A DNA stretch of 64,000 nt, from the NCBI RefSeq assembly GCF_000522985.1, contig NZ_CP007128.1, positions 2,402,220-2,466,219 of the forward strand. Direction: 5' to 3'. Positions 1-64,000 of this stretch are shown one piece after another. The position numbers and the translations under genes were made by a program. The stretch's first letter is position 1; every line of letters begins with the position of its first letter. The notes beneath the pieces are model-generated. The model did no database searches. It saw nothing but the letters and a program-made list of their open reading frames with translations, and was not told where the DNA came from. The DNA is from Gemmatirosa kalamazoonensis. Its GTDB lineage: Bacteria; Gemmatimonadota; Gemmatimonadetes; Gemmatimonadales; Gemmatimonadaceae.

Positions 1-54
1 CCCGCAGTTCTCCATCTGAGATGACTCCGCCCGAGCAGCCCGTTAGTCTGCGGC

Positions 55-1659
55 GTGCTCGCTCTGCGCCGACTCGCTGCTCTCTGCATCCTCGTGCCGG
101 CGCTCGCCGCCGGGCAGCCCGCCGCCACCGTCTCCATCGACGACCCGATCTACGGCCTCGTCGATCGCCTGCTGGCCCGGGTGCCGGTGCCGGGTGCCGT
201 CGTCGGCCAGCGGCCGTACTCGCGGCGGGAACTCGCGCGGATCGCGCGCGCCGTCGCGGCGACCGCTCCCTCCGACGCGCCGACGGCGCGGCTGCTCGCG
301 ACGCTCGTCGCCGCGATCGGCGACACGGCGCCCGGCGCGTCGCGCGCGATCCGCCTGAGGGCGCTGGAGAGTGCCGCGCTCTCCGCCGCGGCGAGCGACG
401 TCGCGCCGCGCGCGATTCCCGGCAATGGGCTGGGGAGCATCGACGCCCGCACCGCGCCGCCGCTCGACGCGCGCGGCGGCCGACCGGCGGTGCACGGCGT
501 CGCGACCACGCTCGAGACGTCGCACGTGCTGGGCATCGGTGGCGGGCTCGCGCTCGTCGCGCAGCCGAGGCTCGATCTGCTCACGCCGACCGCGGGGGAC
601 GCGCGGGGGCGCGTCGTGCCGCAGCGGCTCGTCGCCCGCGGCGTGTGGCACAATGCCGCGCTGCAGACCGGCGTCGATGCGGTGATCTGGGGGCAGCAGG
701 GCGCGCGCAGCCTGCAGCTCTCGGCGAACGCGCCGCCGCTCCGCGCGGTGACGTTAGGCACCGACACCGCCGTGACGCTGCCGTGGGTGCTGCGCGTGCT
801 CGGCCGCGTGCGCGCGCAGGCGATCGTCGCCGATCTCGGGCGCGGGCAGAACTTCCCGCACGCGAAGCTCGCCGGCTACAAGGTCACGCTCATGCCGTCG
901 CCGCGGCTCGAGATCGGGTCGGGGCTGCTGAGCCAGTACGGCGGCCACGGCGCGCCGCCGCTCAACCTCGAGCAGCGGTTCGTCGACCTGTTCCCATACT
1001 TGACCTGGATCCATCCCGGCTCGTCGCGGTCGCGCGACAAGCTCGCGTCGAACAAGATCGCGGGCGTCGACGCGCGGCTGCGCGTGCCGGAGCTCGCGGG
1101 GCTCTCGGTGGCGTGGGACGGCGAGATCGACGACTTCGAGCCGTCGCGCCTCCCGAAGCTGCTCTGGGAGGACGGCGCCCACGTGCTCGGCGTGCGGTTC
1201 GACGCGCTGCGCCCCGACGGGTCGCTCGCCCTCGACCTGCGGCTGCACCACACGGGGCTGCGGCTGTTCGAGCACGCGCAGTTCACGTCGGGCGTGACGT
1301 ACCAGGACGCGGTGCTCGGCGACCCGCTCGGGCCGCACGCGGGCGCGGGGTACGCGACGCTCGAGTGGCGGCCGTCGCCGCTCGCGCTGCTCACGTTCGG
1401 CGGCGCGCTGGAGCGGCGCGACCCGAGCCTGTACTCGTCGACCACGGACCCCGACGGCAGCCACTTCCGCCTCGTCCGCGTGCGGTCGCTGCCGGTGGAG
1501 CAACGCGCGCGCCTCGAGGTCGGGGCGCGCCGCGACGCGTTAGGCGCGCTCGGCGCGTCGCTCCGCGTCGGCGTCGACCGGGTGACGAACGAGGACTTCG
1601 CGGCGCGCGCGGCGCGGTGGCGGCCGTTCGCCGAGGCGGGACTGCGGCTCCGCCGCTGA
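55..1659 (+). CDS. Wzi-like outer-membrane capsule assembly protein
   Basis: A 534-residue protein starting with GTG. Residues 1-21 form a signal peptide (hydrophobic stretch ending ALAAG before QP), so it is exported. Residues 53-60 (RPYSRREL) resemble the start of the Wzi-type family, and the rest is rich in alternating polar/hydrophobic strands with the -GSGLLSQYGGHG- and -SNKIAGVDARL- segments usual in those proteins. The last residues (GLRLRR) suit a barrel end. Wzi is an outer-membrane beta barrel that helps hold capsular polysaccharide on the surface. The family call rests on overall pattern only; another outer-membrane porin-like protein is possible. The next gene is 120 bp away and unrelated, so it may be transcribed alone. 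Confidence 0.6.
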   Translation: MLALRRLAALCILVPALAAGQPAATVSIDDPIYGLVDRLLARVPVPGAVVGQRPYSRRELARIARAVAATAPSDAPTARLLATLVAAIGDTAPGASRAIRLRALESAALSAAASDVAPRAIPGNGLGSIDARTAPPLDARGGRPAVHGVATTLETSHVLGIGGGLALVAQPRLDLLTPTAGDARGRVVPQRLVARGVWHNAALQTGVDAVIWGQQGARSLQLSANAPPLRAVTLGTDTAVTLPWVLRVLGRVRAQAIVADLGRGQNFPHAKLAGYKVTLMPSPRLEIGSGLLSQYGGHGAPPLNLEQRFVDLFPYLTWIHPGSSRSRDKLASNKIAGVDARLRVPELAGLSVAWDGEIDDFEPSRLPKLLWEDGAHVLGVRFDALRPDGSLALDLRLHHTGLRLFEHAQFTSGVTYQDAVLGDPLGPHAGAGYATLEWRPSPLALLTFGGALERRDPSLYSSTTDPDGSHFRLVRVRSLPVEQRARLEVGARRDALGALGASLRVGVDRVTNEDFAARAARWRPFAEAGLRLRR

Positions 1660-1779
1660 CGCGTCCGACGCCGAGGGGCGCCGTTCACCCCGCCGTACCG
1701 CGATTCGCCCCACGCGCGTGGTCGCGCGCGCGCGACGCCCGTTAGGCTGCGTCCAGGTCCCCTCACCACGGACGCGCCC

Positions 1780-1986
1780 ATGACCACCGAACTCCGTCGC
1801 GACCTCCGCGCCGCCCTCGTCGTGCTCGGCCTCGGCTTCGCCATGCTCGCCGCCGCGGCGGCGCTCCACTCGCAACCGGGAGCCGCCGCGACGACCACGC
1901 GCGGCGAGCCGCATTCGCGGTGCCCGCAGCGTGACGCCCTCGACGCGCGCGCGCTGCTCGCCGCGGCGACCGACGCCGTGCGCTGA
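1780..1986 (+). CDS. small hypothetical exported or membrane protein
   Basis: A 68-residue ORF starting with ATG. Residues 10-30 are hydrophobic (VVLGLGFAMLAAAAAL), which fits a signal peptide or single membrane anchor. The remainder is short and polar with a single Cys. I do not recognise a family. A CGTTAGGC octamer lies 32 bp upstream. It is kept because it starts cleanly and ends just before a large hairpin, as many genes here do; a chance ORF is possible. Confidence 0.35.
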   Translation: MTTELRRDLRAALVVLGLGFAMLAAAAALHSQPGAAATTTRGEPHSRCPQRDALDARALLAAATDAVR

Positions 1987-1994
1987 GCGTCGCC

Positions 1995-2224
1995 TCACGA
2001 GGAGGCGCGGAGAACGCGGAGAACAGCATCGAACCGCAGAGGACGCAGAGGGCCGCAGAGGACTGCTCTCCTTGTATTGAACCACGGAGGACACGGAGGA
2101 CACGGAGGAAACCAACTTCTCTTGAAGGGTTTTCCTCCGTGTCCTCCGTGTCCTCTGTGGTTCAGATGAGAGGCTCTGCGGGCCTCTGCGTCCTCTGCGG
2201 TTCAATTCTCCGCGCCTCGCGTGA
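1995..2224. repeat. three-layer nested inverted repeat of 11-12 bp tandem units
   Basis: Three concentric stems share one centre. The outer arms are TCACGAGGAGGCGCGGAGAA (1995-2014) and its near-complement ending at 2224. The middle arms begin GAACCGCAGAGGACGCAGAG (2031) and are matched at about 2173-2203. The inner arms begin GAACCACGGAGGACACGGAG (2079) and are matched by CCTCCGTGTCCTCCGTGTCC around 2134. The tip holds CCAACTTCTCTTGAAGG. The arms are made of direct repeats (GCGGAGAAC, GCAGAGGAC, ACGGAGGAC). This fills the gap before the histidine kinase gene. Confidence 0.9.
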
Positions 2225-2241
2225 GATTGCCGACCACGAGC

Positions 2242-2247
2242 TACTTT
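2242..2247 (+). promoter_or_regulatory. -10-like hexamer TACTTT of the histidine kinase gene
   Basis: TACTTT followed by GC lies 7 nt before the ATG at 2255, so a transcript from it would be nearly leaderless. The same TAnnTT-GC layout is seen before other starts in this window. No clear -35 box is visible, partly because the hairpin ends at 2224. Confidence 0.35.
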
Positions 2248-2254
2248 GCACCGC

Positions 2255-3334
2255 ATGCCCCGCCGCCTGAGCCCCGCGCTCGTCCTCGCGCTCATCGTCC
2301 CCGGGATCGTCGCGCTGATGTCGGCGACGCAGTCGTGGATGCTGATGTCGCACGAGCGCGGGCCGCGGCCGCCGTACTCCACGATCGCCGGCTACAACCT
2401 CGCGACCTGGTACCTGTGGGCCGCGCTCGCGCCGCTCATCGTCGCGCTCGGACGGCGGTTTCCGCTCGACGGCGCGCGGTGGCGCCGCTCGCTGCCGGTG
2501 CACGTCGTGGCCGGCGCCGCGATCGCGTTCGCGCACGCCGCGGCGACCACCGTGTTCGTGTGGCTCGGCATCCGCACCATCGAGAACGAGTCGTTGAGCG
2601 CGATGTTCCGCGGCACGACGTTCTCCCGCTTCCACTTCGAGCTGCTGCTCTACTTCGCGATCCTCGGCGCGACGCTCGCGATCGACTACCATCGCGCGTT
2701 CCGCGACCGCGCGGTCCAGGCGAGCGCGCTCGCCACGGAGCTCGCGCAGGCGCGGCTCCGCGCGCTGAAGATGCAGCTGCACCCGCACTTCCTGTTCAAC
2801 ACGCTGCACGCGATCACGGTGCTCGTCGACGAGGATCCGGCGGCGGCGCGGCGCATGGTCGCGCGGCTCGGTGAGCTGCTGCGCCACACGCTCGCCGCGA
2901 ACGGATCCGACGAGGTACCGCTCGGCGCGGAGCTCGACTTCCTCCGGCTCTATCTCGAGATCGAGGAGACGCGCTTCCAGGACCGGCTGCGCGTGTCGTA
3001 CGACGTCGCGCCCGACGCGCAGGCCGCGCTCGTGCCCGACCTCATCCTGCAGCCGCTCGTCGAGAACGCGGTGAAGCATGCCGTGAGCGCGCGCACGGCG
3101 CCGGTACGCGTCACGGTGTCGGCGCGCCGCGAGGGCACGCGGCTCGAGCTGCGCGTCGACGACGACGGCCCCGGGCTCGGCGACGGCGCGCCGCGCGACG
3201 GCATCGGGCTCTCCACGACGCGCGAGCGGCTCGCGCGCCTCTACGGTGACGCGGGCCGGCTGACGTTAGGCCCGGGCAGCGGCGGCGTGGGCGCGTCGGC
3301 CGTCGTGGAGCTGCCGTACCGCCCGGCCGCGTGA
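2255..3334 (+). CDS. LytS/YehU-type sensor histidine kinase
   Basis: A membrane sensor kinase of 359 residues. It has four predicted membrane segments (about 10-25, 48-65, 82-105, 128-143) and no long periplasmic loop. The His_kinase box is LKMQLHPHFLFNTLH with the phosphoacceptor His near 178. The N box is LVENAVKHA (about 268-276) and the ATP lid starts at DDDGPGLG (302). The architecture is the one that pairs with LytTR regulators. The ATG at 2255 was chosen because it follows a TACTTT -10-like box; an in-frame TTG at 2246 is less likely. The stop overlaps the GTG start of the response regulator, so the two are co-translated. Confidence 0.9.
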   Translation: MPRRLSPALVLALIVPGIVALMSATQSWMLMSHERGPRPPYSTIAGYNLATWYLWAALAPLIVALGRRFPLDGARWRRSLPVHVVAGAAIAFAHAAATTVFVWLGIRTIENESLSAMFRGTTFSRFHFELLLYFAILGATLAIDYHRAFRDRAVQASALATELAQARLRALKMQLHPHFLFNTLHAITVLVDEDPAAARRMVARLGELLRHTLAANGSDEVPLGAELDFLRLYLEIEETRFQDRLRVSYDVAPDAQAALVPDLILQPLVENAVKHAVSARTAPVRVTVSARREGTRLELRVDDDGPGLGDGAPRDGIGLSTTRERLARLYGDAGRLTLGPGSGGVGASAVVELPYRPAA

Positions 3335-4167
3335 GCGCCGCGCCCGGCGAGCGCGCCGCCGCGCCGCTGCGCGTGCTGCTGGTCGACGACGAGCCGCTCG
3401 TGCGCCGAGGACTGCGCACGTTCCTCGCCGCGGAGCCGGGCGTCGAGGTGGTGGGCGAGTGCCGCGACGGGCGCGAGGCGCTCGGCGCGGTGCGCGAGCT
3501 GTCGCCCGACGTGATGTTCCTCGACGTGCAGATGCCGGAGCTCGACGGCTTCGGCGTGCTCGATGCGCTCGGCCCCGGCGACCGGCCGGCCGTGGTGTTC
3601 GTCACCGCGTTCGACGCGTACGCCATCCGTGCGTTCGACGTGCACGCCGTGGACTACCTGCTGAAGCCGTTCGACGAGCCGCGCTTCCGCACCGCGCTCG
3701 AGCGCGCGCGCGAGCGTGTCGCCGCCCGGCGCGGCGCGGCCGCCGGCGTCGCGTCGGTGCCTCACGACCCGTCGCGCGTCGCGCTCGACGCGCTGCTCGC
3801 GCAGCTCCGCGGCGACGGGCGCGTCGCGGGCGACTGGCTCGCCCGCATCGCCGTGCGCGAGACGGACCGCGTGACGTACGTGCCGGTGGCCGATGTCGAC
3901 TGGCTCGAGGCGGACGACAACTACGTGCGCGTGCACACCCGCGGCGGCGCGCGTCTCGTGCGCGAGACGCTGAAGGCGCTCGAGGCCCGGCTCGACCCGC
4001 GCCGCTTCGCGCGCATCCACCGCTCGGCCATCGTGAACCTCGAGCGCGTACGCGAGCTGCGCCCCACGTTCAACGGCGAATACGTCGTGGTGCTCGCGAC
4101 GGGCACCCGCCTGACGCTGAGCCGCGGCTACCGTGACGCGTTCTTCGATCGGATGGGAAAGGGCTGA
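3331..4167 (+). CDS. LytTR-family response regulator
   Basis: A 278-residue DNA-binding regulator. The receiver domain spans about 14-130, with acidic pair DD 19-20, phosphoacceptor Asp 65 in FLDVQMPELDG, Thr in VFVTAFD and Lys in YLLKPFD. A linker leads to a LytTR DNA-binding domain (about 165-275) containing VDWLEADDNYVRVHT and FARIHRSAIVNLERV. The GTG start overlaps the kinase stop by four bases (GTGA), so the phosphate donor is most likely the preceding kinase. The target genes cannot be told from sequence. Confidence 0.92.
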   Translation: MSAAPGERAAAPLRVLLVDDEPLVRRGLRTFLAAEPGVEVVGECRDGREALGAVRELSPDVMFLDVQMPELDGFGVLDALGPGDRPAVVFVTAFDAYAIRAFDVHAVDYLLKPFDEPRFRTALERARERVAARRGAAAGVASVPHDPSRVALDALLAQLRGDGRVAGDWLARIAVRETDRVTYVPVADVDWLEADDNYVRVHTRGGARLVRETLKALEARLDPRRFARIHRSAIVNLERVRELRPTFNGEYVVVLATGTRLTLSRGYRDAFFDRMGKG

Positions 4168-4216
4168 TGCGGCGGCGCTGATGCGGCGGCGCTGGAACCG
4201 CGGCGCTCGGACGGCG
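4163..4216. repeat. left inverted arm flanking the four-helix-bundle gene
   Basis: Two copies of a 14-bp unit CTGATGCGGCGGCG, followed by CTGGAACCGCGGCG. This is the inverted counterpart of the array at 4691-4765. It starts at the stop codon of the LytTR gene. Confidence 0.85.
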
Positions 4217-4234
4217 CGCCTCTTCTAGTTGGCG

Positions 4235-4618
4235 CTAAGTGTCGGGCGGTTGCTCCAGGCGGGCGATGAGGGCGAGGAGGAGACGTCCCGTGTGGCAGAT
4301 GCGGGTGCCCAGCGAGGCGATCTGGGCAGGCGTGGCCAAGTCGCTGTCTGCGAGCTCCTCGATGTCGGACTCGAGCTCCTGAAGCGAGCCGCGAGAGAAG
4401 TAGAGGAAGCGGAGATAGTCGGCCCTCGTGGCCCGGCCGCTGCCTTCCGCGATGTGCGCGTGGATCGACCGTGCCGAGCCCCGGAGCTGCGCCGCGAGCG
4501 AGAGCTCGCATCTCGGCAGTTGGCGCGCGAAGCCGCGAACTTCCTTCGAGAGCGCGATCGCCTCCTGCCACACCCGCAGTCCGCGGAACGACCGCCAGCT
4601 GTCGTCGCCGTCTATCAT
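4235..4618 (-). CDS. four-helix-bundle protein (S23/Avd-like, TIGR02436 type)
   Basis: A small all-helical protein of 127 residues from the ATG at 4618; an in-frame GTG at 4627 would add three residues. It shows the family hallmarks: SFRGLRVWQEAIALSKEV near the N terminus, HIAEGSGRATRADYLRFLYF in the middle, and an amphipathic last helix. Relatives are encoded inside 23S rRNA intervening sequences or next to reverse transcriptases as Avd, an RNA/DNA-binding accessory. Here there is neither an rRNA nor an RT nearby. Instead the gene sits alone between inverted arrays of a 14-bp unit (4163-4216 and 4691-4765), so gene and repeats look like one element. Its function in this setting is unknown. 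Confidence 0.85.
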   Translation of the reverse strand: MIDGDDSWRSFRGLRVWQEAIALSKEVRGFARQLPRCELSLAAQLRGSARSIHAHIAEGSGRATRADYLRFLYFSRGSLQELESDIEELADSDLATPAQIASLGTRICHTGRLLLALIARLEQPPDT

Positions 4619-4690
4619 GCCCCACACTGCAACCCGGCCGCGGCGCCGACTGCACCTTCGGAACGCGGCTCGGGCCCAGGAAACGCAGTA

Positions 4691-4765
4691 TCAGAGCCGC
4701 CGTTCCAGCGCCGCCGCATCAGCGCCGCCGCATCAGCGCCGCCGCATCAGCGCCGCCGCATCAGG
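4691..4765. repeat. right inverted arm flanking the four-helix-bundle gene
   Basis: About four copies of AGCGCCGCCGCATC, preceded by GCCGCCGTTCC, which pair with CTGGAAC-CG-GCGGC of the left arm. The copy number (four) differs from the left arm (two). The array ends at the stop codon of the CotH-like gene (4761). Confidence 0.85.
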
Positions 4766-5846
4766 TCCCCGGCAGACACGTCTCGCGCAGATCCTTCGCG
4801 AACCGCTTCGTGTCCTTCGCGTCGGCGAAGAAGTCGTCGATGTAGCCCACGGCGCGCTTGGCGTAGCCCTTGTCGAGCGCGGGCACCGACTCGTACAGCG
4901 CGCGGATCGCGTCGCGCTTCGCGGTGAAGCGCGCCACCGCGTCGGCGACCTGCGGATCCGTGAGGCACGGGCCGCGGTACAGCCGCTCGCGCACCGTCTT
5001 GATCGGCAGCCGCGGGTCGGGGGACGAGTAGCGCGTGTCGACGAGCCCCGAGAAGTCGAAGTCGTACGGCACCGCCGTCATCCCCTGCGGCGTCGTGACG
5101 AGCCGCACGTTGTGCAGCGCGCCGAGCGAGAAGTCGGTGTTGCCGATGAAGTACTCCCAGATGCCGAGCAGCGCGGCCGACGAATCGGACACGTCGTTGT
5201 ACCGCCCGCCCCTCGCGGTGAGCACGTCGCCACCGAGTCGGTCGCCGAGCTCGCGCTCGCTCTCGAGGAACATCCCCCATCGCTCCACGACCTTCGTCGT
5301 GTCGCGCACGTCGACGTAGCGCATGCGCGCGAGGCGCGGCCGGAAGCTCACCGGCGTCAGGAGGTTGTGCGCGCGGTAGGCCAGGTACTCGCGCAGCACG
5401 TACTGCTCGTAGAGGTTCGAGTCGTTGCAGTGCGTGCCGAGCTTCAGCGCCTTCTGCCCGGCGAACAGCGTGTGCTTCGTGCCGGAGTCGAACACGACGC
5501 GGAGCGGCGGGAAGCTGCACGTCCCGCGCGAGAGCCGGAAATGCCCGCGCGTCGAGAGCTGCACGGGGATGCGCACCACGCGACCCGCGGAGTCCGTGTA
5601 GGCGAGCGTCGCCGCGCGCAGCTTCGGGCGGAGCGTGTCGCGATCGCCGCCGAGGGCCTTCCAGTCGCCGGTGAGCGTCACGTGGATGACGCTGTCGGTG
5701 GCGAACAGCGGCGACGCCACGTACGGCTTCGGCGTGCGCTCCGTCTTCGGCGGCTTGTCCGCCTTCGACTTGCCGGCCTTCGGCTGCTTCGGCTGCGCGA
5801 GCACCGCGGCGCCGGCGAGCGCGAGCCCGGCGAGAACGTTGAGCAT
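4761..5846 (-). CDS. CotH-like exported protein
   Basis: A 361-residue protein with an N-terminal signal peptide (LNVLAGLALAGAAVLA) followed by a short Lys/Pro-rich segment. The body contains LKLGTHCNDSNLYEQYVLRE, then WEYFIGNTDFSLGALHNV and VPYDFDFSGLVDTRY, a pattern like the kinase-fold core of CotH-type proteins (Asn-Thr-Asp...His-Asn, then Asp-x-Asp). CotH phosphorylates coat proteins in Bacillus spores; here the substrate is unknown and the protein is probably envelope-located. Its ATG overlaps the stop of the upstream DUF4956 gene by one base (TGATG), a partnership common for DUF4956. The distant similarity keeps confidence moderate. Confidence 0.65.
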   Translation of the reverse strand: MLNVLAGLALAGAAVLAQPKQPKAGKSKADKPPKTERTPKPYVASPLFATDSVIHVTLTGDWKALGGDRDTLRPKLRAATLAYTDSAGRVVRIPVQLSTRGHFRLSRGTCSFPPLRVVFDSGTKHTLFAGQKALKLGTHCNDSNLYEQYVLREYLAYRAHNLLTPVSFRPRLARMRYVDVRDTTKVVERWGMFLESERELGDRLGGDVLTARGGRYNDVSDSSAALLGIWEYFIGNTDFSLGALHNVRLVTTPQGMTAVPYDFDFSGLVDTRYSSPDPRLPIKTVRERLYRGPCLTDPQVADAVARFTAKRDAIRALYESVPALDKGYAKRAVGYIDDFFADAKDTKRFAKDLRETCLPGT

Positions 5847-6904
5847 CACGAGACCTCCGCGTGGACGACGAACGGCGCCCCCTCGCTGCACACCGCGGCG
5901 ACGACGTCGCTCGGCGTGTTCCCCTTGCGCCACCGGACGTTGTACGCGACGACCGGGTCGCCGCCGTCGGTGTCCACCAGATCGAGCCGCCACCGCTTCA
6001 CGCGCGCGTCGAGCACCGGCTCCACGAGCGGGCGCAACGCGTCGGGGTCGGTGGTCACGATGCGCAGCCGCGCGTCGAACTCCGCCTCCGGCGTCGTCAC
6101 GGGCAGGTTCGGCGCGCCCTCCTCGCGGCGCTTCCGCACGCGAGACGCGAGCGCCTCGAGCTGCGCCGGCGCCATCGAGCGCAGCACCTCGTCGTCGATG
6201 CGCGCCACGAACTGGCTCGTGCGGTTCGCGATGGCGAGCGCGCGCTCCATCTGCTTCTGCGCGCGCTCGCCCTCGAGCGCGGGCGGCGTGCGCCCGAAGT
6301 CGGAGTAGAACAGCGCGAGCGCCATCGCGTTGAACAGCACCGAGATGACGACCGCGACCTCGATCTCCACGCCGCACGCGAGCCCCACGCCGGTCACGAG
6401 GAACAGAAAGACCGCGTCCTTGCTGTCCTCGAGCGAGTTGCGGAAGCGCACCGCGGCCACGATCCCCGCGAGGCTGAACGCGAGCGCGACGCTCGTCTTC
6501 ACGAGCACCACCACGCCGGCGACGACGACTGGCAGCAGCACGAGCGTGTGCACCACGGACTGCCGGTACCCCTTCCGCTCGCGCGTCAGCATGTAGATCC
6601 ACGCCACGGGCAGCGCGAGCAGGAACGCGGCGACGACGGCGCCCGCCACCGACAGCGCCACCGGCTCGGCGAGGCGCGCCGCGACGACGTCGCGCTTCGA
6701 GGGCACGGCGCCGAACACCGCGCCGACGTCCAGGTTCGGCGCGTACGACTTCAGCAGCGCGTCGCGCATGTGCGGTGGCACGTGCGGCCACGCGAGCGCT
6801 ACTGCGCCGAACAGCAGCGCGTAGTACAGCACCACGCGCCGCACGATGTTGTCCGTGAGCGCGGTGGTGACGCGGTGGAGGGGCGAGTGGCGCGACGAGG
6901 ACAT
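5846..6904 (-). CDS. DUF4956 membrane protein
   Basis: A 352-residue protein with four to five membrane segments (about 25-45, 75-100, 120-140, 150-200). The family signature is FSLAGIVAAVRFRNSLEDSK followed by DAVFLFLVTGVGLACG. A soluble C-terminal domain of about 140 residues ends in the cytoplasm. Members of this family usually lie beside CotH-like or polyphosphate-polymerase (VTC) genes; here a CotH-like gene follows with a one-base overlap. No VTC domain is seen, so only half of the usual trio is present. The biochemical role is not established. Confidence 0.8.
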   Translation of the reverse strand: MSSSRHSPLHRVTTALTDNIVRRVVLYYALLFGAVALAWPHVPPHMRDALLKSYAPNLDVGAVFGAVPSKRDVVAARLAEPVALSVAGAVVAAFLLALPVAWIYMLTRERKGYRQSVVHTLVLLPVVVAGVVVLVKTSVALAFSLAGIVAAVRFRNSLEDSKDAVFLFLVTGVGLACGVEIEVAVVISVLFNAMALALFYSDFGRTPPALEGERAQKQMERALAIANRTSQFVARIDDEVLRSMAPAQLEALASRVRKRREEGAPNLPVTTPEAEFDARLRIVTTDPDALRPLVEPVLDARVKRWRLDLVDTDGGDPVVAYNVRWRKGNTPSDVVAAVCSEGAPFVVHAEVS

Positions 6905-7001
6905 GGACGCGGGGAGCGTCTCGGGGAGAGCGCCGGCAGGGCGCCGGCGCGTCGCGATGATAACGCCGCCGGAGGATCATGGCGAGATTCGGGGGGCGTC
7001 G

Positions 7002-7007
7002 TACATT
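7002..7007 (+). promoter_or_regulatory. -10-like hexamer TACATT of the phosphatase gene
   Basis: TACATT followed by GC lies 6 nt before the ATG at 7014, the spacing expected for a leaderless mRNA. The upstream sequence is GC-rich with no clear -35 match. Confidence 0.4.
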
Positions 7008-7013
7008 GCCGCC

Positions 7014-8645
7014 ATGCGCGCGCTCCTCTCGCTGTCGCTGTTCGCCGCGTTCGTGTCGGCCGCCGTGCCACTCGGTCGGCATGGCGCCGCCCCCGCACGG
7101 GCGACGGCCGCACCGGAGCGCGTCGCCGCGCAGGCACCGGCGCCCACGCTCGTCGTGGTCGTGACGGTGGACCAGATGCGCGCCGACTACCTCACGCGCT
7201 TCGGGCCGCAGCTCCGTGGCGGGCTCGCGCGGCTGCTGCGCGACGGCACGGTGTTCGACAGCGCGTTCCACGACCACGCCATCACCGAGACCGCGCCCGG
7301 GCACGCGACCATCCTGAGCGGCCGCTTCCCGCGCAGCACCGGCATCACCGCGAACGTCATCGGCGTCGAGGACGACGCGATGCCGCTCGTCGGCCGCGAC
7401 AGCGGCGCGCTGCCGGGCGCGTCGCCGCGCCGCTTCCGCGGCACCGTGCTGTTCGACTGGATGGCGGCCCGCGATCGCGACGCGCGCGCGCTGTCGATCT
7501 CCATGAAGGACCGCGCCGCGATCCTCCCGTTAGGCCGCGCGCGGCAGACGGTGCTCTGGTACGCGCCGACCGGCCGCTTCACGACGAGCCGCTACTACGC
7601 CGACACGCTCCCGACGTGGATCGAGCGGTGGAACGCGCGGCGCGTGCCGTTCCGCTACGCGGGCCGCGTGTGGACGCCGCTCCTCGCCGACAGCGCGTAC
7701 GCCGAGCGCGACGACCAGGCGGAGACCGGGGGCGAGGACCCGGTGTTCCCGCACGCGCTGCCGGCCGACAGCGCGCTCGCCGTGAACGTGGTGCGCGGCA
7801 CGCCGTTCATCGACGAGATCGTGCTCGACGCGGCGATCGACGGCGTGCGCGCGATGGGCCTCGGCACGCGCGCGCGCCCCGACCTGCTCGCGGTGTCGCT
7901 CTCCGCGACCGACGTCGTCGGGCACCGCTGGGGCCCCGACTCGCGCGAGATGCACGACCAGATCCTGCGGCTCGACCGCGCCCTCGGCGCGTTCCTCGAC
8001 TCGCTGTACACGCTGCGCGACCCGTCGCGGGTGATCGTCGCGCTCACCGCCGACCACGGCGTCGCGCGCCTGCCCGAGATCGCGGGCGCCGGGCAGGGCG
8101 GGTCTAACGCCCCGCGCCGCGTCACGCTCGACGCGGTGGTCGACTCGCTCGGCGCGTGGCTCGAGGCGCGGCGCGTGCCGCGCGGGTCGGTGGGCCTCGA
8201 GAACGGCGCGCTGTTCGTCGACCGCGCGGCGCTCGCCGCGGCGAAGGTGAGCGAGGACTCCGTCGTCGACCGCTTCGTGCGCGCGGCGAGCGCCGTGCCG
8301 GGAGTGCTGCGCGTCGATCGGTTCGCCGCGCTCGCCCGCGCCGACACCGTGCATGACGCGATCGCGCGGCGCTGGGTGCACATGCTGCCGCCGGAGTATC
8401 CCGTGCCGGTGGTCGTCACGCTCACGCCGGGCAGCGTGTGGGGCACGCGCACCGCCGCGGAGCACGGCAGCCCGCACGACTACGACGCCCACGTGCCGCT
8501 CATCCTCGCCGGCGCGCCGTTCCGCGCCGGCCACGTGGCCGCGCGCGTCCGCGTCGTCGACCTCGCCCCTACGCTCGCCCGCGTGCTCGGCGCGAAGCCG
8601 AGCGAGCGCATCGACGGCCGGGTGCTGGAGGAGGCGCTGCGCTGA
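7014..8645 (+). CDS. alkaline phosphatase-superfamily phosphodiesterase (PafA/NPP type)
   Basis: A secreted metallo-phosphatase of 543 residues. Residues 1-17 form a signal peptide. The two-metal site is visible: VTVDQMRADY (first Asp), the Thr nucleophile in TETAPGHATI, SATDVVGHRWGPDS (Asp and His), ALTADHGVAR (Asp-His) and the last His in AEHGSPHDYD. The motif order and the NPP-like core match type I phosphodiesterase/PafA enzymes that cleave phosphate mono- or diesters in the periplasm. The ATG at 7014 was preferred to longer in-frame starts because a signal peptide follows and a -10 box precedes it. The gene ends a few bases before a strong repeat hairpin. Confidence 0.88.
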   Translation: MRALLSLSLFAAFVSAAVPLGRHGAAPARATAAPERVAAQAPAPTLVVVVTVDQMRADYLTRFGPQLRGGLARLLRDGTVFDSAFHDHAITETAPGHATILSGRFPRSTGITANVIGVEDDAMPLVGRDSGALPGASPRRFRGTVLFDWMAARDRDARALSISMKDRAAILPLGRARQTVLWYAPTGRFTTSRYYADTLPTWIERWNARRVPFRYAGRVWTPLLADSAYAERDDQAETGGEDPVFPHALPADSALAVNVVRGTPFIDEIVLDAAIDGVRAMGLGTRARPDLLAVSLSATDVVGHRWGPDSREMHDQILRLDRALGAFLDSLYTLRDPSRVIVALTADHGVARLPEIAGAGQGGSNAPRRVTLDAVVDSLGAWLEARRVPRGSVGLENGALFVDRAALAAAKVSEDSVVDRFVRAASAVPGVLRVDRFAALARADTVHDAIARRWVHMLPPEYPVPVVVTLTPGSVWGTRTAAEHGSPHDYDAHVPLILAGAPFRAGHVAARVRVVDLAPTLARVLGAKPSERIDGRVLEEALR

Positions 8646-8726
8646 TCGGGACTCGGGACTCGGGACTCGGGACTCGTGGGCTGACAGCGCCCGAGTCCCG
8701 AGTCCCGAGTCCCGAGTCCCGACTCG
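8646..8726. repeat. hairpin of 7-bp tandem units (GGGACTC)
   Basis: Four to five copies of GGGACTC (8646-8675) face the same number of GAGTCCC (8690-8726). The loop contains CTGACAGCGC. The arms pair almost perfectly, so as RNA this would end or shield the 3' end of the phosphatase mRNA. A direct array of the same unit without inverted arm occurs at 33088-33157. Confidence 0.92.
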
Positions 8727-8794
8727 CTTTCACGTGTTGACAGGTCGAGAGGGTCCCGAGACGTTCCGGTTCCTCCGCTCGTCCTCCCTCCGTG

Positions 8795-9535
8795 ATGCAT
8801 CCCCGCCTCTCTCTCGTTCCGCGCGCGGCCGTCTCGTCGCTCGCCGCCGCGACGCTGACCGCGTGTGCCGGCCGCCTGACCGCTCCCGCGCGGCCCACCG
8901 TGCCGACGCCCGACGAGGCGCTGTCCGCGCGCGCCGCATCGGTCGCCGACGCCGACGTCTCGTACCTGCGCACCCGCGCGCTGCTGCTGCCCGTGGCGAA
9001 CGTGCGCGCGGCGTCGCTCACGAGCAGCTTCCTCGCGCCGCGCGACGGCGGCGCGCGCGCGCACGAGGGGATCGACATCCTCGCGCCGCGCGGCACGCCG
9101 GTGCTCGCCGCGGACGACGGCCGCGTGTGGACCGTGCGGTCGAACGCCCTCGGCGGGCTCACGGTCTACACGATGGATCCGGCCGAGCGGCTCGTGTTCT
9201 ATTACGCGCACCTCGACCGGTACCAGCCCGGGCTCGTCGACGGCATGCCGCTGCTGAAGGGCGACACGCTGGGCTTCGTCGGCACCACCGGCAACGCGCC
9301 ACCGGAGACGCCGCACCTGCACTTCCAGGTCGGCACGATCGGACCCGACCACCACTGGTGGACGGCGACGTGGCTCGACCCGCTCCCGTTCCTCCGCGAC
9401 CCCGGCGTCGTGGTGGCCGATCGGAACGAGCCGGTGGTGATCCCGGTCGGCCGGGTGCGGCGGCCGACGGTGCCCATCGACACCGCCGTCGTCGACTCCA
9501 CGGCGCGACAGCGCGGGCCGCGCGGACAGCACTGA
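8795..9535 (+). CDS. M23 family peptidoglycan peptidase lipoprotein
   Basis: A protein of about 246 residues with a lipobox-like signal (SLAAATLTAC) that would anchor it to a membrane. The C-terminal two-thirds is an M23/LytM zinc peptidase fold: first ligand His in AHEGIDILAPRGTPVLA, the intervening ADDGRVWTV and YYAHLDRY strands, and HLHFQV with the second His pair. These ligands are intact, so an active cell-wall endopeptidase is likely. An in-frame GTG three bases upstream could also start it. A symmetric hairpin follows the stop. Confidence 0.88.
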   Translation: MHPRLSLVPRAAVSSLAAATLTACAGRLTAPARPTVPTPDEALSARAASVADADVSYLRTRALLLPVANVRAASLTSSFLAPRDGGARAHEGIDILAPRGTPVLAADDGRVWTVRSNALGGLTVYTMDPAERLVFYYAHLDRYQPGLVDGMPLLKGDTLGFVGTTGNAPPETPHLHFQVGTIGPDHHWWTATWLDPLPFLRDPGVVVADRNEPVVIPVGRVRRPTVPIDTAVVDSTARQRGPRGQH

Positions 9536-9553
9536 GCGCGGGAAGCGGGAACG

Positions 9554-9589
9554 ACGCGGGGCCGGCGACGATCGTCGCCGGCCCCGCGT
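9554..9589. terminator. bidirectional hairpin between convergent genes
   Basis: A perfect palindrome with arms ACGCGGGGCCGGCGACGA and its complement, 18 bp each, lies midway between two convergent genes. There is no U-tract on either side, which is common in such GC-rich genomes. It probably serves as terminator for both. Confidence 0.7.
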
Positions 9590-9616
9590 TCCGCCCAGAC
9601 CCTCAGGCGCGATCGA

Positions 9617-10213
9617 TCACTCGAACGCCCACGACACGATGTAGCCCGAGAAGTGGGGGATCGTGTAGTTGATGTTGCCGAGCAGGTCGATCGTGATGCC
9701 GGGCAGCAGCTCGGAGACCGTCGCCGTCCCGGCCGACTGGTTCAGGTCCGTGGCGGACTTGAAGTAGCCCGGGCGCATCAGCTTCAGGTTGAGCAGCGGC
9801 GGCGTCATGTCGATCGGCGCGCTGCTCTGCGTGACGACGAGCGGCACGAGGAACCGCGTTCCCGCCGGCTGGAAGTCGTAGGCCACGATCCGGCCCGCGA
9901 GCGCCGTGACGCCGAACGTCGTGTTCTTCAGCACGGCGCCGGGAGGCACCACCACGGTCAGCCCGGTGGCCGGCAGCCGAAGCGTCCCGCCGAGCGGACC
10001 GATCGTCGCCGAGGCGTGGACGTCCTGCGTGAGCGGGGTCTTCCAGAGCGCTCCGTACACCTGCTGCGTCGTGCCACCGAGGTTCAGGCCGAGCAGGGCG
10101 TTCGGCGCCGCCGGCTCACGCGGAGCGACCGGCGAGCGGGATGCGTCGGAGCAGGCGCTGACCACGCCGCCGACGAGCAGGGTGGCCAGAGTGGCGAGAA
10201 GGGTTCTCTTCAT
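9617..10213 (-). CDS. ZU5-like exported lipoprotein (copy 1)
   Basis: A 198-residue lipoprotein with signal and lipobox LLVGGVVSAC. The core ATIGPLGGTLRLPATGLTVV followed by VPPGAVLKNTTFGVTA resembles a ZU5 domain. The protein closes with IPHFSGYIVSWAFE. The same order of motifs recurs in the two tandem genes at 37343-38635, so this is a local paralogous family. A promoter and leader shared with one of those paralogues lies at 10319-10369, about 110-150 bp upstream. The function is unknown; a cell-surface structural or adhesion role is conceivable but not shown. Confidence 0.8.
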   Translation of the reverse strand: MKRTLLATLATLLVGGVVSACSDASRSPVAPREPAAPNALLGLNLGGTTQQVYGALWKTPLTQDVHASATIGPLGGTLRLPATGLTVVVPPGAVLKNTTFGVTALAGRIVAYDFQPAGTRFLVPLVVTQSSAPIDMTPPLLNLKLMRPGYFKSATDLNQSAGTATVSELLPGITIDLLGNINYTIPHFSGYIVSWAFE

Positions 10214-10318
10214 GAGGGGTCCGAGTCGGTGCAAGGTGGGTCCGCTCTCCGGGGGGTGGGTGAGGAGAGCGGCGGATGCAGGGCGGCTTCGTGCCGAGCG
10301 AAGCGGTGCCCTGCGGCC

Positions 10319-10369
10319 GAGTCTCGGACGGTCGGGGCGCGAACTTTAGCGGGTCGGTCAGGAAAAACC
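10319..10369 (-). promoter_or_regulatory. promoter/leader element shared by ZU5-like lipoprotein genes
   Basis: Read on the minus strand: GGGTTTTTC, then about 13 nt, CGCTAAAGT (with -10-like TAAAGT at 10343-10348), then GACCGTCCGAGACTC. The same layout and nearly the same bases occur at 38692-38740 before a paralogue. Identity stretches over the -10 and the first 25 nt of the presumed mRNA, which points to a shared sigma factor or leader-binding regulator. Confidence 0.6.
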
Positions 10370-10465
10370 CGACGGACCCCCGGAATGGGGAGGTGCCGGC
10401 GGCGCGGTCGGCGGTCGAAGTTATGCATCCCGCGAGAGCGAACGCCGACCCGAGCGACTCATGCC

Positions 10466-10774
10466 ATGGCGATGACCGGAAAGGAGCGCGCGGCCCTGCG
10501 CGCCGAAGCCCACCATCTCACCCCGATGGTCCACGTGGGCCAGCAGGGGCTCACCCCGGCGGTGTTCCAGACGCTCGACGACGCCCTCCGCACGCACGAG
10601 CTGGTGAAGGTGCAGCTCGGCCGCTCGGTGGACGTGCCGGCGAAGGACGCGGCGAACGCCCTCGCCACCGCGGCCGCCGCGGAAGTCATCCAGGTCATCG
10701 GCAAGACCGCGACACTCTACCGCCACAATCCCGACCTGAAGCGAAAGCCGGGGGACGCCGCGCCCTGGAAGTGA
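10466..10774 (+). CDS. yhbY: YhbY-type RNA-binding protein
   Basis: A 102-residue protein with a single CRS1/YhbY domain. Features are MTGKERAALRAEAHHLTPMV, HVGQQGLTPAVFQTLDDAL, the ELVKVQLGR strand, and VIGKTATLYRHNPDLK at the end. YhbY binds the pre-50S ribosomal subunit and aids assembly. The ATG at 10466 gives the normal family length; a second ATG two codons on is possible. A hairpin begins directly at the stop codon. Confidence 0.9.
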   Translation: MAMTGKERAALRAEAHHLTPMVHVGQQGLTPAVFQTLDDALRTHELVKVQLGRSVDVPAKDAANALATAAAAEVIQVIGKTATLYRHNPDLKRKPGDAAPWK

Positions 10775-10855
10775 GAGGGCAGGAGGGCAGGAGGGCAGGA
10801 GGGCAGGAGAGTCGACAGCGCTCCTGCCCTCCTGCCCTCCTGCCCTCCTGCCCTC
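10775..10855. repeat. hairpin of 8-bp tandem units (GAGGGCAG)
   Basis: Perfect arms of about 35 bp built from four copies of GGGCAGGA and their complement, with loop AGTCGACAGCG. It separates convergent yhbY and the TonB-C gene and could terminate both. The same unit forms hairpins at 11364-11413 and 28081-28146. Confidence 0.93.
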
Positions 10856-10858
10856 GCG

Positions 10859-11266
10859 TTACGGCTTGTAGACGATCTGCTGCTGCACGCGCGCGCGGAC
10901 CGGCTGGCCGTCCTTCTTGCCGGGGACGAACTCCATCCGCTCGACGACCGACTTGGCGGCGCTGCTGAGCTGTGCCACGGTCGACTCGAGGACCGTGATC
11001 GACGCCGGCTCGACGTGGCCATCCTTGTCGATCACGAACTCCACCTTCACCTCACCGCCGAGGCTCATGCGCCGCATCCCCTCGGGGTACGAGCGGGCGA
11101 TGAGGCGCGCCGTCGTGGCGGCGGAGACGAGCTTCGGCGCCGAGGTCAGGTCGCCGGGACCGTAGACGTCCCCCTGCTGCGCGGCGAGCGCGCGCGGGGC
11201 GGCGGCGATCATGAGGGCGGGGAAGGCGAGACGGGCGAGGCGTCCGAGGTGGCCGGGACGAGACAT
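10859..11266 (-). CDS. TonB C-terminal domain protein
   Basis: A 135-residue exported protein. A signal peptide (LAFPALMIAAAPRALA) is followed by a TonB-C-like domain: GGEVKVEFVIDKDGHVEPAS, then VVERMEFVPGKKDGQPVRAR and VQQQIVYKP. There is no proline-rich spanning region and the N-terminal segment looks cleavable, so it is more likely a free periplasmic TonB-C protein than a classical energy transducer. The start ATG at 11266 gives a clean signal peptide. Confidence 0.8.
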   Translation of the reverse strand: MSRPGHLGRLARLAFPALMIAAAPRALAAQQGDVYGPGDLTSAPKLVSAATTARLIARSYPEGMRRMSLGGEVKVEFVIDKDGHVEPASITVLESTVAQLSSAAKSVVERMEFVPGKKDGQPVRARVQQQIVYKP

Positions 11267-11363
11267 GACACGTTCTCCGCGTGCGACGAGATCGAGAGGG
11301 GGTTCCCGTCTCTTTCTCGGCGGCGGGCCGAGCCGCCTTGAGTCGTCCACGAGATCGTAATGC

Positions 11364-11413
11364 GAGGGCAGGAGGCCCTCCTGCCCTCCTGCCCTCCTGC
11401 CCTCCTGCCCTCT
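11364..11413. repeat. asymmetric hairpin of the GAGGGCAG family
   Basis: One copy of GAGGGCAGGAG faces four copies of CTCCTGCCCT. The unequal copy number suggests that arms expand or contract independently. It lies just past the stop of the large peptidase/barrel gene (11418). Confidence 0.88.
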
Positions 11414-11417
11414 CCCG

Positions 11418-14400
11418 TTACCAGCCCGGCGCGAGCTGGAACCCGAAGTGCGCCTTCTTGTCCGGTCGCTGGAACGGATACGCGTAGTACGTCTCCAGCA
11501 CCGCGTAGCCGAACAGGTTGATGCGCGCCGAGATGCCGGCGCTCACCACCGGGATGCGGTCGGTCGAGACCCGCGCCTCCTGGCCGGTGACGAAGCGGCC
11601 GAACCGCGGCGACTCCCCCTGGTTCCACGCCACGCCCGCGTCGACGAACGGCGCGATCTCCACCGGCAGGAAGTTCGTGCGGATGAGCCCCAGCCCCTCC
11701 ACGCCGAGCAGCGGGATGCGCAGCTCGGCGCTCGCCACGGCGATGCGGCTGCCGAGGAGGCGGTCGAAGATCGGGCACTGCGCGGTGCTCGTGTTCGTCG
11801 TGGAGCTGAAGCACTCGCTCGGGTCGATCGAGTTGTAGTCGTAGCCCCGCACGAACTGCGGGTTGCCGAGGTAGATCGGGTACGAGATCGAGTCGTTCTG
11901 CGCATCGCGCCCGTAGCGCCCGTAATGGAGCCCGCGGATCGCGAACGTCACCGGCCGCGCGAACCAGTAGCGGCGGTAGTCGGCGATCGCCTCGTTCAGC
12001 TGGATCTGACCGACCGTCGGGCTGTAGCTCAGGCGATACCGCGCCCCGGCGATCGGCGACGTGAAGCCGAACGTCGAGTAGTCGCCGACGAACGCCACCT
12101 GCCCCTGCGCGTACATCCGCGACGGCGGCACGGGCGGCCGCGAGCGGTCCTGGCCGATCACCTGGCCGAAGCTGTTCAGGTAGTACGTGTAGACGTCCAG
12201 CCCGTAGCTCTGCCGGATCCCCGTGACGCCCAGCTCGAGCCGCTTCGAGATCGACAGCGGGTACTGCAGGATGCCGCCGACCTCGTCGAAGTAGAGCCGG
12301 TAGATCCCCTGCTGGATCGCGTACGACTGCGCCTGCTGATCGATGTACGGCGCCGTCTGGTACGCGTAGAGGTACGGGATGCGACCGGCGAGCAGCGCGT
12401 AGTTCCAGCGGTGCTTGAGGTTCGTGTACATCACCTCGCCGCCGATGTCCTTCACGTCGCCCTGCGCCTGCAGGATGGTGACGAGGTTGTTGTTCCCGAG
12501 CTGGTCGCTGAAGCCGAACGCGACGCCGCCGCCGAACTGGGTGCCGTAGAACCCGCCCGTCTGCACGCCGAACGTCGGCGGGGCGATGTAGTCGAGGTGC
12601 AGCGCGCCGCTGTACTCGCGCGGCTGGAAGTCGGCCGTCGTCGCCGGCAGGCCGGTCGACGCGTCGGCGAGGTAGCCCTCGATGGTGCTCGTGTAGCGCG
12701 GCGTGAACGGCGGCAGGCGCCCGCCCGGCGCCGCCGGCTGCGGCTGCGTCGTGCCCGTCGTGTTGGTCGCCCCGCCGGGCGACGGGTTCACGGGCTGCGC
12801 GACGGCGACGCGCGACGTGTCCGGCGCGACGCCGGGGCTCGCGACGGCGAGCGCGTTGCCGACCGGCGTGCCGCGCGTCGCGTCGCCGTCGAGCCGCTCG
12901 ATGTCGTTGCCCTGCCGGTCGAACACGGAGAAGACGATGCGCCCCGTGTTGCGCGCCACGCTCACCGCCGGCGACAGCGACGTCACGCCGAGCACGCCGG
13001 TCTGCACGTGGGTGATCTGCGACAGCGCGCCGGTCGCGAGCTCCATGCGGTACACGTCGTTGAAGCCGGTGCGGTCGCTCACGAACACGATCGACTGGCC
13101 GTCCGGCGTGTAGCTCGGGTTCACCGACTTCGCGCCCGGGGCGGGAATCGGGAGCAGGCGGATGTTGCGCGACGCGACGTCGAGCTCCGCGAGCCGCATG
13201 GGCCCGAACGTCAGGCGATCGAGGTTGGTGCCGTCGCCGCGGTCGGTGACGAACGCGATGCGCTTGCCGTCGGGGCTCCACGCCGGCTGCAGCTCCGACT
13301 CGCGGCCGGTCGTGAGCTTCTCGTACGTGTCGTTCTGCAGGTCGTACAGGTAGAGATCGGAGATCCCGCCGACCGTGCCGGAGAACGCGATGTAGCGGCC
13401 GTCGGGGCTCCACGCCGGGTCGGCGGCGGTGCCGAGCTGCGGCGTCTTCAGCTTGCGCGTCTCGTGGCCGGCGTCGACGTCGTAGATGTGGACGGTCTGG
13501 TCGCCGTTCTCGTACACGACGTAGGCGAGCGAGCGGCCGTCGGGCGACCACGAGCCGCCCGTCTGGATGAACGACAGCGCGTCGTAGTGGCGCGCCGAGT
13601 TGATGCTGCCGAGCTGCTTGATGACCTTCCCGCTCTCGACGTCGGCGACGTAGAGCTCGATCCCGAACAGGTCGCGGCTCGAGTAGAACGCGACGCGGCG
13701 GCCGTCGGGGCTGATGGACGGCGAGACGTTGTACTCGCTGCCGCGCTTGGAGCGCTGCCGGATGACCATCGTCGCCGTGCTGTCGGGCGCCGTGCGGCCG
13801 CCGAGCTGCGGCAGGTACGCGTCCTTGATCGCCTGCGCCCAGTCCTTCGACAGCTGGTCGGTCGACACGTCGAGCACGCGGCGGATGGCGCCCTCGAAGC
13901 CGTACCGGAGCGACGAGCGATACACGTCGACGACGGCCTGGTCGCCGTAGCGCCCGCCGACGTAGGCCCACAGCGCCTGGCCGTAGCGGTACGGGAAGTA
14001 GCGCGGGTCGTTCGTGAGCTGCTTGATCGTCGGCACGTCGTTGCGGCGCGCGGCGTCGCGCAGCCACATCGACGTGTTGGAGTCGTCGCGGCCGAGCGAG
14101 AGGTACTCGGCCATGCCCTCGACGAGCCAGAGCGGGAGGCCGTTCAGGCCGATGCTGCGGCCGCTCCCCGGCGCGGCGGCGAGCTTCTCCGCGATGTCGT
14201 ACTGGAACACGTGCACCAGCTCGTGGCCGAGCACGTGGTGCGTGTCCCAGTAGGATCCGGTGTGCGGCATGACGACGCGCTGGCGCGCGCTCTCCGTCAC
14301 ACCGCCGGTGCCCTCGCCCTCGATCAGCGTGATGTTGTTCTGCTGGAAGTCGGGCTGGTCGGCGAAGAGGATGATCGACTTCCGCTCCGTGAACTGGTGC

Positions 14401-14677
14401 CGCATGAACGGGCTCAGTCGCGCGTACCACCGCTCCGCCATGCGCGCCGCGTCCGCCGTGGCGAGCGACTCGGCCGGGTAGTAGTGGACGTCGAAGTGCG
14501 GCGTCTGGATGACTTTGAAGTCGAAGGTCTCGTAGTTGACCTTGTTCTGACCGAAGTACTGCGCGGCGGCGGGGCGGGGACGACCAGCGCGGCGCAGGCG
14601 GCGAGCAGGCCGACGCGCGCGAGGGTGCGCAGGACGGCGGCTGGCACCGTCAAGCGCGCGAAGGCGTCACGGAACAT
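11418..14677 (-). CDS. peptidase MA - PD40 propeller - outer-membrane barrel protein, frameshifted at signal peptide
   Basis: A very large exported protein. The N-terminal third is a gluzincin-like (peptidase MA) domain with the zinc motif HELVH in [15 protein letters not shown]. The middle has about five to six TolB/PD40 blades (repeated SPDGRx[33 protein letters not shown]). The C-terminal third is an Omp85/surface-antigen-like barrel ([26 protein letters not shown]). Such fusions may act in outer-membrane proteolysis or export. The signal peptide (ATG at 14677, [16 protein letters not shown]...) is in another frame; one extra C in the run near 14571-14579 would join it as [15 protein letters not shown]. 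Without repair the longest open part begins at an internal ATG (14441). GGAG lies 6 nt before the ATG at 14677. Confidence 0.75.
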
Positions 14678-14830
14678 CGGGATCTCCGTAAGAGGATGGC
14701 CGCCGGGTGGCGGCGATGAGCCAGCGGGGGCAACAGACATACCACGTCCGAGCGTGTCTGGAGCGCGTCTGTGCGGAGAAACACGCCAGCGGGGCCGCCA
14801 CCTACCTCCGACCCGTCGACCCCCCGCCCC

Positions 14831-14859
14831 TACATTGCGACGGCGGTCGCCGGTATCTT
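14831..14859 (+). promoter_or_regulatory. possible -10 boxes of the ferredoxin gene
   Basis: TACATT (14831-14836, followed by GC) and TATCTT (14854-14859) both resemble the TAnnTT boxes seen elsewhere in this window. They lie 58 and 35 bp before the ATG. I cannot decide between them. Confidence 0.3.
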
Positions 14860-14894
14860 ATGCCTTCTCTCCCCGACCTCATCCGGATCCGGAC

Positions 14895-15158
14895 ATGCCG
14901 TACGTCATCACCGAAGCCTGCATCAACGTCAAGGACAAGTCCTGTGTGGACGTCTGCCCGGTGGACTGCATCTACGAGGGCCCCGAGCAGCTGTTCATCC
15001 ATCCCGACGAGTGCATCGACTGCGGCGCTTGCGAGCCCGAATGCCCGGTGACGGCGATCTTCCCCGACGAGGACGTGCCCGCGCAGCTGCGCGACTACGT
15101 GCGGAAGAACCGCGAGGTGTTCCAGAGCGACGAGCCGCCCGGACGTCCTACGCGCTGA
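14895..15158 (+). CDS. fdxA: 7Fe ferredoxin
   Basis: An 87-residue electron carrier. Cys pattern: [20 protein letters not shown] at the N terminus and [12 protein letters not shown] in the second motif, as in ferredoxins with one [3Fe-4S] and one [4Fe-4S] cluster. The short Pro-rich tail is typical of the family. It has no neighbour that reveals its partner enzyme. The 3' end overlaps the convergent thioesterase gene by 11 bp. Confidence 0.93.
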
Positions 15159-15564
15159 CCGGGTCGTCCCACAGCGGAAAGATCGACCGCCACGCGTCGG
15201 GCACGGGCACCGGCCGGGACGCGCGATCGAGACACACGAACGTGATCGTCGCGTCGGCGTGCAGCGTGCCCGTCGACGCGTTCGTCACCGTCTGCCGGAT
15301 CGCGTAGCTCGTGCGCCCGATGCGCACGAGCCCCGAGCGGATCACCAGCTCGTCGCCCGGCACCGACTGCGCCGTGTAGCTCACGTCGACGTGGCGCACC
15401 ACGGTCCACACGTCGGCGCGCCGCAGCTCCCGATACGTCGTCACCGTCTCGAGCAGCGCCCAACGCGCGTGCTCGAGCAGCGTGATCATCGTCGCGTGGT
15501 TGACGTGCCCGAAGACGTCGCAGTCGGTCGGGTAGACGTGATAGCGGGGGGTCTCGTGGGACAT
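15148..15564 (-). CDS. acyl-CoA thioesterase (4HBT hotdog family)
   Basis: A 138-residue single-domain hotdog protein. The catalytic region [20 protein letters not shown] contains the Asp and the GHVNH motif of 4-hydroxybenzoyl-CoA thioesterase/YbgC-like enzymes. It would hydrolyse acyl-CoA thioesters in the cytoplasm; the substrate is not known. Start ATG at 15564. It converges on and overlaps the ferredoxin gene. Confidence 0.85.
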
Positions 15565-15596
15565 CGAAGGCGAGAGGGCGTGGGTCGGTAGGGAGT

Positions 15597-15650
15597 GGGC
15601 GATACTGCGCGGGCGATACTGCGCTGGCGATACGGCGCGATGCTGCGCTA
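15597..15650. repeat. imperfect 14-bp tandem repeat (GGGCGATACTGCGC)
   Basis: Two full copies and degenerate third and fourth copies (GGCGATACGGCGC, GATGCTGCGC). No clear inverted arm follows. It sits in the 203-bp gap between the thioesterase start and the transporter stop, where nothing else is evident. Confidence 0.6.
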
Positions 15651-15767
15651 GCGGCGCCCGCACCGCTGACCGGCGCCGCACCGCGCAGTCGAGCGCCGTG
15701 GGCGTCGTTCGCGCATCATCGCGCCTCACCGCCCGCGCCGCATCGCCGGCGCCGTAAGCGGCGCCGT

Positions 15768-16934
15768 TCAGTCGTCGTCTACCTCCACCCCGATCGGATC
15801 CCCGACGACGTCCTGGACGTAGAGCATCTTGATCGGCACGAGCGCCGCCGCGGTGAGCGGCACCGCGACCATGAGGCCGAGGAAGCCGAAGACGAGCGTC
15901 ATCAGCGCCTGCGCGACGAGCGTGAGCGCGGGCGGCAGGTCCATCCCGCCGCGCATCAGGAAGGGGATCAGCAGGTGGTTCTCGATGAACTGGATCCCCC
16001 AGTACGCGAGCAGCACCGACAGCGCCTTCTCCGGCGAGTCGACGAGCCCCATGGCGATGGCCGGGATCGCGCTGAGCACCGGCCCCACCGTCGGGATGAA
16101 CTCGAGCAGTCCCGCGATGACGCCGAGCGCGAACGCCGCCTTCACGCCGAGGGCGAACATCGCCACGGTCGTCACGAGGCCGATGGCGAACATCGCGAGC
16201 AGCTGCGTCACGAGCCACTTCCGCAGCACGGTCGCGATCTCGGTGAGCACCTCGCCGGCCCGCGGGCGCGCGCGGTGCGGGAAGAGGTGCATCAATCCGT
16301 CGTGGTAGAGCTGCGGCTCGGCGCCGATGTAGATCGCGAGGAAGACGATCAGCAGCAGGCCGCCGAGCACCGCGGCGGCGGACGAGAGGAACGGGAAGAG
16401 GAACTTCGTCGCGCCGCTGAGCTGCTCGCCGAGCCGCGCACGCAGGCTCGCCGTGGCCGACGGCGCGCCGAGCGACGCGCCGGCCTGCGCGTTAGGCGCC
16501 GCGTTAGGCGCCGCGTTGGGCGGCGCGTTAGGCGCTGCACCGGGCTGCGTGGTGGGTCGTGCCGCGCCCGGCGCCGATGCGGAGTCGCCGATCGCGTTGT
16601 TCACGATCAGGCCGACGAGCCCCGTGCGGTGCTTCCCGATCCACTCCTCGAGCCGGTCGGCCGCCGCGGGGAGCTGGCCGCGCAGCACGCGGATCTGCTC
16701 GCCCAGCGTCGGCGCGACGAACGCCCCGACGCCGACGAGCGCCCCGATCGTGCCGAAGACGACGAGCGCCGCGCCGATGCCGCGGCGCACGCGGAACCGC
16801 TCGAGCCGGTCCACCGCCGCGCCGACGGCGAGCCCGAACAGCACGCCGAGGAACACGACGAACACGAGCGAGTTCGCGAACCAGAGCAGCCGGAGCGCGA
16901 GGTACAGCCCCATGACGAGCGCCGCGGCGCGCAT
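15768..16934 (-). CDS. AI-2E family transporter (membrane permease)
   Basis: A 388-residue integral membrane protein from the ATG at 16934. Membrane helices occur near the start (LVMGLYLALRLLWFANSLVF), at FVAPTL, and in the C-terminal half, where the family signature LLEFIPTVGPVLSAIPAIAM and FIENHLLIPFLM are found. Residues after about 130 include a Pro-Asn-Ala insert (PNAPPNAAPNAAPNA) encoded by repeated GCCTAAC octamers. A longer N terminus is likely: an ATG at 17125 opens an Ala/Pro-rich segment (MPHEPETTPARSPG...) that would run in frame into RDVGWRSRDVM if one CG unit were removed from the (CG)6 tract at 16961-16972. Substrate unknown. Confidence 0.85.
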   Translation of the reverse strand: MRAAALVMGLYLALRLLWFANSLVFVVFLGVLFGLAVGAAVDRLERFRVRRGIGAALVVFGTIGALVGVGAFVAPTLGEQIRVLRGQLPAAADRLEEWIGKHRTGLVGLIVNNAIGDSASAPGAARPTTQPGAAPNAPPNAAPNAAPNAQAGASLGAPSATASLRARLGEQLSGATKFLFPFLSSAAAVLGGLLLIVFLAIYIGAEPQLYHDGLMHLFPHRARPRAGEVLTEIATVLRKWLVTQLLAMFAIGLVTTVAMFALGVKAAFALGVIAGLLEFIPTVGPVLSAIPAIAMGLVDSPEKALSVLLAYWGIQFIENHLLIPFLMRGGMDLPPALTLVAQALMTLVFGFLGLMVAVPLTAAALVPIKMLYVQDVVGDPIGVEVDDD

Positions 16935-17219
16935 GACGTCGCGGCTGCGCCACCCGACGTCGCGCGCGCGCGGCGCTCGGGGTAGCGGTGTGGGGCGCCG
17001 GGCGCCCCCGTCACCGGCCGCGCGCTCGCCGGGGCCGCCCCCGGCGCGGCGGCCGCGGGCGCCGCAACCGGTGCGGCGGCCGCTCCCGGAGAGCGGGCGG
17101 GTGTGGTCTCGGGTTCGTGTGGCATGCCGGCGCGGTGGCGGAGCAAGGCGGGTGCCCGGTCGTCGGAGCGGGCGGCACGCCCATCGCGTGATGCACGCCG
17201 CCGTCATGCGCGGCACCGC

Positions 17220-17225
17220 TAGATT
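17220..17225 (+). promoter_or_regulatory. -10-like hexamer TAGATT before RNase D
   Basis: TAGATT lies 41 bp upstream of the GTG start at 17267 and matches the TAnnTT pattern of this window. No -35 is clear. Confidence 0.3.
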
Positions 17226-17266
17226 AACCCGCTCCGACGACCCGCCCGACCTCGACATCCGCCGCC

Positions 17267-18502
17267 GTGGCCCGAACCATCTCCCAGAACGCCGCGAGCG
17301 CCACCGAGGCCGCGGTCGCCTACCTCGACACGCCCGCCGAGACGGACGCGTTCCTCGAGTCGATCCAGACGACGCGCGAGATAGCGATCGACACCGAGGG
17401 GGCGAGCTTCCACCGCTTTGTCGACCGCATCTACCTGCTGCAGCTCACGGCGCGCGTCGGCAACGCGGAGCGTAGCGCGATCGTCGATCCGCTCTCCGCC
17501 GGCAACCTGCCCGCGCTCGGCCGCGTCGTCGAGGATCCGGCGGTCGAGGTGGTGTTCCACGACGCCGACTACGACCTGCGGCTGCTGCACCAGGACTACG
17601 GCTGGCGTCCGACGCACCTGTTCGACACGCGGCTCGCCGCGCAGCTCCTCGGCATCAAGGCGTTCGGCCTCGCCGCGCTGCTCGAGCGCGAGTTCGGCCT
17701 CAAGCTGGACAAGAAGCACCAGCGCGCCGACTGGTCGATGCGCCCGCTCACCGACGACATGCTCGACTACGCGGCGCAGGACACGCGCTGGCTGCTCGGG
17801 CTGCGCGACCGGCTGCGCGAGCAGCTCGAGCGAAGCGGCCGGCTGGCGTGGGCGCAGGAGGAGTTCGCGCGGCTCGAGGGAACGCGATGGGAGCCGGAGG
17901 ATCCGGCGACGGGGTTCATGCGGCTGAAAGGCGCGCGCGACCTGTCGCGGCGCGAGCTGGCGCTGCTCCGCGAGCTCGTGACGTGGCGCGACGGCGTGGC
18001 GCGCGAGCTCGATCGCGCGACGTTCCGCGTGGCGAGCAACGACGTCCTGTTCGACGTCGCTCGCCGCGCCCCGCAGTCGCGCGAGGAGCTCGGCGCGATC
18101 AAGGGCGTGCCGCGCGGGTCGCTCGAGGGGCGCGGCAACGAGATCCTCGGCGCCGTGCGGCGCGGCCTCGCGGTGCCCGATGCGGAGCTGCCCCGCTATC
18201 CGCGCGCGCCGCGGTGGGACCGCGACCCGGAGTTCGACGCGCGCGTGAGCCGCCTGCGCTCCGTGCGCGAGGAGGCGGCGCAGCGGCTCGCGCTCGACCC
18301 GGGCGTGCTGTGCCCGCGCGAGCGGCTGGAGGCCGTCGCGCGGCGCAACCCGCGCTCGCTCGAGGAGCTCGCGGAAGTGCCCGATCTGCGCCGCTGGCAG
18401 ATCGACGTCCTCGGCGCGGCGATGCTGCGCGCGCTGCGCGAGGTCGACGCGACGTCGGCGACGGTCGGCAACGCGGATCGGTCGCCGTACCGCGACGAGT
18501 GA
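17267..18502 (+). CDS. rnd: ribonuclease D
   Basis: A 411-residue DEDDy 3'-5' exoribonuclease. Exo motifs: IAIDTEGASFHRF (Asp and Glu), FHDADYDLRLLHQDY (Asp), and YAAQDTRWLLGLRD (Tyr and Asp). Two HRDC-type helical domains follow (about 215-290 and 325-395; KGVPRGSLEGRGNEIL is typical of the first). RNase D trims tRNA and other small RNA 3' ends. The GTG start places the exonuclease domain about 20 residues from the N terminus. All catalytic residues are present. Confidence 0.9.
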   Translation: MARTISQNAASATEAAVAYLDTPAETDAFLESIQTTREIAIDTEGASFHRFVDRIYLLQLTARVGNAERSAIVDPLSAGNLPALGRVVEDPAVEVVFHDADYDLRLLHQDYGWRPTHLFDTRLAAQLLGIKAFGLAALLEREFGLKLDKKHQRADWSMRPLTDDMLDYAAQDTRWLLGLRDRLREQLERSGRLAWAQEEFARLEGTRWEPEDPATGFMRLKGARDLSRRELALLRELVTWRDGVARELDRATFRVASNDVLFDVARRAPQSREELGAIKGVPRGSLEGRGNEILGAVRRGLAVPDAELPRYPRAPRWDRDPEFDARVSRLRSVREEAAQRLALDPGVLCPRERLEAVARRNPRSLEELAEVPDLRRWQIDVLGAAMLRALREVDATSATVGNADRSPYRDE

Positions 18503-18507
18503 CGCGC

Positions 18508-18551
18508 GGTCCCTAGGTCCCAGGGGGGGCTCCCCCCCCTTCGCCCAGGGT
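18508..18551. repeat. G/C-tract hairpin shared with 63020-63054
   Basis: CCCAGGGGGGG-CTCCCCCCC-TTCGCCCAGGG. The complement of this stretch recurs at 63020-63054 as CTTGGGCGAAGGGGGGGGAG followed by CCCCCCCTGG. It lies just after the RNase D stop. The rest of the 298-bp gap (to 18800) holds only a CGTTAGGC octamer and no supported gene. Confidence 0.75.
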
Positions 18552-18800
18552 CGCACGGCGCGAAGGTCCGCTCCTAACCGAAACGACGCGCGGTGTGGCG
18601 CCGCCGCTGCACCCGTCGGGTGCGCGCCACACATCCGTCGGTCGTCGCGCGATGGCCACACCGGGCGCGGACCGCGCCTGTCCGAGGCAAGACGTTGCCG
18701 CGCAGATCGTTAGGCGCGTCGCGTCGCGCCGCGCGGCGGGCCGCCGCGCGCGGAACGAAGCGTGCCCTCCGGTGGTGCCACCGACTCACTCGCCGACGCC

Positions 18801-19484
18801 ATGACGCCCGTGACTCCGATCGAGCCCCACCTCCGCCGCCGCGACGGCGCCCGCCGCCGCCCGTCCCGCGTCGAGCGCGGCGACCGCGCCGTGGAGCGTA
18901 CGGTGCCCATCCCGGTGCACCGGGAGCCGCAGCGCGCGGAGCCCGTGGAGCCCACGGAGCCGGACGTCGAGGCTCGACTGTCCGAGCGGGCGCTCGCCGC
19001 GCGCTTCTTTCCCGTCGTCGCCGCGGTCGTCGCCGCGGACCTCGCGACGAAGGCGTGGGCGACGTCGGCGCTCGCCACGCGCGCCGTGCGGCTCGTCGAC
19101 GGCGTGGCGCTCGCGCTGCACTACAACCGCGCGTCCGCCGGCGGCGTGTCGCTCGGCGCGCACACGCGCGACCTGAACTTCCTCGGCACGGGCGTCGTCG
19201 TCGCGCTGATGGTGATGATCGTGCCGTCGCTCACGCGGCTGCATCGCCGCGCGTGGGTCGCCGCGGCGCTGATCGTCGGCGCGGGGCTCGGCAACATGGC
19301 GAGCCTGGTGAGCGACGACCGCGGGGTCGCCGACTTCATCGCGTTCTCGCACGGCAACGGCGCGGCGTGGGTGCTCAACGTCGCCGACGTGGCGCTCGCC
19401 GTCGGGCTGGCGCTGCTCGCCTGGACGACGCTGGTGCTCGCGCGCGCCGCGCGGCGGGAGGCGGCCCATGCCCGCGTGCGTTGA
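18801..19484 (+). CDS. lspA: signal peptidase II-like protein with N-terminal extension
   Basis: A 227-residue membrane protein. The last 160 residues match LspA: four helices with ADLATKAWA in the first, HYNRASAGGVSLG before the second, GLGNMAS in the third, and the catalytic Asp pair in VADFI and NVADV. LspA cleaves prolipoprotein signal peptides. The usual GGA-x-GN-x-x-DR segment is changed to GLGNMASLVSDDRG, so this is a divergent version. An N-terminal extension of about 65 residues rich in Arg, Pro and Glu is not part of the family and would be cytoplasmic. Start ATG at 18801; a GTG at 18762 would lengthen it. Confidence 0.8.
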   Translation: MTPVTPIEPHLRRRDGARRRPSRVERGDRAVERTVPIPVHREPQRAEPVEPTEPDVEARLSERALAARFFPVVAAVVAADLATKAWATSALATRAVRLVDGVALALHYNRASAGGVSLGAHTRDLNFLGTGVVVALMVMIVPSLTRLHRRAWVAAALIVGAGLGNMASLVSDDRGVADFIAFSHGNGAAWVLNVADVALAVGLALLAWTTLVLARAARREAAHARVR

Positions 19485-19512
19485 CTGCGGGCGGTGCAGG
19501 GCGCCCGGCGCG

Positions 19513-21798
19513 TCAGCCGCGCGCGAGCTCCGCGTCGAGCAGCCGCTCCACGTCGTCGAGGCCTGCGGGTCGCGCGAGATAGTACCCCTGCCCGAGCTCG
19601 CAGCCGAGCTCCCGCAGTCGCGTCCACTGCGCCTCCGTCTCGATCCCTTCGGCGACGACGCGCATGCCGAGCGCGGCGCCGAGGCCCAGGATCGCGCGCG
19701 CCAGCGGCGACTCGTCGTGCTCCCTGCCGACGCGGTCGACGAACCGCTTGTCGATCTTCAGTAGATCGACCGGGAAGCGCTCCAGGTAGGCGAGCGACGA
19801 GAAGCCCGTCCCGAAGTCGTCGATCGCGAGGCGGACACCGAGCGCCTTGAGCGCGCGCACGCGGCCGAGCGTGCTCTCGGTGTCGTCGATCAGCATGCTC
19901 TCGGTCATCTCGAGCACGAGCGACTCCGGCGCGATCCCCGAGTCGGACAGCGCCGCGGCGACCACGCGCGGCAGGTCCGGCTCGAGCAGCTGACGCGCCG
20001 AGAGGTTCACGGTGATCGAGAGCGGGCGGCCGAGGCGATCCTGCCAGCCGCGCGCGTCGCGACACGCGGTCTCCAGCACGTGGCGGCCGATCGCCACGAT
20101 GAGCCCCGTCTCCTCGGCCAGCGGGATGAACGCCAGCGGCGGCACGAACCCGCGCCGCGCATCGCGCCAGCGCACCAGCGCCTCGAACCCGTGCAGCCGC
20201 CTGCCCGCGAGCGCCGCGATCGGCTGGTAGTGGACGACGAGATCGCGGCACTCGTTCGCCACGACACGGCGCAGATCCGCCTCGAGCTCCAGCCGCTCGC
20301 GCACGGCCGCGTGCATCGCCGGCTCGAACACCTCGTAGCGTCCCTTGCCCGCCGCCTTCGCGCGGTACATCGCGAGATCCGCGTTGCGGAGCAGCTCGTC
20401 CGCGCCGTCCGCGGCTGCGGCGGCGGCGATCCCGATGCTGACGCCCACCTCGAGCGCGACGCCGTCGCACTCCACCGGCTCGCCGAGCGACGCGACGATG
20501 CGCTCGGCGACGTGCGCGGCCCCCGAGAGCAGCGGCGACTCGGCGCCCGCGGGCTCGTCGAGCAGCACCGCGAACTCGTCGCCGCCGAGCCGCGCGCACG
20601 TGTCGACGTCGCGCAGCGTGGCGCGGAGGCGCGACGCCACCTGCACGAGCAGCCGGTCGCCGGCGGCGTGTCCCCAGCCGTCGTTGACGCGCTTGAAGTC
20701 GTCGAGGTCGAGGAACAGCACCACCGGGCGTGGGCCGGTGCGCGATGCGCGGGCGAGCGCGTGCTCGACGCGGTTCCGGAACAGCACCCGGTTGGCGAGC
20801 CCGGTGAGCGGATCGTGAAACGCCTCGTGCACGAGCTGCCGCTCGAGCGCCTTGCGCGGCGTCACGTCGCGCACGTGCGTCTGCACCGCGCGGCGACCGT
20901 CGTGCACCACCGCCACGGACGACGTCTCCACCTCCAGCGTGCGCCCGTCGGCGGTGAGCATCCGGAACTCGCCGAGCTGCGCGCCGGATCTCGAGTCCGG
21001 GGCGCGCGCGATCCGCTCGCGGACCTCGTCGCGCGAGTCGGGGTGCACGACCTTCAGCAGCCGGCGCCCCACCAGCTCGTACGCGCCGCGGACGCCGAGC
21101 AGCTCCGCCGCGGCCGGGTTCGCGAACAGGATCACGCCGGCGGCGTGCACCACGATGCACTCCGGCGAGCATTCGACGAGCTGACGGTGCCGGAGCTCGC
21201 TCTCGCGCACCGCTTCCTGGGCGCGGTGGCGGGCGGTGACGTCGCGGATGATGCTCGTGAAGTACAGCGCGCCGTCCGCGTACCAGCTGCTCAGCGACAG
21301 CTCGATCGGGAACGCGGTGCCATCGCGTCGCGTCGCCTCCAGCTCCACCGTGCGGCCGACGAGCGTGGGGGCGGTGTGGCCGCCCTGCCACATCGGGCTG
21401 GGCGTACGCGTGCCGTGCGTCGTGGTGGGGATGAGCCGGGCGAGCGGCTGGCCCATCGCCTCCGCCTCGGCGTAGCCGAACATCCGCGTCGCGGCGGCGT
21501 TCCAGAAGACGATGCGGTTCTGCCAGTCCGTCGAGACGATCGCGTCGGTGGCCGCCTCGGAGACGGCGCGGAAGCGGGCCTCGCTGCGGCGCAGCGTCTC
21601 GACGAGCGCCGCGTAGCGACCACGCCCCACCACGCCGAGCCACGCGCGGCGTGCTCGCCCCCGCGCCGCGCGCATCCGCCTGGCCGTGTGTCGCGCTCCG
21701 CGCGACGCGACGGCGGCGACGAGCAGCGAGAGCACGACGAGCCGTGCCGCGAAGCTCGTCTGGAAGCGTGGAACGTTGGCAGGCGACGGATCGGGCAC
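19513..21798 (-). CDS. PAS-PAS-GGDEF-EAL cyclic-di-GMP regulator
   Basis: A 761-residue membrane-anchored signalling protein. One N-terminal membrane helix (LVVLSLLVAAVA) precedes two PAS domains (about 70-185, 195-315), then GGDEF and EAL domains. The GGDEF motif is intact (CARLGGDEFAVLL) with DLDDFKRVND upstream. In the EAL domain, FEALVRW, NLSARQLLEPDL, EMTESML, AIDDFGTGFSSL and KIDKRFV are all present, so both diguanylate cyclase and phosphodiesterase activities are possible. The input ligand of the PAS domains is unknown. Start GTG at 21798. Confidence 0.93.
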   Translation of the reverse strand: MPDPSPANVPRFQTSFAARLVVLSLLVAAVASRGARHTARRMRAARGRARRAWLGVVGRGRYAALVETLRRSEARFRAVSEAATDAIVSTDWQNRIVFWNAAATRMFGYAEAEAMGQPLARLIPTTTHGTRTPSPMWQGGHTAPTLVGRTVELEATRRDGTAFPIELSLSSWYADGALYFTSIIRDVTARHRAQEAVRESELRHRQLVECSPECIVVHAAGVILFANPAAAELLGVRGAYELVGRRLLKVVHPDSRDEVRERIARAPDSRSGAQLGEFRMLTADGRTLEVETSSVAVVHDGRRAVQTHVRDVTPRKALERQLVHEAFHDPLTGLANRVLFRNRVEHALARASRTGPRPVVLFLDLDDFKRVNDGWGHAAGDRLLVQVASRLRATLRDVDTCARLGGDEFAVLLDEPAGAESPLLSGAAHVAERIVASLGEPVECDGVALEVGVSIGIAAAAAADGADELLRNADLAMYRAKAAGKGRYEVFEPAMHAAVRERLELEADLRRVVANECRDLVVHYQPIAALAGRRLHGFEALVRWRDARRGFVPPLAFIPLAEETGLIVAIGRHVLETACRDARGWQDRLGRPLSITVNLSARQLLEPDLPRVVAAALSDSGIAPESLVLEMTESMLIDDTESTLGRVRALKALGVRLAIDDFGTGFSSLAYLERFPVDLLKIDKRFVDRVGREHDESPLARAILGLGAALGMRVVAEGIETEAQWTRLRELGCELGQGYYLARPAGLDDVERLLDAELARG

Positions 21799-21897
21799 GA
21801 CCGACGGGTGCGAGGAGCTGTCGAGACGATGGCCGGTCCTCTGAGGATCGGCCGCTCCCTCCCGTTCCTGAAGTCGCGCGGGTCCGGGGGATCCCGC

Positions 21898-22245
21898 CTA
21901 GAAGCCGAGGTACGCGCGCACGCGGGGCTCGATCCGCTCGGGCGACCAGGGCGGCGTCCACACGAGGTTCATCACGACGTCCTCGACGCCGGGCAGGGAG
22001 CGCACCTGCCGCTCCGCCTCCGACATGATCTCCGGGCCGGAAGGGCATCCGGGCGACGTGAGGCTCATGTCGATCGTGACGACCGCGGCGTCGACGGCGA
22101 TGTCGTAGACGAGGCCGAGGTCGACGATGTTGAGGTTCAGCTCCGGGTCCTTCACGCGCCGCAGCGCGAGGCGGACCTGATCGAGCGTGACGCCGGCCGG
22201 CGCGTCCGCGGCGGGAGGGGGCGGCGTGGCGATGTCGTCGGGCAT
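21898..22245 (-). CDS. MIP18/SufT-like iron-sulfur cluster assembly factor
   Basis: A 115-residue DUF59 protein. Core features are VKDPELNLNIVDLGLVYDI, the strand VVTIDMSLTSPGCPSGPEIM with the reactive Cys of the family, and VEDVVMNLVWTPPWSPERI. Members mature Fe-S proteins (SufT, PaaD). A Pro/Ala leader of about 18 residues precedes the domain. It could serve the Fe-S proteins in this window, but no suf genes are linked. Confidence 0.85.
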   Translation of the reverse strand: MPDDIATPPPPAADAPAGVTLDQVRLALRRVKDPELNLNIVDLGLVYDIAVDAAVVTIDMSLTSPGCPSGPEIMSEAERQVRSLPGVEDVVMNLVWTPPWSPERIEPRVRAYLGF

Positions 22246-22309
22246 GGGGGCTCCTGTCGGGGGCTCCCCGGAACTTCGACGGAGAAGGGGGCGAAGCGAA
22301 AGGGGCGGC

Positions 22310-23881
22310 TCAGCGCCGCCCCGTCGTCTTCTTCGCCGTGCTCGTCTTCGCCTTGCTCGATTTCGCCTTGCTCGATGACCTGCTCGAGGACGACCCGCTC
22401 GCGCTGTGCTTCGCCGAGGACTTGCTCTTCGCGCTCGACTTGGACTTGGCCGAGGGGCTGCTCTTGCCCTTCGACTTCGACGACTTCGCGGTCGAGTGCT
22501 TCGACTTGCCGTACGACTTCGAGCGCGTCGCCTTCGGCTTCGTCCAGCCGCTCTTCTCGTCGACGCGGAATGCCGCCGGCATCGCGTGCGGCCCATCGGG
22601 CGAGTCGACGACCGCCAGCTCGGCCGCATCGGAGAGGTCGGCGCGGACGTCGGCGATGACCTTCGCCGGGCGCTGCGCCTTCGCCGCGTGGACGCGGTTC
22701 GTGAGCAGGATGACGAACAGGTCGCGATCCGGGTCGACCCACAGCGACGTGCCGGTGAAGCCCGTGTGGCCGTAGGCCGAGGCGCCCATCAGGCTGCCGC
22801 AGCTCCCGCGGTTGTTGCACGTGTCCCAGCCGAGGGCGCGGGTGCCGGCCTCGCGGCGGGTGAACAGCTTCACGGTGGAGTCGGCGATGACGCGCACGCC
22901 GCCGTACTCGCCGCCGTTGATCATCATCTGCGCGTAGATCGACAGGTCGGCGGCGGTGCTGAACAGCCCCGCGTGGCCGGCGACGCCGCCGAGCGCGTAC
23001 GCGTTCTCGTCGTGCACCTCGCCCTTCAGGGGGTAGCCGCGGGGCGGGCTCACCTCGGTGGGCGCCGTGCGCCAGCGGACCGACGCGGGCGGCAGGAAGT
23101 ACGTGTCGGTCATGCCGAGCGGACCGTACACGCGCTTCTCGAGGAACTTGTCCATCCGCTCGCCGGCGACCGTCTCGACGACGAAGCCGAGGATGTCGGC
23201 GCCGAGGTCGGAGTACTCGTAGCAGTCGCCCGGGCGGCAGATGAGCGGCGTGGCGAGCACCTGCTCGCGCGCCTCCTCGGGGGAGTGCGCGGTGCGCCAC
23301 AGGTCGCGGCCCGGCGGGAGCCCGGCGTGGTGCGTGAGGAGCTGGCGGATGGTGACGCGGTCCTTCATGCCGCCGGAGAACGCCGGCAGGTACTGACGGA
23401 CGGGGGCGTCGAGATCGATCTTCCCCTCGTCGTAGAGCACCATGAGCGCCGTCGTGGTGCCGACGACCTTCGTGAGCGAGGCCAGGTCGTAGATCGAGTG
23501 CAGGTCGACCTCGGGGCTCTCGCTCGACCAGCTCAGGCGGCCGAAGCCGCGCTTGAGGACCGCGTAGCCCCGCCGGCCGATGATGGCCGACGCGCCCGGG
23601 TAGCCGCCCGCGGAGATGCCGCGCTGGACGATGCGCGACACGGTCGCCAGGCGCTCGGACGACATGCCGACCGCGGAGACGTCCTTCGCGAGCGGGAGCC
23701 CGTCCGACGACGCGGCGTCGCGGCCGGCGACGGTGGCGACGAACGCCCCCGCGCGCCCGACGGCCGCGTGCAGCCCGGCCAGGGCGTCGGCGCGCGCGCC
23801 GCGAGCGGCGTTCGCGGAGATCCCGAAGGCCGAGGACGCACCGAGTGCGGCGGCTACGACGGCGGCGTGGATGCGGGGCAC
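22310..23881 (-). CDS. class C beta-lactamase-like serine hydrolase with Lys/Ser-rich tail
   Basis: A 523-residue exported protein. Signal peptide at 1-25. The penicillin-binding fold shows the SxxK motif in DLASLTKVV, a Tyr-Ser-Asp triad in CYEYSDLG, and HTG in YGHTGFTGTSLWVD. Such enzymes hydrolyse peptides, esters or D-amino-acid amides. After residue about 430 comes a 90-residue tail made almost only of Lys, Ser and Ala (SKSKSSAKSKSS-type), like histone-H1 or envelope-binding tails. The tail might bind acidic polymer or nucleic acid; this is a guess. The start is GTG, with GAGGAG about 10-12 nt upstream. Confidence 0.85.
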   Translation of the reverse strand: MPRIHAAVVAAALGASSAFGISANAARGARADALAGLHAAVGRAGAFVATVAGRDAASSDGLPLAKDVSAVGMSSERLATVSRIVQRGISAGGYPGASAIIGRRGYAVLKRGFGRLSWSSESPEVDLHSIYDLASLTKVVGTTTALMVLYDEGKIDLDAPVRQYLPAFSGGMKDRVTIRQLLTHHAGLPPGRDLWRTAHSPEEAREQVLATPLICRPGDCYEYSDLGADILGFVVETVAGERMDKFLEKRVYGPLGMTDTYFLPPASVRWRTAPTEVSPPRGYPLKGEVHDENAYALGGVAGHAGLFSTAADLSIYAQMMINGGEYGGVRVIADSTVKLFTRREAGTRALGWDTCNNRGSCGSLMGASAYGHTGFTGTSLWVDPDRDLFVILLTNRVHAAKAQRPAKVIADVRADLSDAAELAVVDSPDGPHAMPAAFRVDEKSGWTKPKATRSKSYGKSKHSTAKSSKSKGKSSPSAKSKSSAKSKSSAKHSASGSSSSRSSSKAKSSKAKTSTAKKTTGRR

Positions 23882-24148
23882 GTGAGTGAGGACTCCTCTA
23901 CGACGGACGGACGTGCTGCCTCATCCATATAGGACGGGGGCACGACCGCGCAAGTCACCGGCACGGGCCAGCGACGGTTGTCGAGCTATACGCGAAAGGG
24001 GCGGGCGAACGTGTCAGGACCCGGCACCAGTACCGTCATGGCGCCCGATCCCGACCTGTCCGGGCTACCGGCGGGAAGGGCGGTATATGGTGGCACACGT
24101 ACCACGGGTCAAGACGAGACTGCGAGCAACCGGTCACGCCGAAACATG

Positions 24149-24162
24149 TGATGCGCATCACG
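24149..24162. promoter_or_regulatory. 14-bp perfect palindrome, possible operator
   Basis: GTGATGCGCATCAC is a perfect palindrome about 190 bp before the ECF sigma factor gene. It is the right size for a dimeric repressor. The 474-bp gap from 23882 to 24355 otherwise contains the repeat hairpin at 24185-24303 and no ORF I can support. Confidence 0.35.
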
Positions 24163-24184
24163 CGTGCCTACCTTACACCTCGAC

Positions 24185-24303
24185 TGCGGCGCTGATCCAT
24201 CGGCGCTGGCGGGGGCGGTGCCGGTGAGGCGGCGCTGATCCCGCGCGTTTTCAGCGCCGCCGCGCCAGCGCCGATTCATCAGCGCCGCCGCACCAGCGCC
24301 GCG
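24185..24303. repeat. gene-less hairpin related to the four-helix-bundle flanks
   Basis: The left arm has GCGGCGCTGAT, ATCGGCGCTGGCG and AGGCGGCGCTGAT; the right arm has TCAGCGCCGCCGCGCCAGCG, CCGATTCATCAGCGCCGCCG and CACCAGCGCCGCG. The GGCGGCGCTGAT unit is the same as in the arrays at 4163-4216 and 4691-4765, but no gene lies between the arms here. Confidence 0.8.
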
Positions 24304-24355
24304 TAACCAGGCCGGTAAACCGTTCGTAGGCGTCCACGTGACCAAGGAACTGCAC

Positions 24356-25039
24356 ATGGACTCCGATCAGCTTCTGGTCCGGCGCGCCATCGATGGCGAC
24401 GAGCGGGCGATGCGGATGCTCTGGACGCGACACGCGCCCCACGTGGACGCCGTCGTTCGTCGGCTCGTCGGCGATCCCGACGCGGCGGCGGACGTGGCGC
24501 AGGACGTGTGGATCCAGATCTTCCGGGCGCTCCCCACGTGGCGAGGCGACTCGCAGTTCGGCACGTGGATCCATCGGGTGGCGGTGAACCGGACGTTGAA
24601 CGCGCTGCGCCGGCTGCGGCGCACCGGCAAGGTGGAGACGTCGCTCGACGAGGCGACCGACGATCAGCCGGTGGGCTCGGTGGCGCAGGCGCTGGCGGTG
24701 GACCCGGACAGCGAGCGGGCGTTGCTCGCGTCGTCGATCGAGGAGGCGGCGCGACAGCTCTCGCCGGGGGCTCGACAGGTGTTCATGCTGCACGACGTCG
24801 AGGGCTACACGCACGAGGAGATCGCCGAGTCGCTCGGCATCACCGCAGGCGGCTCGAAGTCGCAGCTGTTCAAGGCCCGCGCGAAGCTTCGGCGGCTGCT
24901 CGCGCATCTGGTGGACGGCTCGGGGGGACACGGGACCCCGACCGACGGCCTCGCGCCGCCGCGCGCTCGAACGGCAACCCCTCCGGGCGCGCACACCATC
25001 CGTCATTCATTCGCTCCCCATGCAGCACCTGGATACTGA
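24356..25039 (+). CDS. ECF-type RNA polymerase sigma factor
   Basis: A 227-residue sigma-70 family protein. Region 2 includes DPDAAADVAQDVWIQIFRAL and TWRGDSQFGTWIHRVAVNRT; region 4 includes LSPGARQVFMLHDVEGYTHE and EIAESLGITAGGSKSQLFKA. AAGGAA lies 6 nt before the ATG at 24356, which decides against the in-frame GTG at 24338. The 3' end overlaps the anti-sigma gene by 20 bp. The last 40 residues are a non-conserved tail created by that overlap. Confidence 0.92.
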   Translation: MDSDQLLVRRAIDGDERAMRMLWTRHAPHVDAVVRRLVGDPDAAADVAQDVWIQIFRALPTWRGDSQFGTWIHRVAVNRTLNALRRLRRTGKVETSLDEATDDQPVGSVAQALAVDPDSERALLASSIEEAARQLSPGARQVFMLHDVEGYTHEEIAESLGITAGGSKSQLFKARAKLRRLLAHLVDGSGGHGTPTDGLAPPRARTATPPGAHTIRHSFAPHAAPGY

Positions 25040-25937
25040 CCGCCTCGCCGCTCTGGCCGACGAGACACCCACGACGGAGGAGGCGGCACACATCGCCTCG
25101 TGCGTGGCGTGCCGTCGGGAGCGCGACGCGTTCGTGGAGCTCCTGGCGCTGGCGCGACGAGAAGGCACGGCCGGGCTGGTCCCCGACCTCGCGGCGGTCG
25201 CGCCGCCCCTGAACTCCTGGGATTCTCTCTCCGCGTCGCTCCGGGCCGAGGGGCTCATCCGCTCCCCGGCCGACGCGTCTGCGCCATCGACGCGCGAGCC
25301 GGCCCACGGCGGCCGCCTGCGCGACATCGCGGCCCTCGGGCCGACGTTCTGGCGACGCGCCGCGGCCTCGGTCGCGCTCCTCGTCGGCGGGGCCGCGCTC
25401 GGCCGGTTCACGGCGCCGACGGTCGTCGCCGTCGGGCCAGCCGCGCCGCGGACGGCGACGGCGCCGGCGACGCAGGTCGCCGCGGCGACGTCCGCCCCGG
25501 CGCCCGCGACGGGCGACACCACGACGTCGGCCGCGCCGGCGCCGGCCGCGCCGCAGCCGTCGCGCGGTCTCTCCAGCTCGCTGCCGGTCTACGGCGAGGC
25601 GGAGGCGCACCTCGCGTCGCGCGCCGACGAGGCGACGAGCTTCCGCAGCGTGCAGGACGCCCTCGGCGTGCTGACGCGCGCGCAGCGCGACTACCAGCGG
25701 GCGAGCGCCTGGCTGGCGGACCACGACTCGTCGACGATCGGCGGCTCGCCGCAGACGCTGAGGGCGCGTCTCGCCGCGCTCGACGAGGTGCTGCCGCGGT
25801 TCCGCGAGGCGCTGCACGAGGCGCCGCAGGACCCGGTGCTGAACCAGTACTATCTCACCGCCGCCGACGTCCGGGAGTCGACGCTGCGCCAGCTCGGGCG
25901 CGCGCTGCCGGCCAGCATGCGGCTGAACGCCTACTGA
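25020..25937 (+). CDS. zinc-finger anti-sigma factor, membrane-anchored
   Basis: A 305-residue protein that probably binds the preceding sigma factor. The N terminus has a ZAS-like motif HIASCVACR (His-x3-Cys-x2-Cys) at about residue 23. One membrane segment (AAASVALLVGGAALGRF) lies near residue 122. A Pro/Ala/Thr linker follows, then a periplasmic helical domain of about 110 residues (repeats such as LTRAQRDYQRASAWL). The overlap with the sigma gene and the one-base overlap with the PDZ gene imply one operon. Confidence 0.8.
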   Translation: MQHLDTDRLAALADETPTTEEAAHIASCVACRRERDAFVELLALARREGTAGLVPDLAAVAPPLNSWDSLSASLRAEGLIRSPADASAPSTREPAHGGRLRDIAALGPTFWRRAAASVALLVGGAALGRFTAPTVVAVGPAAPRTATAPATQVAAATSAPAPATGDTTTSAAPAPAAPQPSRGLSSSLPVYGEAEAHLASRADEATSFRSVQDALGVLTRAQRDYQRASAWLADHDSSTIGGSPQTLRARLAALDEVLPRFREALHEAPQDPVLNQYYLTAADVRESTLRQLGRALPASMRLNAY

Positions 25938-27040
25938 TGCGGACCTCGAAGCGGATCCTGATCTGGAGCGTCGCGATCGCGGCGGGCGCGGGCGTCGTGC
26001 CCACGCCGGGCGCGGCGCAGGCCACGACGATGACGGCGGCGTGCGAGCGGGCGGGGATGATGCTCCACCCGCGGCGCACGGCGCCGGTGGCCGCCGACAC
26101 GCTCATGGCCAACGTACGACGGCTGCTCGAGACGCAGGAAGTGATCGCGGCGCGGGCCGGGAGCACGCCGCCTGCCGCGGCCCAGCAACGCATGCGGCTC
26201 ACGTTCTCGCGCGGCTGGCTCGGGGTCTTCACGTCGGAGATCCGCGAGGAGCGGCTCGCGTCCGACGGGCTCCACGTGCGCTACTGCGACTATCCGGTGG
26301 TGGTGAGCGTGGAGCCGGCCTCGCCGGCGCAGCGAGCGGGGCTCGAGGCGGGGGACACGATCGTCGCGTACAACGACATCGACCTGCGCGAGGCGGAGGA
26401 GATCGCGCTCGACCGGCTGCTCGTGCCGGACACCACGGTACGCGTGACCGTGCGCCGCGACGGGCGGCCGCTCGTGCTGCCGCTCGTCGTGGGGCGGCGG
26501 CCGTCGACGGCGATCGCACGCGTGTTCACGCAGGGCGGCACCGGCGCGGGCGGCACCGGGACCGGCTTCAGCTACGTCGTCGTCAGCCCGGGGCAGCCGG
26601 GCGCGCCGGGCGTGGCGCTGCCGCGCGTGCCCGAGGCGCCGCCGGTCGCGACGCGGCTGCGCACGGCGCGACGCACCCCGAACGGCGAGAGCGAGGCGAA
26701 TGTGGTGACCGGGGCACCACTCGCCATGACGCCGTTCGTGCTCGGCTTCGGCGGGAGCGGGCCGTCGGCGGTGGCCGGCGCGCAACTCATGGCGATGGAC
26801 GACGACCTGCGTGCGGTGGTCGGTGCGAAGAGCGGCGTGCTCGTGCTGCGGGTGGCCGAGGGGACGCCGGCGAGCGAGGCAGGGCTGCGGTCGGGGGACG
26901 TGATCCTCTTGGCCGACGGCGTCGCCGCGACGACGCCGCTGGTGGTGCAGCGGGCGCTGCTCCGGAGCCGCGACGACCGCGCGGTGCCGCTCAAGGTCGA
27001 GCGGAAGGGGAAGACGCGCGAGGTGATCCTGCGCTGGTGA
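25937..27040 (+). CDS. exported protein with two PDZ domains
   Basis: A 367-residue protein with a signal peptide (ILIWSVAIAAGAG...GAAQA). The first PDZ domain spans about 95-195 (RGWLGVFTSE, VSVEPASPAQRAGLEAGDTI). The second is near 285-365 (GVLVLRVAEGTPASEAGLRS, GDVILLADG). There is no protease domain. As the third gene of a sigma/anti-sigma operon it may sense unfolded periplasmic protein and act on the anti-sigma, as PDZ proteins do in regulated proteolysis. That role is inference. It overlaps the convergent flavoprotein gene by 50 bp. Confidence 0.8.
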   Translation: MRTSKRILIWSVAIAAGAGVVPTPGAAQATTMTAACERAGMMLHPRRTAPVAADTLMANVRRLLETQEVIAARAGSTPPAAAQQRMRLTFSRGWLGVFTSEIREERLASDGLHVRYCDYPVVVSVEPASPAQRAGLEAGDTIVAYNDIDLREAEEIALDRLLVPDTTVRVTVRRDGRPLVLPLVVGRRPSTAIARVFTQGGTGAGGTGTGFSYVVVSPGQPGAPGVALPRVPEAPPVATRLRTARRTPNGESEANVVTGAPLAMTPFVLGFGGSGPSAVAGAQLMAMDDDLRAVVGAKSGVLVLRVAEGTPASEAGLRSGDVILLADGVAATTPLVVQRALLRSRDDRAVPLKVERKGKTREVILRW

Positions 27041-28040
27041 GCGGCTGGAGCTTCCGCTCCTCCGGCACGAGCGACTTGTGGATGGCCAGCGCGGCGACGG
27101 CGCCGCCGGCGGCCGCGCGAACGCCGAGCTGCGGGCCCGGCGCGATGTCGCCGGCGGCGAACACGTTGTAGACCGACGTGTGGTGCGCGGTGTCGATGAG
27201 GATGCGCCCGTCCTCGTCGCGCTCGCAGCCGAGCTGCGCACCGAGGTCGTCGGCCGGGTACTGGCCGATGGCGAAGAAGATCTTCTCGCAGCCGAGCGTG
27301 CGCCCGTCGGCGAACAGCAGCGAGCGGAGGTTGCCCTCGCGCAGGTTCACCCGCTCGACGGGCGCCGACTCGAGCGGGATGTCCAACGCGGCGAGCTTGC
27401 CGGCGAGATAGTCGTCGAGCTCGGGGTCCATCCCGTCGGTGCAGACGGTGATGTCGCGCGTCCACGTCGTGAGGTTGAGCGCCATGCCGACGGCCTTGCG
27501 TCCCTTGCCGATGACGACGGTCTTCTTGCCGCGCGCGTCGTAGCCGTCACAGTCGGGGCAGACGTGGGCGCGGTCGCCGTAGACCTGGCTGAGCCCCGGG
27601 ATGCGCGGCCACACGTCCTTGATCCCGATGCAGAGGAGGAGGCGTCGCGCGACGAGCGCCGTGGTGCACGGGCGCGGCGCGTTGTCGTCGGGGGCGCGGG
27701 GGGTGCCGGGGCCGGCGCGGTCCTCGCGCGCCTTCGTGGCCGGCAGCGGATCGTACTCGACGACGAACCGCGCGTCGCCCTCCGCGCGGATGGTGACGAC
27801 GAACCCGTCGATCAGCGTGGCGCCGTACTGCCGCGCCTCCTCGCGTCCGGCCCGCCGCAGCTCGGCCGGCCGCACGCCGGGGAGCCCCAGGTACCCGTTG
27901 ATGCCGTTCGTCTCCCAGTTGCGTGGGTCGCCGGAGTCGACGAGGACGACGCGGTGGAGGTAGCGGCCGAGCCAGATGGCGGCGGACAGGCCGGCGGGTC
28001 CGCCGCCAACGATGGCCACATCGAAGATTTCGTCGGACAT
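26991..28040 (-). CDS. thioredoxin reductase-like FAD/NAD(P)H oxidoreductase
   Basis: A 349-residue flavoprotein. The FAD-binding GxGxxG is VAIVGGGPAGLSAAIWLGR. The redox pair is in HVCPDCDGYDARGKK (CxxC). The second nucleotide-binding motif is VVIGKGRKAVGMAL, in which the usual glycine pattern is partly altered. The C-terminal FAD motif is VYNVFAAGDIAPGPQLGV. It resembles TrxB/AhpF-type disulfide reductases, with an extra loop around 105-135. No thioredoxin gene is adjacent. Confidence 0.85.
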   Translation of the reverse strand: MSDEIFDVAIVGGGPAGLSAAIWLGRYLHRVVLVDSGDPRNWETNGINGYLGLPGVRPAELRRAGREEARQYGATLIDGFVVTIRAEGDARFVVEYDPLPATKAREDRAGPGTPRAPDDNAPRPCTTALVARRLLLCIGIKDVWPRIPGLSQVYGDRAHVCPDCDGYDARGKKTVVIGKGRKAVGMALNLTTWTRDITVCTDGMDPELDDYLAGKLAALDIPLESAPVERVNLREGNLRSLLFADGRTLGCEKIFFAIGQYPADDLGAQLGCERDEDGRILIDTAHHTSVYNVFAAGDIAPGPQLGVRAAAGGAVAALAIHKSLVPEERKLQPLTSAGSPRASSPSARP

Positions 28041-28080
28041 TGTCCCCAGCGCGGGGGCAGGGACCGTGCCCCGGGAGGGC

Positions 28081-28146
28081 GAGGGCAGGAGGGCAGGAGG
28101 GCAGGAGAGCTTCGGACTCTCCTGCCCTCCTGCCCTCCTGCCCTCA
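28081..28146. repeat. hairpin of the GAGGGCAG family
   Basis: Three copies of GAGGGCAG/GGGCAGGA face three copies of TCCTGCCC around the loop AGCTTCGGACT. It lies 5 bp from the metzincin stop (28151) and upstream of the flavoprotein start. Confidence 0.92.
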
Positions 28147-28150
28147 GGCG

Positions 28151-28930
28151 TCAGCCCGTGATCTTGCCCGCCGGGACGGAGTAGATCAGCCGGATGGTGG
28201 CCTGGTCGGCGGTGGAGAGCTCACGGACGCGGACGCGCGGCGCCATGATGTTCGTCGGATCGGTCGTGTGGTCGAGGCCGAGCAGGTGGCCGATCTCGTG
28301 GAGCGCGATGGCGCGGATCTGCGGGGCGTCGAGCGGGTCGCCGTCGCGGTGGTGCAGCGCGATCGTGATGTCGCCGTCGACGATCCACCAGCTGTCGTCG
28401 CGCGACCAGACGGTCTTGCCGCTGATCGGCTCGTTGAAGCGGTCGATCCACTTCACGTGGACGTCGGCGTGCGCGGAGTCGGGCGCGAGCTCGAAGTTGA
28501 CCGGGATGCCGACGGTGCCCCACGTGTTGAACGCGATGCGCACCTCGTTCTCGAAGCCGGGCTGCCAGCCGGGCATCCCGCGGCCATTCCCGATCCAGAT
28601 GCGGAGCGGGCGCTCCACGCGGTCGGGCCAGCGGGCGAGCGCGGAGTCGCGGTCGAGCAGGACCTCGCCGATGTAGGTCCCCGCCTCGTTCGCCTGCAGC
28701 CGCTCGCGCACGTCGTCGCGGCGCATGCGGCGGACGCTGAGCGGGAGCTCGGCGGTCGCGGCGGCGCTCGGCCGGTGCACGGTGGGCGAGGCGGGCGACA
28801 GCGGCGCGACGGTGCCCGACGACGAGAGCTGCGTCTTGTGCGCAGACTCCGCGGTGCGATACGACTCCGTCCCGACGAACAGGGCGAGCGTACCGACCAA
28901 GGCGACCAGCGTGTGCTCGATTCGCTTCAT
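28151..28930 (-). CDS. metzincin zinc metalloprotease (matrixin-like)
   Basis: A 259-residue exported protease. N-terminal signal/anchor at about 8-22. The zinc motif is IALHEIGHLLGLDHTTDPTN (HExxHxxGxxH), followed by the Met-turn NIMAP. The order and spacing match matrixin/M10-like metzincins. A propeptide-like segment with no Cys switch precedes the catalytic domain. The substrate is unknown. It is followed on the same strand by a repeat hairpin. Confidence 0.9.
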   Translation of the reverse strand: MKRIEHTLVALVGTLALFVGTESYRTAESAHKTQLSSSGTVAPLSPASPTVHRPSAAATAELPLSVRRMRRDDVRERLQANEAGTYIGEVLLDRDSALARWPDRVERPLRIWIGNGRGMPGWQPGFENEVRIAFNTWGTVGIPVNFELAPDSAHADVHVKWIDRFNEPISGKTVWSRDDSWWIVDGDITIALHHRDGDPLDAPQIRAIALHEIGHLLGLDHTTDPTNIMAPRVRVRELSTADQATIRLIYSVPAGKITG

Positions 28931-28969
28931 GTGGGGCGCGCGGCGGGGGGCGCGAGGCAGCGGCGCGAG

Positions 28970-29926
28970 CTACCTCGGGGTGGGGACGAGCGAGGAGGGA
29001 GCGGGGGAGAGCGCGGTCGTGCCGAGGAACGCGTTCACCAGGCCGAAGAACCGCTCGGGGGCTTCCCAGAACGGCATGTGGCCGGCGTTCGCGACGAGCT
29101 CGAGGCGGGCGTGCGGGAGGAGACCGACGGTGCGGCGCGACTGCGCCACGGGGATCAGATCCCGCTCGCCATGGATGACGAGCGAGGGGACGGAAAGGGC
29201 ACGCAGCGGCTCGCGCCAATCGTACCCGTCGCGCCGGAGCCGGGCGGCCACGACGGCGCCGGTCCCGCTCGAGGTTCGGGGTGGGACGAACAGCGTCGCC
29301 AGCGCCTGGTCGGCGAACCACGCCGGGTAGTAGGCGCGGGCGTACGCGCTATGAAACCGTGGGTCGGGCTCGGTGAGGCCGGTGGGGTCGAACGCGGCGA
29401 GCGCGTCGTGCGCCGCGGGATTGCACTCCGCGAGGTACGCGAGCGCCGCGTCGTGCAGTCCGGGGAGCCACTCGCTCGCCGCGCCCACGGGGTCGACGAG
29501 GACGAGGCGGCGCGTGGCCGGCTGATCCTGAAGAACACCCAGCATCGCGATCCCCCCGCCCCACGAGTGCCCGAGCACGTCCCACCGGTCGATGCCGAGC
29601 GCCTCGCGGATCGCGGGGAGGTCGCCGCCGTCGTGCTCGATGCGGGCGGCACGGACGCCCGGGGGCGCCTGGCTCGCACCGCGGCCGCGCTGGTCGTAGA
29701 GCACGACCTGGCGGTGCGCGGCGAGCGGCGCGAGCGCCGGCCAGAGGATCCGATGGTCGTAGAGCAGCCCGCCGTTCACGCACACGAGCGGCAGCGTGTC
29801 GGGCACCGGCGGCGACGTGAACACGGCGAACTCCAGCCCACGCGCGCGCACGTGATGGCGCGCGAGCCGCGGGGGATGCCCGAGGCTCTTGCGGAAGGCG
29901 AGGAAGCGCTCGCGACTCGTGGACAC
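28970..29926 (-). CDS. alpha/beta-hydrolase
   Basis: A 318-residue cytoplasmic hydrolase. Motifs: oxyanion region VNGGLLYDHRILWPAL, nucleophile elbow GHSWGGG (Ser), acid in HGERDLIPV and His in NAGHMPFWEAPERF. This is the proline iminopeptidase/haloperoxidase-like subfamily; the substrate cannot be assigned. I placed the start at the GTG 29926 because further upstream the frame only translates the 15-bp repeat array (Pro-Ala-Gly-Asp-Arg repeats), which is not part of the fold. Confidence 0.85.
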   Translation of the reverse strand: MSTSRERFLAFRKSLGHPPRLARHHVRARGLEFAVFTSPPVPDTLPLVCVNGGLLYDHRILWPALAPLAAHRQVVLYDQRGRGASQAPPGVRAARIEHDGGDLPAIREALGIDRWDVLGHSWGGGIAMLGVLQDQPATRRLVLVDPVGAASEWLPGLHDAALAYLAECNPAAHDALAAFDPTGLTEPDPRFHSAYARAYYPAWFADQALATLFVPPRTSSGTGAVVAARLRRDGYDWREPLRALSVPSLVIHGERDLIPVAQSRRTVGLLPHARLELVANAGHMPFWEAPERFFGLVNAFLGTTALSPAPSSLVPTPR

Positions 29927-29940
29927 GGAGGCGGATGCGG

Positions 29941-30052
29941 CGGGACGATCTACGGCGGGACGATCTAGGGCGGGACGATCACCTGCGGGACGATCACCTG
30001 CGGGACGATCACCTGCGGGACGATCACCTGCGGGACGATCACCTGCGGGACG
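29941..30052. repeat. 15-bp tandem array (CGGGACGATCACCTG)
   Basis: Seven full copies and a partial one; five are identical and the first two vary at the end (CTACGG, CTAGGG). The CGGGACGA core equals that of the array at 62855-62955. The rest of the 300-bp gap between the hydrolase and DUF1259 genes (29927-30226) holds no other recognisable element. No inverted arm lies nearby. Confidence 0.95.
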
Positions 30053-30226
30053 CGTACGGCGGGCGGCCGCCGTGCACTGGAGCGCGGCGGCGGCTGGAGC
30101 GAGGGCGTGTTGTCGTGCGGGGGCGAGCGGGCGGGATCCGGTGCGGCGCGTGCGCCACGTCACCGGCGAGTCTTACAGTGGCACGATGTTACGTGGAGCG
30201 CAAACCATTTCGTGCCCCGCATCCCG

Positions 30227-31114
30227 TTAGCGACCCGCGGTTCGTACCGCCATATGGTCGAGCGCGTTCCGTAGCCCGCGCGCGAGCGCAGCCGCATCGT
30301 CGTTCGCCCAGAAGTGCATGAAGAACAGCCGCGGCTCCTCGTCGAGCATGTGGCTGTGCAGCGCGGTGACCTCGATGCCGGCGCCGTGCAGCGCGCGGAT
30401 CACGGGATTCACTTCGGCGGCGCGGAGCACGAAGTCGCCGGTGATCGCGGCGCGCCCGCTGCCCGTCGGCTGGAAGTTGATCGCCGTGGCGACGCCCATC
30501 GACGGCGGCACCTCGTGGCCGTCCTCGCGAATGGTCTCGCGACGCGGCACGCTCACCTGGTAGACGCCACCGTTCGCCTTGCCCGCGACGCCGAGGGTAC
30601 GGGCGACCGCGGCGGTGTCGAGGTCGAGCGCGGGCGGCGTAGCAGGCGCCGGCGACGCGGCGGGCGTGCCGGTGCGGGCGAGCGCGTCGTGCACGGTGCG
30701 GGCGATCTTCACCGGATCGCCGTGCGCGGAGACGTGCATGTACATGACGTGCGGCGACTCGCCGAGCACGTGATTGTGGAGCGCGGTCTGCTCGACGCCG
30801 CCGGCCTGCAGCGCGCGCATCACGGGCCCGACCTCGGCCTCGAGCATCACGAGGTCGCCCATGGCCATGACGCTCCCGCCGCCGACGTCGCGGAACGCGA
30901 GCCAGCTCCCGAGCGCGAGCGCGGGGGCGAGCCTAACGCCGTTCACCGTGACCTGGAGGTCGCTGCGCGGGAAGCCGTAGCGCATCACGCCCGCGGCCTG
31001 CGCGGCGCCCTTGCGGCCGAGCGCGGAATCGACGGCGGCCCAGTCGCGGGCGGGCTGGGCATGGGCGGCCGCGGCGACGCAGATCAGCGAGACGAGCGAG
31101 AATCGACACTGCAT
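30227..31114 (-). CDS. DUF1259 (LppY/LpqO-like) exported protein
   Basis: A 295-residue protein with signal peptide at 1-19. It contains two similar halves, each with an Asp/Glu-rich histidine pattern: ALHNHVLGESPHVMYMH and ALHSHMLDEEPRLFFMHFW. This duplicated His motif is characteristic of DUF1259 and suggests a metal site. The function is unknown. AAGGAG lies about 6 nt before the ATG at 31114, supporting the start. Confidence 0.85.
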   Translation of the reverse strand: MQCRFSLVSLICVAAAAHAQPARDWAAVDSALGRKGAAQAAGVMRYGFPRSDLQVTVNGVRLAPALALGSWLAFRDVGGGSVMAMGDLVMLEAEVGPVMRALQAGGVEQTALHNHVLGESPHVMYMHVSAHGDPVKIARTVHDALARTGTPAASPAPATPPALDLDTAAVARTLGVAGKANGGVYQVSVPRRETIREDGHEVPPSMGVATAINFQPTGSGRAAITGDFVLRAAEVNPVIRALHGAGIEVTALHSHMLDEEPRLFFMHFWANDDAAALARGLRNALDHMAVRTAGR

Positions 31115-31177
31115 CCGGGTCTCCTTGGATCGACGCTGGGAATCTCACACGGTGCCGCGTGAGATCTACACCGAGTG

Positions 31178-32242
31178 TCACCATGGCCGCACGAAGTCCG
31201 CGATGCGGCCGGTGGCGACGAGATCGTGCAGCTCGTGGCCGAGCGCGGCGCTCATGTCGACGGCGGTCTGCCAACGGCGGATGCGCTCCGACTCGGACAA
31301 CGTGTAGAAGTCGCGACGGTCGGGGATCTTCCCGCCGGGAAGCGACGCGACGAACGCGTCCGACGGAGCGACGAGGAGCGCGCGGCGGAAGTTGTCGCCG
31401 CGGGCGCGACGCCACGGGAGCGACTTGTCGAACCAGCCGGGGACGACGTGCGCATAGAAGTGCGGGTAGAGCACGAGGCCCGGGCCGGCGCCGAAGTCGA
31501 GGTCGAGGTGGTAGTCGAGCACCCCGCCGTCCCAGTAGACGCCGGCGGGCGCGTCGGGGACGTGCACGCCCTCCATGAGCAGCGGGATGGAGCCGGAGGC
31601 GAGGAGCGCGGCGTGGAGGTTGGCGCGGCGGAGCGGGACGTGCGTCGTCGGCAGGTCGGCGAGATGGCGGAACGGCGTCTCGTCGCCGCACGAGTGGAAC
31701 ACGACGCGCCGCATCTGGAGCGCGAGCGTGCGGCGGCTCACGAGGTTGCCCGCGGCGGCGAGCGCGATGCCGGCGGACAGCGCGAGGCGCCGGGTGCTCG
31801 CGACGAGCCCGCGCGCCGCCGCGGTGAGGACGTGCAGGCGCGCCCACGGGTGGGTGAGGATCTCGTCGACGCCGGTGGTGCCTAACAGCCGGTCGAGCGC
31901 GCGCGTGAGCACGGCGCTCACCTCGCTCGGCGACGGCTTCGGCGAATAGCGCTGTTCGTGCACGTACGCGTGGTGACCGCGCGCGAGCGCCGCGGCGGGG
32001 TCGCGCTGCGCGAGGCACGCCATGCGCCAGCTGCCGATCGAGGAGCCGATGAGGTGCATCGGGCGCGTGCGGGGCGCGCGGAGGAAGTCGCCGAACAGCC
32101 ACGTATCGAGCCCGGCGAGGGCGAGCCACTTCGCGCCCCCGGACGCGGCGGGGAGGACGTCGACGTCCTCGGCGCGCAGGCCGCGCGCGCGGACGAGGGC
32201 GAGCGCGTCGGGGCCGGCGCGGAGCGTGAGCGACGAGGGCAC
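31178..32242 (-). CDS. patatin-like phospholipase
   Basis: A 354-residue acyl hydrolase. The nucleophile elbow is LIGSSIGSWR (GxSxG) and the partner Asp lies in VYWDGGVLDYH (DGG/GVLD). An oxyanion Gly-rich stretch ASGGAKWLAL lies in the N-terminal part. It probably deacylates phospholipid. The GTG start lies 6 nt after a TACCTT -10-like box (32249-32254), so the transcript is likely leaderless. Confidence 0.85.
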   Translation of the reverse strand: MPSSLTLRAGPDALALVRARGLRAEDVDVLPAASGGAKWLALAGLDTWLFGDFLRAPRTRPMHLIGSSIGSWRMACLAQRDPAAALARGHHAYVHEQRYSPKPSPSEVSAVLTRALDRLLGTTGVDEILTHPWARLHVLTAAARGLVASTRRLALSAGIALAAAGNLVSRRTLALQMRRVVFHSCGDETPFRHLADLPTTHVPLRRANLHAALLASGSIPLLMEGVHVPDAPAGVYWDGGVLDYHLDLDFGAGPGLVLYPHFYAHVVPGWFDKSLPWRRARGDNFRRALLVAPSDAFVASLPGGKIPDRRDFYTLSESERIRRWQTAVDMSAALGHELHDLVATGRIADFVRPW

Positions 32243-32248
32243 GGGCGG

Positions 32249-32254
32249 AAGGTA
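32249..32254 (-). promoter_or_regulatory. -10-like hexamer TACCTT of the patatin gene
   Basis: On the minus strand TACCTT is followed by CCGCCC and then the GTG start, the same geometry as at 7002 and 2242. Confidence 0.35.
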
Positions 32255-32385
32255 GCGGCGCGCCCGGCCGAGTGCCTAACGATTCAGCGTGACGCGCGAC
32301 ACAGTCGGGGCGTGGGCGGGAACACGGCTTGCGGCCGCCGGTCCCGCCGCGCCGGAGCGCGGCGAACACACCCGGAGGGAGTCAC

Positions 32386-33078
32386 ATGGCACATGATGAC
32401 CGCATCCGCGACATCGACGCGTCCTCGACCGGCGCACTCGTCCACGCCAAGGACCTCAAGGACTTCAAGCTGCCGGAGGGTCGTCCCGATCCCCGAGGCT
32501 GGGACGTGCTGCTCGCCGACGGCACGAAGGTGGGGAAGGTGGAGGACCTGCTCGTCGACACGAGCTCGCGCCAGGTGCGCTACCTCGAGTTCGACGTGGC
32601 CGACGCGGTCGTGAAGGCGGGTGGGCGCGAGTACGCGCTCGTGCCGATCGGGGCGGCGCGGCTCGACGACGACCGCGACGACGTGATCGTGAACCTGTCG
32701 CTCGCGGATCTGCGCGACGTGCCGCTGTACGACCGGCGTGAGCTGTCGCGCGACTACGAGCAGCGGCTGCACGAGTTCCTCGACGAGCGGCCGCACGCGG
32801 CGCGGCGCGACGTGGAGACGACGCGCGGCGTGGAGCGGCCCGTCGTGGCGGCCGACCGCGCGGCGGACTTCTACGCGAACCCGTACTACGACGAGAAGTC
32901 GTTCTTCGGCGCACGGCGCGCGGCTGCGCCCGGCGCCGGCGCCGCCGACCGCGCGACGACGAGCGGGCTCGCCGACCGCGTGGTCGACGCGGCGGACAAC
33001 GTCAAGGACCGGATCGACGGCAACCCGGCGTCGCGGCCGGGTCCGGATCCGACGGACCGGCAGATCGGGCGGCGGTGA
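32386..33078 (+). CDS. PRC-barrel domain protein
   Basis: A 230-residue acidic protein. A PRC-barrel domain at about 25-115 (GWDVLLADGTKVGKVEDLLV, REYALVPIGAARLDDD) is followed by a charged tail containing YDEKSFF and a second low-complexity part. Such proteins are often stress-induced cytoplasmic proteins; the exact role is unknown. GGAGGG lies 6-7 nt before the ATG at 32386, one of the best ribosome-binding sites of the window. Confidence 0.85.
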   Translation: MAHDDRIRDIDASSTGALVHAKDLKDFKLPEGRPDPRGWDVLLADGTKVGKVEDLLVDTSSRQVRYLEFDVADAVVKAGGREYALVPIGAARLDDDRDDVIVNLSLADLRDVPLYDRRELSRDYEQRLHEFLDERPHAARRDVETTRGVERPVVAADRAADFYANPYYDEKSFFGARRAAAPGAGAADRATTSGLADRVVDAADNVKDRIDGNPASRPGPDPTDRQIGRR

Positions 33079-33087
33079 ACCGTCGGA

Positions 33088-33157
33088 ACTCGGGACTCGG
33101 GACTCGGGACTCGGGACTCGGGACTCGGGACTCGGGACTCGGGACTCGGGACTCGGG
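33088..33157. repeat. 7-bp direct tandem array (GGGACTC), about nine copies
   Basis: A pure head-to-tail array of the unit that forms both arms of the hairpin at 8646-8726. Here the inverted half is missing. It lies between convergent genes. Confidence 0.93.
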
Positions 33158-33193
33158 GGGGCTCCGGGCGTCATGCCCGGGGCCCCTTTCGCG

Positions 33194-34546
33194 TCAGGAG
33201 CGCCCGCTCGGTGGCAGGCCCTTCGCCGCGACGCGCTCCACGGCGTCGCAGAACGCGTCGAGGTCGGCCGGCGACGTGTAGACGTTGGGCGTGACACGGA
33301 CGCCGCGGAACGACGCGCGATCGTAGCGGATGCTCTGCACGAGGATGCCGAGCCGGTCGCGCAGGAAGCGCTGCAGGGCGTCGTCGTCCACGCCGTCGAG
33401 CGAGAAGCTCGCCAGCCCGCAGCTCATCTCGGGCGACGCGAAGCTCGTGGAGAAGCGCACCTTCGGCACCTTCGCGAGGCGGTCGGCCCAGGTGCGCGTG
33501 AGGAAGCGCAGACGCGCTTCCTTGCGCGCGGCGCCCAACGTCTCGTGGAAGTGCATCGCGTCGCCGATCGCGACGAACGGCGCCATGGAGCGTGTGCCGA
33601 TGTCCATGAACTTCCACGCGACGTCCTTCGGCGCGGCCGGCGCGGTGGGGAGGAGCGGCCACACCTTCGCGAGCTTGTCGCGCCGCCCGTAGAGCAGCCC
33701 GGTGCCGATGGGCGCCATGAGCCACTTGTGGAGGCTGGCCGCGTAGTAGTCGCACCCGAGGTCGGCGATCTTGAAGTCGACGTGCGCGAACCCCTGCGCG
33801 CCGTCGACGACCACGTCGGCGCCGCGCGCGTGCGCCATCTCGCAGATCTGCTTCACGGGAAAGAACTGCCCGGTGAGGTTCACCGGCTGCGACACGAGCA
33901 CGAGACGGGTGCGCGGTGTCATGCCGCCTTCGATCGTCTCGCGGAGCTGCTCCATGGATGCCGCGGGCACCGGCACGGCGACGCGCTTCACGACGATGCC
34001 ATCGCGCGCGGCGCGCTGGTCGAGCGCGTTCTGCATGGCCCAGTAGTCGTGCGTCGTCGTGAGCACCTCGTCGCCGGGGCGCAGGTCGTAGCCGAGCAGC
34101 ACGGTGTGCAGCGCCTCGGTGGCGTTGCGGGTGACGGCCACCTCCTCCGGCGCGCAGCCGAGCAGCGCGGCGAGCTCGCGGGCGAGGTTGGCGGTGCCGG
34201 GGCCGAGCATGTCGCGCACCAGCACCGGCGCGTCCTGCTCCATCTCGAGGTGACGGACGAGCGACTCGGTGACGACGCGCGGCGACGGCGAGACGTTGCC
34301 GTTATCGAGGTTCACGATGGACGGCGCGACCGTGAACGCGGCACGCACCTCGCGCCAGAACTGCTCATCGTCGGCCGCGTCGGCGGGCGCGCCGTGGCGC
34401 AGCCGGTCCGCCGCGGCGGCGATGGCGCGCCGGCGAGGCGTTCCAAAGTCGGCCACCACCGCGGTGCCTAACGTGGTGCCGAGCGCGCCGGCGGCGCGTC
34501 CCACGAACGCGCGCCGCGAGAGCGGGTGTCGGGAGCGCGGGAGCAC
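33194..34546 (-). CDS. class V aminotransferase-like PLP enzyme, Tat-exported
   Basis: A 450-residue protein. The N terminus has a Tat signal (SRRAFVGRAAGALGTTLG). The fold matches isopenicillin-N epimerase/cysteine-desulfurase-like enzymes: NLDNGNVSPSP, TRNATEALHTVLLG, VVVDGAQGFAHVDF and the PLP-binding Lys in YYAASLHKWLMAP. It would act on an amino compound in the periplasm. No partner reveals the substrate. The Tat signal implies cofactor loading before export. Confidence 0.88.
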   Translation of the reverse strand: MLPRSRHPLSRRAFVGRAAGALGTTLGTAVVADFGTPRRRAIAAAADRLRHGAPADAADDEQFWREVRAAFTVAPSIVNLDNGNVSPSPRVVTESLVRHLEMEQDAPVLVRDMLGPGTANLARELAALLGCAPEEVAVTRNATEALHTVLLGYDLRPGDEVLTTTHDYWAMQNALDQRAARDGIVVKRVAVPVPAASMEQLRETIEGGMTPRTRLVLVSQPVNLTGQFFPVKQICEMAHARGADVVVDGAQGFAHVDFKIADLGCDYYAASLHKWLMAPIGTGLLYGRRDKLAKVWPLLPTAPAAPKDVAWKFMDIGTRSMAPFVAIGDAMHFHETLGAARKEARLRFLTRTWADRLAKVPKVRFSTSFASPEMSCGLASFSLDGVDDDALQRFLRDRLGILVQSIRYDRASFRGVRVTPNVYTSPADLDAFCDAVERVAAKGLPPSGRS

Positions 34547-34648
34547 GGTCTCTCCTCCGGTGACCGGGAGAATGCGAGAGGGGGGGCGCCCATGACATAG
34601 GCGCCCCGTGCCGCTCCCGCAACCGTCCGCGATCGCGCTCGACGTCGG

Positions 34649-35788
34649 CTACGCCAGCTTCGTCGCGTTCGTCGCCGCCTTCTGCGCCTTCAGCGTGAGC
34701 TCGGTCGCGAGGAAGCAGTGCGCCTGCGACATCGCCGTCTCCGTGCGATTCAGCACGTCGTCGACGAGCTGGCGACCGAACGGGAGCTCGACCTTCGAGC
34801 AGTCGATGCGCTGGATGCCCTTGCCGTCGACGAGGAAGAGGTGGTTGCCGCCGGGCAGGCCGCCGATGTCGACGTACTTGCGCGCCTCGATGTAGCCGTC
34901 GGTGCCGAGGATCGTGAGGCGGCCGTCGCCCCACGTCGGGAGGCCGGCGGGGGTGAACCAGTCGACGCGCACGTAGCCCGTGCCGCCGTCGCCGCGCAGC
35001 ATCACGTCGCCGAAGTCCTGGAACTTCGGGTGCTCGGGGTGGTGCATGTTGCCGACCTGCGCGGCGACGACCTCGCCCTTCGTGGAGCCGGTGTAGAACA
35101 GGAACTGGTCGATCTGGTGCGAGCCGATGTCGGTGAGGATGCCGCCGTACTGCGCGGGATCCCAGAACCACTCGGGGCGCGACGGGGGGTTGATGCGGTG
35201 CGGCGCGAGATTCACGGTCTGCACGACGTCGCCGATCGCGCCGGCCTTCACGAGCTCGCCCGCCTTCACCGCGGCCGGGACCTCGAGGCGCTCGCTGTAC
35301 AGGATGGAGTAGATGCGCTTCGTCTGCGCCTGCACGCGGCGCACCTCGGCGAGCTGGTCGAGCGTCGTGATGCCGGGCTTGTCGGAGAGATAGTCCTTGC
35401 CGGCCTTCATGACGCGAATGCCTAACGGCGCGCGCTCCACCGGGATGATCGACGAGAGGACGAGCTTGATGCTCGGGTCGTCGAGCACCGCGCGCTCGTC
35501 GGCGACGGCCTTCGCCTGCGGGTAGCGGCGCGCGAACGCCGCGGCGATCTCGGGCTCGCGGATGTGGTACGACACGAGCTCGCCGCCGCCACGCACGACG
35601 GCGCCGATCATGCCGTGGATGTGGTCGTGGTTCGCGCCGACGACGCCGAAGCGGAGGCGCGGCGCGCGGCGATCCGAGGTCGGCGCGGCGTGGGTGGCGG
35701 CGAGGCCTCTCGCTGCGCTCGGGAGGGCAGTCGCGGAGAGCGCGGCGGCCGAGGCCTTCAGGAGGTCGCGGCGAGTCAGGTTCGGCAT
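34649..35788 (-). CDS. Gfo/Idh/MocA oxidoreductase, Tat-exported
   Basis: A 379-residue protein with a Tat signal (TRRDLLKASAAAL). The Rossmann part has FGVVGANHDHIHGM and the dehydrogenase motif KPGITTLDQL (place of EKP). The C-terminal alpha/beta domain includes GGILTDIGSHQIDQFLF, the usual active-site Asp/His region. It probably oxidises or reduces a sugar derivative. It is divergent from the GntP gene across 107 bp, so the two may share regulation and substrate. Confidence 0.88.
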   Translation of the reverse strand: MPNLTRRDLLKASAAALSATALPSAARGLAATHAAPTSDRRAPRLRFGVVGANHDHIHGMIGAVVRGGGELVSYHIREPEIAAAFARRYPQAKAVADERAVLDDPSIKLVLSSIIPVERAPLGIRVMKAGKDYLSDKPGITTLDQLAEVRRVQAQTKRIYSILYSERLEVPAAVKAGELVKAGAIGDVVQTVNLAPHRINPPSRPEWFWDPAQYGGILTDIGSHQIDQFLFYTGSTKGEVVAAQVGNMHHPEHPKFQDFGDVMLRGDGGTGYVRVDWFTPAGLPTWGDGRLTILGTDGYIEARKYVDIGGLPGGNHLFLVDGKGIQRIDCSKVELPFGRQLVDDVLNRTETAMSQAHCFLATELTLKAQKAATNATKLA

Positions 35789-35895
35789 GAGCGTGGCGGT
35801 GGGGGAGGCTCGGCGCTCGCCCTCGACGGGGGCGCACGTCAAGTTACGCCGCGCCTCGCCAGAGCGTTTACCGCCCCCTGCTCCCACCCGCCCGC

Positions 35896-37266
35896 GTGCA
35901 CCCGCTCCTCATCCTGCTGCTCGGCATGGCGACCGTCCTGGTCGCGATCATCGCGTTCCGGGTGAACGCGTTCCTGGCGCTGATCGGCGCCGCGATCCTC
36001 GTCAGCGTGCTCGCGCCCGGCGACCCGGCGACGAAGATCGCGCGCGTGGCGGACGGGTTCGGGCGCACGGCGGGGAGCGTGGGCGTCGTGATCGCGCTCG
36101 CGGCGGTGATCGGCGCGGCGATGACGGAGAGCGGGGCCGCGGACCGCATCGTCGGCGGCTTCCTCAACCTGCTCGGCGAGCGGCACGACGCGGTGGCGCT
36201 CGGCGCGACGGCGTTCGTGCTGTCGCTGCCGGTGTTCTTCGACACGGTGTTCTTCCTGCTCGCGCCGCTCGCGCGGTCGATGTACGCGCGCACGAACCGA
36301 CAGTACCTGAAGTACCTGCTCGCCATGACGTCGAGCGGCGTGGCGACGCACACGCTCGTGCCGCCGCACCCGGGACCGTTAGGCGTGGCCGACGCGCTCG
36401 GCGTGGATCTCGGGCTCATGGTGCTGATGGGCGTCGTCGTCGCGCTGCCGTCGGCAATCGTCGGCTTCCAGTTCGCGCGGTGGCGCGACCGCACGATGCC
36501 GATCCCGATGCGCGTGCCGATCGCCGCCCATGCCGCGCCCGAGGCGCAGGCCGCGCTGCCGGCGCTGCTGCCGTCGCTGCTGCCGGTGGTGCTGCCGGTG
36601 CTGCTCATCGCGTCGAACACGATCGTGGACGCGCTGCGCACGCGCGACGCGGCGCGGGCGGCGCTGTGGGCGGCGGCGCGGCCGGTGACGGCGACGATCG
36701 GCCACCCGGTGACGGCGCTGTTCGTGTCGGCGGTGATCGCGATGTGGCTCTACGCGCGCCGCCGCCGGCCGACGCGCCAGGAGCTGGCGGAGCTCGTGGA
36801 GCGGTCGCTCATGGGCGCGGGGATCGTCATCCTCATCGTCGCCGCCGGGGGCGCGTTCGGCGCGTCGCTGCAGGCGACGGGGATCGGCCCGGTGATCCAG
36901 GGCGCGTTCGCGCGCGGCGTGTCGAACCCGGGCCTAACGGTGCTGCTGCTCGCGTTCGTGATCACGATGGTGATCCGCGCCGCACAGGGCTCCAGCACGG
37001 TGGCGATGATCACCACCGCGGGGATGCTCGGCGCGATGGTGAAGGGGATCGCGCTGCCGTATCACACCGTCTACATCGGCACGGCGATCGCCAGCGGCTC
37101 GCTCATGGCGAGCTGGATGAACGACGCCGGGTTCTGGATCTTCAGCAAGGTGGGCGGCGCGACGGAGGCGGAGACGTTCCGCTCGTGGACGCCGCTGCTC
37201 TCCATCGTGGGGCTCACCGGGCTCGCGACGACGCTCCTGCTCGCGCGGCTGCTGCCCCTGCGATGA
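35896..37266 (+). CDS. GntP-family sugar-acid/H+ permease
   Basis: A 456-residue membrane protein with about 12-14 helices. Family features: FRVNAFLALIGAAILVSVL, VIGAAMTESGAADRI, LSLPVFFDTVFFLLAPLARS, TLVPPHPGPLGVAD (signature), IVAAGGAFGASLQATGIG and QGSSTVAMITTAGM. GntP proteins import gluconate and similar acids with protons. With the aldonate dehydratase at 38.8 kb and the FAH-type enzyme at 43.3 kb it suggests sugar-acid catabolism. Start GTG at 35896; a 22-bp stem hairpin follows. Confidence 0.92.
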   Translation: MHPLLILLLGMATVLVAIIAFRVNAFLALIGAAILVSVLAPGDPATKIARVADGFGRTAGSVGVVIALAAVIGAAMTESGAADRIVGGFLNLLGERHDAVALGATAFVLSLPVFFDTVFFLLAPLARSMYARTNRQYLKYLLAMTSSGVATHTLVPPHPGPLGVADALGVDLGLMVLMGVVVALPSAIVGFQFARWRDRTMPIPMRVPIAAHAAPEAQAALPALLPSLLPVVLPVLLIASNTIVDALRTRDAARAALWAAARPVTATIGHPVTALFVSAVIAMWLYARRRRPTRQELAELVERSLMGAGIVILIVAAGGAFGASLQATGIGPVIQGAFARGVSNPGLTVLLLAFVITMVIRAAQGSSTVAMITTAGMLGAMVKGIALPYHTVYIGTAIASGSLMASWMNDAGFWIFSKVGGATEAETFRSWTPLLSIVGLTGLATTLLLARLLPLR

Positions 37267-37278
37267 GGGGGGTGCCTA

Positions 37279-37326
37279 ACGCGAGAGGGCCCGCCGGATC
37301 TTCGGATCCGGCGGGCCCTCTCGCGT
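37279..37326. terminator. perfect 22-bp stem hairpin with TTCG loop
   Basis: ACGCGAGAGGGCCCGCCGG-ATC, loop TTCG, and the exact complement. A C(TTCG)G tetraloop on such a stem is extremely stable. It ends the GntP gene and the convergent lipoprotein gene. The left arm overlaps a CGTTAGGC octamer. No T-tract follows. Confidence 0.85.
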
Positions 37327-37342
37327 CAGGCTTCCGTGTGGC

Positions 37343-38019
37343 TTACCGGCAGCCCCACGACACGATGTAGCCGGAGAAGTGCCAGATCGGGAACGTCAGG
37401 TACTGGTCCGTGCTGAACGCGAGCGGGAAGCGCATCTGCGACGCCGTGGCGTTCGCCGTCGACGGGTCGACGTCGGCGTCGTTGCCGAAGTAGGCGAGTG
37501 CGCCGGACGTGAACCCGGTCGGCGCCGTGCCGTTCAGGACCGTCTTGTCCTGGATGAACACGAGCGGGAGGGCGAACACCGCGCCCGCGGGCTGGAAGTC
37601 GTACGCTGCCGCCTTGCCCGGACGCGCGGTGATGCTGAACGTCGTCGGCGCGCTGACGGCGCCCGGCGGCACCCAGAGGTACGCGCCGGCGGTCGGCAGC
37701 TGCACCATGCCGCCGTCGACGCCGATGACGGCCGACGCGCTTTGCATGCTGGTGAGCGGCGACAGGCGCTGCATCCCCTTCACGGACTGCGTCTCGCGCG
37801 AGACCGTGTCGTGGAGCGTGGCGAGGTACGCGACGATGCTGTCGATCGACGAGCCGTCGCTCTTGTCCAGGCCGAGGCCCTTGCCGTTGCCGTTCCCCCC
37901 CTTGGCGAACGTCGCGACGGGGTTCGGCCGCGCGGTGGGCGCGCTCGGCGCGTCGGCGCAGGCCGCCGCGGTCATCGCGGCGACGACTGCGACGAGCCCA
38001 GCGAACAGGTGCTTTCTCA
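37343..38019 (-). CDS. ZU5-like exported lipoprotein (copy 2)
   Basis: A 225-residue lipoprotein with signal and lipobox AAMTAAAC, then a Gly/Asn/Lys-rich spacer. The core SAVIGVDGGMVQLPTAGAY, VPPGAVSAPTTFSITA, AAYDFQPAG and the end IWHFSGYIVSWGCR parallel the copy at 9617. No stop codon separates its start from copy 3 upstream: reading continues in frame from WGTPLTDADDATVG through FGRV to this Met. It may be made as a separate protein or as the C-terminal half of a fusion. Function unknown. Confidence 0.75.
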
Positions 38020-38635
38020 TGACTCTCCCGAACTGCACAGGTGGATGGTGACCGACCGTAGCGTCGTCGGCGTCGGTCAGGGGGGTGCCCCAGCAGACGA
38101 CGTAGTCGGAGAAGTGCGGGACCGCGAAGGTCCCTCGTGCGCCGTCCTCGATCGGGTAGTGCACTTCGGTGACGGTGGCGACGCCGTTGGTCTCATCGAT
38201 CGCGCTGGCGTGCTCGTAGTAGCCGAGCTGCATGCGCATCGGCCGGCCGCTCTGCAGCGGCGGCGGCTCGAGCAACGACGGGTCCTGCTCGAACCGAAGC
38301 GAGGGCGTGAACTCGCTGCCCTCCGGCTCGAAATCGTACGCGACGAGTCGCCCGGCCCGCGCGGTGACGCGGAAGGGCGTGGGCTCGCCGACCACGTCAG
38401 CGGGCACGACGAGGCGCAACCCAGTCTCGGGCAGCTCCAGCGTGCCCCCTTCGGGGCCGATCAATGCCGTGGCACTCACGTCCCGCACGAGCGGGAACAG
38501 CCACTGCGCGGCGGTGACTTCCGTGCCGGCCCCACTCACCGCCGCGCTCCGAGGCTCGTACGCGGACCGGCCGACTGTTTCCTGCTTCGAGTCATTGGCT
38601 CCACGGGTAGCGACAGCCGCGGGTGCCCCGGACAC
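38020..38635 (-). CDS. ZU5-like protein (copy 3), lacks its own stop codon and a clear signal peptide
   Basis: About 205 residues in frame with copy 2. Core ATALIGPEGGTLELPETGLR, VVPADVVGEPTPFRVTA, VAYDFEPEGSEF and VPHFSDYVVCWG match the family, and copies 1 and 2 end right after the equivalent of YVVCWG. Here no stop follows and 17 codons lead straight into copy 2. The N terminus (GTG at 38635, VSGAPAAVATRGAN) has no hydrophobic signal, unlike the other copies. The shared promoter at 38692-38740 still precedes it. It looks like a partly degraded or fused copy. Confidence 0.6.
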
Positions 38636-38691
38636 GAGGGCACGCGTCCGGAACCGGGGGTGTCTGGTCCAAGGCAAGGGCTGGCGCTCCC

Positions 38692-38740
38692 GAGTCTCGG
38701 ACGGTCGGCGCGGGACTTTAGCGATTCCGTGAAAATCCCC
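38692..38740 (-). promoter_or_regulatory. promoter/leader element, second copy
   Basis: Minus-strand order GGGGATTTTC, about 9 nt, CGCTAAAGT (-10-like TAAAGT at 38715-38720), CCCGCGCCGACCGTCC, GAGACTCGG. It is nearly the same as 10319-10369. Conservation between two distant loci, both before ZU5-like genes, supports function. Confidence 0.6.
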
Positions 38741-38795
38741 GGGCGGTGGGATCCGGGGCTCGCCCGGCGAGGAGCGTTCGTCCACACTTACAACG

Positions 38796-40852
38796 GTGGA
38801 TGCAGCGCACTTCAACGTCTCGGAGGTCGACGTGACGCCGTCTCTGGAGGACGTGCTCGGCTCGGCGGAGGTGGTGTCCGCGGGGCGCATCGTGGGCGAG
38901 GGGCCGGCGGGGGCGCTGCCGCTCACCCCGGAGCTGCTGCGCGAGGCGCCGAGCGGAGATCTGTTCGGGCTGACGCAGAACGTCGGCATGGGGTGGAGCG
39001 CGGCGCGGCTCGGCGGCCGCCAGTACGTCGTGGTGAGCACGATGGGCGGGCTCCGCGGCGAGGACGGGACGCCGATCGCGTTGGGCTACCACACGGGGCA
39101 CTGGGAGATCGGGCTGCTCGTGCGCGAGGCCGCGGAGACGCTGCGCGCGCACGGCGCGATCCCGTTCGCCGCGTACTGCTCCGACCCGTGCGACGGCCGC
39201 ACCCAGGGCACGACGGGGATGTTCGACTCGCTGCCGTACCGCAACGACGCGGCGACGGTGATGCGGCGCCAGATCCGGTCGCTGCCCACGGCGTCCGGCG
39301 TGTTGGGCATCGCGACGTGCGACAAGGGGCTGCCGGCGACGATGCTCGCCCTCGCGGGGACGCGCGCGCTCCCCGGCGTGGTGGTGCCGGGCGGCGTGAC
39401 GCTTCCCGCGCGGGGCGCCGAGGACGCGGGACAGATCCAGAGCCTCGGCGCGCGGTTCGCGCGCGACCTCGTGACGCTCGACTACGCGGCGGAGATGGGG
39501 TGTCGCGCGTGCGGCTCGGCCGGCGGCGGGTGCCAGTTCCTCGGCACCGCGGCGACGTCGCAGGTGGTGGCGGAAGCGTTAGGCCTCGCGCTGCCGCACT
39601 CGGCGCTCGCCCCATCGGGCGAGCCGTCGTGGCTCGAGCTCGGCCGCCGCTCGGCGCTCGCGCTCGTGCGGCTCGACGCGCTCGGCATCCCGCTGGCGCG
39701 GATCCTCACGCCGGGCGCGGTCGCGAACGCGATGCTCGTGCACGCGGCGTTCGGCGGCTCGACGAACCTGCTGCTCCACATCCCGGCGATCGCGCACGCG
39801 GCGGGGCTCACGCCACCGACGGTGGACGACTGGATCCGCGTGAACCGCGCGACGCCGCGGCTCGTCGACGCGCTGCCTAACGGGCCGCGCGGACACCCCA
39901 CCGTGCAGGTGTTCATGGCCGGCGGCGTGCCGGAGGTGATGCTGCATCTCCGGCGGTTAGGCCTGCTCGACGGGCGCGTGCTGACGGCCACGGGCGACAC
40001 GCTCGACGCGACGCTCGACTGGTGGGAGGACAGCGAGCGCCGGCGCGCGGCGCGCGCGCGCGTCTGTCGGCGGGCGCGCAGGTGTCGCCCGACGACGTCG
40101 TGATGTCGCCGGACGCGGCGCGACGCGCGGGGCTCACGAGCACGGTCGTGTTCCCGGTCGGGAACCTCGCGCCGGAGGGATCCGTCATCAAGGCGACGGC
40201 GATCGACCGCTCCGTGGTGGACGACGACGGCGTGTACCGTCACACGGGACCCGCGCGCGTGTTCGCCGACGAGCACGAGGCGATCCGCGCCGTGAAGGGC
40301 CTAACGGACCGCCCGGTGCAGGCCGGCGACGTCATCGTGCTCGTGGGCAACGGCCCATCGGGGACGGGGATGCAGGAGACGGCGCAGATCACGACCGCGC
40401 TCAAGTTCCTGCCGTGGGGCAAGCACGTCGCGCTCGTCACCGACGGGCGCTTCTCCGGGCTCTCGACCGGCGCGTGCGTCGGGCACGTGGGACCGGAGGC
40501 GCTGCAGGGCGGCCCGATCGGCCGCGTGCGCGACGACGACCTGATCGAGATCGTGATCGACCGCGCGTCGCTGCTCGGCTCCGTGAACCTCGTGGGCGTG
40601 GCGGGGGAGCGGCTGCCGCGGGAGGCGTGCGACGACGTGCTCGCGGGGCGCGCGCCGCTCCCCGGGCTCGCGCCGCACCCCGCGCTGCCTAACGACACGC
40701 GGCTGTGGGCGGCGCTGCAGCGGGCGAGCGGCGGCACGTGGGCGGGGTGCGTGTACGACGTCGATCGCATCGTCGCCGCGATCGAGGCGGGCCTCGCGGC
40801 GACGAGCGGCGCGGAGAGCGAGGCGGTGCTGAAGCCGGCGGACAACTTCTGA
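38796..40852 (+). pseudogene. YjhG/YagF-type aldonate (xylonate) dehydratase, split by a CG-tract frameshift
   Basis: Two adjacent frames together give a protein of about 685 residues, the length of YjhG/YagF dehydratases. Part 1 (38796-40103) has [59 protein letters not shown] and [20 protein letters not shown]; the Cys residues are the Fe-S ligands of the ilvD/edd family. Part 2 begins [20 protein letters not shown] and continues to GRFSGLSTGACVGHVGPEA. They join without any gap to family sequence if one CG unit is removed from the (CG)6 tract at 40051-40062 ([18 protein letters not shown]). The enzyme dehydrates D-xylonate or related acids to 2-keto-3-deoxy acids. The break may be real, phase-variable, or an assembly error. 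Confidence 0.85.
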
Positions 40853-40858
40853 GCGCGC

Positions 40859-41656
40859 TCAGCGGAACAGATCGGTGCCCGGCGCGGTGGAGAACGCGCG
40901 GGCCAGCGACACGGCGCCGTTCCACGTCCGCTCCTGGAGCGGGACGATGCGCGCGACGACCTCCGCCGAGTACTGCGTGTGATGGCACGCCATGGCGCGG
41001 CGTGCGGCGTCGAGATCGGCCGGGGCGACGCTCACGCGCATACTGAGATACTTCGCCTGCGGCACGAGCATCGGAGGCGCCCCGCGCGGGTTCATCGCCT
41101 GCATCCCTTCCACGGGGATCCACGCGTAGAACAGCCGCTCGGGGACGCCCGGTGCGCCGGCCCGGACGAGCTGCGTCACGACGTCGCCGACGAGGCGGTG
41201 GTCGGGGTGACCGGTGGCGCCGTCGGGGCCGAACGTGACGATCGCGTCGGGGCGGAGCCGCTGCAGCTCGTCGGCGATCCGCTGCGTCAGGCGATAGAGC
41301 AGCGACGGATCGGCGGCGTAGTCGCCGAGCTTCGCGTCGGGAAAGTCGAGCGTGACGGGCTCGCGAATGCCGAGCGCCTGCGACGCGCAGCGGAGCTCGT
41401 CGGCGCGCACACGCGCCAGCTCGGGGCCGCGCGGGATGTCGGTGTGTGCGCCGCCCTGTGCACCGTCGGTGGCGACGACGACGTACACATGCGCGCCCTC
41501 GCGGGCGTATCGCGCGAGCACGGGTCCGACGATCCCTTCGTCGTCGGCGTGGGCGAACACCGCGACGAGCGTGCGCGGCGCGGCCGGCTGCGCGAGGGCG
41601 ACTGGAGCGAGCAGCGTGGCGGCCGCGGCGTGGGCGATGAGGTTCGGGGCGCGCAT
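40859..41656 (-). CDS. PIG-L (LmbE) family deacetylase
   Basis: A 265-residue exported protein (signal at 1-22). The zinc site is visible: VFAHADDEGIVG (AHxDDE) and TGHPDHRLVGD (HPDH). PIG-L enzymes remove N-acetyl groups from amino sugars or related glycoconjugates. The export signal suggests a periplasmic substrate. It is convergent with the dehydratase gene. Confidence 0.9.
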   Translation of the reverse strand: MRAPNLIAHAAAATLLAPVALAQPAAPRTLVAVFAHADDEGIVGPVLARYAREGAHVYVVVATDGAQGGAHTDIPRGPELARVRADELRCASQALGIREPVTLDFPDAKLGDYAADPSLLYRLTQRIADELQRLRPDAIVTFGPDGATGHPDHRLVGDVVTQLVRAGAPGVPERLFYAWIPVEGMQAMNPRGAPPMLVPQAKYLSMRVSVAPADLDAARRAMACHHTQYSAEVVARIVPLQERTWNGAVSLARAFSTAPGTDLFR

Positions 41657-41738
41657 GGTCGGTCATCTCCCGTTGGGGTTCGACCGCACGATGCGTCCCT
41701 CGCGCGAGGCGCGCCTTGATCTGCGACAACCGCCGCGG

Positions 41739-43217
41739 TCAACGCTCCTTGAGCTTGCGGCGGATGCGGCTGAGCGTCTCGGGCGTCATGCCGAGGTACG
41801 AGGCGAGCATGTGCTGCGGCACCCGGTCCACCATCCACGGATACCGCTCGGCGTAGTCGGCGTAGCGCTCCTCCGCCGACGCGTGGAGGTAGAGCGCCAT
41901 GCGCCGTTCCGTCGCGTCCCGACTGCGCTGCAGCCCCATCCGGAACCCGCGGCCCTGGTCGGGAGACGCCTCGAGCATGCGCTCGAACGAGTGGCCGTCG
42001 ATCATGAGCACCTCGGAGGGCTCGATCGCGACGATGTAGTAGGGCGTCGGGTTGCCCGTGGAGAAGCTCTGCAGGTCGCCGACCCACGCGCCCTCCTCGG
42101 AGAAGCGGAGGATGGACTCGTTGCCGTTCGCGTCGACGGAGTACCACCGGAAGAGGCCGCGCACGACGAACGCGCCATGCGTGGTGACCTCGCCGGCGCG
42201 CTGGTAGGCCTGCCCCTTCCGGAACGAGCGGGGGACGAAGAGCGTGCGCATCCTGGCGGCCGTCTCCGGCGGCACCCGGTCGCTCGGTGCGAGCGTCGCG
42301 AGGAGAAACTCGTACGGGTCGCGCTGCGCCGGTCGCTTCGCGTCAGGCGCCGCGGGGCCGGGGCGGGCGGTCGCCGCCGCCGACTCCTCCAGCGCGCGCA
42401 GCACCTCGCGCGCCGACGCCGGCCGCGCCGAGGGCTCGCGCTGCAGCAGCCGCGCGACGAGCGTCGCGAGCGCGGCCGGAACCTCGGGCCGCAGCTCGTC
42501 GAGCGGGCGCGGGATCTCGGTGAGCTGCGCCGCGAGGACGCGCATCGGCGTGGATCCCGCGAACGGCTGCGTGCCGGCGAGCATCTCGTAGCCCATGACG
42601 CCGAGCGCGTAGAGATCCGCGCGCGCGTCGACCTCGCGCTCGCCGGCGACCTGCTCCGGCGCCATGTAGCCGAGCGTGCCGATCCCGAGCCCGGTGGACG
42701 TTAGGCGGTCGCCGCCGCTGGACGGCTCGAGCGCACGCGCGACGCCGAAGTCGGCGAGGACGGCGTGGCCGTGCTGCAGGAGCACGTTCTCCGGCTTCAC
42801 GTCGCGATGCACGACGCCCGCCTCGTGCGCGCACGCGAGCGCGTCGGCGACCTCGCCGAGGATGCGCACCGCGTCGGCGATCGGCACGGGGCGCTCGCGC
42901 TCGAGCCGCGCGCGCAGCGATTCGCCGCGCACGAACGGCATCACGTAGAAGTGCAGCCCGTCCTGCGCGCCGGCGTGCAGCACGGGGAGGATGTGCGGGT
43001 GCTGCAGCCGCGCCGTGACGAGCATCTCGCGCCGGAACCGTTCCGCGCTCACGTCGTTCGCGAGCTCGGGCGGGAGCAGCTTCACGACGACCGGCCGCTC
43101 GAGCGCGCGCTCGGTGGCGAGGAAGAGTCGGCTCATGCCGCCAGGCGTCAGCTCGCGCTCGAGAGCGTAGCCGTCGCCGAGCGCGTGCTCGAGGCGAGCC
43201 TGAAGCGGCATCTCCAA
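41739..43217 (-). CDS. Ser/Thr protein kinase fused to a Crp/Fnr-type regulator
   Basis: A 492-residue single-chain protein. Residues about 15-275 are a Hanks-type kinase: LTPGGMSRLFLATER, the Lys in RPVVVKLLPPE, VVHRDVKPENVLL, LADFGVARAL, GYMAPEQVAG. The C-terminal 180 residues are a Crp/Fnr-like regulator: a cyclic-nucleotide-binding jelly roll (FRKGQAYQRAGEVTTHGAFV, GAWVGDLQSF) and a compact winged-helix recognition motif (VPQHMLASYLGMTPETLSRI). There is no membrane helix. A Pro/Ala linker joins the parts. It may phosphorylate itself or bind ligand and control DNA directly. AGGAG lies 5 nt before the TTG at 43217 and 11 nt before the ATG at 43211; either may start it. Confidence 0.88.
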   Translation of the reverse strand: MEMPLQARLEHALGDGYALERELTPGGMSRLFLATERALERPVVVKLLPPELANDVSAERFRREMLVTARLQHPHILPVLHAGAQDGLHFYVMPFVRGESLRARLERERPVPIADAVRILGEVADALACAHEAGVVHRDVKPENVLLQHGHAVLADFGVARALEPSSGGDRLTSTGLGIGTLGYMAPEQVAGEREVDARADLYALGVMGYEMLAGTQPFAGSTPMRVLAAQLTEIPRPLDELRPEVPAALATLVARLLQREPSARPASAREVLRALEESAAATARPGPAAPDAKRPAQRDPYEFLLATLAPSDRVPPETAARMRTLFVPRSFRKGQAYQRAGEVTTHGAFVVRGLFRWYSVDANGNESILRFSEEGAWVGDLQSFSTGNPTPYYIVAIEPSEVLMIDGHSFERMLEASPDQGRGFRMGLQRSRDATERRMALYLHASAEERYADYAERYPWMVDRVPQHMLASYLGMTPETLSRIRRKLKER

Positions 43218-43274
43218 GGGCGCTCCTCCCCTCGCGGTGTGCGGCCCAACCTAGGGCGCGGCGCCCGGCCGCGA

Positions 43275-43280
43275 TAGCTT
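43275..43280 (+). promoter_or_regulatory. -10-like hexamer TAGCTT before the FAH-family gene
   Basis: TAGCTT followed by GC, 31 bp before the ATG at 43312. A facing TAGGTT lies on the other strand near 43246-43251 before the kinase-Crp gene, so the 94-bp gap appears to hold divergent promoters. Confidence 0.3.
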
Positions 43281-43311
43281 GCCGTCGCCCCGCGCCCAAC
43301 CCGCTCCCGAC

Positions 43312-44133
43312 ATGCGACTCTACCGCACCGCCGGAACGCCGGTCCTCGAGATCGAGGGCCGATTCCATCCCCTCGCCGAAGCGTGGGACGCGCTGATCGC
43401 GCGCGAAGATCTCGTCGCCCATCTGCGTGCGGTGGCGTCGCGCGGCCGCGGCGGCGTGCGGCTCGACGAGGAGATCCTCGCGCCGGTGGACGGGCAGGAG
43501 GTGTGGGCCGCCGGCGTGACGTACTGGCGCAGCCGCACGGCGCGCATGGAGGAATCGAAGGACGCCGGCGGCGGCACGTTCTACGACCGCGTGTACGAGG
43601 CCGAGCGGCCGGAGCTCTTCTTCAAGGCCGCCGGGTGGCGCGTGCGCGGGCCGGGCGACGCGATCCGCGTGCGGCGCGACGCGCGATGGAGCGTGCCGGA
43701 GCCGGAGCTCGCGCTCGTCATCGGCCCGCGCGGCACGATCGTCGGCTACACGGCGGGCAACGACGTCAGCTCGCGCGACATCGAGGGCGAGAACCCGCTG
43801 TACCTGCCGCAGGCGAAGGTGTACGACGGCTCGTGCGCGCTGGGCCCCGCGATGCTCGTGGCCGAGCAGCCGTTAGGCAGCGAGACGCGCATCGCGGTGC
43901 GGATCGCGCGCGGCGGCGCGGCGGTGTTCGCGGGGGAGACGACGCTGGCGCAGATGCGGCGCACGCCGGAGGAGCTGGCGGCGTGGCTGTTCCGCGAGAC
44001 GAGCTTTCCGCGCGGCGCGGTGCTGCTCACGGGGACCGGTATCGTGCCGCCCGACGACTTCACGCTGGCGAGCGGCGACGAGGTGCGGATCGAGATCGAC
44101 GGGATCGGCGCGCTCGTGAACAGGGTGGAGTGA
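43312..44133 (+). CDS. fumarylacetoacetate hydrolase-family enzyme, probable 2-keto-3-deoxy-aldonate dehydratase
   Basis: A 273-residue FAH-superfamily protein. Metal ligands are in [11 protein letters not shown] (Glu) and [20 protein letters not shown] (Asp), and the Lys in [18 protein letters not shown]. The [17 protein letters not shown] stretch is typical of 2-keto-3-deoxy-D-arabinonate/xylonate dehydratases (KdaD/XylX type) rather than true FAH. This suits the nearby aldonate dehydratase and GntP permease: together they could convert an aldonate to an alpha-keto semialdehyde. The last dehydrogenase of that route is not in the window. The substrate is inferred. Confidence 0.8.
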
Positions 44134-44145
44134 GGTGCGAGGGGC

Positions 44146-44212
44146 GAGACGAGTACTGAATGGGGATCGCGGGATCTTGAAGGATCCGAAGATCCCCATT
44201 TCGTGCTCGTCT
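44146..44212. repeat. non-tandem inverted repeat between convergent genes
   Basis: Arms GAGACGAGTACTGAATGGGG-ATC and GATC-CCCATTTCGTGCTCGTCTC, with a smaller inner stem (GGATCTTGAAGGATCC). It lies between the FAH-family and kinase-TPR genes and probably terminates both. Confidence 0.8.
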
Positions 44213-44229
44213 CACAGCTCCTAACGAGC

Positions 44230-46688
44230 CTAACGCGATCGAGTCCGCGGCTCGCAGCTCGACGCCCGTGCCTCGCCCGGCGGGCCGAGCACGCGATAGA
44301 TCGCGCGACAGGCGTCGAACCGCGCGCGCGCGCCTCCGCCGTGTCGCCGCGCGCGCGCTCGGTCTCGCCGAGGTGGCCGAGGATGGACGCGCGCTGTGCC
44401 GTCGGGAACGACGTCACGCGCCCGAGCGAGTCCAGCGCCGTGCGCAGCACCGCGCGCGCCGAGTCGACGCGTCCGCGGCGCAGCAGCAGCTCGCCGAGGA
44501 CGTCGAGCGCGGGGACCATGCGCCAGAACGGGACGGTGCCGGCGGCCACGTAGCGCGCGAGCACGTCGCGAGCGCCGCGCTCGGCGACGTCGACGCGGCC
44601 GCGAAGCAGCGCGATCCGCGCGATGCCCAACAGATCGTCCGCGACGTCGGGGTGCCGGTCGTCGAGCGCGGCACGCTTGATGGCGAGCGACCGCGTGAAC
44701 AGCGTGTCCGCCTCGTCGAGTCGACCCGCGGCCGTCGCGGTGGCCCCGAGATCGGCGTAGCCGTTGGCGATCTCCGCGGCGCCGAGATCGGAGCGCACGC
44801 GCACGTCGAGCGCGCGACGATAGTGCCATTCCGCGCCCGCGATGTCGCCGCGGGCCAGCCGGACGTGGCCGATCGTCTCGTGCGCGTTCGCGAGCTGGGC
44901 GCGGTGCACGGCGCTGTCGCGAAGAATGTCGATCGCCTGCGCCGCGGCGCTCTCCGCGCCGGCGAGGTCGCCGAGCCGCTGCAGCGCGCGCGCGCGCCCG
45001 TGGAGGAAGACGGCCACGGCGGTGCTGCGCGGGCCCACTCGCGCGCGGATCACCGGCAGCGCGGAGTCGAGCTGCGCGAGCGCCGCCGACAGGTCGCCCG
45101 CGAGGCTCAGCGTCTCCGCATAGTCGGAGCGCATGTCGGCGACGGCGTATGCGTCGGGATGGTCGGCGATGCGCTGCGCCATCGCCTGGCCGGCGAGCCG
45201 TGTCGCCATGCGGAAGTCGCCGAGCCCACTGTAGCCCCGCGAGAGCGCGAACAGCACGTCGGAGCGCAGCGTGCCGCCGGCCGGGTCGGGTTTGACGAGG
45301 TACGAGCGGGCGACGCCGCTGTCGAGCAGACTGCGGAGCGAGCGGTCGTGTCCCGCACCCGCCTCGTACGGGTACGGGAGGTCGAGGAGGCCGAGGAGGA
45401 AGTTCGCCACCTCCGCGGTGCGCCGCGTCTCGCGTTCGGCACGACGGGCCTGCACCACCGCGGTGACGGTCGCGCCGACGAGCGTCGCGATCGCGAGCGC
45501 GCCGAGCGCCACGCCGCCGCGGTGGCGCCTAACGAACTTGCCGGCGCGGTACGTCCAGCCGTCGGGGCGCGCGCTCACCGGCAGGCCGCCGAGCCAGCGC
45601 GCGAGATCCGCGTCGAGCGCCTCGACGGAGCCGTAGCGGCGCGCGGGGTCGGTGCGCAGGCCGGCGAGCGCGATCGTGTCGAGGTCACCGCGCAGCTGTC
45701 GGCGGTGCGACTCGGGCGCGGCGTCGGATGGACGCACGGGCTCCGTCTCGAGCACCGCGCGCTCGAGGTCTCGCCACGATCGCGCCGCGCCGTGCGGCGG
45801 CCGGCCGGCGAGCAGGCGGTACAGCACGGCGGCGAGCGAGTACACGTCGCTCGTCACCGTCGGCGCCTCGCCGCGGAACTGCTCCGGGCTGGCGTAGGCC
45901 GGGGTGAGCATGCGCGACGTCGCCAGCCCCGAGGCGTCGGCGCGGTCGCGTGCGAGCGCGTCGTCGGCGAGCGGCCGCGCGATGCCGAAGTCGACGAGCT
46001 TCACGACCCCGTCGTCGGTCACGAGCACGTTCGACGGCTTGAGGTCGCGGTGGACGACGAGCCGCTGGTGCGCGTAGCGCACCGCGCCGCACACCTGGCG
46101 CAGCAGCGCGACGCGTCCGCGCACGTCCAGCCGCCGCGCGTCGCACCACGCGTCGATCGGCACGCCGTCGACGAACTCCATGGCGTAGTACGGGCTTCCG
46201 TCGGCGGTGACGCCGCCGTCGAGCAGGCGCGCGATGCCCGGGTGGTCGAGCCCCGCGAGGAGCTCGCGCTCGCGGCGGAAGCGGCCCGACAGTCGCGCGC
46301 GGTCGACCGAGTCGCGGACGATCTTCAGCGCGGCGCGTCGCGCGAACGCCCCGTCGGCGCGCTCCGCCTCGTACACCTCGCCCATGCCGCCGGCACCGAC
46401 GAAGCGGACCACGCGCCACGGCCCGACGTGCGTGCCTTCCGTCAGGCCGACGCGTGGCGGCGACAGGCCGCCGGGCGGCAGCGGCGGCGCGTCGAACATC
46501 GACGCCGGCTCGTCGGCCGCGGCGAGCCACCGTCGGACGTCGGCCGCGAGCTCCGCGTCGTCGGCGCAGCGCTCGGCGACGAGCCGCTCGCGCGACGCCG
46601 CGTCGAGGTCGAGCGCGGCGTCGACGATGTCCGACGCGCGCCGCCACCGCGCCGCGACGTCGGACCCGACGTCGGACGCGTCATTCAC
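44230..46688 (-). CDS. Ser/Thr protein kinase with membrane anchor and TPR-rich C terminus (frameshift near the end)
   Basis: About 818 residues after repair. Kinase domain about 90-360: FVGAGGMGEVYEAERADG, ALKIVRDSVD, VVHRDLKPSNVLV, LVDFGIARPL, PAYASPEQFRG. A membrane helix (VALGALAIATLVGATVTAVV) is near 400. The periplasmic part consists of tetratricopeptide-like repeats (for example YSGLGDFRMATRLAGQAM). As written, the frame runs on antisense into the FAH gene to 43746. Removing one CG unit from the (CG)6 tract at 44321-44332 gives ARARFDACRAIYRVLGPPGE and a stop at 44230, which is the natural end. Start GTG at 46688 overlaps the ECF sigma gene by 8 bp, so the two form an operon. Confidence 0.85.
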
Positions 46689-47283
46689 GGAGCGCGGCCT
46701 CGAGCCACGCGCGCGCGCGCCGCCAGTCGCGATTCACGGTGCGCGCGCTGACGCCGAGCACCGCGGCCGTCTCGTCCTCGGACAGACCGCCGAAGAAGCG
46801 GCACTCGACGATGCGCTGCAGCCGCGGGTCGAGCGCCGTCAGCCGGTCCATCGCGTCGTCCAGCGCGAGCATCGTCACCGACCACTCCTCCGGGGACGCG
46901 TCGGCGAGCTTCAGCGTCGGGCGCGCGCCGATGCCCGCGCGGGCGTCGCGGCGCTCGGCGAGGCCGCGGCGCGCGTGGTCGACGAGCACGCGGCGCATGA
47001 CGCGCGACGCGACGGCGAGGAAGTGCGTGCGGTCGCGCAGCGGGGGACCGGACGGCTCGTCGAGGCGCAGCCAGGCCTCGTGCACGAGCGCGGTGGGAGA
47101 GAGCGTGTGCCCCGGCCGCTCGCGCCGCATGTGGCGCTCGGCGATCCCGCGCAGCGCGTCGTAGACGAGCGGCGCGAGTCGCTCCATCGCGTCCGCCTCG
47201 CCGCCGTGCCAGGCGTGCAGCAGCGCGGTGATCTCGCCAGCCGGCGCCGGCGACGCGGGATCGCGGTCGAAGTCGGAGCACAC
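46681..47283 (-). CDS. ECF sigma factor (TIGR02999-like, kinase-linked)
   Basis: A 200-residue sigma factor. Region 2: LAPLVYDALRGIAERHMRRE, SPTALVHEAWLRLDE and HFLAVASRVMRRVLVDHARR. Region 4: DPRLQRIVECRFFGGLSEDE, AAVLGVSARTVNRDWRRARA. The long region-2/4 spacing and the linked Ser/Thr kinase gene are typical of this ECF group, in which the kinase rather than a classical anti-sigma factor probably controls activity. Start GTG at 47283. The C terminus includes an in-frame (CG)6 tract. Confidence 0.9.
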   Translation of the reverse strand: MCSDFDRDPASPAPAGEITALLHAWHGGEADAMERLAPLVYDALRGIAERHMRRERPGHTLSPTALVHEAWLRLDEPSGPPLRDRTHFLAVASRVMRRVLVDHARRGLAERRDARAGIGARPTLKLADASPEEWSVTMLALDDAMDRLTALDPRLQRIVECRFFGGLSEDETAAVLGVSARTVNRDWRRARAWLEAALRE

Positions 47284-47405
47284 GGGGCGAGCTTGGCGCC
47301 ACCGGGGGCGCCGCGCAAGTCGATTTGGCGAGCCCTCCGCCCATTCTGCGCATCTCCGGGCGCCCACGCTCGTGCCGTCCGCGCACCTCAGCTCAGGAGC
47401 CGCCG

Positions 47406-48113
47406 ATGTCGCCCCGTCCGCGTCCCACCTCCCGATGCCTCGCGTTCACGCTCGTCCTCTCGCTTCTCGCCGCAGCGCCCGCCCATGCGCAGTACAGCCT
47501 CATGATCGGCGACAACGACGGCTTCGGGTTCGGGCTCCCCGACAACGCGAGCCTGCCGTGCATCAACGGCATTCCCACGAGCTGCCGATGGCCGGGCCCC
47601 GGGACGGCCGGCTCGCTGTACGACGGCCGCAGCGCCGCCGAGCAGGCGGCGACGAACGGCGCCGAGATCACCGACGTCTGGTCCGCTTTGTGGCCACAGT
47701 TCGGCCCGAACAACTTCACGATCGGCCACGTGATCTTCCCGGTGTCCGTTCCCATCACGGCCGCGACGCTCACGGTGGACTTCGGGGACTTCCAGGCGGC
47801 GCAGGCGGCGGGCACACTGCTCGTCGACTTCAATGGCGTGTCGCAGAACTGGGCGTTCCAGGACGGATTCCTGAGGACGCAGGTCCGCACGTTCGTCCTC
47901 GACCCGGCCGTGATCGCGTCGATCAACGCGCTCGGCGGGCTGCAGATCACCCTCGACCATACGACGTCGTCCGACCTGATCGCGTTCGACTACTTCCAGC
48001 TCGACGCGACGACGCAGGGCGTGCCGTCGTCGGTGCCGGAGCCGGCGAGCCTCGTGCTCCTGGCGCCGGGGCTCGCGCTGCTCGGCGTGGCGGCGCGGCG
48101 GCGGCGCGCCTAA
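47406..48113 (+). CDS. PEP-CTERM sorting domain protein
   Basis: A 235-residue secreted protein. Signal peptide at 1-29 (ending AHAQ). The C terminus has the sorting signal VPEPASLVLLAPGLALLGVA followed by Arg residues, recognised by exosortase. The body is beta-rich without catalytic motifs and is probably an extracellular matrix component. The stop codon TAA lies inside a GCCTAACG octamer. No exosortase gene is in the window. Confidence 0.88.
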   Translation: MSPRPRPTSRCLAFTLVLSLLAAAPAHAQYSLMIGDNDGFGFGLPDNASLPCINGIPTSCRWPGPGTAGSLYDGRSAAEQAATNGAEITDVWSALWPQFGPNNFTIGHVIFPVSVPITAATLTVDFGDFQAAQAAGTLLVDFNGVSQNWAFQDGFLRTQVRTFVLDPAVIASINALGGLQITLDHTTSSDLIAFDYFQLDATTQGVPSSVPEPASLVLLAPGLALLGVAARRRRA

Positions 48114-48147
48114 CGAAGTGCCTGATGATCCGGGACGCCGGCCGCGC

Positions 48148-49161
48148 TCACGACGCGGCCGGCGATTCCCAGCGCCCGCTCTCCACGGAGCGGAAGATCG
48201 CGTCGATGACCGCCATGTTCGCGATCGCGTCCTCGAGCGGCACGGGCACCGGCCCCTCCCCGCGCACCGCGGCGGCGAAGCGGTCGGCCTGCAGGGTGAA
48301 CTGGTCGTACGCGCCGACGGCGATGCTCTCGACGCCGGTGCCCAACACGTCGCGGCCGTCGTCGACGAGCAGGCGCGTGGGGTGGTCGCCCGGTGGGCTG
48401 AACGGGATCTCGAGCTCGATGCGGCCGGCGGTGCCGAGGATCTGCACGCGCTGGTGGTGCACGATCTGCCCGCCGACGCCGAACGTCGCCATGCCGGTGG
48501 GGAAGCGCAGCAGCCCCGCGGCGAGTCGGTCGACACCGAACTCGGGATCGCGCTCGAGCGTGCCGACGACCTCGGCCGGCTCCGCGCCGAACAGCCAGCG
48601 CGACATCGTGATCGGGTAGCAGCCGACGTCGAGCAGCACGCCGCCGCCCCACTCGACGCGGTTGCGCACGTCGGACGGGTCGCGCCGGTGATAGCTGAAG
48701 TGGCCGGTGACGAGCTTCAGCTCCCCGATGCGCCCCGACCGCACGACGTCGCGCGCGACGTGCCACTGCGGGTGCGTCCGCACCATGAACGCCTCGGCGA
48801 TCTGCACGCCGGCGCGGTCGCGCGCGGCGACGAGCGCGCGGGCCTCGTCGGCGGTCAGCGCGATGGGCTTCTCGCACAGCACGTGCTTGCCGGCGGCCGC
48901 GGCGCGCTCGGACCACGGCACGTGCAGGTGGTTCGGCAGCGGATTGTAGACGGCGTCGATCTCGGGGTCGGCGAGCAGCTCCTCGTAGGACCCGTAGGCG
49001 CGCGGGATGCCTAAGGCGTCGGCGGCGGCGCGCGCCTTCGCGAGGTCGCGCGAGGCGATGGCGTCGACGCGGCACGCCGCGCTCCGCTGCATCGCGGGGA
49101 TCACGCGCCGCACCGCGATGCTCGCCGCGCCGAGGACGCCCCAGCGCAACGGCGCCGTCAC
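48148..49161 (-). CDS. Gfo/Idh/MocA oxidoreductase (cytoplasmic)
   Basis: A 337-residue dehydrogenase without export signal. WGVLGAASIAVRRVIPAMQR gives the Rossmann motif, then YNPLPNHLHVPWSERAAAAG, and the catalytic Lys in HVLCEKPIAL. The C-terminal domain has GGGVLLDVGCYPITMSRWLF. It resembles D-xylose/aldose dehydrogenases of the family (NADP). It may feed the sugar-acid route at 34-44 kb, but this is not proven. Start GTG at 49161 overlaps the RidA-like gene stop by four bases. Confidence 0.85.
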   Translation of the reverse strand: MTAPLRWGVLGAASIAVRRVIPAMQRSAACRVDAIASRDLAKARAAADALGIPRAYGSYEELLADPEIDAVYNPLPNHLHVPWSERAAAAGKHVLCEKPIALTADEARALVAARDRAGVQIAEAFMVRTHPQWHVARDVVRSGRIGELKLVTGHFSYHRRDPSDVRNRVEWGGGVLLDVGCYPITMSRWLFGAEPAEVVGTLERDPEFGVDRLAAGLLRFPTGMATFGVGGQIVHHQRVQILGTAGRIELEIPFSPPGDHPTRLLVDDGRDVLGTGVESIAVGAYDQFTLQADRFAAAVRGEGPVPVPLEDAIANMAVIDAIFRSVESGRWESPAAS

Positions 49162-49622
49162 GGCGCGCCGGCGCCGCGCACGGCGAGGCACTCGATCTCG
49201 ACGCGGCCGTTGCGCGCGAGGCCATTGACGCCGACCGCGCTGCGGGCCGGCTTGTGCTTCGGGAAGAACGTCGTGTACACCTCGTTCATGGCGCCCCACT
49301 CCGCCATGTCGGCGAGGAATACGGTGCACTTCACGACGTCGTCCATCGTGGCGCCCACCTTCTCGAGCGCGGCCCGGACGTTCGTGAGCGCCTGCCGGGT
49401 CTCGGGGCCGATGCCGCCGCCGGCCAGCGCACCGTCGGCGCCCGTGCCGAGCATGCCGCTCAGGTAGATCGTCTCGCCGACGCGCACGTACTGCGACAGC
49501 GGCGCGGCGGCGCTCGCCGCGGCGAACTCGGCGCGCGCGACAGGATCCTTCGTGACCGGCTGCGCAAAGAGCGCGACGGGCAGCGCGAGCGCGGCGAGCG
49601 CGGACAGGATGCGGAGGCTCAT
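49158..49622 (-). CDS. RidA-family protein, exported
   Basis: A 154-residue protein with a signal peptide (LSALAALALPVALFAQ). The RidA core includes YVRVGETIYLSGMLGTGADG, the conserved Arg/Asn and Glu surfaces near NVRAALEKVGATMDDVVKCT, and PARSAVGVNGLARNGRVEIE. Canonical RidA deaminates reactive enamines in the cytoplasm; exported versions are less understood. It overlaps the next gene (GTGA), so the two form an operon. Confidence 0.85.
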   Translation of the reverse strand: MSLRILSALAALALPVALFAQPVTKDPVARAEFAAASAAAPLSQYVRVGETIYLSGMLGTGADGALAGGGIGPETRQALTNVRAALEKVGATMDDVVKCTVFLADMAEWGAMNEVYTTFFPKHKPARSAVGVNGLARNGRVEIECLAVRGAGAP

Positions 49623-49671
49623 GGGTGGATTGGGGAAGGTTCTCGGTCGCCTCTCTTTTTCGATAGGATGA

Positions 49672-49805
49672 ACAGGACGGACAGGATGAAAACCAACAAG
49701 AAAAGCAGTGCTGTTGTTGTTGGTTCTCATCCTGTCCGTCCTGTTCATCCTGTCAAAGAAGGAACGGCACCATCATCCTGTCCGTCGTGCACGATCCTGT
49801 CAGTA
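49672..49805. repeat. hairpin of CAGGACGGACAGGATGAA-type units
   Basis: GATAGGATGAACAGGACGGA-CAGGATGAAAACCAACAAG pairs with GTTGTTGGTTCTCATCCTGT-CCGTCCTGTTCATCCTGTC. The centre has ACCAACAAG...TGTTGGT. Further unpaired copies of CATCCTGTCCG follow up to 49802. It lies between the start of the RidA gene and the stop of the gamma-glutamyltransferase gene. Confidence 0.88.
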
Positions 49806-51449
49806 CCCGGCCGCGTGGCCGTCCTTGCGCGGGTCGGAGCCGGCGGCGTAGCCCTTCGGCAGCTTGATGATGGCCTGCGCGCCGCCGAACGCGGTGCGGC
49901 GCTCGTCGGCGATCTCGTGGCCCATCGCGGCGAGCGCGGCGCGCACGCTGTCGCCGATCGCCGGCTCGAGCGCGACGCTCAACCCGTTCAGGTGCCGGAA
50001 GCGCGGTGCGTCGATCGCCTGCTGCACGTCCATGCCGAAGACGAACATGTTGATCAGGAACTGCGCGTGCCCCTGCGCCTGCATCGCGCCGCCCATGAGG
50101 CCGAAGCTCATGTACGGCTGATCGTCCTTCGTGACGAATCCCGGGATGAGCGTGTGGAACGGCCGCTTGCCCGGCGCGACGGTGTTCGGCAGCCCGGGAT
50201 CCATCGTGAAGCCGGCGCCGCGATCGTGCAGCGCGAAGCCGGTGCCGGGCACCACGATCCCCGACCCGAACTCGTCGAACAGCGAGTTGATGAACGACAC
50301 CATGTTGCCGGCGCTGTCGGCGACGGTGAGGTAGATCGTCTCGCTCGCCGTCTGCGCGGGGCCGGCCTCGACGCGGCTCTGCGCACGGTGCTCGTCGAGA
50401 TGGCTCCGCCGCTCGGCGATGAACGCGTCCGACAGCATGCGTTCGGCGGGCATGGTGAGGTGCTCCGCGTCGCCGACGTAGCGCGCGAGGTCCGCGTACG
50501 CGAGCTTCTTCGCCTCGATGAGGTGGTGCAGGTAGGTGGGCGAGTTGTGCCCCATCGCCTTCAGGTCGTACGCGTCGAGGATGCGGAGCATCTCGAGCGC
50601 GGCGATCCCCTGGTTGTTCGGCGGCAGCTCCCACACGCGGTAGCCCTTGAACGTGGTGGAGATCGGCGTCACCCACGTGGGCTTGTTCGCCTTCAGGTCG
50701 TCGAGCGTGATGAAGCCGCCGAGCTCCTGCACGCGCGCGACGATGCGCTGACCGAGCGTGCCGCCGTAGAGCGCGTCGGGCCCCTCGGCGGCGATCTGCC
50801 GCAGCGTGCGCGCGAGGTCGGGGTTGCGGAACCAGTCGCCGGCCTTCGGCGTCTTGCCGTTCACGAGGAACGTCGCGCGCGCGCCCTCGTCGCGCGCGAG
50901 GACGTCGGCCTGTCCCGCCCAGTCGTTCGAGATGACCGGGGTGACGACGAACCCCTCGTCGGCGTAGTGGATCGCGGGCTGCACGGCCTGGGCGAGCGTG
51001 ATGGTGCCGTACTTGGAGAGCAGCTCCTGCCATCCCGCGAGCGCGCCGGGCACGGTGACGGTCTCGATGCCGCGCGACGGCATGCGCGTGCGACCGCGCT
51101 TCACCAGCTCGTCGCGCGACATGAGCGAGCCCGCGCGTCCGCTCGCGTTCAGCGCGACGAGGCGGTGCTCCTTCGCGATCCACACGAGCGCGAACATGTC
51201 GCCGCCGACGCCGGTCATCATCGGCTCGACGACGGCCAGCGTCGCCGCCGCCGTGACGGCGGCGTCGATGGCGTTGCCGCCCTTCTGCAGCACGTTCAGC
51301 GCGGCCGTCGTGGCGAGCGGCTGGCTCGTGGCGGCGACGCCGTGCGGCGCGTAGACCACCGAGCGGCCGGCCATGGTGAGCGGGCGCTGGGCGGGCAGGG
51401 TGAGCGGCGCCGCGAGCAGCGCGGCGAGGAGGACGGTCGGTCGACGCAT
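49800..51449 (-). CDS. ggt: gamma-glutamyltransferase
   Basis: A 549-residue exported proenzyme (signal at 1-20). GVGGDMFALVWIAKEHRLVA and the autoprocessing site before the catalytic Thr in ASETIYLTVADSAGNMVSFI define GGT; FDEFGSGIVVPGTGFALHDR, KRPFHTLIPGFVT and GLMGGAMQAQGHAQFLINM follow. It transfers or hydrolyses the gamma-glutamyl group of glutathione and related compounds in the periplasm. The length and motifs are complete. Confidence 0.9.
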   Translation of the reverse strand: MRRPTVLLAALLAAPLTLPAQRPLTMAGRSVVYAPHGVAATSQPLATTAALNVLQKGGNAIDAAVTAAATLAVVEPMMTGVGGDMFALVWIAKEHRLVALNASGRAGSLMSRDELVKRGRTRMPSRGIETVTVPGALAGWQELLSKYGTITLAQAVQPAIHYADEGFVVTPVISNDWAGQADVLARDEGARATFLVNGKTPKAGDWFRNPDLARTLRQIAAEGPDALYGGTLGQRIVARVQELGGFITLDDLKANKPTWVTPISTTFKGYRVWELPPNNQGIAALEMLRILDAYDLKAMGHNSPTYLHHLIEAKKLAYADLARYVGDAEHLTMPAERMLSDAFIAERRSHLDEHRAQSRVEAGPAQTASETIYLTVADSAGNMVSFINSLFDEFGSGIVVPGTGFALHDRGAGFTMDPGLPNTVAPGKRPFHTLIPGFVTKDDQPYMSFGLMGGAMQAQGHAQFLINMFVFGMDVQQAIDAPRFRHLNGLSVALEPAIGDSVRAALAAMGHEIADERRTAFGGAQAIIKLPKGYAAGSDPRKDGHAAGY

Positions 51450-51539
51450 GGAGGCTGTTGGTGGGGAGACGACGCAAGCTACCGCGGGGACCGCACGCCG
51501 CCATCGGTCGCGGACGTGGCGGGAGCGGCGCCCGGCCGG

Positions 51540-51668
51540 GACTCCACGTACGAGTTTCTGGAGGACTGAAGGAGGACTGAAGAAGGAGAACACCAACAGA
51601 GTTGTTGGTCCTTCTTCAGTCCTCCTTCAGTCCTTCTTCAGTCCCACGAACACTCGTACGTGGAGTCC
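51540..51668. repeat. long hairpin with tandem GGAGGACTGAA units
   Basis: The outer stem GGACTCCACGTACGAG/CTCGTACGTGGAGTCC encloses an inner stem of two to three GGAGGACTGAAG copies and their complement. The tip is CACCAACAGAGTTGTTGGT. It lies in the 238-bp gap between the ggt start and the DUF2961 stop; nothing else is evident there. Confidence 0.92.
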
Positions 51669-51687
51669 AGGACGGGCCACACCACGC

Positions 51688-53181
51688 CTAACGGACGCGT
51701 CGCAGCTCGATCGCGTCGATCCCGACGAGGTACCCGTCGGAGTAGCCGTGCGCGCGCGGGTCCTTGCCGACGATCTCCAGCACGAGCGCGTTGTCGCCCG
51801 CGCGCAGCGGCACGCGGCCGAGCGACACCGGCCCCATCGCCTCGACGTGCGGCGCGTAGCCGTGCACCACGGGCGAGAGCGTGTGGCCGTTCACGCTGAG
51901 CCGCACGTCGCCGTAGTCGGGAGCGCGCGTGAAGCGGCCCACGAGCTCGTAGGTGCCGGCGGCGGGCGCGCGGAGCGGCAGCGTGAGGCGGGCGCCGGGG
52001 CGCGCCTCGACCCACCAGAGCTGCGAAGCGCCGCTCCACCCCGCGGAGTCGCCCTCCCACGCCATCATGTCCTGCGCCTGCACCCGGCCCGCGGTGGCGC
52101 GCGCGGCGCCTAACAGCGACTCCGCCTCGATCGCGCCGGGCACGCGCATCGGCGGCACGGGCTCGTACGGCAGCAGCTCCGCGGGGAGCGGCGGGAACGC
52201 GCGGTGCGGGTGCGTCTGGTACCAGAACGCCACCGAGCTGTAGTCGGTGCCGGGCGCGTCGTTCGTGCCGCCATGCTCGATCGTGAATCGGAGCGAGCGC
52301 GCGAACGGGATCGGATCCTCGATGTGCCAGCGGTACGCGCTCACGCGGCCCGAGAGCGAGTCCTTGATCGTGAGCCCGTGGTAGAGCGACGAGTACGGGC
52401 CGCGATCGAAGTACCAGCCCGACGAGAAGTAGTCCTCGGTGCCCGTACCGATCACGCTCGGTGTCGTCTCGCCGTCGACGAACACGCGCTCGTCGCCCTC
52501 GAGGTACCAGAGCGCGCGGCCGCGACGCGGCTGCATCGAGAGCACCGTGCCGACGTACTGCCCGCGTCCCTCGGCCTCCAGCAGCGTGACCGGCGTGCCG
52601 CGCGTGGTCGTCACGCGGCGGAACTGCGCGTGGAAGTAGAGCGCGCTGTCGGGCACCGCGTCGCGCGCCTCCACGTCGACGTTGAAGTAGAACGCGCCGA
52701 CCGGCACGGTGGCGCGGTTCTCCACCGTGATGCGCGCGTGGCGGCGGAACGGCATCGCCCAGTACGTGTCGTAGCCGCCGCTCGTCATGTTGACCGGCGC
52801 CGACGTGAACTGCCGCCACTCGCCGAAGCCGACGCCGAAGAAGTCGGTGATCGGCACCTCCACCGACGGCTCGGGCTCGTCGTCCCACCAGCAGCGGACG
52901 ATGAGCTGTCGCTGGATGGCGACGCTGTTGCGCGGCGCGATGGTGACCCACCACCGCCTCACGATGCCGGCGCCGCGATGATCGACGAGCGTGAGCGTGC
53001 CGCCAGGTGGGATGGCGCGCGCGTCGTCGTTGCCGCCGGTGGTGTCGCGGCTGGAGTAGTGGACGACGTGCGCCGCGCGGGGCAGCGTGAGCGCGTCGAG
53101 CGCGCCGGCGGGCGGCTGCGCCGAGGCCGCGCGCGCGATGGCGCACAGTGCGGCGGTGGTCACGAACGTCGATCGGTTCAC
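51688..53181 (-). CDS. DUF2961 (GH172-type) glycoside hydrolase-like protein
   Basis: A 497-residue exported protein with signal at 1-21. The jelly-roll core carries DHRGAGIVRRWWVTIAPRNS, DDEPEPSVEVPITDFFGVGF, YFNVDVEARD, IGTGTEDYFSSGWYF and YHGLTIKDSLSGRVSAYRWH, as in DUF2961. Members of this family (GH172) act on difructose anhydrides and alpha-D-arabinofuranosides. The final 120 residues form a separate carbohydrate-binding-like beta domain. Start GTG at 53181. The stop TAG lies within a CGTTAGGC octamer. The exact glycan is unknown. Confidence 0.82.
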   Translation of the reverse strand: MNRSTFVTTAALCAIARAASAQPPAGALDALTLPRAAHVVHYSSRDTTGGNDDARAIPPGGTLTLVDHRGAGIVRRWWVTIAPRNSVAIQRQLIVRCWWDDEPEPSVEVPITDFFGVGFGEWRQFTSAPVNMTSGGYDTYWAMPFRRHARITVENRATVPVGAFYFNVDVEARDAVPDSALYFHAQFRRVTTTRGTPVTLLEAEGRGQYVGTVLSMQPRRGRALWYLEGDERVFVDGETTPSVIGTGTEDYFSSGWYFDRGPYSSLYHGLTIKDSLSGRVSAYRWHIEDPIPFARSLRFTIEHGGTNDAPGTDYSSVAFWYQTHPHRAFPPLPAELLPYEPVPPMRVPGAIEAESLLGAARATAGRVQAQDMMAWEGDSAGWSGASQLWWVEARPGARLTLPLRAPAAGTYELVGRFTRAPDYGDVRLSVNGHTLSPVVHGYAPHVEAMGPVSLGRVPLRAGDNALVLEIVGKDPRAHGYSDGYLVGIDAIELRRVR

Positions 53182-53246
53182 GCCTTGCCTCCTCGTGGGC
53201 CGCCGGTCATCTTCGCGCCTCGGACACGAGCGAGGAGCGAGCGGAG

Positions 53247-55330
<2,084 letters not shown>

Positions 55331-55346
<16 letters not shown>

Positions 55347-55780
55347 ACGGCGCCGCGCGCGACGTGACGTCACCCGCCGCGGCGCGGCTGCTCGACGTGC
55401 TGCGCGAGGAGTGCGGGCTCACGGGCACGAAGGAGGGGTGCGGCGAGGGGGAGTGCGGCGCGTGCACGGTGCTCGTCGACGGCGAGGCGGTCTGCTCGTG
55501 CATCGTGCCGGTGGCACAGGTGGACGGTGCCGACGTGCGGACGATCGAGGGGCTCGGCGACGACGACCCGCTGCAGCACCTGTTCATGAACGAGGTGGGC
55601 GCGCAGTGCGGCATCTGCACGCCGGGGATGATCATGGCCGCGCTGACGTTGGGCGAGCGGCCCACGCTCGACGACGTGAAGACCGCGCTCGCCGGCAACC
55701 TCTGTCGGTGCACGGGCTACGGCGCGATCTATCGCGCGGTGCTGAAGTGGCGCGGCGTGCCGCCGGAGACGGCGACGTGA
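55331..55780 (+). CDS. xanthine dehydrogenase [2Fe-2S] subunit
   Basis: A 149-residue protein with two [2Fe-2S] clusters. The plant-type motif is GCGEGECGACTVLVDGEAVC; the second is CGICTPGMIMAAL together with LAGNLCRCTGYGAIYRAVL. It passes electrons from the molybdenum subunit to FAD. It is embedded in the three-gene operon with overlaps on both sides. Confidence 0.92.
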
Positions 55781-56595
55781 GAACGGCGACGTCGGGACTC
55801 GACCTCGCGCGTGCGACATCGGTGGACGAGGCGCTGCGCATCCTGCGCGACGAGCCGCGCATGCCCGTCGCCGGCGCGACCGACGTGTACGTGGGACTCA
55901 ACTTCGGCACGCTGCCGCAGACGCGATTCCTAGACATCTGGGGGTGCGACGAGCTGCGCGCGATCCGCGTCCACGGCGACACGCTGTCGCTCGGCGCGCT
56001 CGTCACCTACACGGCGTGCATCGCGTCGCCGCTCGTGCGCGAGTGGCTGCCGATGCTCGTCGAGGCGTCGCGGCTCGTGGGCGGCGTGCAGATCCAGAAT
56101 CGCGGGACGTTGGGCGGCAACCTCGCGAACGCGTCGCCGGCGGGCGACTCGCTCCCCGTGCTGGCGGCGGCGGATGCGACGGTCGTGCTGCGCTCCCTGT
56201 CCGGCGAGCGCCGAGTGCCGGTGACGGCGTTCTTCACCGGATACCGCGCGACGGTGCTGCGACCGGAGGAGCTGATCGTGGCCATCGAGGTGCCGCACGT
56301 CGAGGGGCGACAGTGGTTCCGCAAGGTCGGCACGCGCGCGGCGCAGGCGATCTCGAAGGTCGTCATCGCCGCCGTCCGCGGGCCGTCGCCGCGCATCGCA
56401 TTGGGCAGCGTGGCGCCGACCATGGTGCGGGCCCACGACACGGAGCGCGCGCTCGCGTCGGGCGCGTCGATCGACGACGCGGCGAACATCCTCGGCCGCG
56501 AGATCGCGCCGATCGACGACGTGCGGTCGACGGGCGACTACCGGCGCACGGTGGCGATGAACCTGCTGCGGCGGTTCTGGAGCGAGACGGCGTGA
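55777..56595 (+). CDS. xanthine dehydrogenase FAD-binding subunit
   Basis: A 272-residue protein of the CoxM/XdhB FAD family: PVAGATDVYVGLNFGTLPQT, VGGVQIQNRGTLGGNLANAS (FAD pyrophosphate loop), PAGDSLPVLAAADATVVLRS and the C-terminal CO-dehydrogenase-like domain ending RRFWSETA. The GTG start overlaps the preceding stop (GTGA). It completes the xanthine dehydrogenase. No xdhC maturation gene is in the window. Confidence 0.9.
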   Translation: MRTATSGLDLARATSVDEALRILRDEPRMPVAGATDVYVGLNFGTLPQTRFLDIWGCDELRAIRVHGDTLSLGALVTYTACIASPLVREWLPMLVEASRLVGGVQIQNRGTLGGNLANASPAGDSLPVLAAADATVVLRSLSGERRVPVTAFFTGYRATVLRPEELIVAIEVPHVEGRQWFRKVGTRAAQAISKVVIAAVRGPSPRIALGSVAPTMVRAHDTERALASGASIDDAANILGREIAPIDDVRSTGDYRRTVAMNLLRRFWSETA

Positions 56596-56609
56596 CGTGC
56601 CTTTCATGC

Positions 56610-56688
56610 TCACGCGGAGCCGCGGAGAACGCGGAGAACGGCCACGACAATTGGCGTTCTCCGCGTTCTCCGCGTCTCCGCGTGAGAC
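56610..56688. repeat. hairpin of GCGGAGAAC units
   Basis: TCACGCGGAGCCGCGGAGAA plus CGCGGAGAACG pairs with CGTTCTCCGCG and TTCTCCGCGTCTCCGCGTGA. The tip is GCCACGACAATTGGC. It stands between the xanthine dehydrogenase operon and the allantoinase gene, both on the plus strand. Confidence 0.92.
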
Positions 56689-56697
56689 CGCCGAGTG

Positions 56698-57975
56698 ATG
56701 TGGCTGCGTAGCCGCCGCGTGGTGACGGCGAAGGGGGTGCACGCGGCGAGCGTGCACGTTGTCGACGGTCGCATCGTGAGCGTGTCGACGTGGGACGACG
56801 CGTCGGCCGACGTGATCGACGTCGGCGACGACGTCGTCATGCCCGGTCTCGTCGACACGCACGTGCACGTGAACGAGCCCGGTCGCACCGAGTGGGAGGG
56901 GTTCGCGACCGCGACGCGCGCCGCCGCGGCGGGCGGCGTGACGACGATCCTCGACATGCCGCTGAACGCCGTCCCCGCGACGACGACCGCCGCGGCGCTG
57001 GAGGCGAAGCGCGACGCCGCGCGCGGCAACACGGCGGTGCACGTCGAGTACATCGGCGGCGTCGTGCCCGGGAATGCGGGAGAGCTGGAAGGGCTGCGCG
57101 ACGCGGGCGTGCGCGCGTTCAAGTGCTTCCTGTCGCCGAGCGGCGTGGACGAGTTCGGGCACGTGACGGAGGCCGACCTGCGGGAAGCGTTCCCCGTGCT
57201 GCAGTCGTTAGGCCTCCCGCTGATGGTGCACGCCGAGGACCCCGCATGCCTGCTGGAGGCGCCGGCCGGTGGGTCGCGCCGCTACCTCGACTGGCTCGCG
57301 AGCCGCCCCGCGCAGGCCGAGCGCTCGGCCATCACGATGCTCGTGCGGCTCATGGAGCGGTGGCCGACCCCCGTGCACGTCGTGCACCTGTCGTCGGCGG
57401 GCTCGTTGGGCATCGTGGCGGACGCACGCGCGCGCGGCCTGCCGCTCACGGTGGAGACGTGCCCGCACTACCTCACGTTCGCGGCCGAGGAGATCCCCGA
57501 CGGCGCGACGGAGTACAAGTGCGCGCCGCCGATCCGCCGGACGACGGAGCGCGACGCGCTGTGGGAGGCGCTGCTCGACGGCGAGATCGATCTCGTGGCG
57601 AGCGACCACTCGCCCTGTCCGCCCGCCATGAAGGGGAGCGACGGCGACTTCTTCGCTGCGTGGGGCGGCATCGCGTCGCTGCAGTTAGGCCTGTCCGCGG
57701 TGTGGACCGGCGCGCGTGCCCGCGGCGTCGGCGTCGAGCGGCTCACCGAGTGGATGAGCGCCGCGCCGGCGCGGCTCGCGGGGCTGCACGACAGGAAGGG
57801 ACGCATCGCGCCGGGCTACGACGCCGATCTCGTGATGTGGGATCCGGATGCATCGTTCGTCGTGGACGCCGCGCGACTGCACCATCGGCATCCGGTGACG
57901 CCGTACGCGGGCCGCGAGCTGTTCGGCGTCGTGCGGCGGACGTACGTCGGTGGCAGGATCGTGTACGATGGCTGA
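56698..57975 (+). CDS. allB: allantoinase
   Basis: A 425-residue cyclic amidohydrolase. Metal ligands: GLVDTHVHVNEPGRTEWEGF (HxH), carbamylated Lys in VRAFKCFLSPSG, His in LMVHAED and VHVVHLSSAGSLG, and Asp in DLVASDHSPCPPAMKG. The sequence -VNEPGRTEWEGF- is typical of allantoinase rather than dihydroorotase. It opens allantoin to allantoate, linking the uricase/HIU/OHCU enzymes to allantoicase. Start ATG 56698 (GTG three bases upstream also possible). Flanked on both sides by repeat hairpins. Confidence 0.93.
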   Translation: MWLRSRRVVTAKGVHAASVHVVDGRIVSVSTWDDASADVIDVGDDVVMPGLVDTHVHVNEPGRTEWEGFATATRAAAAGGVTTILDMPLNAVPATTTAAALEAKRDAARGNTAVHVEYIGGVVPGNAGELEGLRDAGVRAFKCFLSPSGVDEFGHVTEADLREAFPVLQSLGLPLMVHAEDPACLLEAPAGGSRRYLDWLASRPAQAERSAITMLVRLMERWPTPVHVVHLSSAGSLGIVADARARGLPLTVETCPHYLTFAAEEIPDGATEYKCAPPIRRTTERDALWEALLDGEIDLVASDHSPCPPAMKGSDGDFFAAWGGIASLQLGLSAVWTGARARGVGVERLTEWMSAAPARLAGLHDRKGRIAPGYDADLVMWDPDASFVVDAARLHHRHPVTPYAGRELFGVVRRTYVGGRIVYDG

Positions 57976-57981
57976 GCGAGC

Positions 57982-58146
57982 GCACGCGGAGCCGCGGAGC
58001 ACGCGGAGCACACCATTGAACCGCAGAGGGCGCAGAGAACGCAGAGGAGACCAACAAGAATTGGCTCGCCTCTGCGTCCTCTGCGTCCTCTGTGGTTGAC
58101 ACACACAGCCGAGGCAGTTCTCCGCGTTCTCCGCGCCTCCGCGTGA
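57982..58146. repeat. two-layer nested hairpin (GCGGAGNAC outer, GCAGAGAAC inner)
   Basis: The outer arms are CACGCGGAGCCGCGGAGCAC (57983) and CTCCGCGTTCTCCGCGCC... ending GCGTGAG at 58146. The inner arms are TTGAACCGCAGAGGGCGCAG and its match CTGCGTCCTCTGTGGTTGA. The tip is GAGACCAACAAGAATTGGCTC. It lies between allB and the allantoicase gene. Confidence 0.92.
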
Positions 58147-58162
58147 GACACTCCAGCACGAC

Positions 58163-59140
58163 ATGACCGACTTCACCGATCTTCCCGATCTCGCCGGCGA
58201 GCGCTTCGGCGGCGCCGTCATCGCGGCGAACGACGAGTTCTTCGCGCCGAAGGACGCGCTCGTGAAGCCCAACGCGCCCGAGTGGCGCGAGGGCGTGTAC
58301 ACGGAGCGCGGCAAGTGGATGGACGGCTGGGAGACGCGCCGCCGTCGCTCGCCCGGCCACGACTGGGCGATCGTGCGGCTCGGCATGCCCGGCGTCGTGC
58401 GCGGCGTCGTGATCGACACGAGCTTCTTCACCGGCAACTACCCCGAGCGCGCGAGCCTCGACGCGTGCGCGCTGGATGGAACGCCGGGCGCCGAGGTGCT
58501 CACGACCCAGGACGTCGGCTGGGAGCCGCTGCTCGGCATGTCGAGGCTCCACGGGAACGCGCGCAACGCGTTCGAGGTCGACGGCGATCGTCGGATCACG
58601 CACCTGCGGCTGAACATCTTCCCCGACGGGGGTGTCGCGCGGCTCCGCGTGCACGGCGACGTGGTGCCCGACGAGCGCGTGTTCGCGCGCGGCGAGGTGG
58701 ATCTCGCGGCGATGGAGCTCGGCGGCTTCGTGGTGTCGTGCAGCGACATGCACTACGGCCACCGCCAGAACCTCATCCTCCCCGGCCGCTCGACGCACAT
58801 GGGGGACGGCTGGGAGACGAAGCGTCGCCGCGGCCCGGGGCACGACTGGTCGATCGTGCGCCTCGCGCGGCGCGGCGTGCTGTCGCGTGTGGAGCTCGAC
58901 ACCGACCACTTCAAGGGCAACGCGCCCGGGAGCTGCATGCTGGAATCCTGCGACGCGCCCGAGGGCTTCGACGCCGAGCGCGCGACGTGGCGGCCGCTCG
59001 TGCCCGCGACGCCGCTCGAGCCGCACGCCCGCCACACGTTCGACGTGGACTCGGCCGAGCCGGCGACGCACGTCAGGCTCAACATCTATCCCGACGGCGG
59101 CGTGGCGCGGCTGCGGCTGTTCGGGACCGTTGCGCAGTGA
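58163..59140 (+). CDS. alc: allantoicase
   Basis: A 325-residue protein made of two similar jelly-roll halves, as in allantoicases: FTDLPDLAGERFGGAVIAAN, MDGWETRRRRSPGHDWAIVR, TSFFTGNYPERASLDACAL in half one; SCSDMHYGHRQNLILPGRST, MGDGWETKRRRGPGHDWSIV, DTDHFKGNAPGSCMLESCDA in half two. It cleaves allantoate to ureidoglycolate and urea. No ureidoglycolate lyase or urease is seen within the window. Confidence 0.95.
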   Translation: MTDFTDLPDLAGERFGGAVIAANDEFFAPKDALVKPNAPEWREGVYTERGKWMDGWETRRRRSPGHDWAIVRLGMPGVVRGVVIDTSFFTGNYPERASLDACALDGTPGAEVLTTQDVGWEPLLGMSRLHGNARNAFEVDGDRRITHLRLNIFPDGGVARLRVHGDVVPDERVFARGEVDLAAMELGGFVVSCSDMHYGHRQNLILPGRSTHMGDGWETKRRRGPGHDWSIVRLARRGVLSRVELDTDHFKGNAPGSCMLESCDAPEGFDAERATWRPLVPATPLEPHARHTFDVDSAEPATHVRLNIYPDGGVARLRLFGTVAQ

Positions 59141-59149
59141 ACGGCATGT

Positions 59150-59226
59150 CTCACGCGGAGCCACGGAGGACGCGGAGAACGACCAAGCTCGTTGGTGTTC
59201 TCCGCGTGCTCCGCGGCTCCGCGTGA
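59150..59226. repeat. hairpin of ACGGAGGAC/GCGGAGAAC units
   Basis: TCACGCGGAGCCACGGAGGA-CGCGGAGAAC pairs with GTTCTCCGCGTGCTCCGCGG-CTCCGCGTGA. The tip is GACCAAGCTCGTTGGTG. It lies between the allantoicase and OHCU decarboxylase genes. Confidence 0.92.
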
Positions 59227-59248
59227 GCCGAAACAGCCACAGGTCCTC

Positions 59249-59767
59249 ATGCCCGATGTATCCGACTTCGACGACCTCCCGTCGGCGCGCGCGGCGGATC
59301 TGATCCGCCCCTGTTGCGGCGCGAGCCGCTGGGTCGCGGAGATGGTCGCGCGGCGGCCGTTCGGCACGCTCGACGAGCTGCTCGCCGCCGCCGACGAGGT
59401 GTGGTGGGCGCTGGAGCCCGACGACTGGCGCGAGGCGTTCGCGCATCACCCGCGGATCGGCGAGCGCGCGGCCGCGGTGCCGCAGGACGCGCGCGGCGCC
59501 GCGTGGTCCGCCGGCGAGCAGGCGCGCGTCGGCGACGCGGCGAGCGACGTACGGGCCGAGCTCGCGGAGGCGAACCGCGCGTACGAGCGGCGGTTCGGAC
59601 ACATCTACATCGTCTGCGCCGCGGGGAAGGGCGCCGACGAGCTGCTCGCGACGGCGCGCGCGCGGCTCGCGAACGACCCCGACACCGAGCTGCGCGTGGC
59701 CGCCGAGGAGCAGCGGAAGATCACGCGGCTCAGGCTCGAGAAGCTCTTTCGCGAGGGGCCGGAATGA
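59249..59767 (+). CDS. uraD: OHCU decarboxylase
   Basis: A 172-residue all-helical protein of the 2-oxo-4-hydroxy-4-carboxy-5-ureidoimidazoline decarboxylase family. Key features: CCGASRWVAEMVARRPFG, HHPRIGER (catalytic His within AHHPRIGE), and FGHIYIVCAAGKGADELL near the C terminus. It makes (S)-allantoin from OHCU. The ATGA overlap with the HIU hydrolase gene shows co-translation. Confidence 0.94.
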   Translation: MPDVSDFDDLPSARAADLIRPCCGASRWVAEMVARRPFGTLDELLAAADEVWWALEPDDWREAFAHHPRIGERAAAVPQDARGAAWSAGEQARVGDAASDVRAELAEANRAYERRFGHIYIVCAAGKGADELLATARARLANDPDTELRVAAEEQRKITRLRLEKLFREGPE

Positions 59768-60102
59768 GCACCGTCAGCACCCACGTCCTCGACACCGCGT
59801 CCGGCCGGCCGGCGGCGGCGGTGGCCGTCACGCTGGAGCGCGTGGAGGGCGACGCCGCGGTCGCGTTAGGCAGCGGCGTCACCGACGCGGACGGCCGGCT
59901 GCGCGACTTCGGCCCGGGGGCCGCGCTGAGCGAGGGCACGTACCGGCTCCGGTTCGACGTCGGCGCGTACTTCACGCGCGGCGGGCGCGACGCGTTCTAC
60001 CCGGAGGTCGTCGTGTGCTTCCGCGTGGCGGCGGGCGACGAGCATTATCACGTGCCGCTGCTGCTCGGCCCGTACGGCTACACGACCTATCGAGGCAGCT
60101 GA
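59764..60102 (+). CDS. uraH: 5-hydroxyisourate hydrolase (transthyretin-like)
   Basis: A 112-residue protein. N-terminal STHVLDTASGRPAAAVAVTL includes the signature His, RLRF near the middle, HYHVPLLL and the C-terminal YRGS signature. All catalytic residues (two His, Arg, Ser tail) are visible. It hydrolyses 5-hydroxyisourate from urate oxidase to OHCU. It overlaps uraD by four bases. Confidence 0.95.
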   Translation: MSTVSTHVLDTASGRPAAAVAVTLERVEGDAAVALGSGVTDADGRLRDFGPGAALSEGTYRLRFDVGAYFTRGGRDAFYPEVVVCFRVAAGDEHYHVPLLLGPYGYTTYRGS

Positions 60103-60124
60103 CTCACCCACACGGAGGAGAGCC

Positions 60125-61033
60125 GTGATCCGATTCACCCGACTCTGTACCGCGGCCACGCTGGCGATCGCCTCGTCGGCGCTCGCCGCGTCCGCGTCCG
60201 CGCAGAAGGTGTCAAAGGACGCCGGCGACTTCGCGCTGCGCGGCGCGTTCGCCGGGCCGCTCGGCGTGCAGCTCTACTCGTTCCGCGACGCGTTCAAGAC
60301 CGACGTGCCGGGCACGCTCGCGAAGGTGCGCGGCATCGGCTTCCGCGACGTGGAGCTCGCCGGGACGTACGGGCAGAGCCCCGCGCAGTTCCGGCAGACG
60401 CTCGACCAGGCCGGCCTCCGCGCGGTGTCGATGCACGTCGGCTACGAGATGTTCCGCGACAGCCTGCAGTCGGTGCTCGCGGCGGCGAAGGCGTTGGGCG
60501 TGCGCTACGTCGGCACGGCGTGGATCCCGCACCCGAACGGGCCACTCACCGTGGAGGCGGCGCGCGCCGCGGCGGCGGACTTCAACCGCTTCGGGCAGGC
60601 GGCGCGCGCGCAGGGGATGCAGTTCTTCTATCACATCCACGGCTTCGAGTTCAGCCCCGGCACCGGCGGCGTGCTGCCGATGGACGTGCTGATGCGCGAG
60701 ACCGATCCCGACGCGGTGAAGTACGAGATGGACGTGTTCTGGATCTCGCGCCCGGGCGCCGACCCGGTGCAGTGGCTGCGCAAGTACCCGGGGCGCTGGA
60801 AGCTGCTCCACCTGAAGGACATGAAGCAGGATGTCGCGACGAACGTCCACACCGGCTCGGCCCCGCCGGACGAGAGCGAGACGACGCTCGGCAGCGGCAA
60901 GATCGACTACCGCAGCGTGCTGCGCACGGCGAAGCAGACGGGCGTGGAGTACTACTTCATCGAGGACGAGACGCGCGACCCGTTCGCGACGGTGCCGGTG
61001 AGCGTGAAGTGGCTCGAGGGCGTGCGCTACTAG
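60125..61033 (+). CDS. exported sugar phosphate isomerase/epimerase-like TIM barrel protein
   Basis: A 302-residue protein with signal peptide (1-27). The AP-endonuclease-2/xylose-isomerase-like barrel shows LGVQLYSFRDAFKTDVPGTL, FRDVELAGTYGQSPAQFRQT, HIHGFEFSPG, DVFWISRPGADP and LLHLKDMKQDV, with a C-terminal YFIEDETRDPF. Metal-ligand Glu/Asp/His positions are kept. The substrate is unknown. GGAGGAG precedes the GTG start by about 5 nt. The stop overlaps the convergent sigma-factor stop within CTAG (61030-61033). Confidence 0.85.
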   Translation: MIRFTRLCTAATLAIASSALAASASAQKVSKDAGDFALRGAFAGPLGVQLYSFRDAFKTDVPGTLAKVRGIGFRDVELAGTYGQSPAQFRQTLDQAGLRAVSMHVGYEMFRDSLQSVLAAAKALGVRYVGTAWIPHPNGPLTVEAARAAAADFNRFGQAARAQGMQFFYHIHGFEFSPGTGGVLPMDVLMRETDPDAVKYEMDVFWISRPGADPVQWLRKYPGRWKLLHLKDMKQDVATNVHTGSAPPDESETTLGSGKIDYRSVLRTAKQTGVEYYFIEDETRDPFATVPVSVKWLEGVRY

Positions 61034-62286
61034 CCGCCCGTCACCTCGCGCAGCCGCCGCTCGAGGAACCGGCGCTCCGGGCCTAACGTCGTCAGCGCGA
61101 GCGCGGCGCGGTACGACTCGGCCGCCTCGTCCAGGCGGCCGAGTCGGCGCAGGAAGTCGGCGCGCGCCGCGGGGAGCAGGTGATAGCCGCGCAGGTCCCC
61201 GCGCGCCGCCAGTCCGTCGACGAGCTTCAGCGCCGGCTCGGGGCCGAACGCCATCGCGACCGCCACGGCGCGATTCAACTCCACGATCGGCGTCGGCGCG
61301 ACGCGCAGCAGCACGTGGTACAGTGCCGCGATCTGCCGCCAGTCGGTCGACGCGGCGTCGGGCGCCTCGGCGTGCAGCGCGGCGATCGCGGCCTGCAGCG
61401 CGTACGGACCCGCGCGGCCGCCGCGCAGCGCCTGCTCCACGCGCGCGATCCCCTCGGCGATCTGCGCGCGGTCCCACCGGCCGCGGTCCTGCACCTCGAG
61501 CAGCAGCAGGTCGCCGTCGGGGGTGGTGCGCGCGTCGCGGCGCGAGTCGTGGAGCAGGAGCAGCGCGAGGAGCCCGTTCGCCTCGGTCTCGTTAGGCATC
61601 AGCTCCACGAGCAGCCGCGCGAGCCGGATCGCCTCGCCGCACAGCTCGCGGCGCACGATCGCGTCCCCCGCCGTCGCCGCGTACCCCTCGCTGAACACGA
61701 GGTAGACGACCGACAGGACGGCGTCGAGCCGCGCCGGCAGCTGGTCGCGCGGCGGCACCTCGTACGGGATGCGCGCGACGCGGATCTTCTTCGTCGCGCG
61801 CACGAGCCGCTGCGCCATCGTCGCCGCGGGGACGAGGAACGCGCGCGCGATCTCCTCGGTGGTCAGCCCGCATACGGTGCGCAGCGTGAGCGCGACCTGC
61901 GCGTCGGCGGCGAGCGCGGGGTGGCAGCAGGTGAAGACGAGCCGCAGCCGGTCGTCCTCGACGTCGGGCGCGTCGAGCGCGGCGTCGGGCGCCGGCATGC
62001 GCGCGAGGTGCGCCTCGACGTCGGCGAGCGCCGCGATCTCGTCGGCCTTGCGGGCGAGCGTCCTGCGCCGCCGCAGCGCGTCGACGGCGCGGAATCGCCC
62101 CGCGCTCACGAGCCACGCCCGCGGGTTCGTCGGCACGCCCTCGCTCGGCCACCGCTCCAGCGCCGCGGCGAACGCGTCGTGCAGCGCCTCCTCCGCGAGG
62201 TCGAAGTCGCCGAGCAGCCGGATCAGCGTCGCGAGGATGCGGCGCGACTCGGTGCGGTAGAGGTGGTCGAGGGTCTTCTGACGCAT
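61030..62286 (-). CDS. DUF6596-type RNA polymerase sigma factor
   Basis: A 418-residue ECF-like sigma factor. The N-terminal half has region 2 (DFDLAEEALHDAFAAALERW, VPTNPRAWLVSAGRFRAVDA) and region 4 (LTLRTVCGLTTEEIARAFLV, PAATMAQRLVRATKKIR). The C-terminal half (about 200-418) is the helical extension of the DUF6596 group with TPR-like segments. This group is usually encoded beside a YCII-domain protein, exactly as here (62370-62771). The extension probably acts as a built-in regulator. Start ATG at 62286. Confidence 0.9.
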   Translation of the reverse strand: MRQKTLDHLYRTESRRILATLIRLLGDFDLAEEALHDAFAAALERWPSEGVPTNPRAWLVSAGRFRAVDALRRRRTLARKADEIAALADVEAHLARMPAPDAALDAPDVEDDRLRLVFTCCHPALAADAQVALTLRTVCGLTTEEIARAFLVPAATMAQRLVRATKKIRVARIPYEVPPRDQLPARLDAVLSVVYLVFSEGYAATAGDAIVRRELCGEAIRLARLLVELMPNETEANGLLALLLLHDSRRDARTTPDGDLLLLEVQDRGRWDRAQIAEGIARVEQALRGGRAGPYALQAAIAALHAEAPDAASTDWRQIAALYHVLLRVAPTPIVELNRAVAVAMAFGPEPALKLVDGLAARGDLRGYHLLPAARADFLRRLGRLDEAAESYRAALALTTLGPERRFLERRLREVTGG

Positions 62287-62298
62287 CGAGGTGGGGCC

Positions 62299-62367
62299 GC
62301 TGCGTGGCTGCGTGGCTGCGCGGCTGCGTGGCTGCGTCACGACCCACGCAGCCACGCAGCCACGCAG
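62299..62367. repeat. hairpin of 8-bp GCTGCGTG units
   Basis: Four to five copies of GCTGCGTG (62299-62336) face three copies of CCACGCAG (62344-62367). It separates the YCII stop from the sigma-factor start within one likely operon. Confidence 0.93.
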
Positions 62368-62369
62368 CA

Positions 62370-62771
62370 TCACGCCGTCGCCGTCGCCCTCGCCTCGCTG
62401 GCCGGGAGCTGCGCCTCGGGACGCTCGAACACGACGACCGGTCGCACCTCGATCGATCCGATGCGCGCCGATGGGATGCGGGCGGCGACGGCGATCGCCT
62501 CGTCGAGATTCTCCGCGTCGACGAGATAGAACCCGCCGAGCTGCTCGCGCGTCTCGGCGAACGGGCCGTCGGTCGTCTGCAGCTTGCCGCCGCGCACGCG
62601 CACCGTCGTCGCGGTGGCGATCGGCTGCAGCGCCTCGCCGGCGCGGTAGCTCCCCTTGTCCTGGATGTCCTTCGTGAACGCGAAGTACTCGCCCATCATC
62701 GCGCCGCTCTCGTCGGGGCTCATGGTCTCCCAGACCTTCTCGTCGTCGTAGATCAGCAGGACGTACTTCAT
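62370..62771 (-). CDS. YCII-related protein
   Basis: A 133-residue protein: MKYVLLIYDDEKVWETMSPD, YRAGEALQPIATATTVRVRG, TTDGPFAETREQLGGFYLVD, and RIPSARIGSIEVRPVVVFER. The conserved His-Asp catalytic pair of YciI is partly changed. Such proteins lie next to DUF6596 sigma factors and may regulate them. The ATG at 62771 is the first in frame. Confidence 0.9.
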   Translation of the reverse strand: MKYVLLIYDDEKVWETMSPDESGAMMGEYFAFTKDIQDKGSYRAGEALQPIATATTVRVRGGKLQTTDGPFAETREQLGGFYLVDAENLDEAIAVAARIPSARIGSIEVRPVVVFERPEAQLPASEARATATA

Positions 62772-62854
62772 CGTGGGCCTCCGGTGGGTGAATGGGGGCA
62801 CTGCTTCGGTGCGGAGTAGTCGAACGGGGGGCGGGGAAATCGACAGCAGTGCGT

Positions 62855-63190
62855 CACGGCGGGACGACTGACGGCGGGACGACTGACGGCGGGACGACTG
62901 ACGGCGGGACGGCGAACGGCGGGACGACGAACGGCGGGACGTTCGACCGCGGGATGGGGATGCGCTCAGGGGGATCCAGCTCGCGTCGAAATGGTACGGC
63001 GGTCGGACCGGGGTGTAGCACCTTGGGCGAAGGGGGGGGAGCCCCCCCTGGTAACTACGATCCGGCGCCAGGGATCCCGCAGTAGATCGTCCCGCAGTAG
63101 ATCGTCCCGCCGTAGATCGTCCCGCAGTAAGGCATCCCGCCGTTCGTCGTCCCGCCGTTCGTCGTCCCGCCGTCAGTCGTCCCGCCGTCA
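62855..63190. repeat. inverted arrays of a 15-bp unit (GACGGCGGGACGACT) with a core
   Basis: The left array of about six copies runs 62855-62955; the right array of about seven inverted copies (GTAGATCGTCCCGCC, TTCGTCGTCCCGCCG, CAGTCGTCCCGCCGT) runs 63073-63190 into the stop of puuD. Between them lies a 117-bp core with the G/C hairpin at 63020-63054. This fills the 416-bp gap from 62772 to 63187; no gene is evident in it. Confidence 0.92.
63020..63054. repeat. G/C-tract hairpin, second copy
   Basis: CTTGGGCGAAGGGGGGGGAG followed by CCCCCCCTGG, the reverse complement of the element at 18508-18551. It lies in the loop of the 15-bp inverted arrays. Confidence 0.75.
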
Positions 63191-64000
63191 CCGCACCCGC
63201 CCCCCGTAATCGATCCACCGCGCCAGCACCGCCCGCTCCTCGTCCGTCATGTGCGTGCGGTTCGCCGGCGGCATGGTGCGCGTGACGACCGCGCGCTCGC
63301 GGATCCGCGCGGCGCGCGCCACGATCTCCTCCGGTGTGTCGAACGCGACGCCCGCCGGCGCGACGCCGAGGCTCGAGTCGACGGGGCTCATCGAGTGGCA
63401 CACCGCGCAGCGGCGGTCGATGACGTGGCGCGCGTCGGCGAACGTCACCGGACCCGCGACGGACATGCGCGAGGGCGCGATGGTCGACTCCACCGGCGGC
63501 GCGGGGATCGACAGCACCGCCCACAGCGCGGCGATCGTCGTCGCGATCGTGCCCGCGAGCGCCGGCCGCCAGCCCGGCCACGTCCATCGCACGTTGAGCA
63601 CGTGCCGCACGGCCGCGCCGCCGGCGACGAGGATGAGCAGCACGAGCCAGCTCCACCGCCCCGCGTAGAGCGCGGGGAAGTGGTTGCTCACCATGAGCGC
63701 GATGACGGGGAACGTGAAGTAGTTGTTGTGGATCGACACCCGCTTCGCGCGCGCCGACAGCGCCGCCAGCTCGGCGCCGGCGCCGCCCGACCGCACCGAC
63801 GCGACGAGCGCGCGCTGCGACGGCACGATGGTGAGGAACACGTTCCCCGCCATGATCGTGGCGAGCATCGCCCCGACGTGCAGGAACGCCGCGCGCCCGC
63901 TGAGATGGTTCGTGAAGGCGATCGCGACGAGGATGAGCCCCGCGGTCCACGCCGCCGCCGCCACGCGGGGCGCGCGCGGCGCGACGAGTCGCTGCACGCC
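63188..64000 (-). CDS. puuD: urate oxidase PuuD (urate hydroxylase), 5' end outside the window
   Basis: The visible 270 residues are the C-terminal part of a membrane urate oxidase with fused cytochrome c. Helices near IFLTIVPSQRALVASV, FPVIALMVSNHFPALYAG and SWLVLLILVAGGAAV match the membrane domain, and HNNYFTFPV is typical. The cytochrome c domain has the haem motif CAVCH and the distal Met in RTMPPANRTHM. PuuD converts urate to 5-hydroxyisourate, the substrate of uraH, so it completes the purine route. The gene continues beyond 64000; the first Met seen need not be the start. The stop codon lies in the last 15-bp repeat. Confidence 0.85.
   Translation of the reverse strand, partial: GVQRLVAPRAPRVAAAAWTAGLILVAIAFTNHLSGRAAFLHVGAMLATIMAGNVFLTIVPSQRALVASVRSGGAGAELAALSARAKRVSIHNNYFTFPVIALMVSNHFPALYAGRWSWLVLLILVAGGAAVRHVLNVRWTWPGWRPALAGTIATTIAALWAVLSIPAPPVESTIAPSRMSVAGPVTFADARHVIDRRCAVCHSMSPVDSSLGVAPAGVAFDTPEEIVARAARIRERAVVTRTMPPANRTHMTDEERAVLARWIDYGGRVR

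What the first reader, a model, noticed from the sequence alone, without database searches (positions are those of the whole stretch)
4163..4765. Four-helix-bundle (S23/Avd-like) gene enclosed by inverted 14-bp tandem repeats
The gene at 4235-4618 is bounded on both sides by arrays of the unit CTGATGCGGCGGCG in opposite orientation. The same unit forms a gene-less hairpin at 24185-24303. This looks like an autonomous element with a small derivative, as in transposon/MITE pairs, but the only cargo is an RNA/DNA-binding four-helix bundle with no transposase or reverse transcriptase. It suggests that this protein family may act on repeat hairpins, which would be a new role.
Basis: partly seen in the sequence, partly recalled or inferred. 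Interest (0 to 1): 0.72.

Follow-up and report, generated by a model that had tools for sequence, protein, structure and literature searches.

The report
S23 gene inside inverted-repeat hairpin element
A small helical-bundle protein gene sits in the loop of a long hairpin made of short tandem repeats, and this turns out to be the rule for this widespread bacterial gene family, each gene being the one gene-bearing copy of a family of otherwise gene-less hairpins scattered around its genome.

Summary
The gene (4235-4618, minus strand; TIGR02436/PF05635) lies between 14-bp tandem arrays in opposite orientation, and the same family occurs gene-less at 24185-24303. It is also general. In this 7.5-Mb genome 8 of 9 TIGR02436 ("S23") genes are so enclosed, each by a different unit, and each unit has its own family of gene-less hairpins. 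In relatives, Lysobacteraceae and many other phyla 79-86% of S23 genes are enclosed, against 0-2% at shifted control positions. Units are mostly 7 bp (71/104) and the 5' arm is almost always G-rich (99/102). In Lysobacteraceae the arms are the published, unexplained GGGAATC heptamers, and genomes with gene-less copies nearly always carry S23 (22/24 against 22/75). Gene-less copies share loops at unlinked sites and align to both sides of the gene-bearing copy. A syntenic site in one genus is empty, holds a gene-less hairpin, or holds S23, depending on species. The genome has no RVT_1 or Y1_Tnp match. Best explanation: a REPIN/RAYT-like two-component element with an Avd-type protein in place of a transposase, built like the S23 intervening sequences of 23S rRNA. 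The association is well established; protein-hairpin recognition and the copying mechanism are inferred.

The parts
4147..4216 (.). 5' arm: 14-bp tandem array (CTGATGCGGCGGCG, exact at 4163-4194, degenerate to 4216); it overlaps the stop codon of the upstream response-regulator-like gene (3331-4167)
4235..4618 (-). S23 / four helix bundle protein gene (TIGR02436, PF05635) in the loop of the hairpin; predicted fold matches XCC0516 (2gsc), BT_0352 (2rld) and Avd (4dwl, 8ub7)
4690..4767 (.). 3' arm: 5.4 copies of the same 14-bp unit in opposite orientation
24185..24303 (.). gene-less, degenerate copy of the same 14-bp family
8646..8722 (.). gene-less hairpin of the TCGGGAC (7 bp) family, whose gene-bearing copy is L006
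10775..10855 (.). gene-less hairpin of the GAGGGCAG (8 bp) family, whose gene-bearing copy is L001; a further array of the same unit lies at 11375-11412
28081..28145 (.). gene-less hairpin of the GAGGGCAG family; loop AGCTTCGGACT identical to that of an unlinked copy at G000:C2:524059
62299..62368 (.). gene-less hairpin of the GCTGCGTG (8 bp) family, whose gene-bearing copy is L009
62856..63188 (.). gene-less hairpin of the 15-bp ACGGCGGGACGAC family, whose gene-bearing copy is L004

Best explanation
The feature is one gene-bearing copy of a two-component repeat element. Two arms of short tandem repeats form a hairpin, and the loop carries a gene for an S23/Avd-type helical-bundle protein. Gene-less hairpins with the same arms are dispersed through the same genome, mostly directly behind stop codons. 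Most likely each S23 protein, a small nucleic-acid-binding oligomer, recognises the hairpin (RNA or single-stranded DNA) of its own repeat family and helps it to be copied or kept, while the DNA chemistry is done by host enzymes. It would thus work like a REPIN/RAYT pair with a binding protein in place of a transposase, and would be the free-standing form of the S23 intervening sequences known from 23S rRNA. Shown: enclosure, generality, unit-to-gene pairing, dispersal of gene-less copies as whole units, species-level presence/absence, purifying selection on the protein. Inferred: binding, trans-mobilisation, and which nucleic acid is recognised.
For: (1) Enclosure: own genome 8/9 S23 genes, each with another unit; same family/order 23/27; phylum sample 18/22; GTDB-wide 55/70; shifted control 1.6% of 247; Lysobacteraceae 24/28 against 0/56. 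(2) Regular anatomy: period 7 in 71 of 104, 8 in 17, 14 in 8; 5' arm G-rich in 99 of 102. (3) Own-genome pairing: about 60 gene-less hairpins in 864 kb fall into the eight unit types that each have one S23 gene; clean wide loops above the arm threshold all hold S23 (3 of 3; one weaker case does not). (4) Gene-less copies align to both flanks of the gene-bearing copy with the gene missing, 85% identity for L007; identical or homologous loops recur at unlinked sites. (5) A syntenic site in one genus: 45-65 bp and empty (3 species), gene-less repeat hairpin (1), S23 element of about 600-730 bp (8). (6) Gene-less GGGAWTS hairpins in 24 of 99 Lysobacteraceae, 22 of these with S23, against 22 of 75 others, Fisher p = 5e-8. 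(7) Unit similarity follows protein similarity in non-syntenic pairs (Mantel r 0.20, 0 of 2000 permutations). (8) Protein under purifying selection: dN/dS 0.08 at dS 0.39. (9) Fold matches Avd, also inside the DGR reverse transcriptase RNP. (10) No RVT_1 and no Y1_Tnp in the genome.
Against: No binding, expression or movement has been observed. No catalytic domain has been found that could copy the element. S23 stays at the same site in at least eight species of one genus, so it moves rarely. At that site S23 tends to lie beside or between complete hairpins, and the arm test fails for several of these loci. 11-21% of S23 genes, several of them divergent (L008, L073, L074), show no arms. Covariation of the arms between close pairs is inconclusive. 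Two Lysobacteraceae genomes have gene-less hairpins without S23. The window protein has pI 6.3, although the family median is 8.8. Genomes within a family are related, so the Fisher and Mantel values overstate independence.
Confidence: 0.55

Rival explanations
1. A host RNA-level system: the hairpins are 3'-end elements (terminators or mRNA stabilisers) and S23 is an RNA-binding regulator that acts on transcripts carrying them; spread of the repeats is secondary.
For: 86% of 94 gene-less hairpins lie within 60 bp of the stop of an open frame of at least 150 codons (control 23%), and 53% lie between two such ends (control 2%). S23 is under purifying selection and kept at syntenic sites. Long stem in the RNA fold. 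Homology to Avd, which works in an RNP.
Against: Whole-unit dispersal with shared loops, a different repeat family per gene within one genome, and species-level presence/absence look selfish rather than regulatory. Insertion behind stop codons is also expected of a harmless mobile element.
Confidence: 0.25
2. Passenger: the hairpins spread by an unrelated route and S23 genes are tolerated or captured in their loops without acting on them.
For: No catalytic function is known for S23. Another small gene family (GxxExxY/PF13366) lies between complete hairpins of other repeat families in the same genome, so repeat hairpins do go with small genes of more than one kind.
Against: The loop gene is S23 in every clean wide loop above threshold. 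S23 and heptad arms go together across many phyla. Unit similarity follows protein similarity. Gene-less GGGAWTS hairpins depend on S23 presence.
Confidence: 0.13
3. The hairpins are moved by a RAYT/IS200-type Y1 transposase or a reverse transcriptase encoded elsewhere, with S23 as an accessory.
For: Architecture resembles REPIN/RAYT (PMC3116915); S23 has the fold of Avd, the partner of DGR reverse transcriptase.
Against: No match to Y1_Tnp or RVT_1 in the whole own genome, although about 100 hairpins are present per 0.86 Mb.
Confidence: 0.05

Closest known systems
S23-encoding intervening sequences (IVS) of bacterial 23S rRNA (Coxiella, Leptospira; PMC4990558)
   Same: Same protein family (PF05635) encoded in the loop of a hairpin with inverted-repeat stem; mobility of the ORF-bearing element has been proposed.
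   Different: Here the element is intergenic, its arms are tandem arrays of 7-15 bp units, and many gene-less copies and several unit families exist in one genome.
REPIN/RAYT systems (PMC3116915)
   Same: One single-copy gene per repeat family, flanked by its repeat; many gene-less hairpin copies; several families per genome; co-divergence of gene and repeat.
   Different: RAYTs are Y1 transposases. S23 has no known catalytic domain and the gene sits inside the hairpin loop. No Y1_Tnp in this genome.
Heptamer repeats: GGGAATC in Xanthomonas and GGGGA(C/T)T in Nostoc (PMC4692102); STRR hairpins of cyanobacteria (PMC2670836)
   Same: 7-bp G-rich units, intergenic, in Xanthomonas often as inverted pairs; S23 loci in Lysobacteraceae and Nostoc carry arms of this kind.
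   Different: These papers give no settled function, and the parts searched make no link to S23.
Avd of diversity-generating retroelements (4dwl, 8ub7)
   Same: Same fold (Foldseek TM 0.70-0.77 by query length).
   Different: No reverse transcriptase in the genome; 16-19% identity.

Membership tests
TIGR02436 / PF05635 (four helix bundle, S23, 23S rRNA IVS protein) | Sequence match above curated cut-off | tested here: met
   74.6 bits against 24; 80.7 against 33.8
TIGR02436 / PF05635 (four helix bundle, S23, 23S rRNA IVS protein) | Helical-bundle fold of solved members | tested here: met
   pLDDT 94; 2gsc TM 0.81-0.86, 2rld TM 0.73-0.78
23S rRNA intervening sequence | Located inside a 23S rRNA helix | tested here: not met
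   Lies between two protein-coding frames (3331-4167 plus strand and 4761-7304 minus strand)
23S rRNA intervening sequence | S23 ORF in the loop of an inverted-repeat stem | tested here: met
   Arms 4147-4216 / 4698-4767, enclosing RNA fold
REPIN/RAYT | Gene encodes a Y1 (HuH) transposase | tested here: not met
   Gene is S23; no Y1_Tnp in the genome
REPIN/RAYT | Single-copy gene with a cognate family of gene-less hairpins | tested here: met
   Eight genes, eight unit families
MITE with autonomous parent | Gene-less copies are internally deleted versions of the gene-bearing copy | tested here: met
   Alignment to both flanks, strongest for L007 and L004 families; arm self-complementarity makes part of the match redundant
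MITE with autonomous parent | Parent encodes a transposase | tested here: not met
   The only gene between the arms is S23
MITE with autonomous parent | Target site duplication | tested here: inconclusive
   None evident by eye at the syntenic site, but flanks there are diverged
Diversity-generating retroelement | Reverse transcriptase in the genome | tested here: not met
   No RVT_1 match

The most novel reading that the evidence does not exclude
A very widespread class of bacterial mobile repeats, including the unexplained heptamer/STRR hairpins of xanthomonads and cyanobacteria, is run by S23 proteins: a transposase-free, RT-free element in which a small hairpin-binding oligomer recruits host enzymes to copy its own hairpin family, and of which the 23S rRNA intervening sequences are a special case.
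Probability: 0.4. Interest if true: 0.9.

Novelty: new variant of a known kind. Interest (0 to 1): 0.8.

Why it matters
TIGR02436/S23 genes are widespread (found in 17 of 21 genomes of the family/order and 44 of 99 Lysobacteraceae sampled here), have solved structures, and to my knowledge have no known function outside DGRs and rRNA intervening sequences. Heptamer and STRR hairpins have been described without a cause. Linking the two gives each a testable partner: for a given S23 protein the predicted ligand can be read from its own flanks. If the protein drives spread of the hairpins without a transposase or reverse transcriptase, that would be a new way for bacterial repeats to multiply.

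Tried and rejected
Y1 transposase or reverse transcriptase as driver: none in the genome. PDDEXK_3 nuclease as driver: present here with its own hairpins, but found in only 6 of 99 Lysobacteraceae and in 1 of the 24 that carry gene-less GGGAWTS hairpins. G-quadruplex as the common ligand: many arms have no G-runs (for example CAGTTTT, GAGTATT), so it cannot be general. Compensatory changes in arms of syntenic pairs: inconclusive. Near-identical plasmid copies as a mobility test: the two Calothrix copies (L193, L194) lie in a shared larger block next to an integrase, so they say nothing about the element itself. Literature searches for a link between four helix bundle proteins and repeats found none; the library lacks most subscription journals.

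Full report
Observation. The window holds a TIGR02436/PF05635 gene at 4235-4618 on the minus strand between two tandem arrays of the 14-bp unit CTGATGCGGCGGCG in opposite orientation: 4163-4194 (2.3 copies) and 4690-4764 (5.4 copies). Extended arms are 81% complementary over 70 nt, and the RNA fold is one long stem around the gene (z -6.9). The 5' array overlaps the stop codon of the upstream gene (3331-4167, which by its sequence looks like a LytTR response regulator). A gene-less, degenerate hairpin of the same family is at 24185-24303. The window is G000:C2:2402220-2466219 of a 7.48-Mb genome. A contig of a same-order genome (G013:C12, 6304 bases) appears in the named set as a Gemmatimonadetes MAG of the same length (L086, L167), so the organism is probably a member of Gemmatimonadota (inference).

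Own genome. It has nine TIGR02436 genes. Eight are enclosed by inverted tandem repeats, each with another unit: AGGGCAGG (L001), GAGCGTG (L002), a 14-bp CGGAACTGCGGTTT (L003), a 15-bp ACGGCGGGACGAC (L004), the window's 14-bp unit (L005), TCGGGAC (L006), a 14-bp ACGGCGCGGGCGAT (L007) and GTGGCTGC (L009). The ninth, L008, is divergent and lies between two unrelated gene-less hairpins. In 800 kb of contig C2 plus the window, about 100 gene-less hairpins were found. About 60 fall into the eight S23 unit types (GAGGGCAG 14, TCGGGAC 11, GCTGCGTG 11, GAGCGTG 9, 15-bp 6, the three 14-bp types 4, 4 and 2); most of the rest belong to units that flank GxxExxY genes. Inverted array pairs with a clean loop of 300-800 nt were three, all S23 loci (a fourth, weaker pair at 772758-773529 holds no S23).

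Gene-less copies are versions of the gene-bearing copy. They align to both flanks of the gene-bearing copy with the gene missing, including sequence that is not tandem repeat: for L007, 82 columns from the left and 81 from the right flank at 85% identity; similar for L003, L004 and L005. Because arms are self-complementary part of this match is redundant, so the non-repeat stretch in L007 is the stronger evidence. Loop sequences recur at unlinked sites: TGGGGGAGCAGT and GCTGCGGAC in the TCGGGAC family, AGCTTCGGACT in the GAGGGCAG family, and long homologous loops in the 15-bp family. So hairpins dispersed as units; they did not arise in place by slippage alone.

Placement. 86% of 94 gene-less hairpins lie within 60 bp of the stop of an open frame of at least 150 codons (control 23%), and 53% have such an end on both sides (control 2%). 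The genome is GC-rich, so open frames are a rough proxy for genes; the control carries the same bias.

Relatives and other phyla. The test was the best local alignment of the 350 bp left of the gene with the reverse complement of the 350 bp to the right; the control was the same test 850 bp away (n = 247, 1.6% at score 16 or more). S23 loci passing: own 8/9, same family/order 23/27, phylum sample 18/22, GTDB-wide 55/70 (loci). The GTDB set spans Pseudomonadota, Planctomycetota, Acidobacteriota, Bacillota, Bacteroidota, Cyanobacteriota, Chloroflexota, Nitrospirota and others; it includes a few Gemmatimonadota and at least one repeat of an earlier locus (L167 = L086). Lysobacteraceae gave 24/28 against 0/56 with 450-bp flanks. 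In 104 passing loci the arm period is 7 in 71, 8 in 17 and 14 in 8, and the 5' arm has more G than C in 99 of 102. Since such a hairpin reads the same on both strands, this polarity is a property of the element, not of the strand chosen. Unit similarity rises with protein identity in non-syntenic pairs (Mantel r 0.20, 0 of 2000 permutations), which fits co-inheritance or co-evolution.

Link to published repeats. Arms in Lysobacteraceae are mostly GGGAATC/GGGATTC-type heptads, the repeat described in Xanthomonas with about 70 inverted pairs per genome and no known cause (PMC4692102). The best structural match of the window protein is XCC0516 of Xanthomonas campestris (2gsc); whether the XCC0516 gene itself lies in such repeats was not checked. 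Gene-less GGGAWTS hairpins occur in 24 of 99 Lysobacteraceae genomes; 22 of these 24 have S23, against 22 of the other 75 (Fisher p = 5e-8; relatedness not corrected). A Nostoc genome and a Ramlibacter genome with S23 also carry gene-less GGGRNT hairpins. Cyanobacterial STRR hairpins are likewise 7-bp repeats of unknown function (PMC2670836).

Empty sites. In a related genus (g22), the gap between a gene ending in ..GCAAGCAGTAG and a YchF-like gene is 45 bp in G163 and 63-65 bp in G120 and G169. It is 108 bp with a plain terminator-like hairpin in G034, about 175 bp in G157 and G160, and 298 bp with a gene-less repeat hairpin in G170. In G051, G089, G078, G165, G164, G159, G158 and G065 it is 594-729 bp and holds S23 with repeat hairpins. 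Repeats begin at the stop codon, and their unit differs between species at the same site. Whether the S23-free species lost or never had the element was not resolved. S23 proteins there share 44-68% identity, while the neighbouring YchF N-terminus is 98-100% identical. S23 is nevertheless under purifying selection: dN/dS 0.08 for a pair with dS 0.39; other pairs are near or beyond saturation.

Protein. The AlphaFold2 model has mean pLDDT 94 and four main helices. Foldseek finds 2gsc, 2rld, and Avd alone or in the DGR reverse transcriptase complex (4dwl, 8ub7). The family median pI is 8.8 (69% above 8), but the window protein has pI 6.3, so charge gives no direct support for binding in this case. 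The genome has no RVT_1 and no Y1_Tnp match.

Interpretation. The best-supported reading is a two-component repeat element: gene-bearing hairpin plus gene-less hairpins, with S23 acting on the hairpin family that surrounds it. It works like REPIN/RAYT but fails membership because the gene is not a Y1 transposase. It has the architecture of S23 intervening sequences of 23S rRNA, where the ORF also lies in a hairpin loop and mobility has been suggested (PMC4990558), but it is not in rRNA. The copying enzyme is unknown. The rivals are an RNA-level host function (favoured by placement behind stop codons), a passenger gene, and a transposase or reverse transcriptase in trans (contradicted here).

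Limits. The arm test is local and misses loci with degenerate arms or with complete hairpins on one side. Genomes are not independent. Covariation in arms was inconclusive. No experiment on binding or movement is known to me.

Noticed in passing
L010-L018 (G000 loci of PF13366); window hairpins 2035-2200, 51560-51644, 56612-56683, 57982-58144: A second system in the same genome: most GxxExxY/PF13366 (PDDEXK_3) genes lie between two complete hairpins of other repeat families (CGCAGAGGA, CACGCGGAG, AGGACTGAAGA, GACAGGAT), each family again with gene-less copies; loops often hold CCAAC..GTTGG.
   Followed up: partly
L014/L016 and L017/L018 (G000:C3:993804-994150; G000:C2:1535069-1535301): Two of these GxxExxY genes are split over two frames, so they are frameshifted or misassembled.
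   Followed up: no
window 51535-51670 and 14 copies in G000:C2:1-800000: AGGACTGAAGA hairpins have conserved outer ends CTCCACGTACG..CGTACGTGGAG beyond the tandem arrays, as a classical terminal inverted repeat would.
   Followed up: no
window 33083-33157 and 29940-30052: Single-orientation arrays of TCGGGAC (10.7 copies) and of a 15-bp unit like the ACGGCGGGACGAC family (7.5 copies): half-hairpins without an opposite arm detected nearby.
   Followed up: no
L208-L247 (genus g22 site): S23 proteins at a syntenic site differ by up to about half of their residues while the adjacent YchF-like protein is nearly identical: unusually fast evolution together with changing repeat units.
   Followed up: partly
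L193, L194 (Calothrix brevissima NIES-22 plasmids 1 and 2): The same S23 gene sits on both plasmids of one strain beside a phage integrase gene, in a shared block.
   Followed up: no
G202, G222 (Lysobacteraceae): Two genomes carry gene-less GGGATTC hairpins but no S23 match: either relics after loss of the gene or a counter-example.
   Followed up: no
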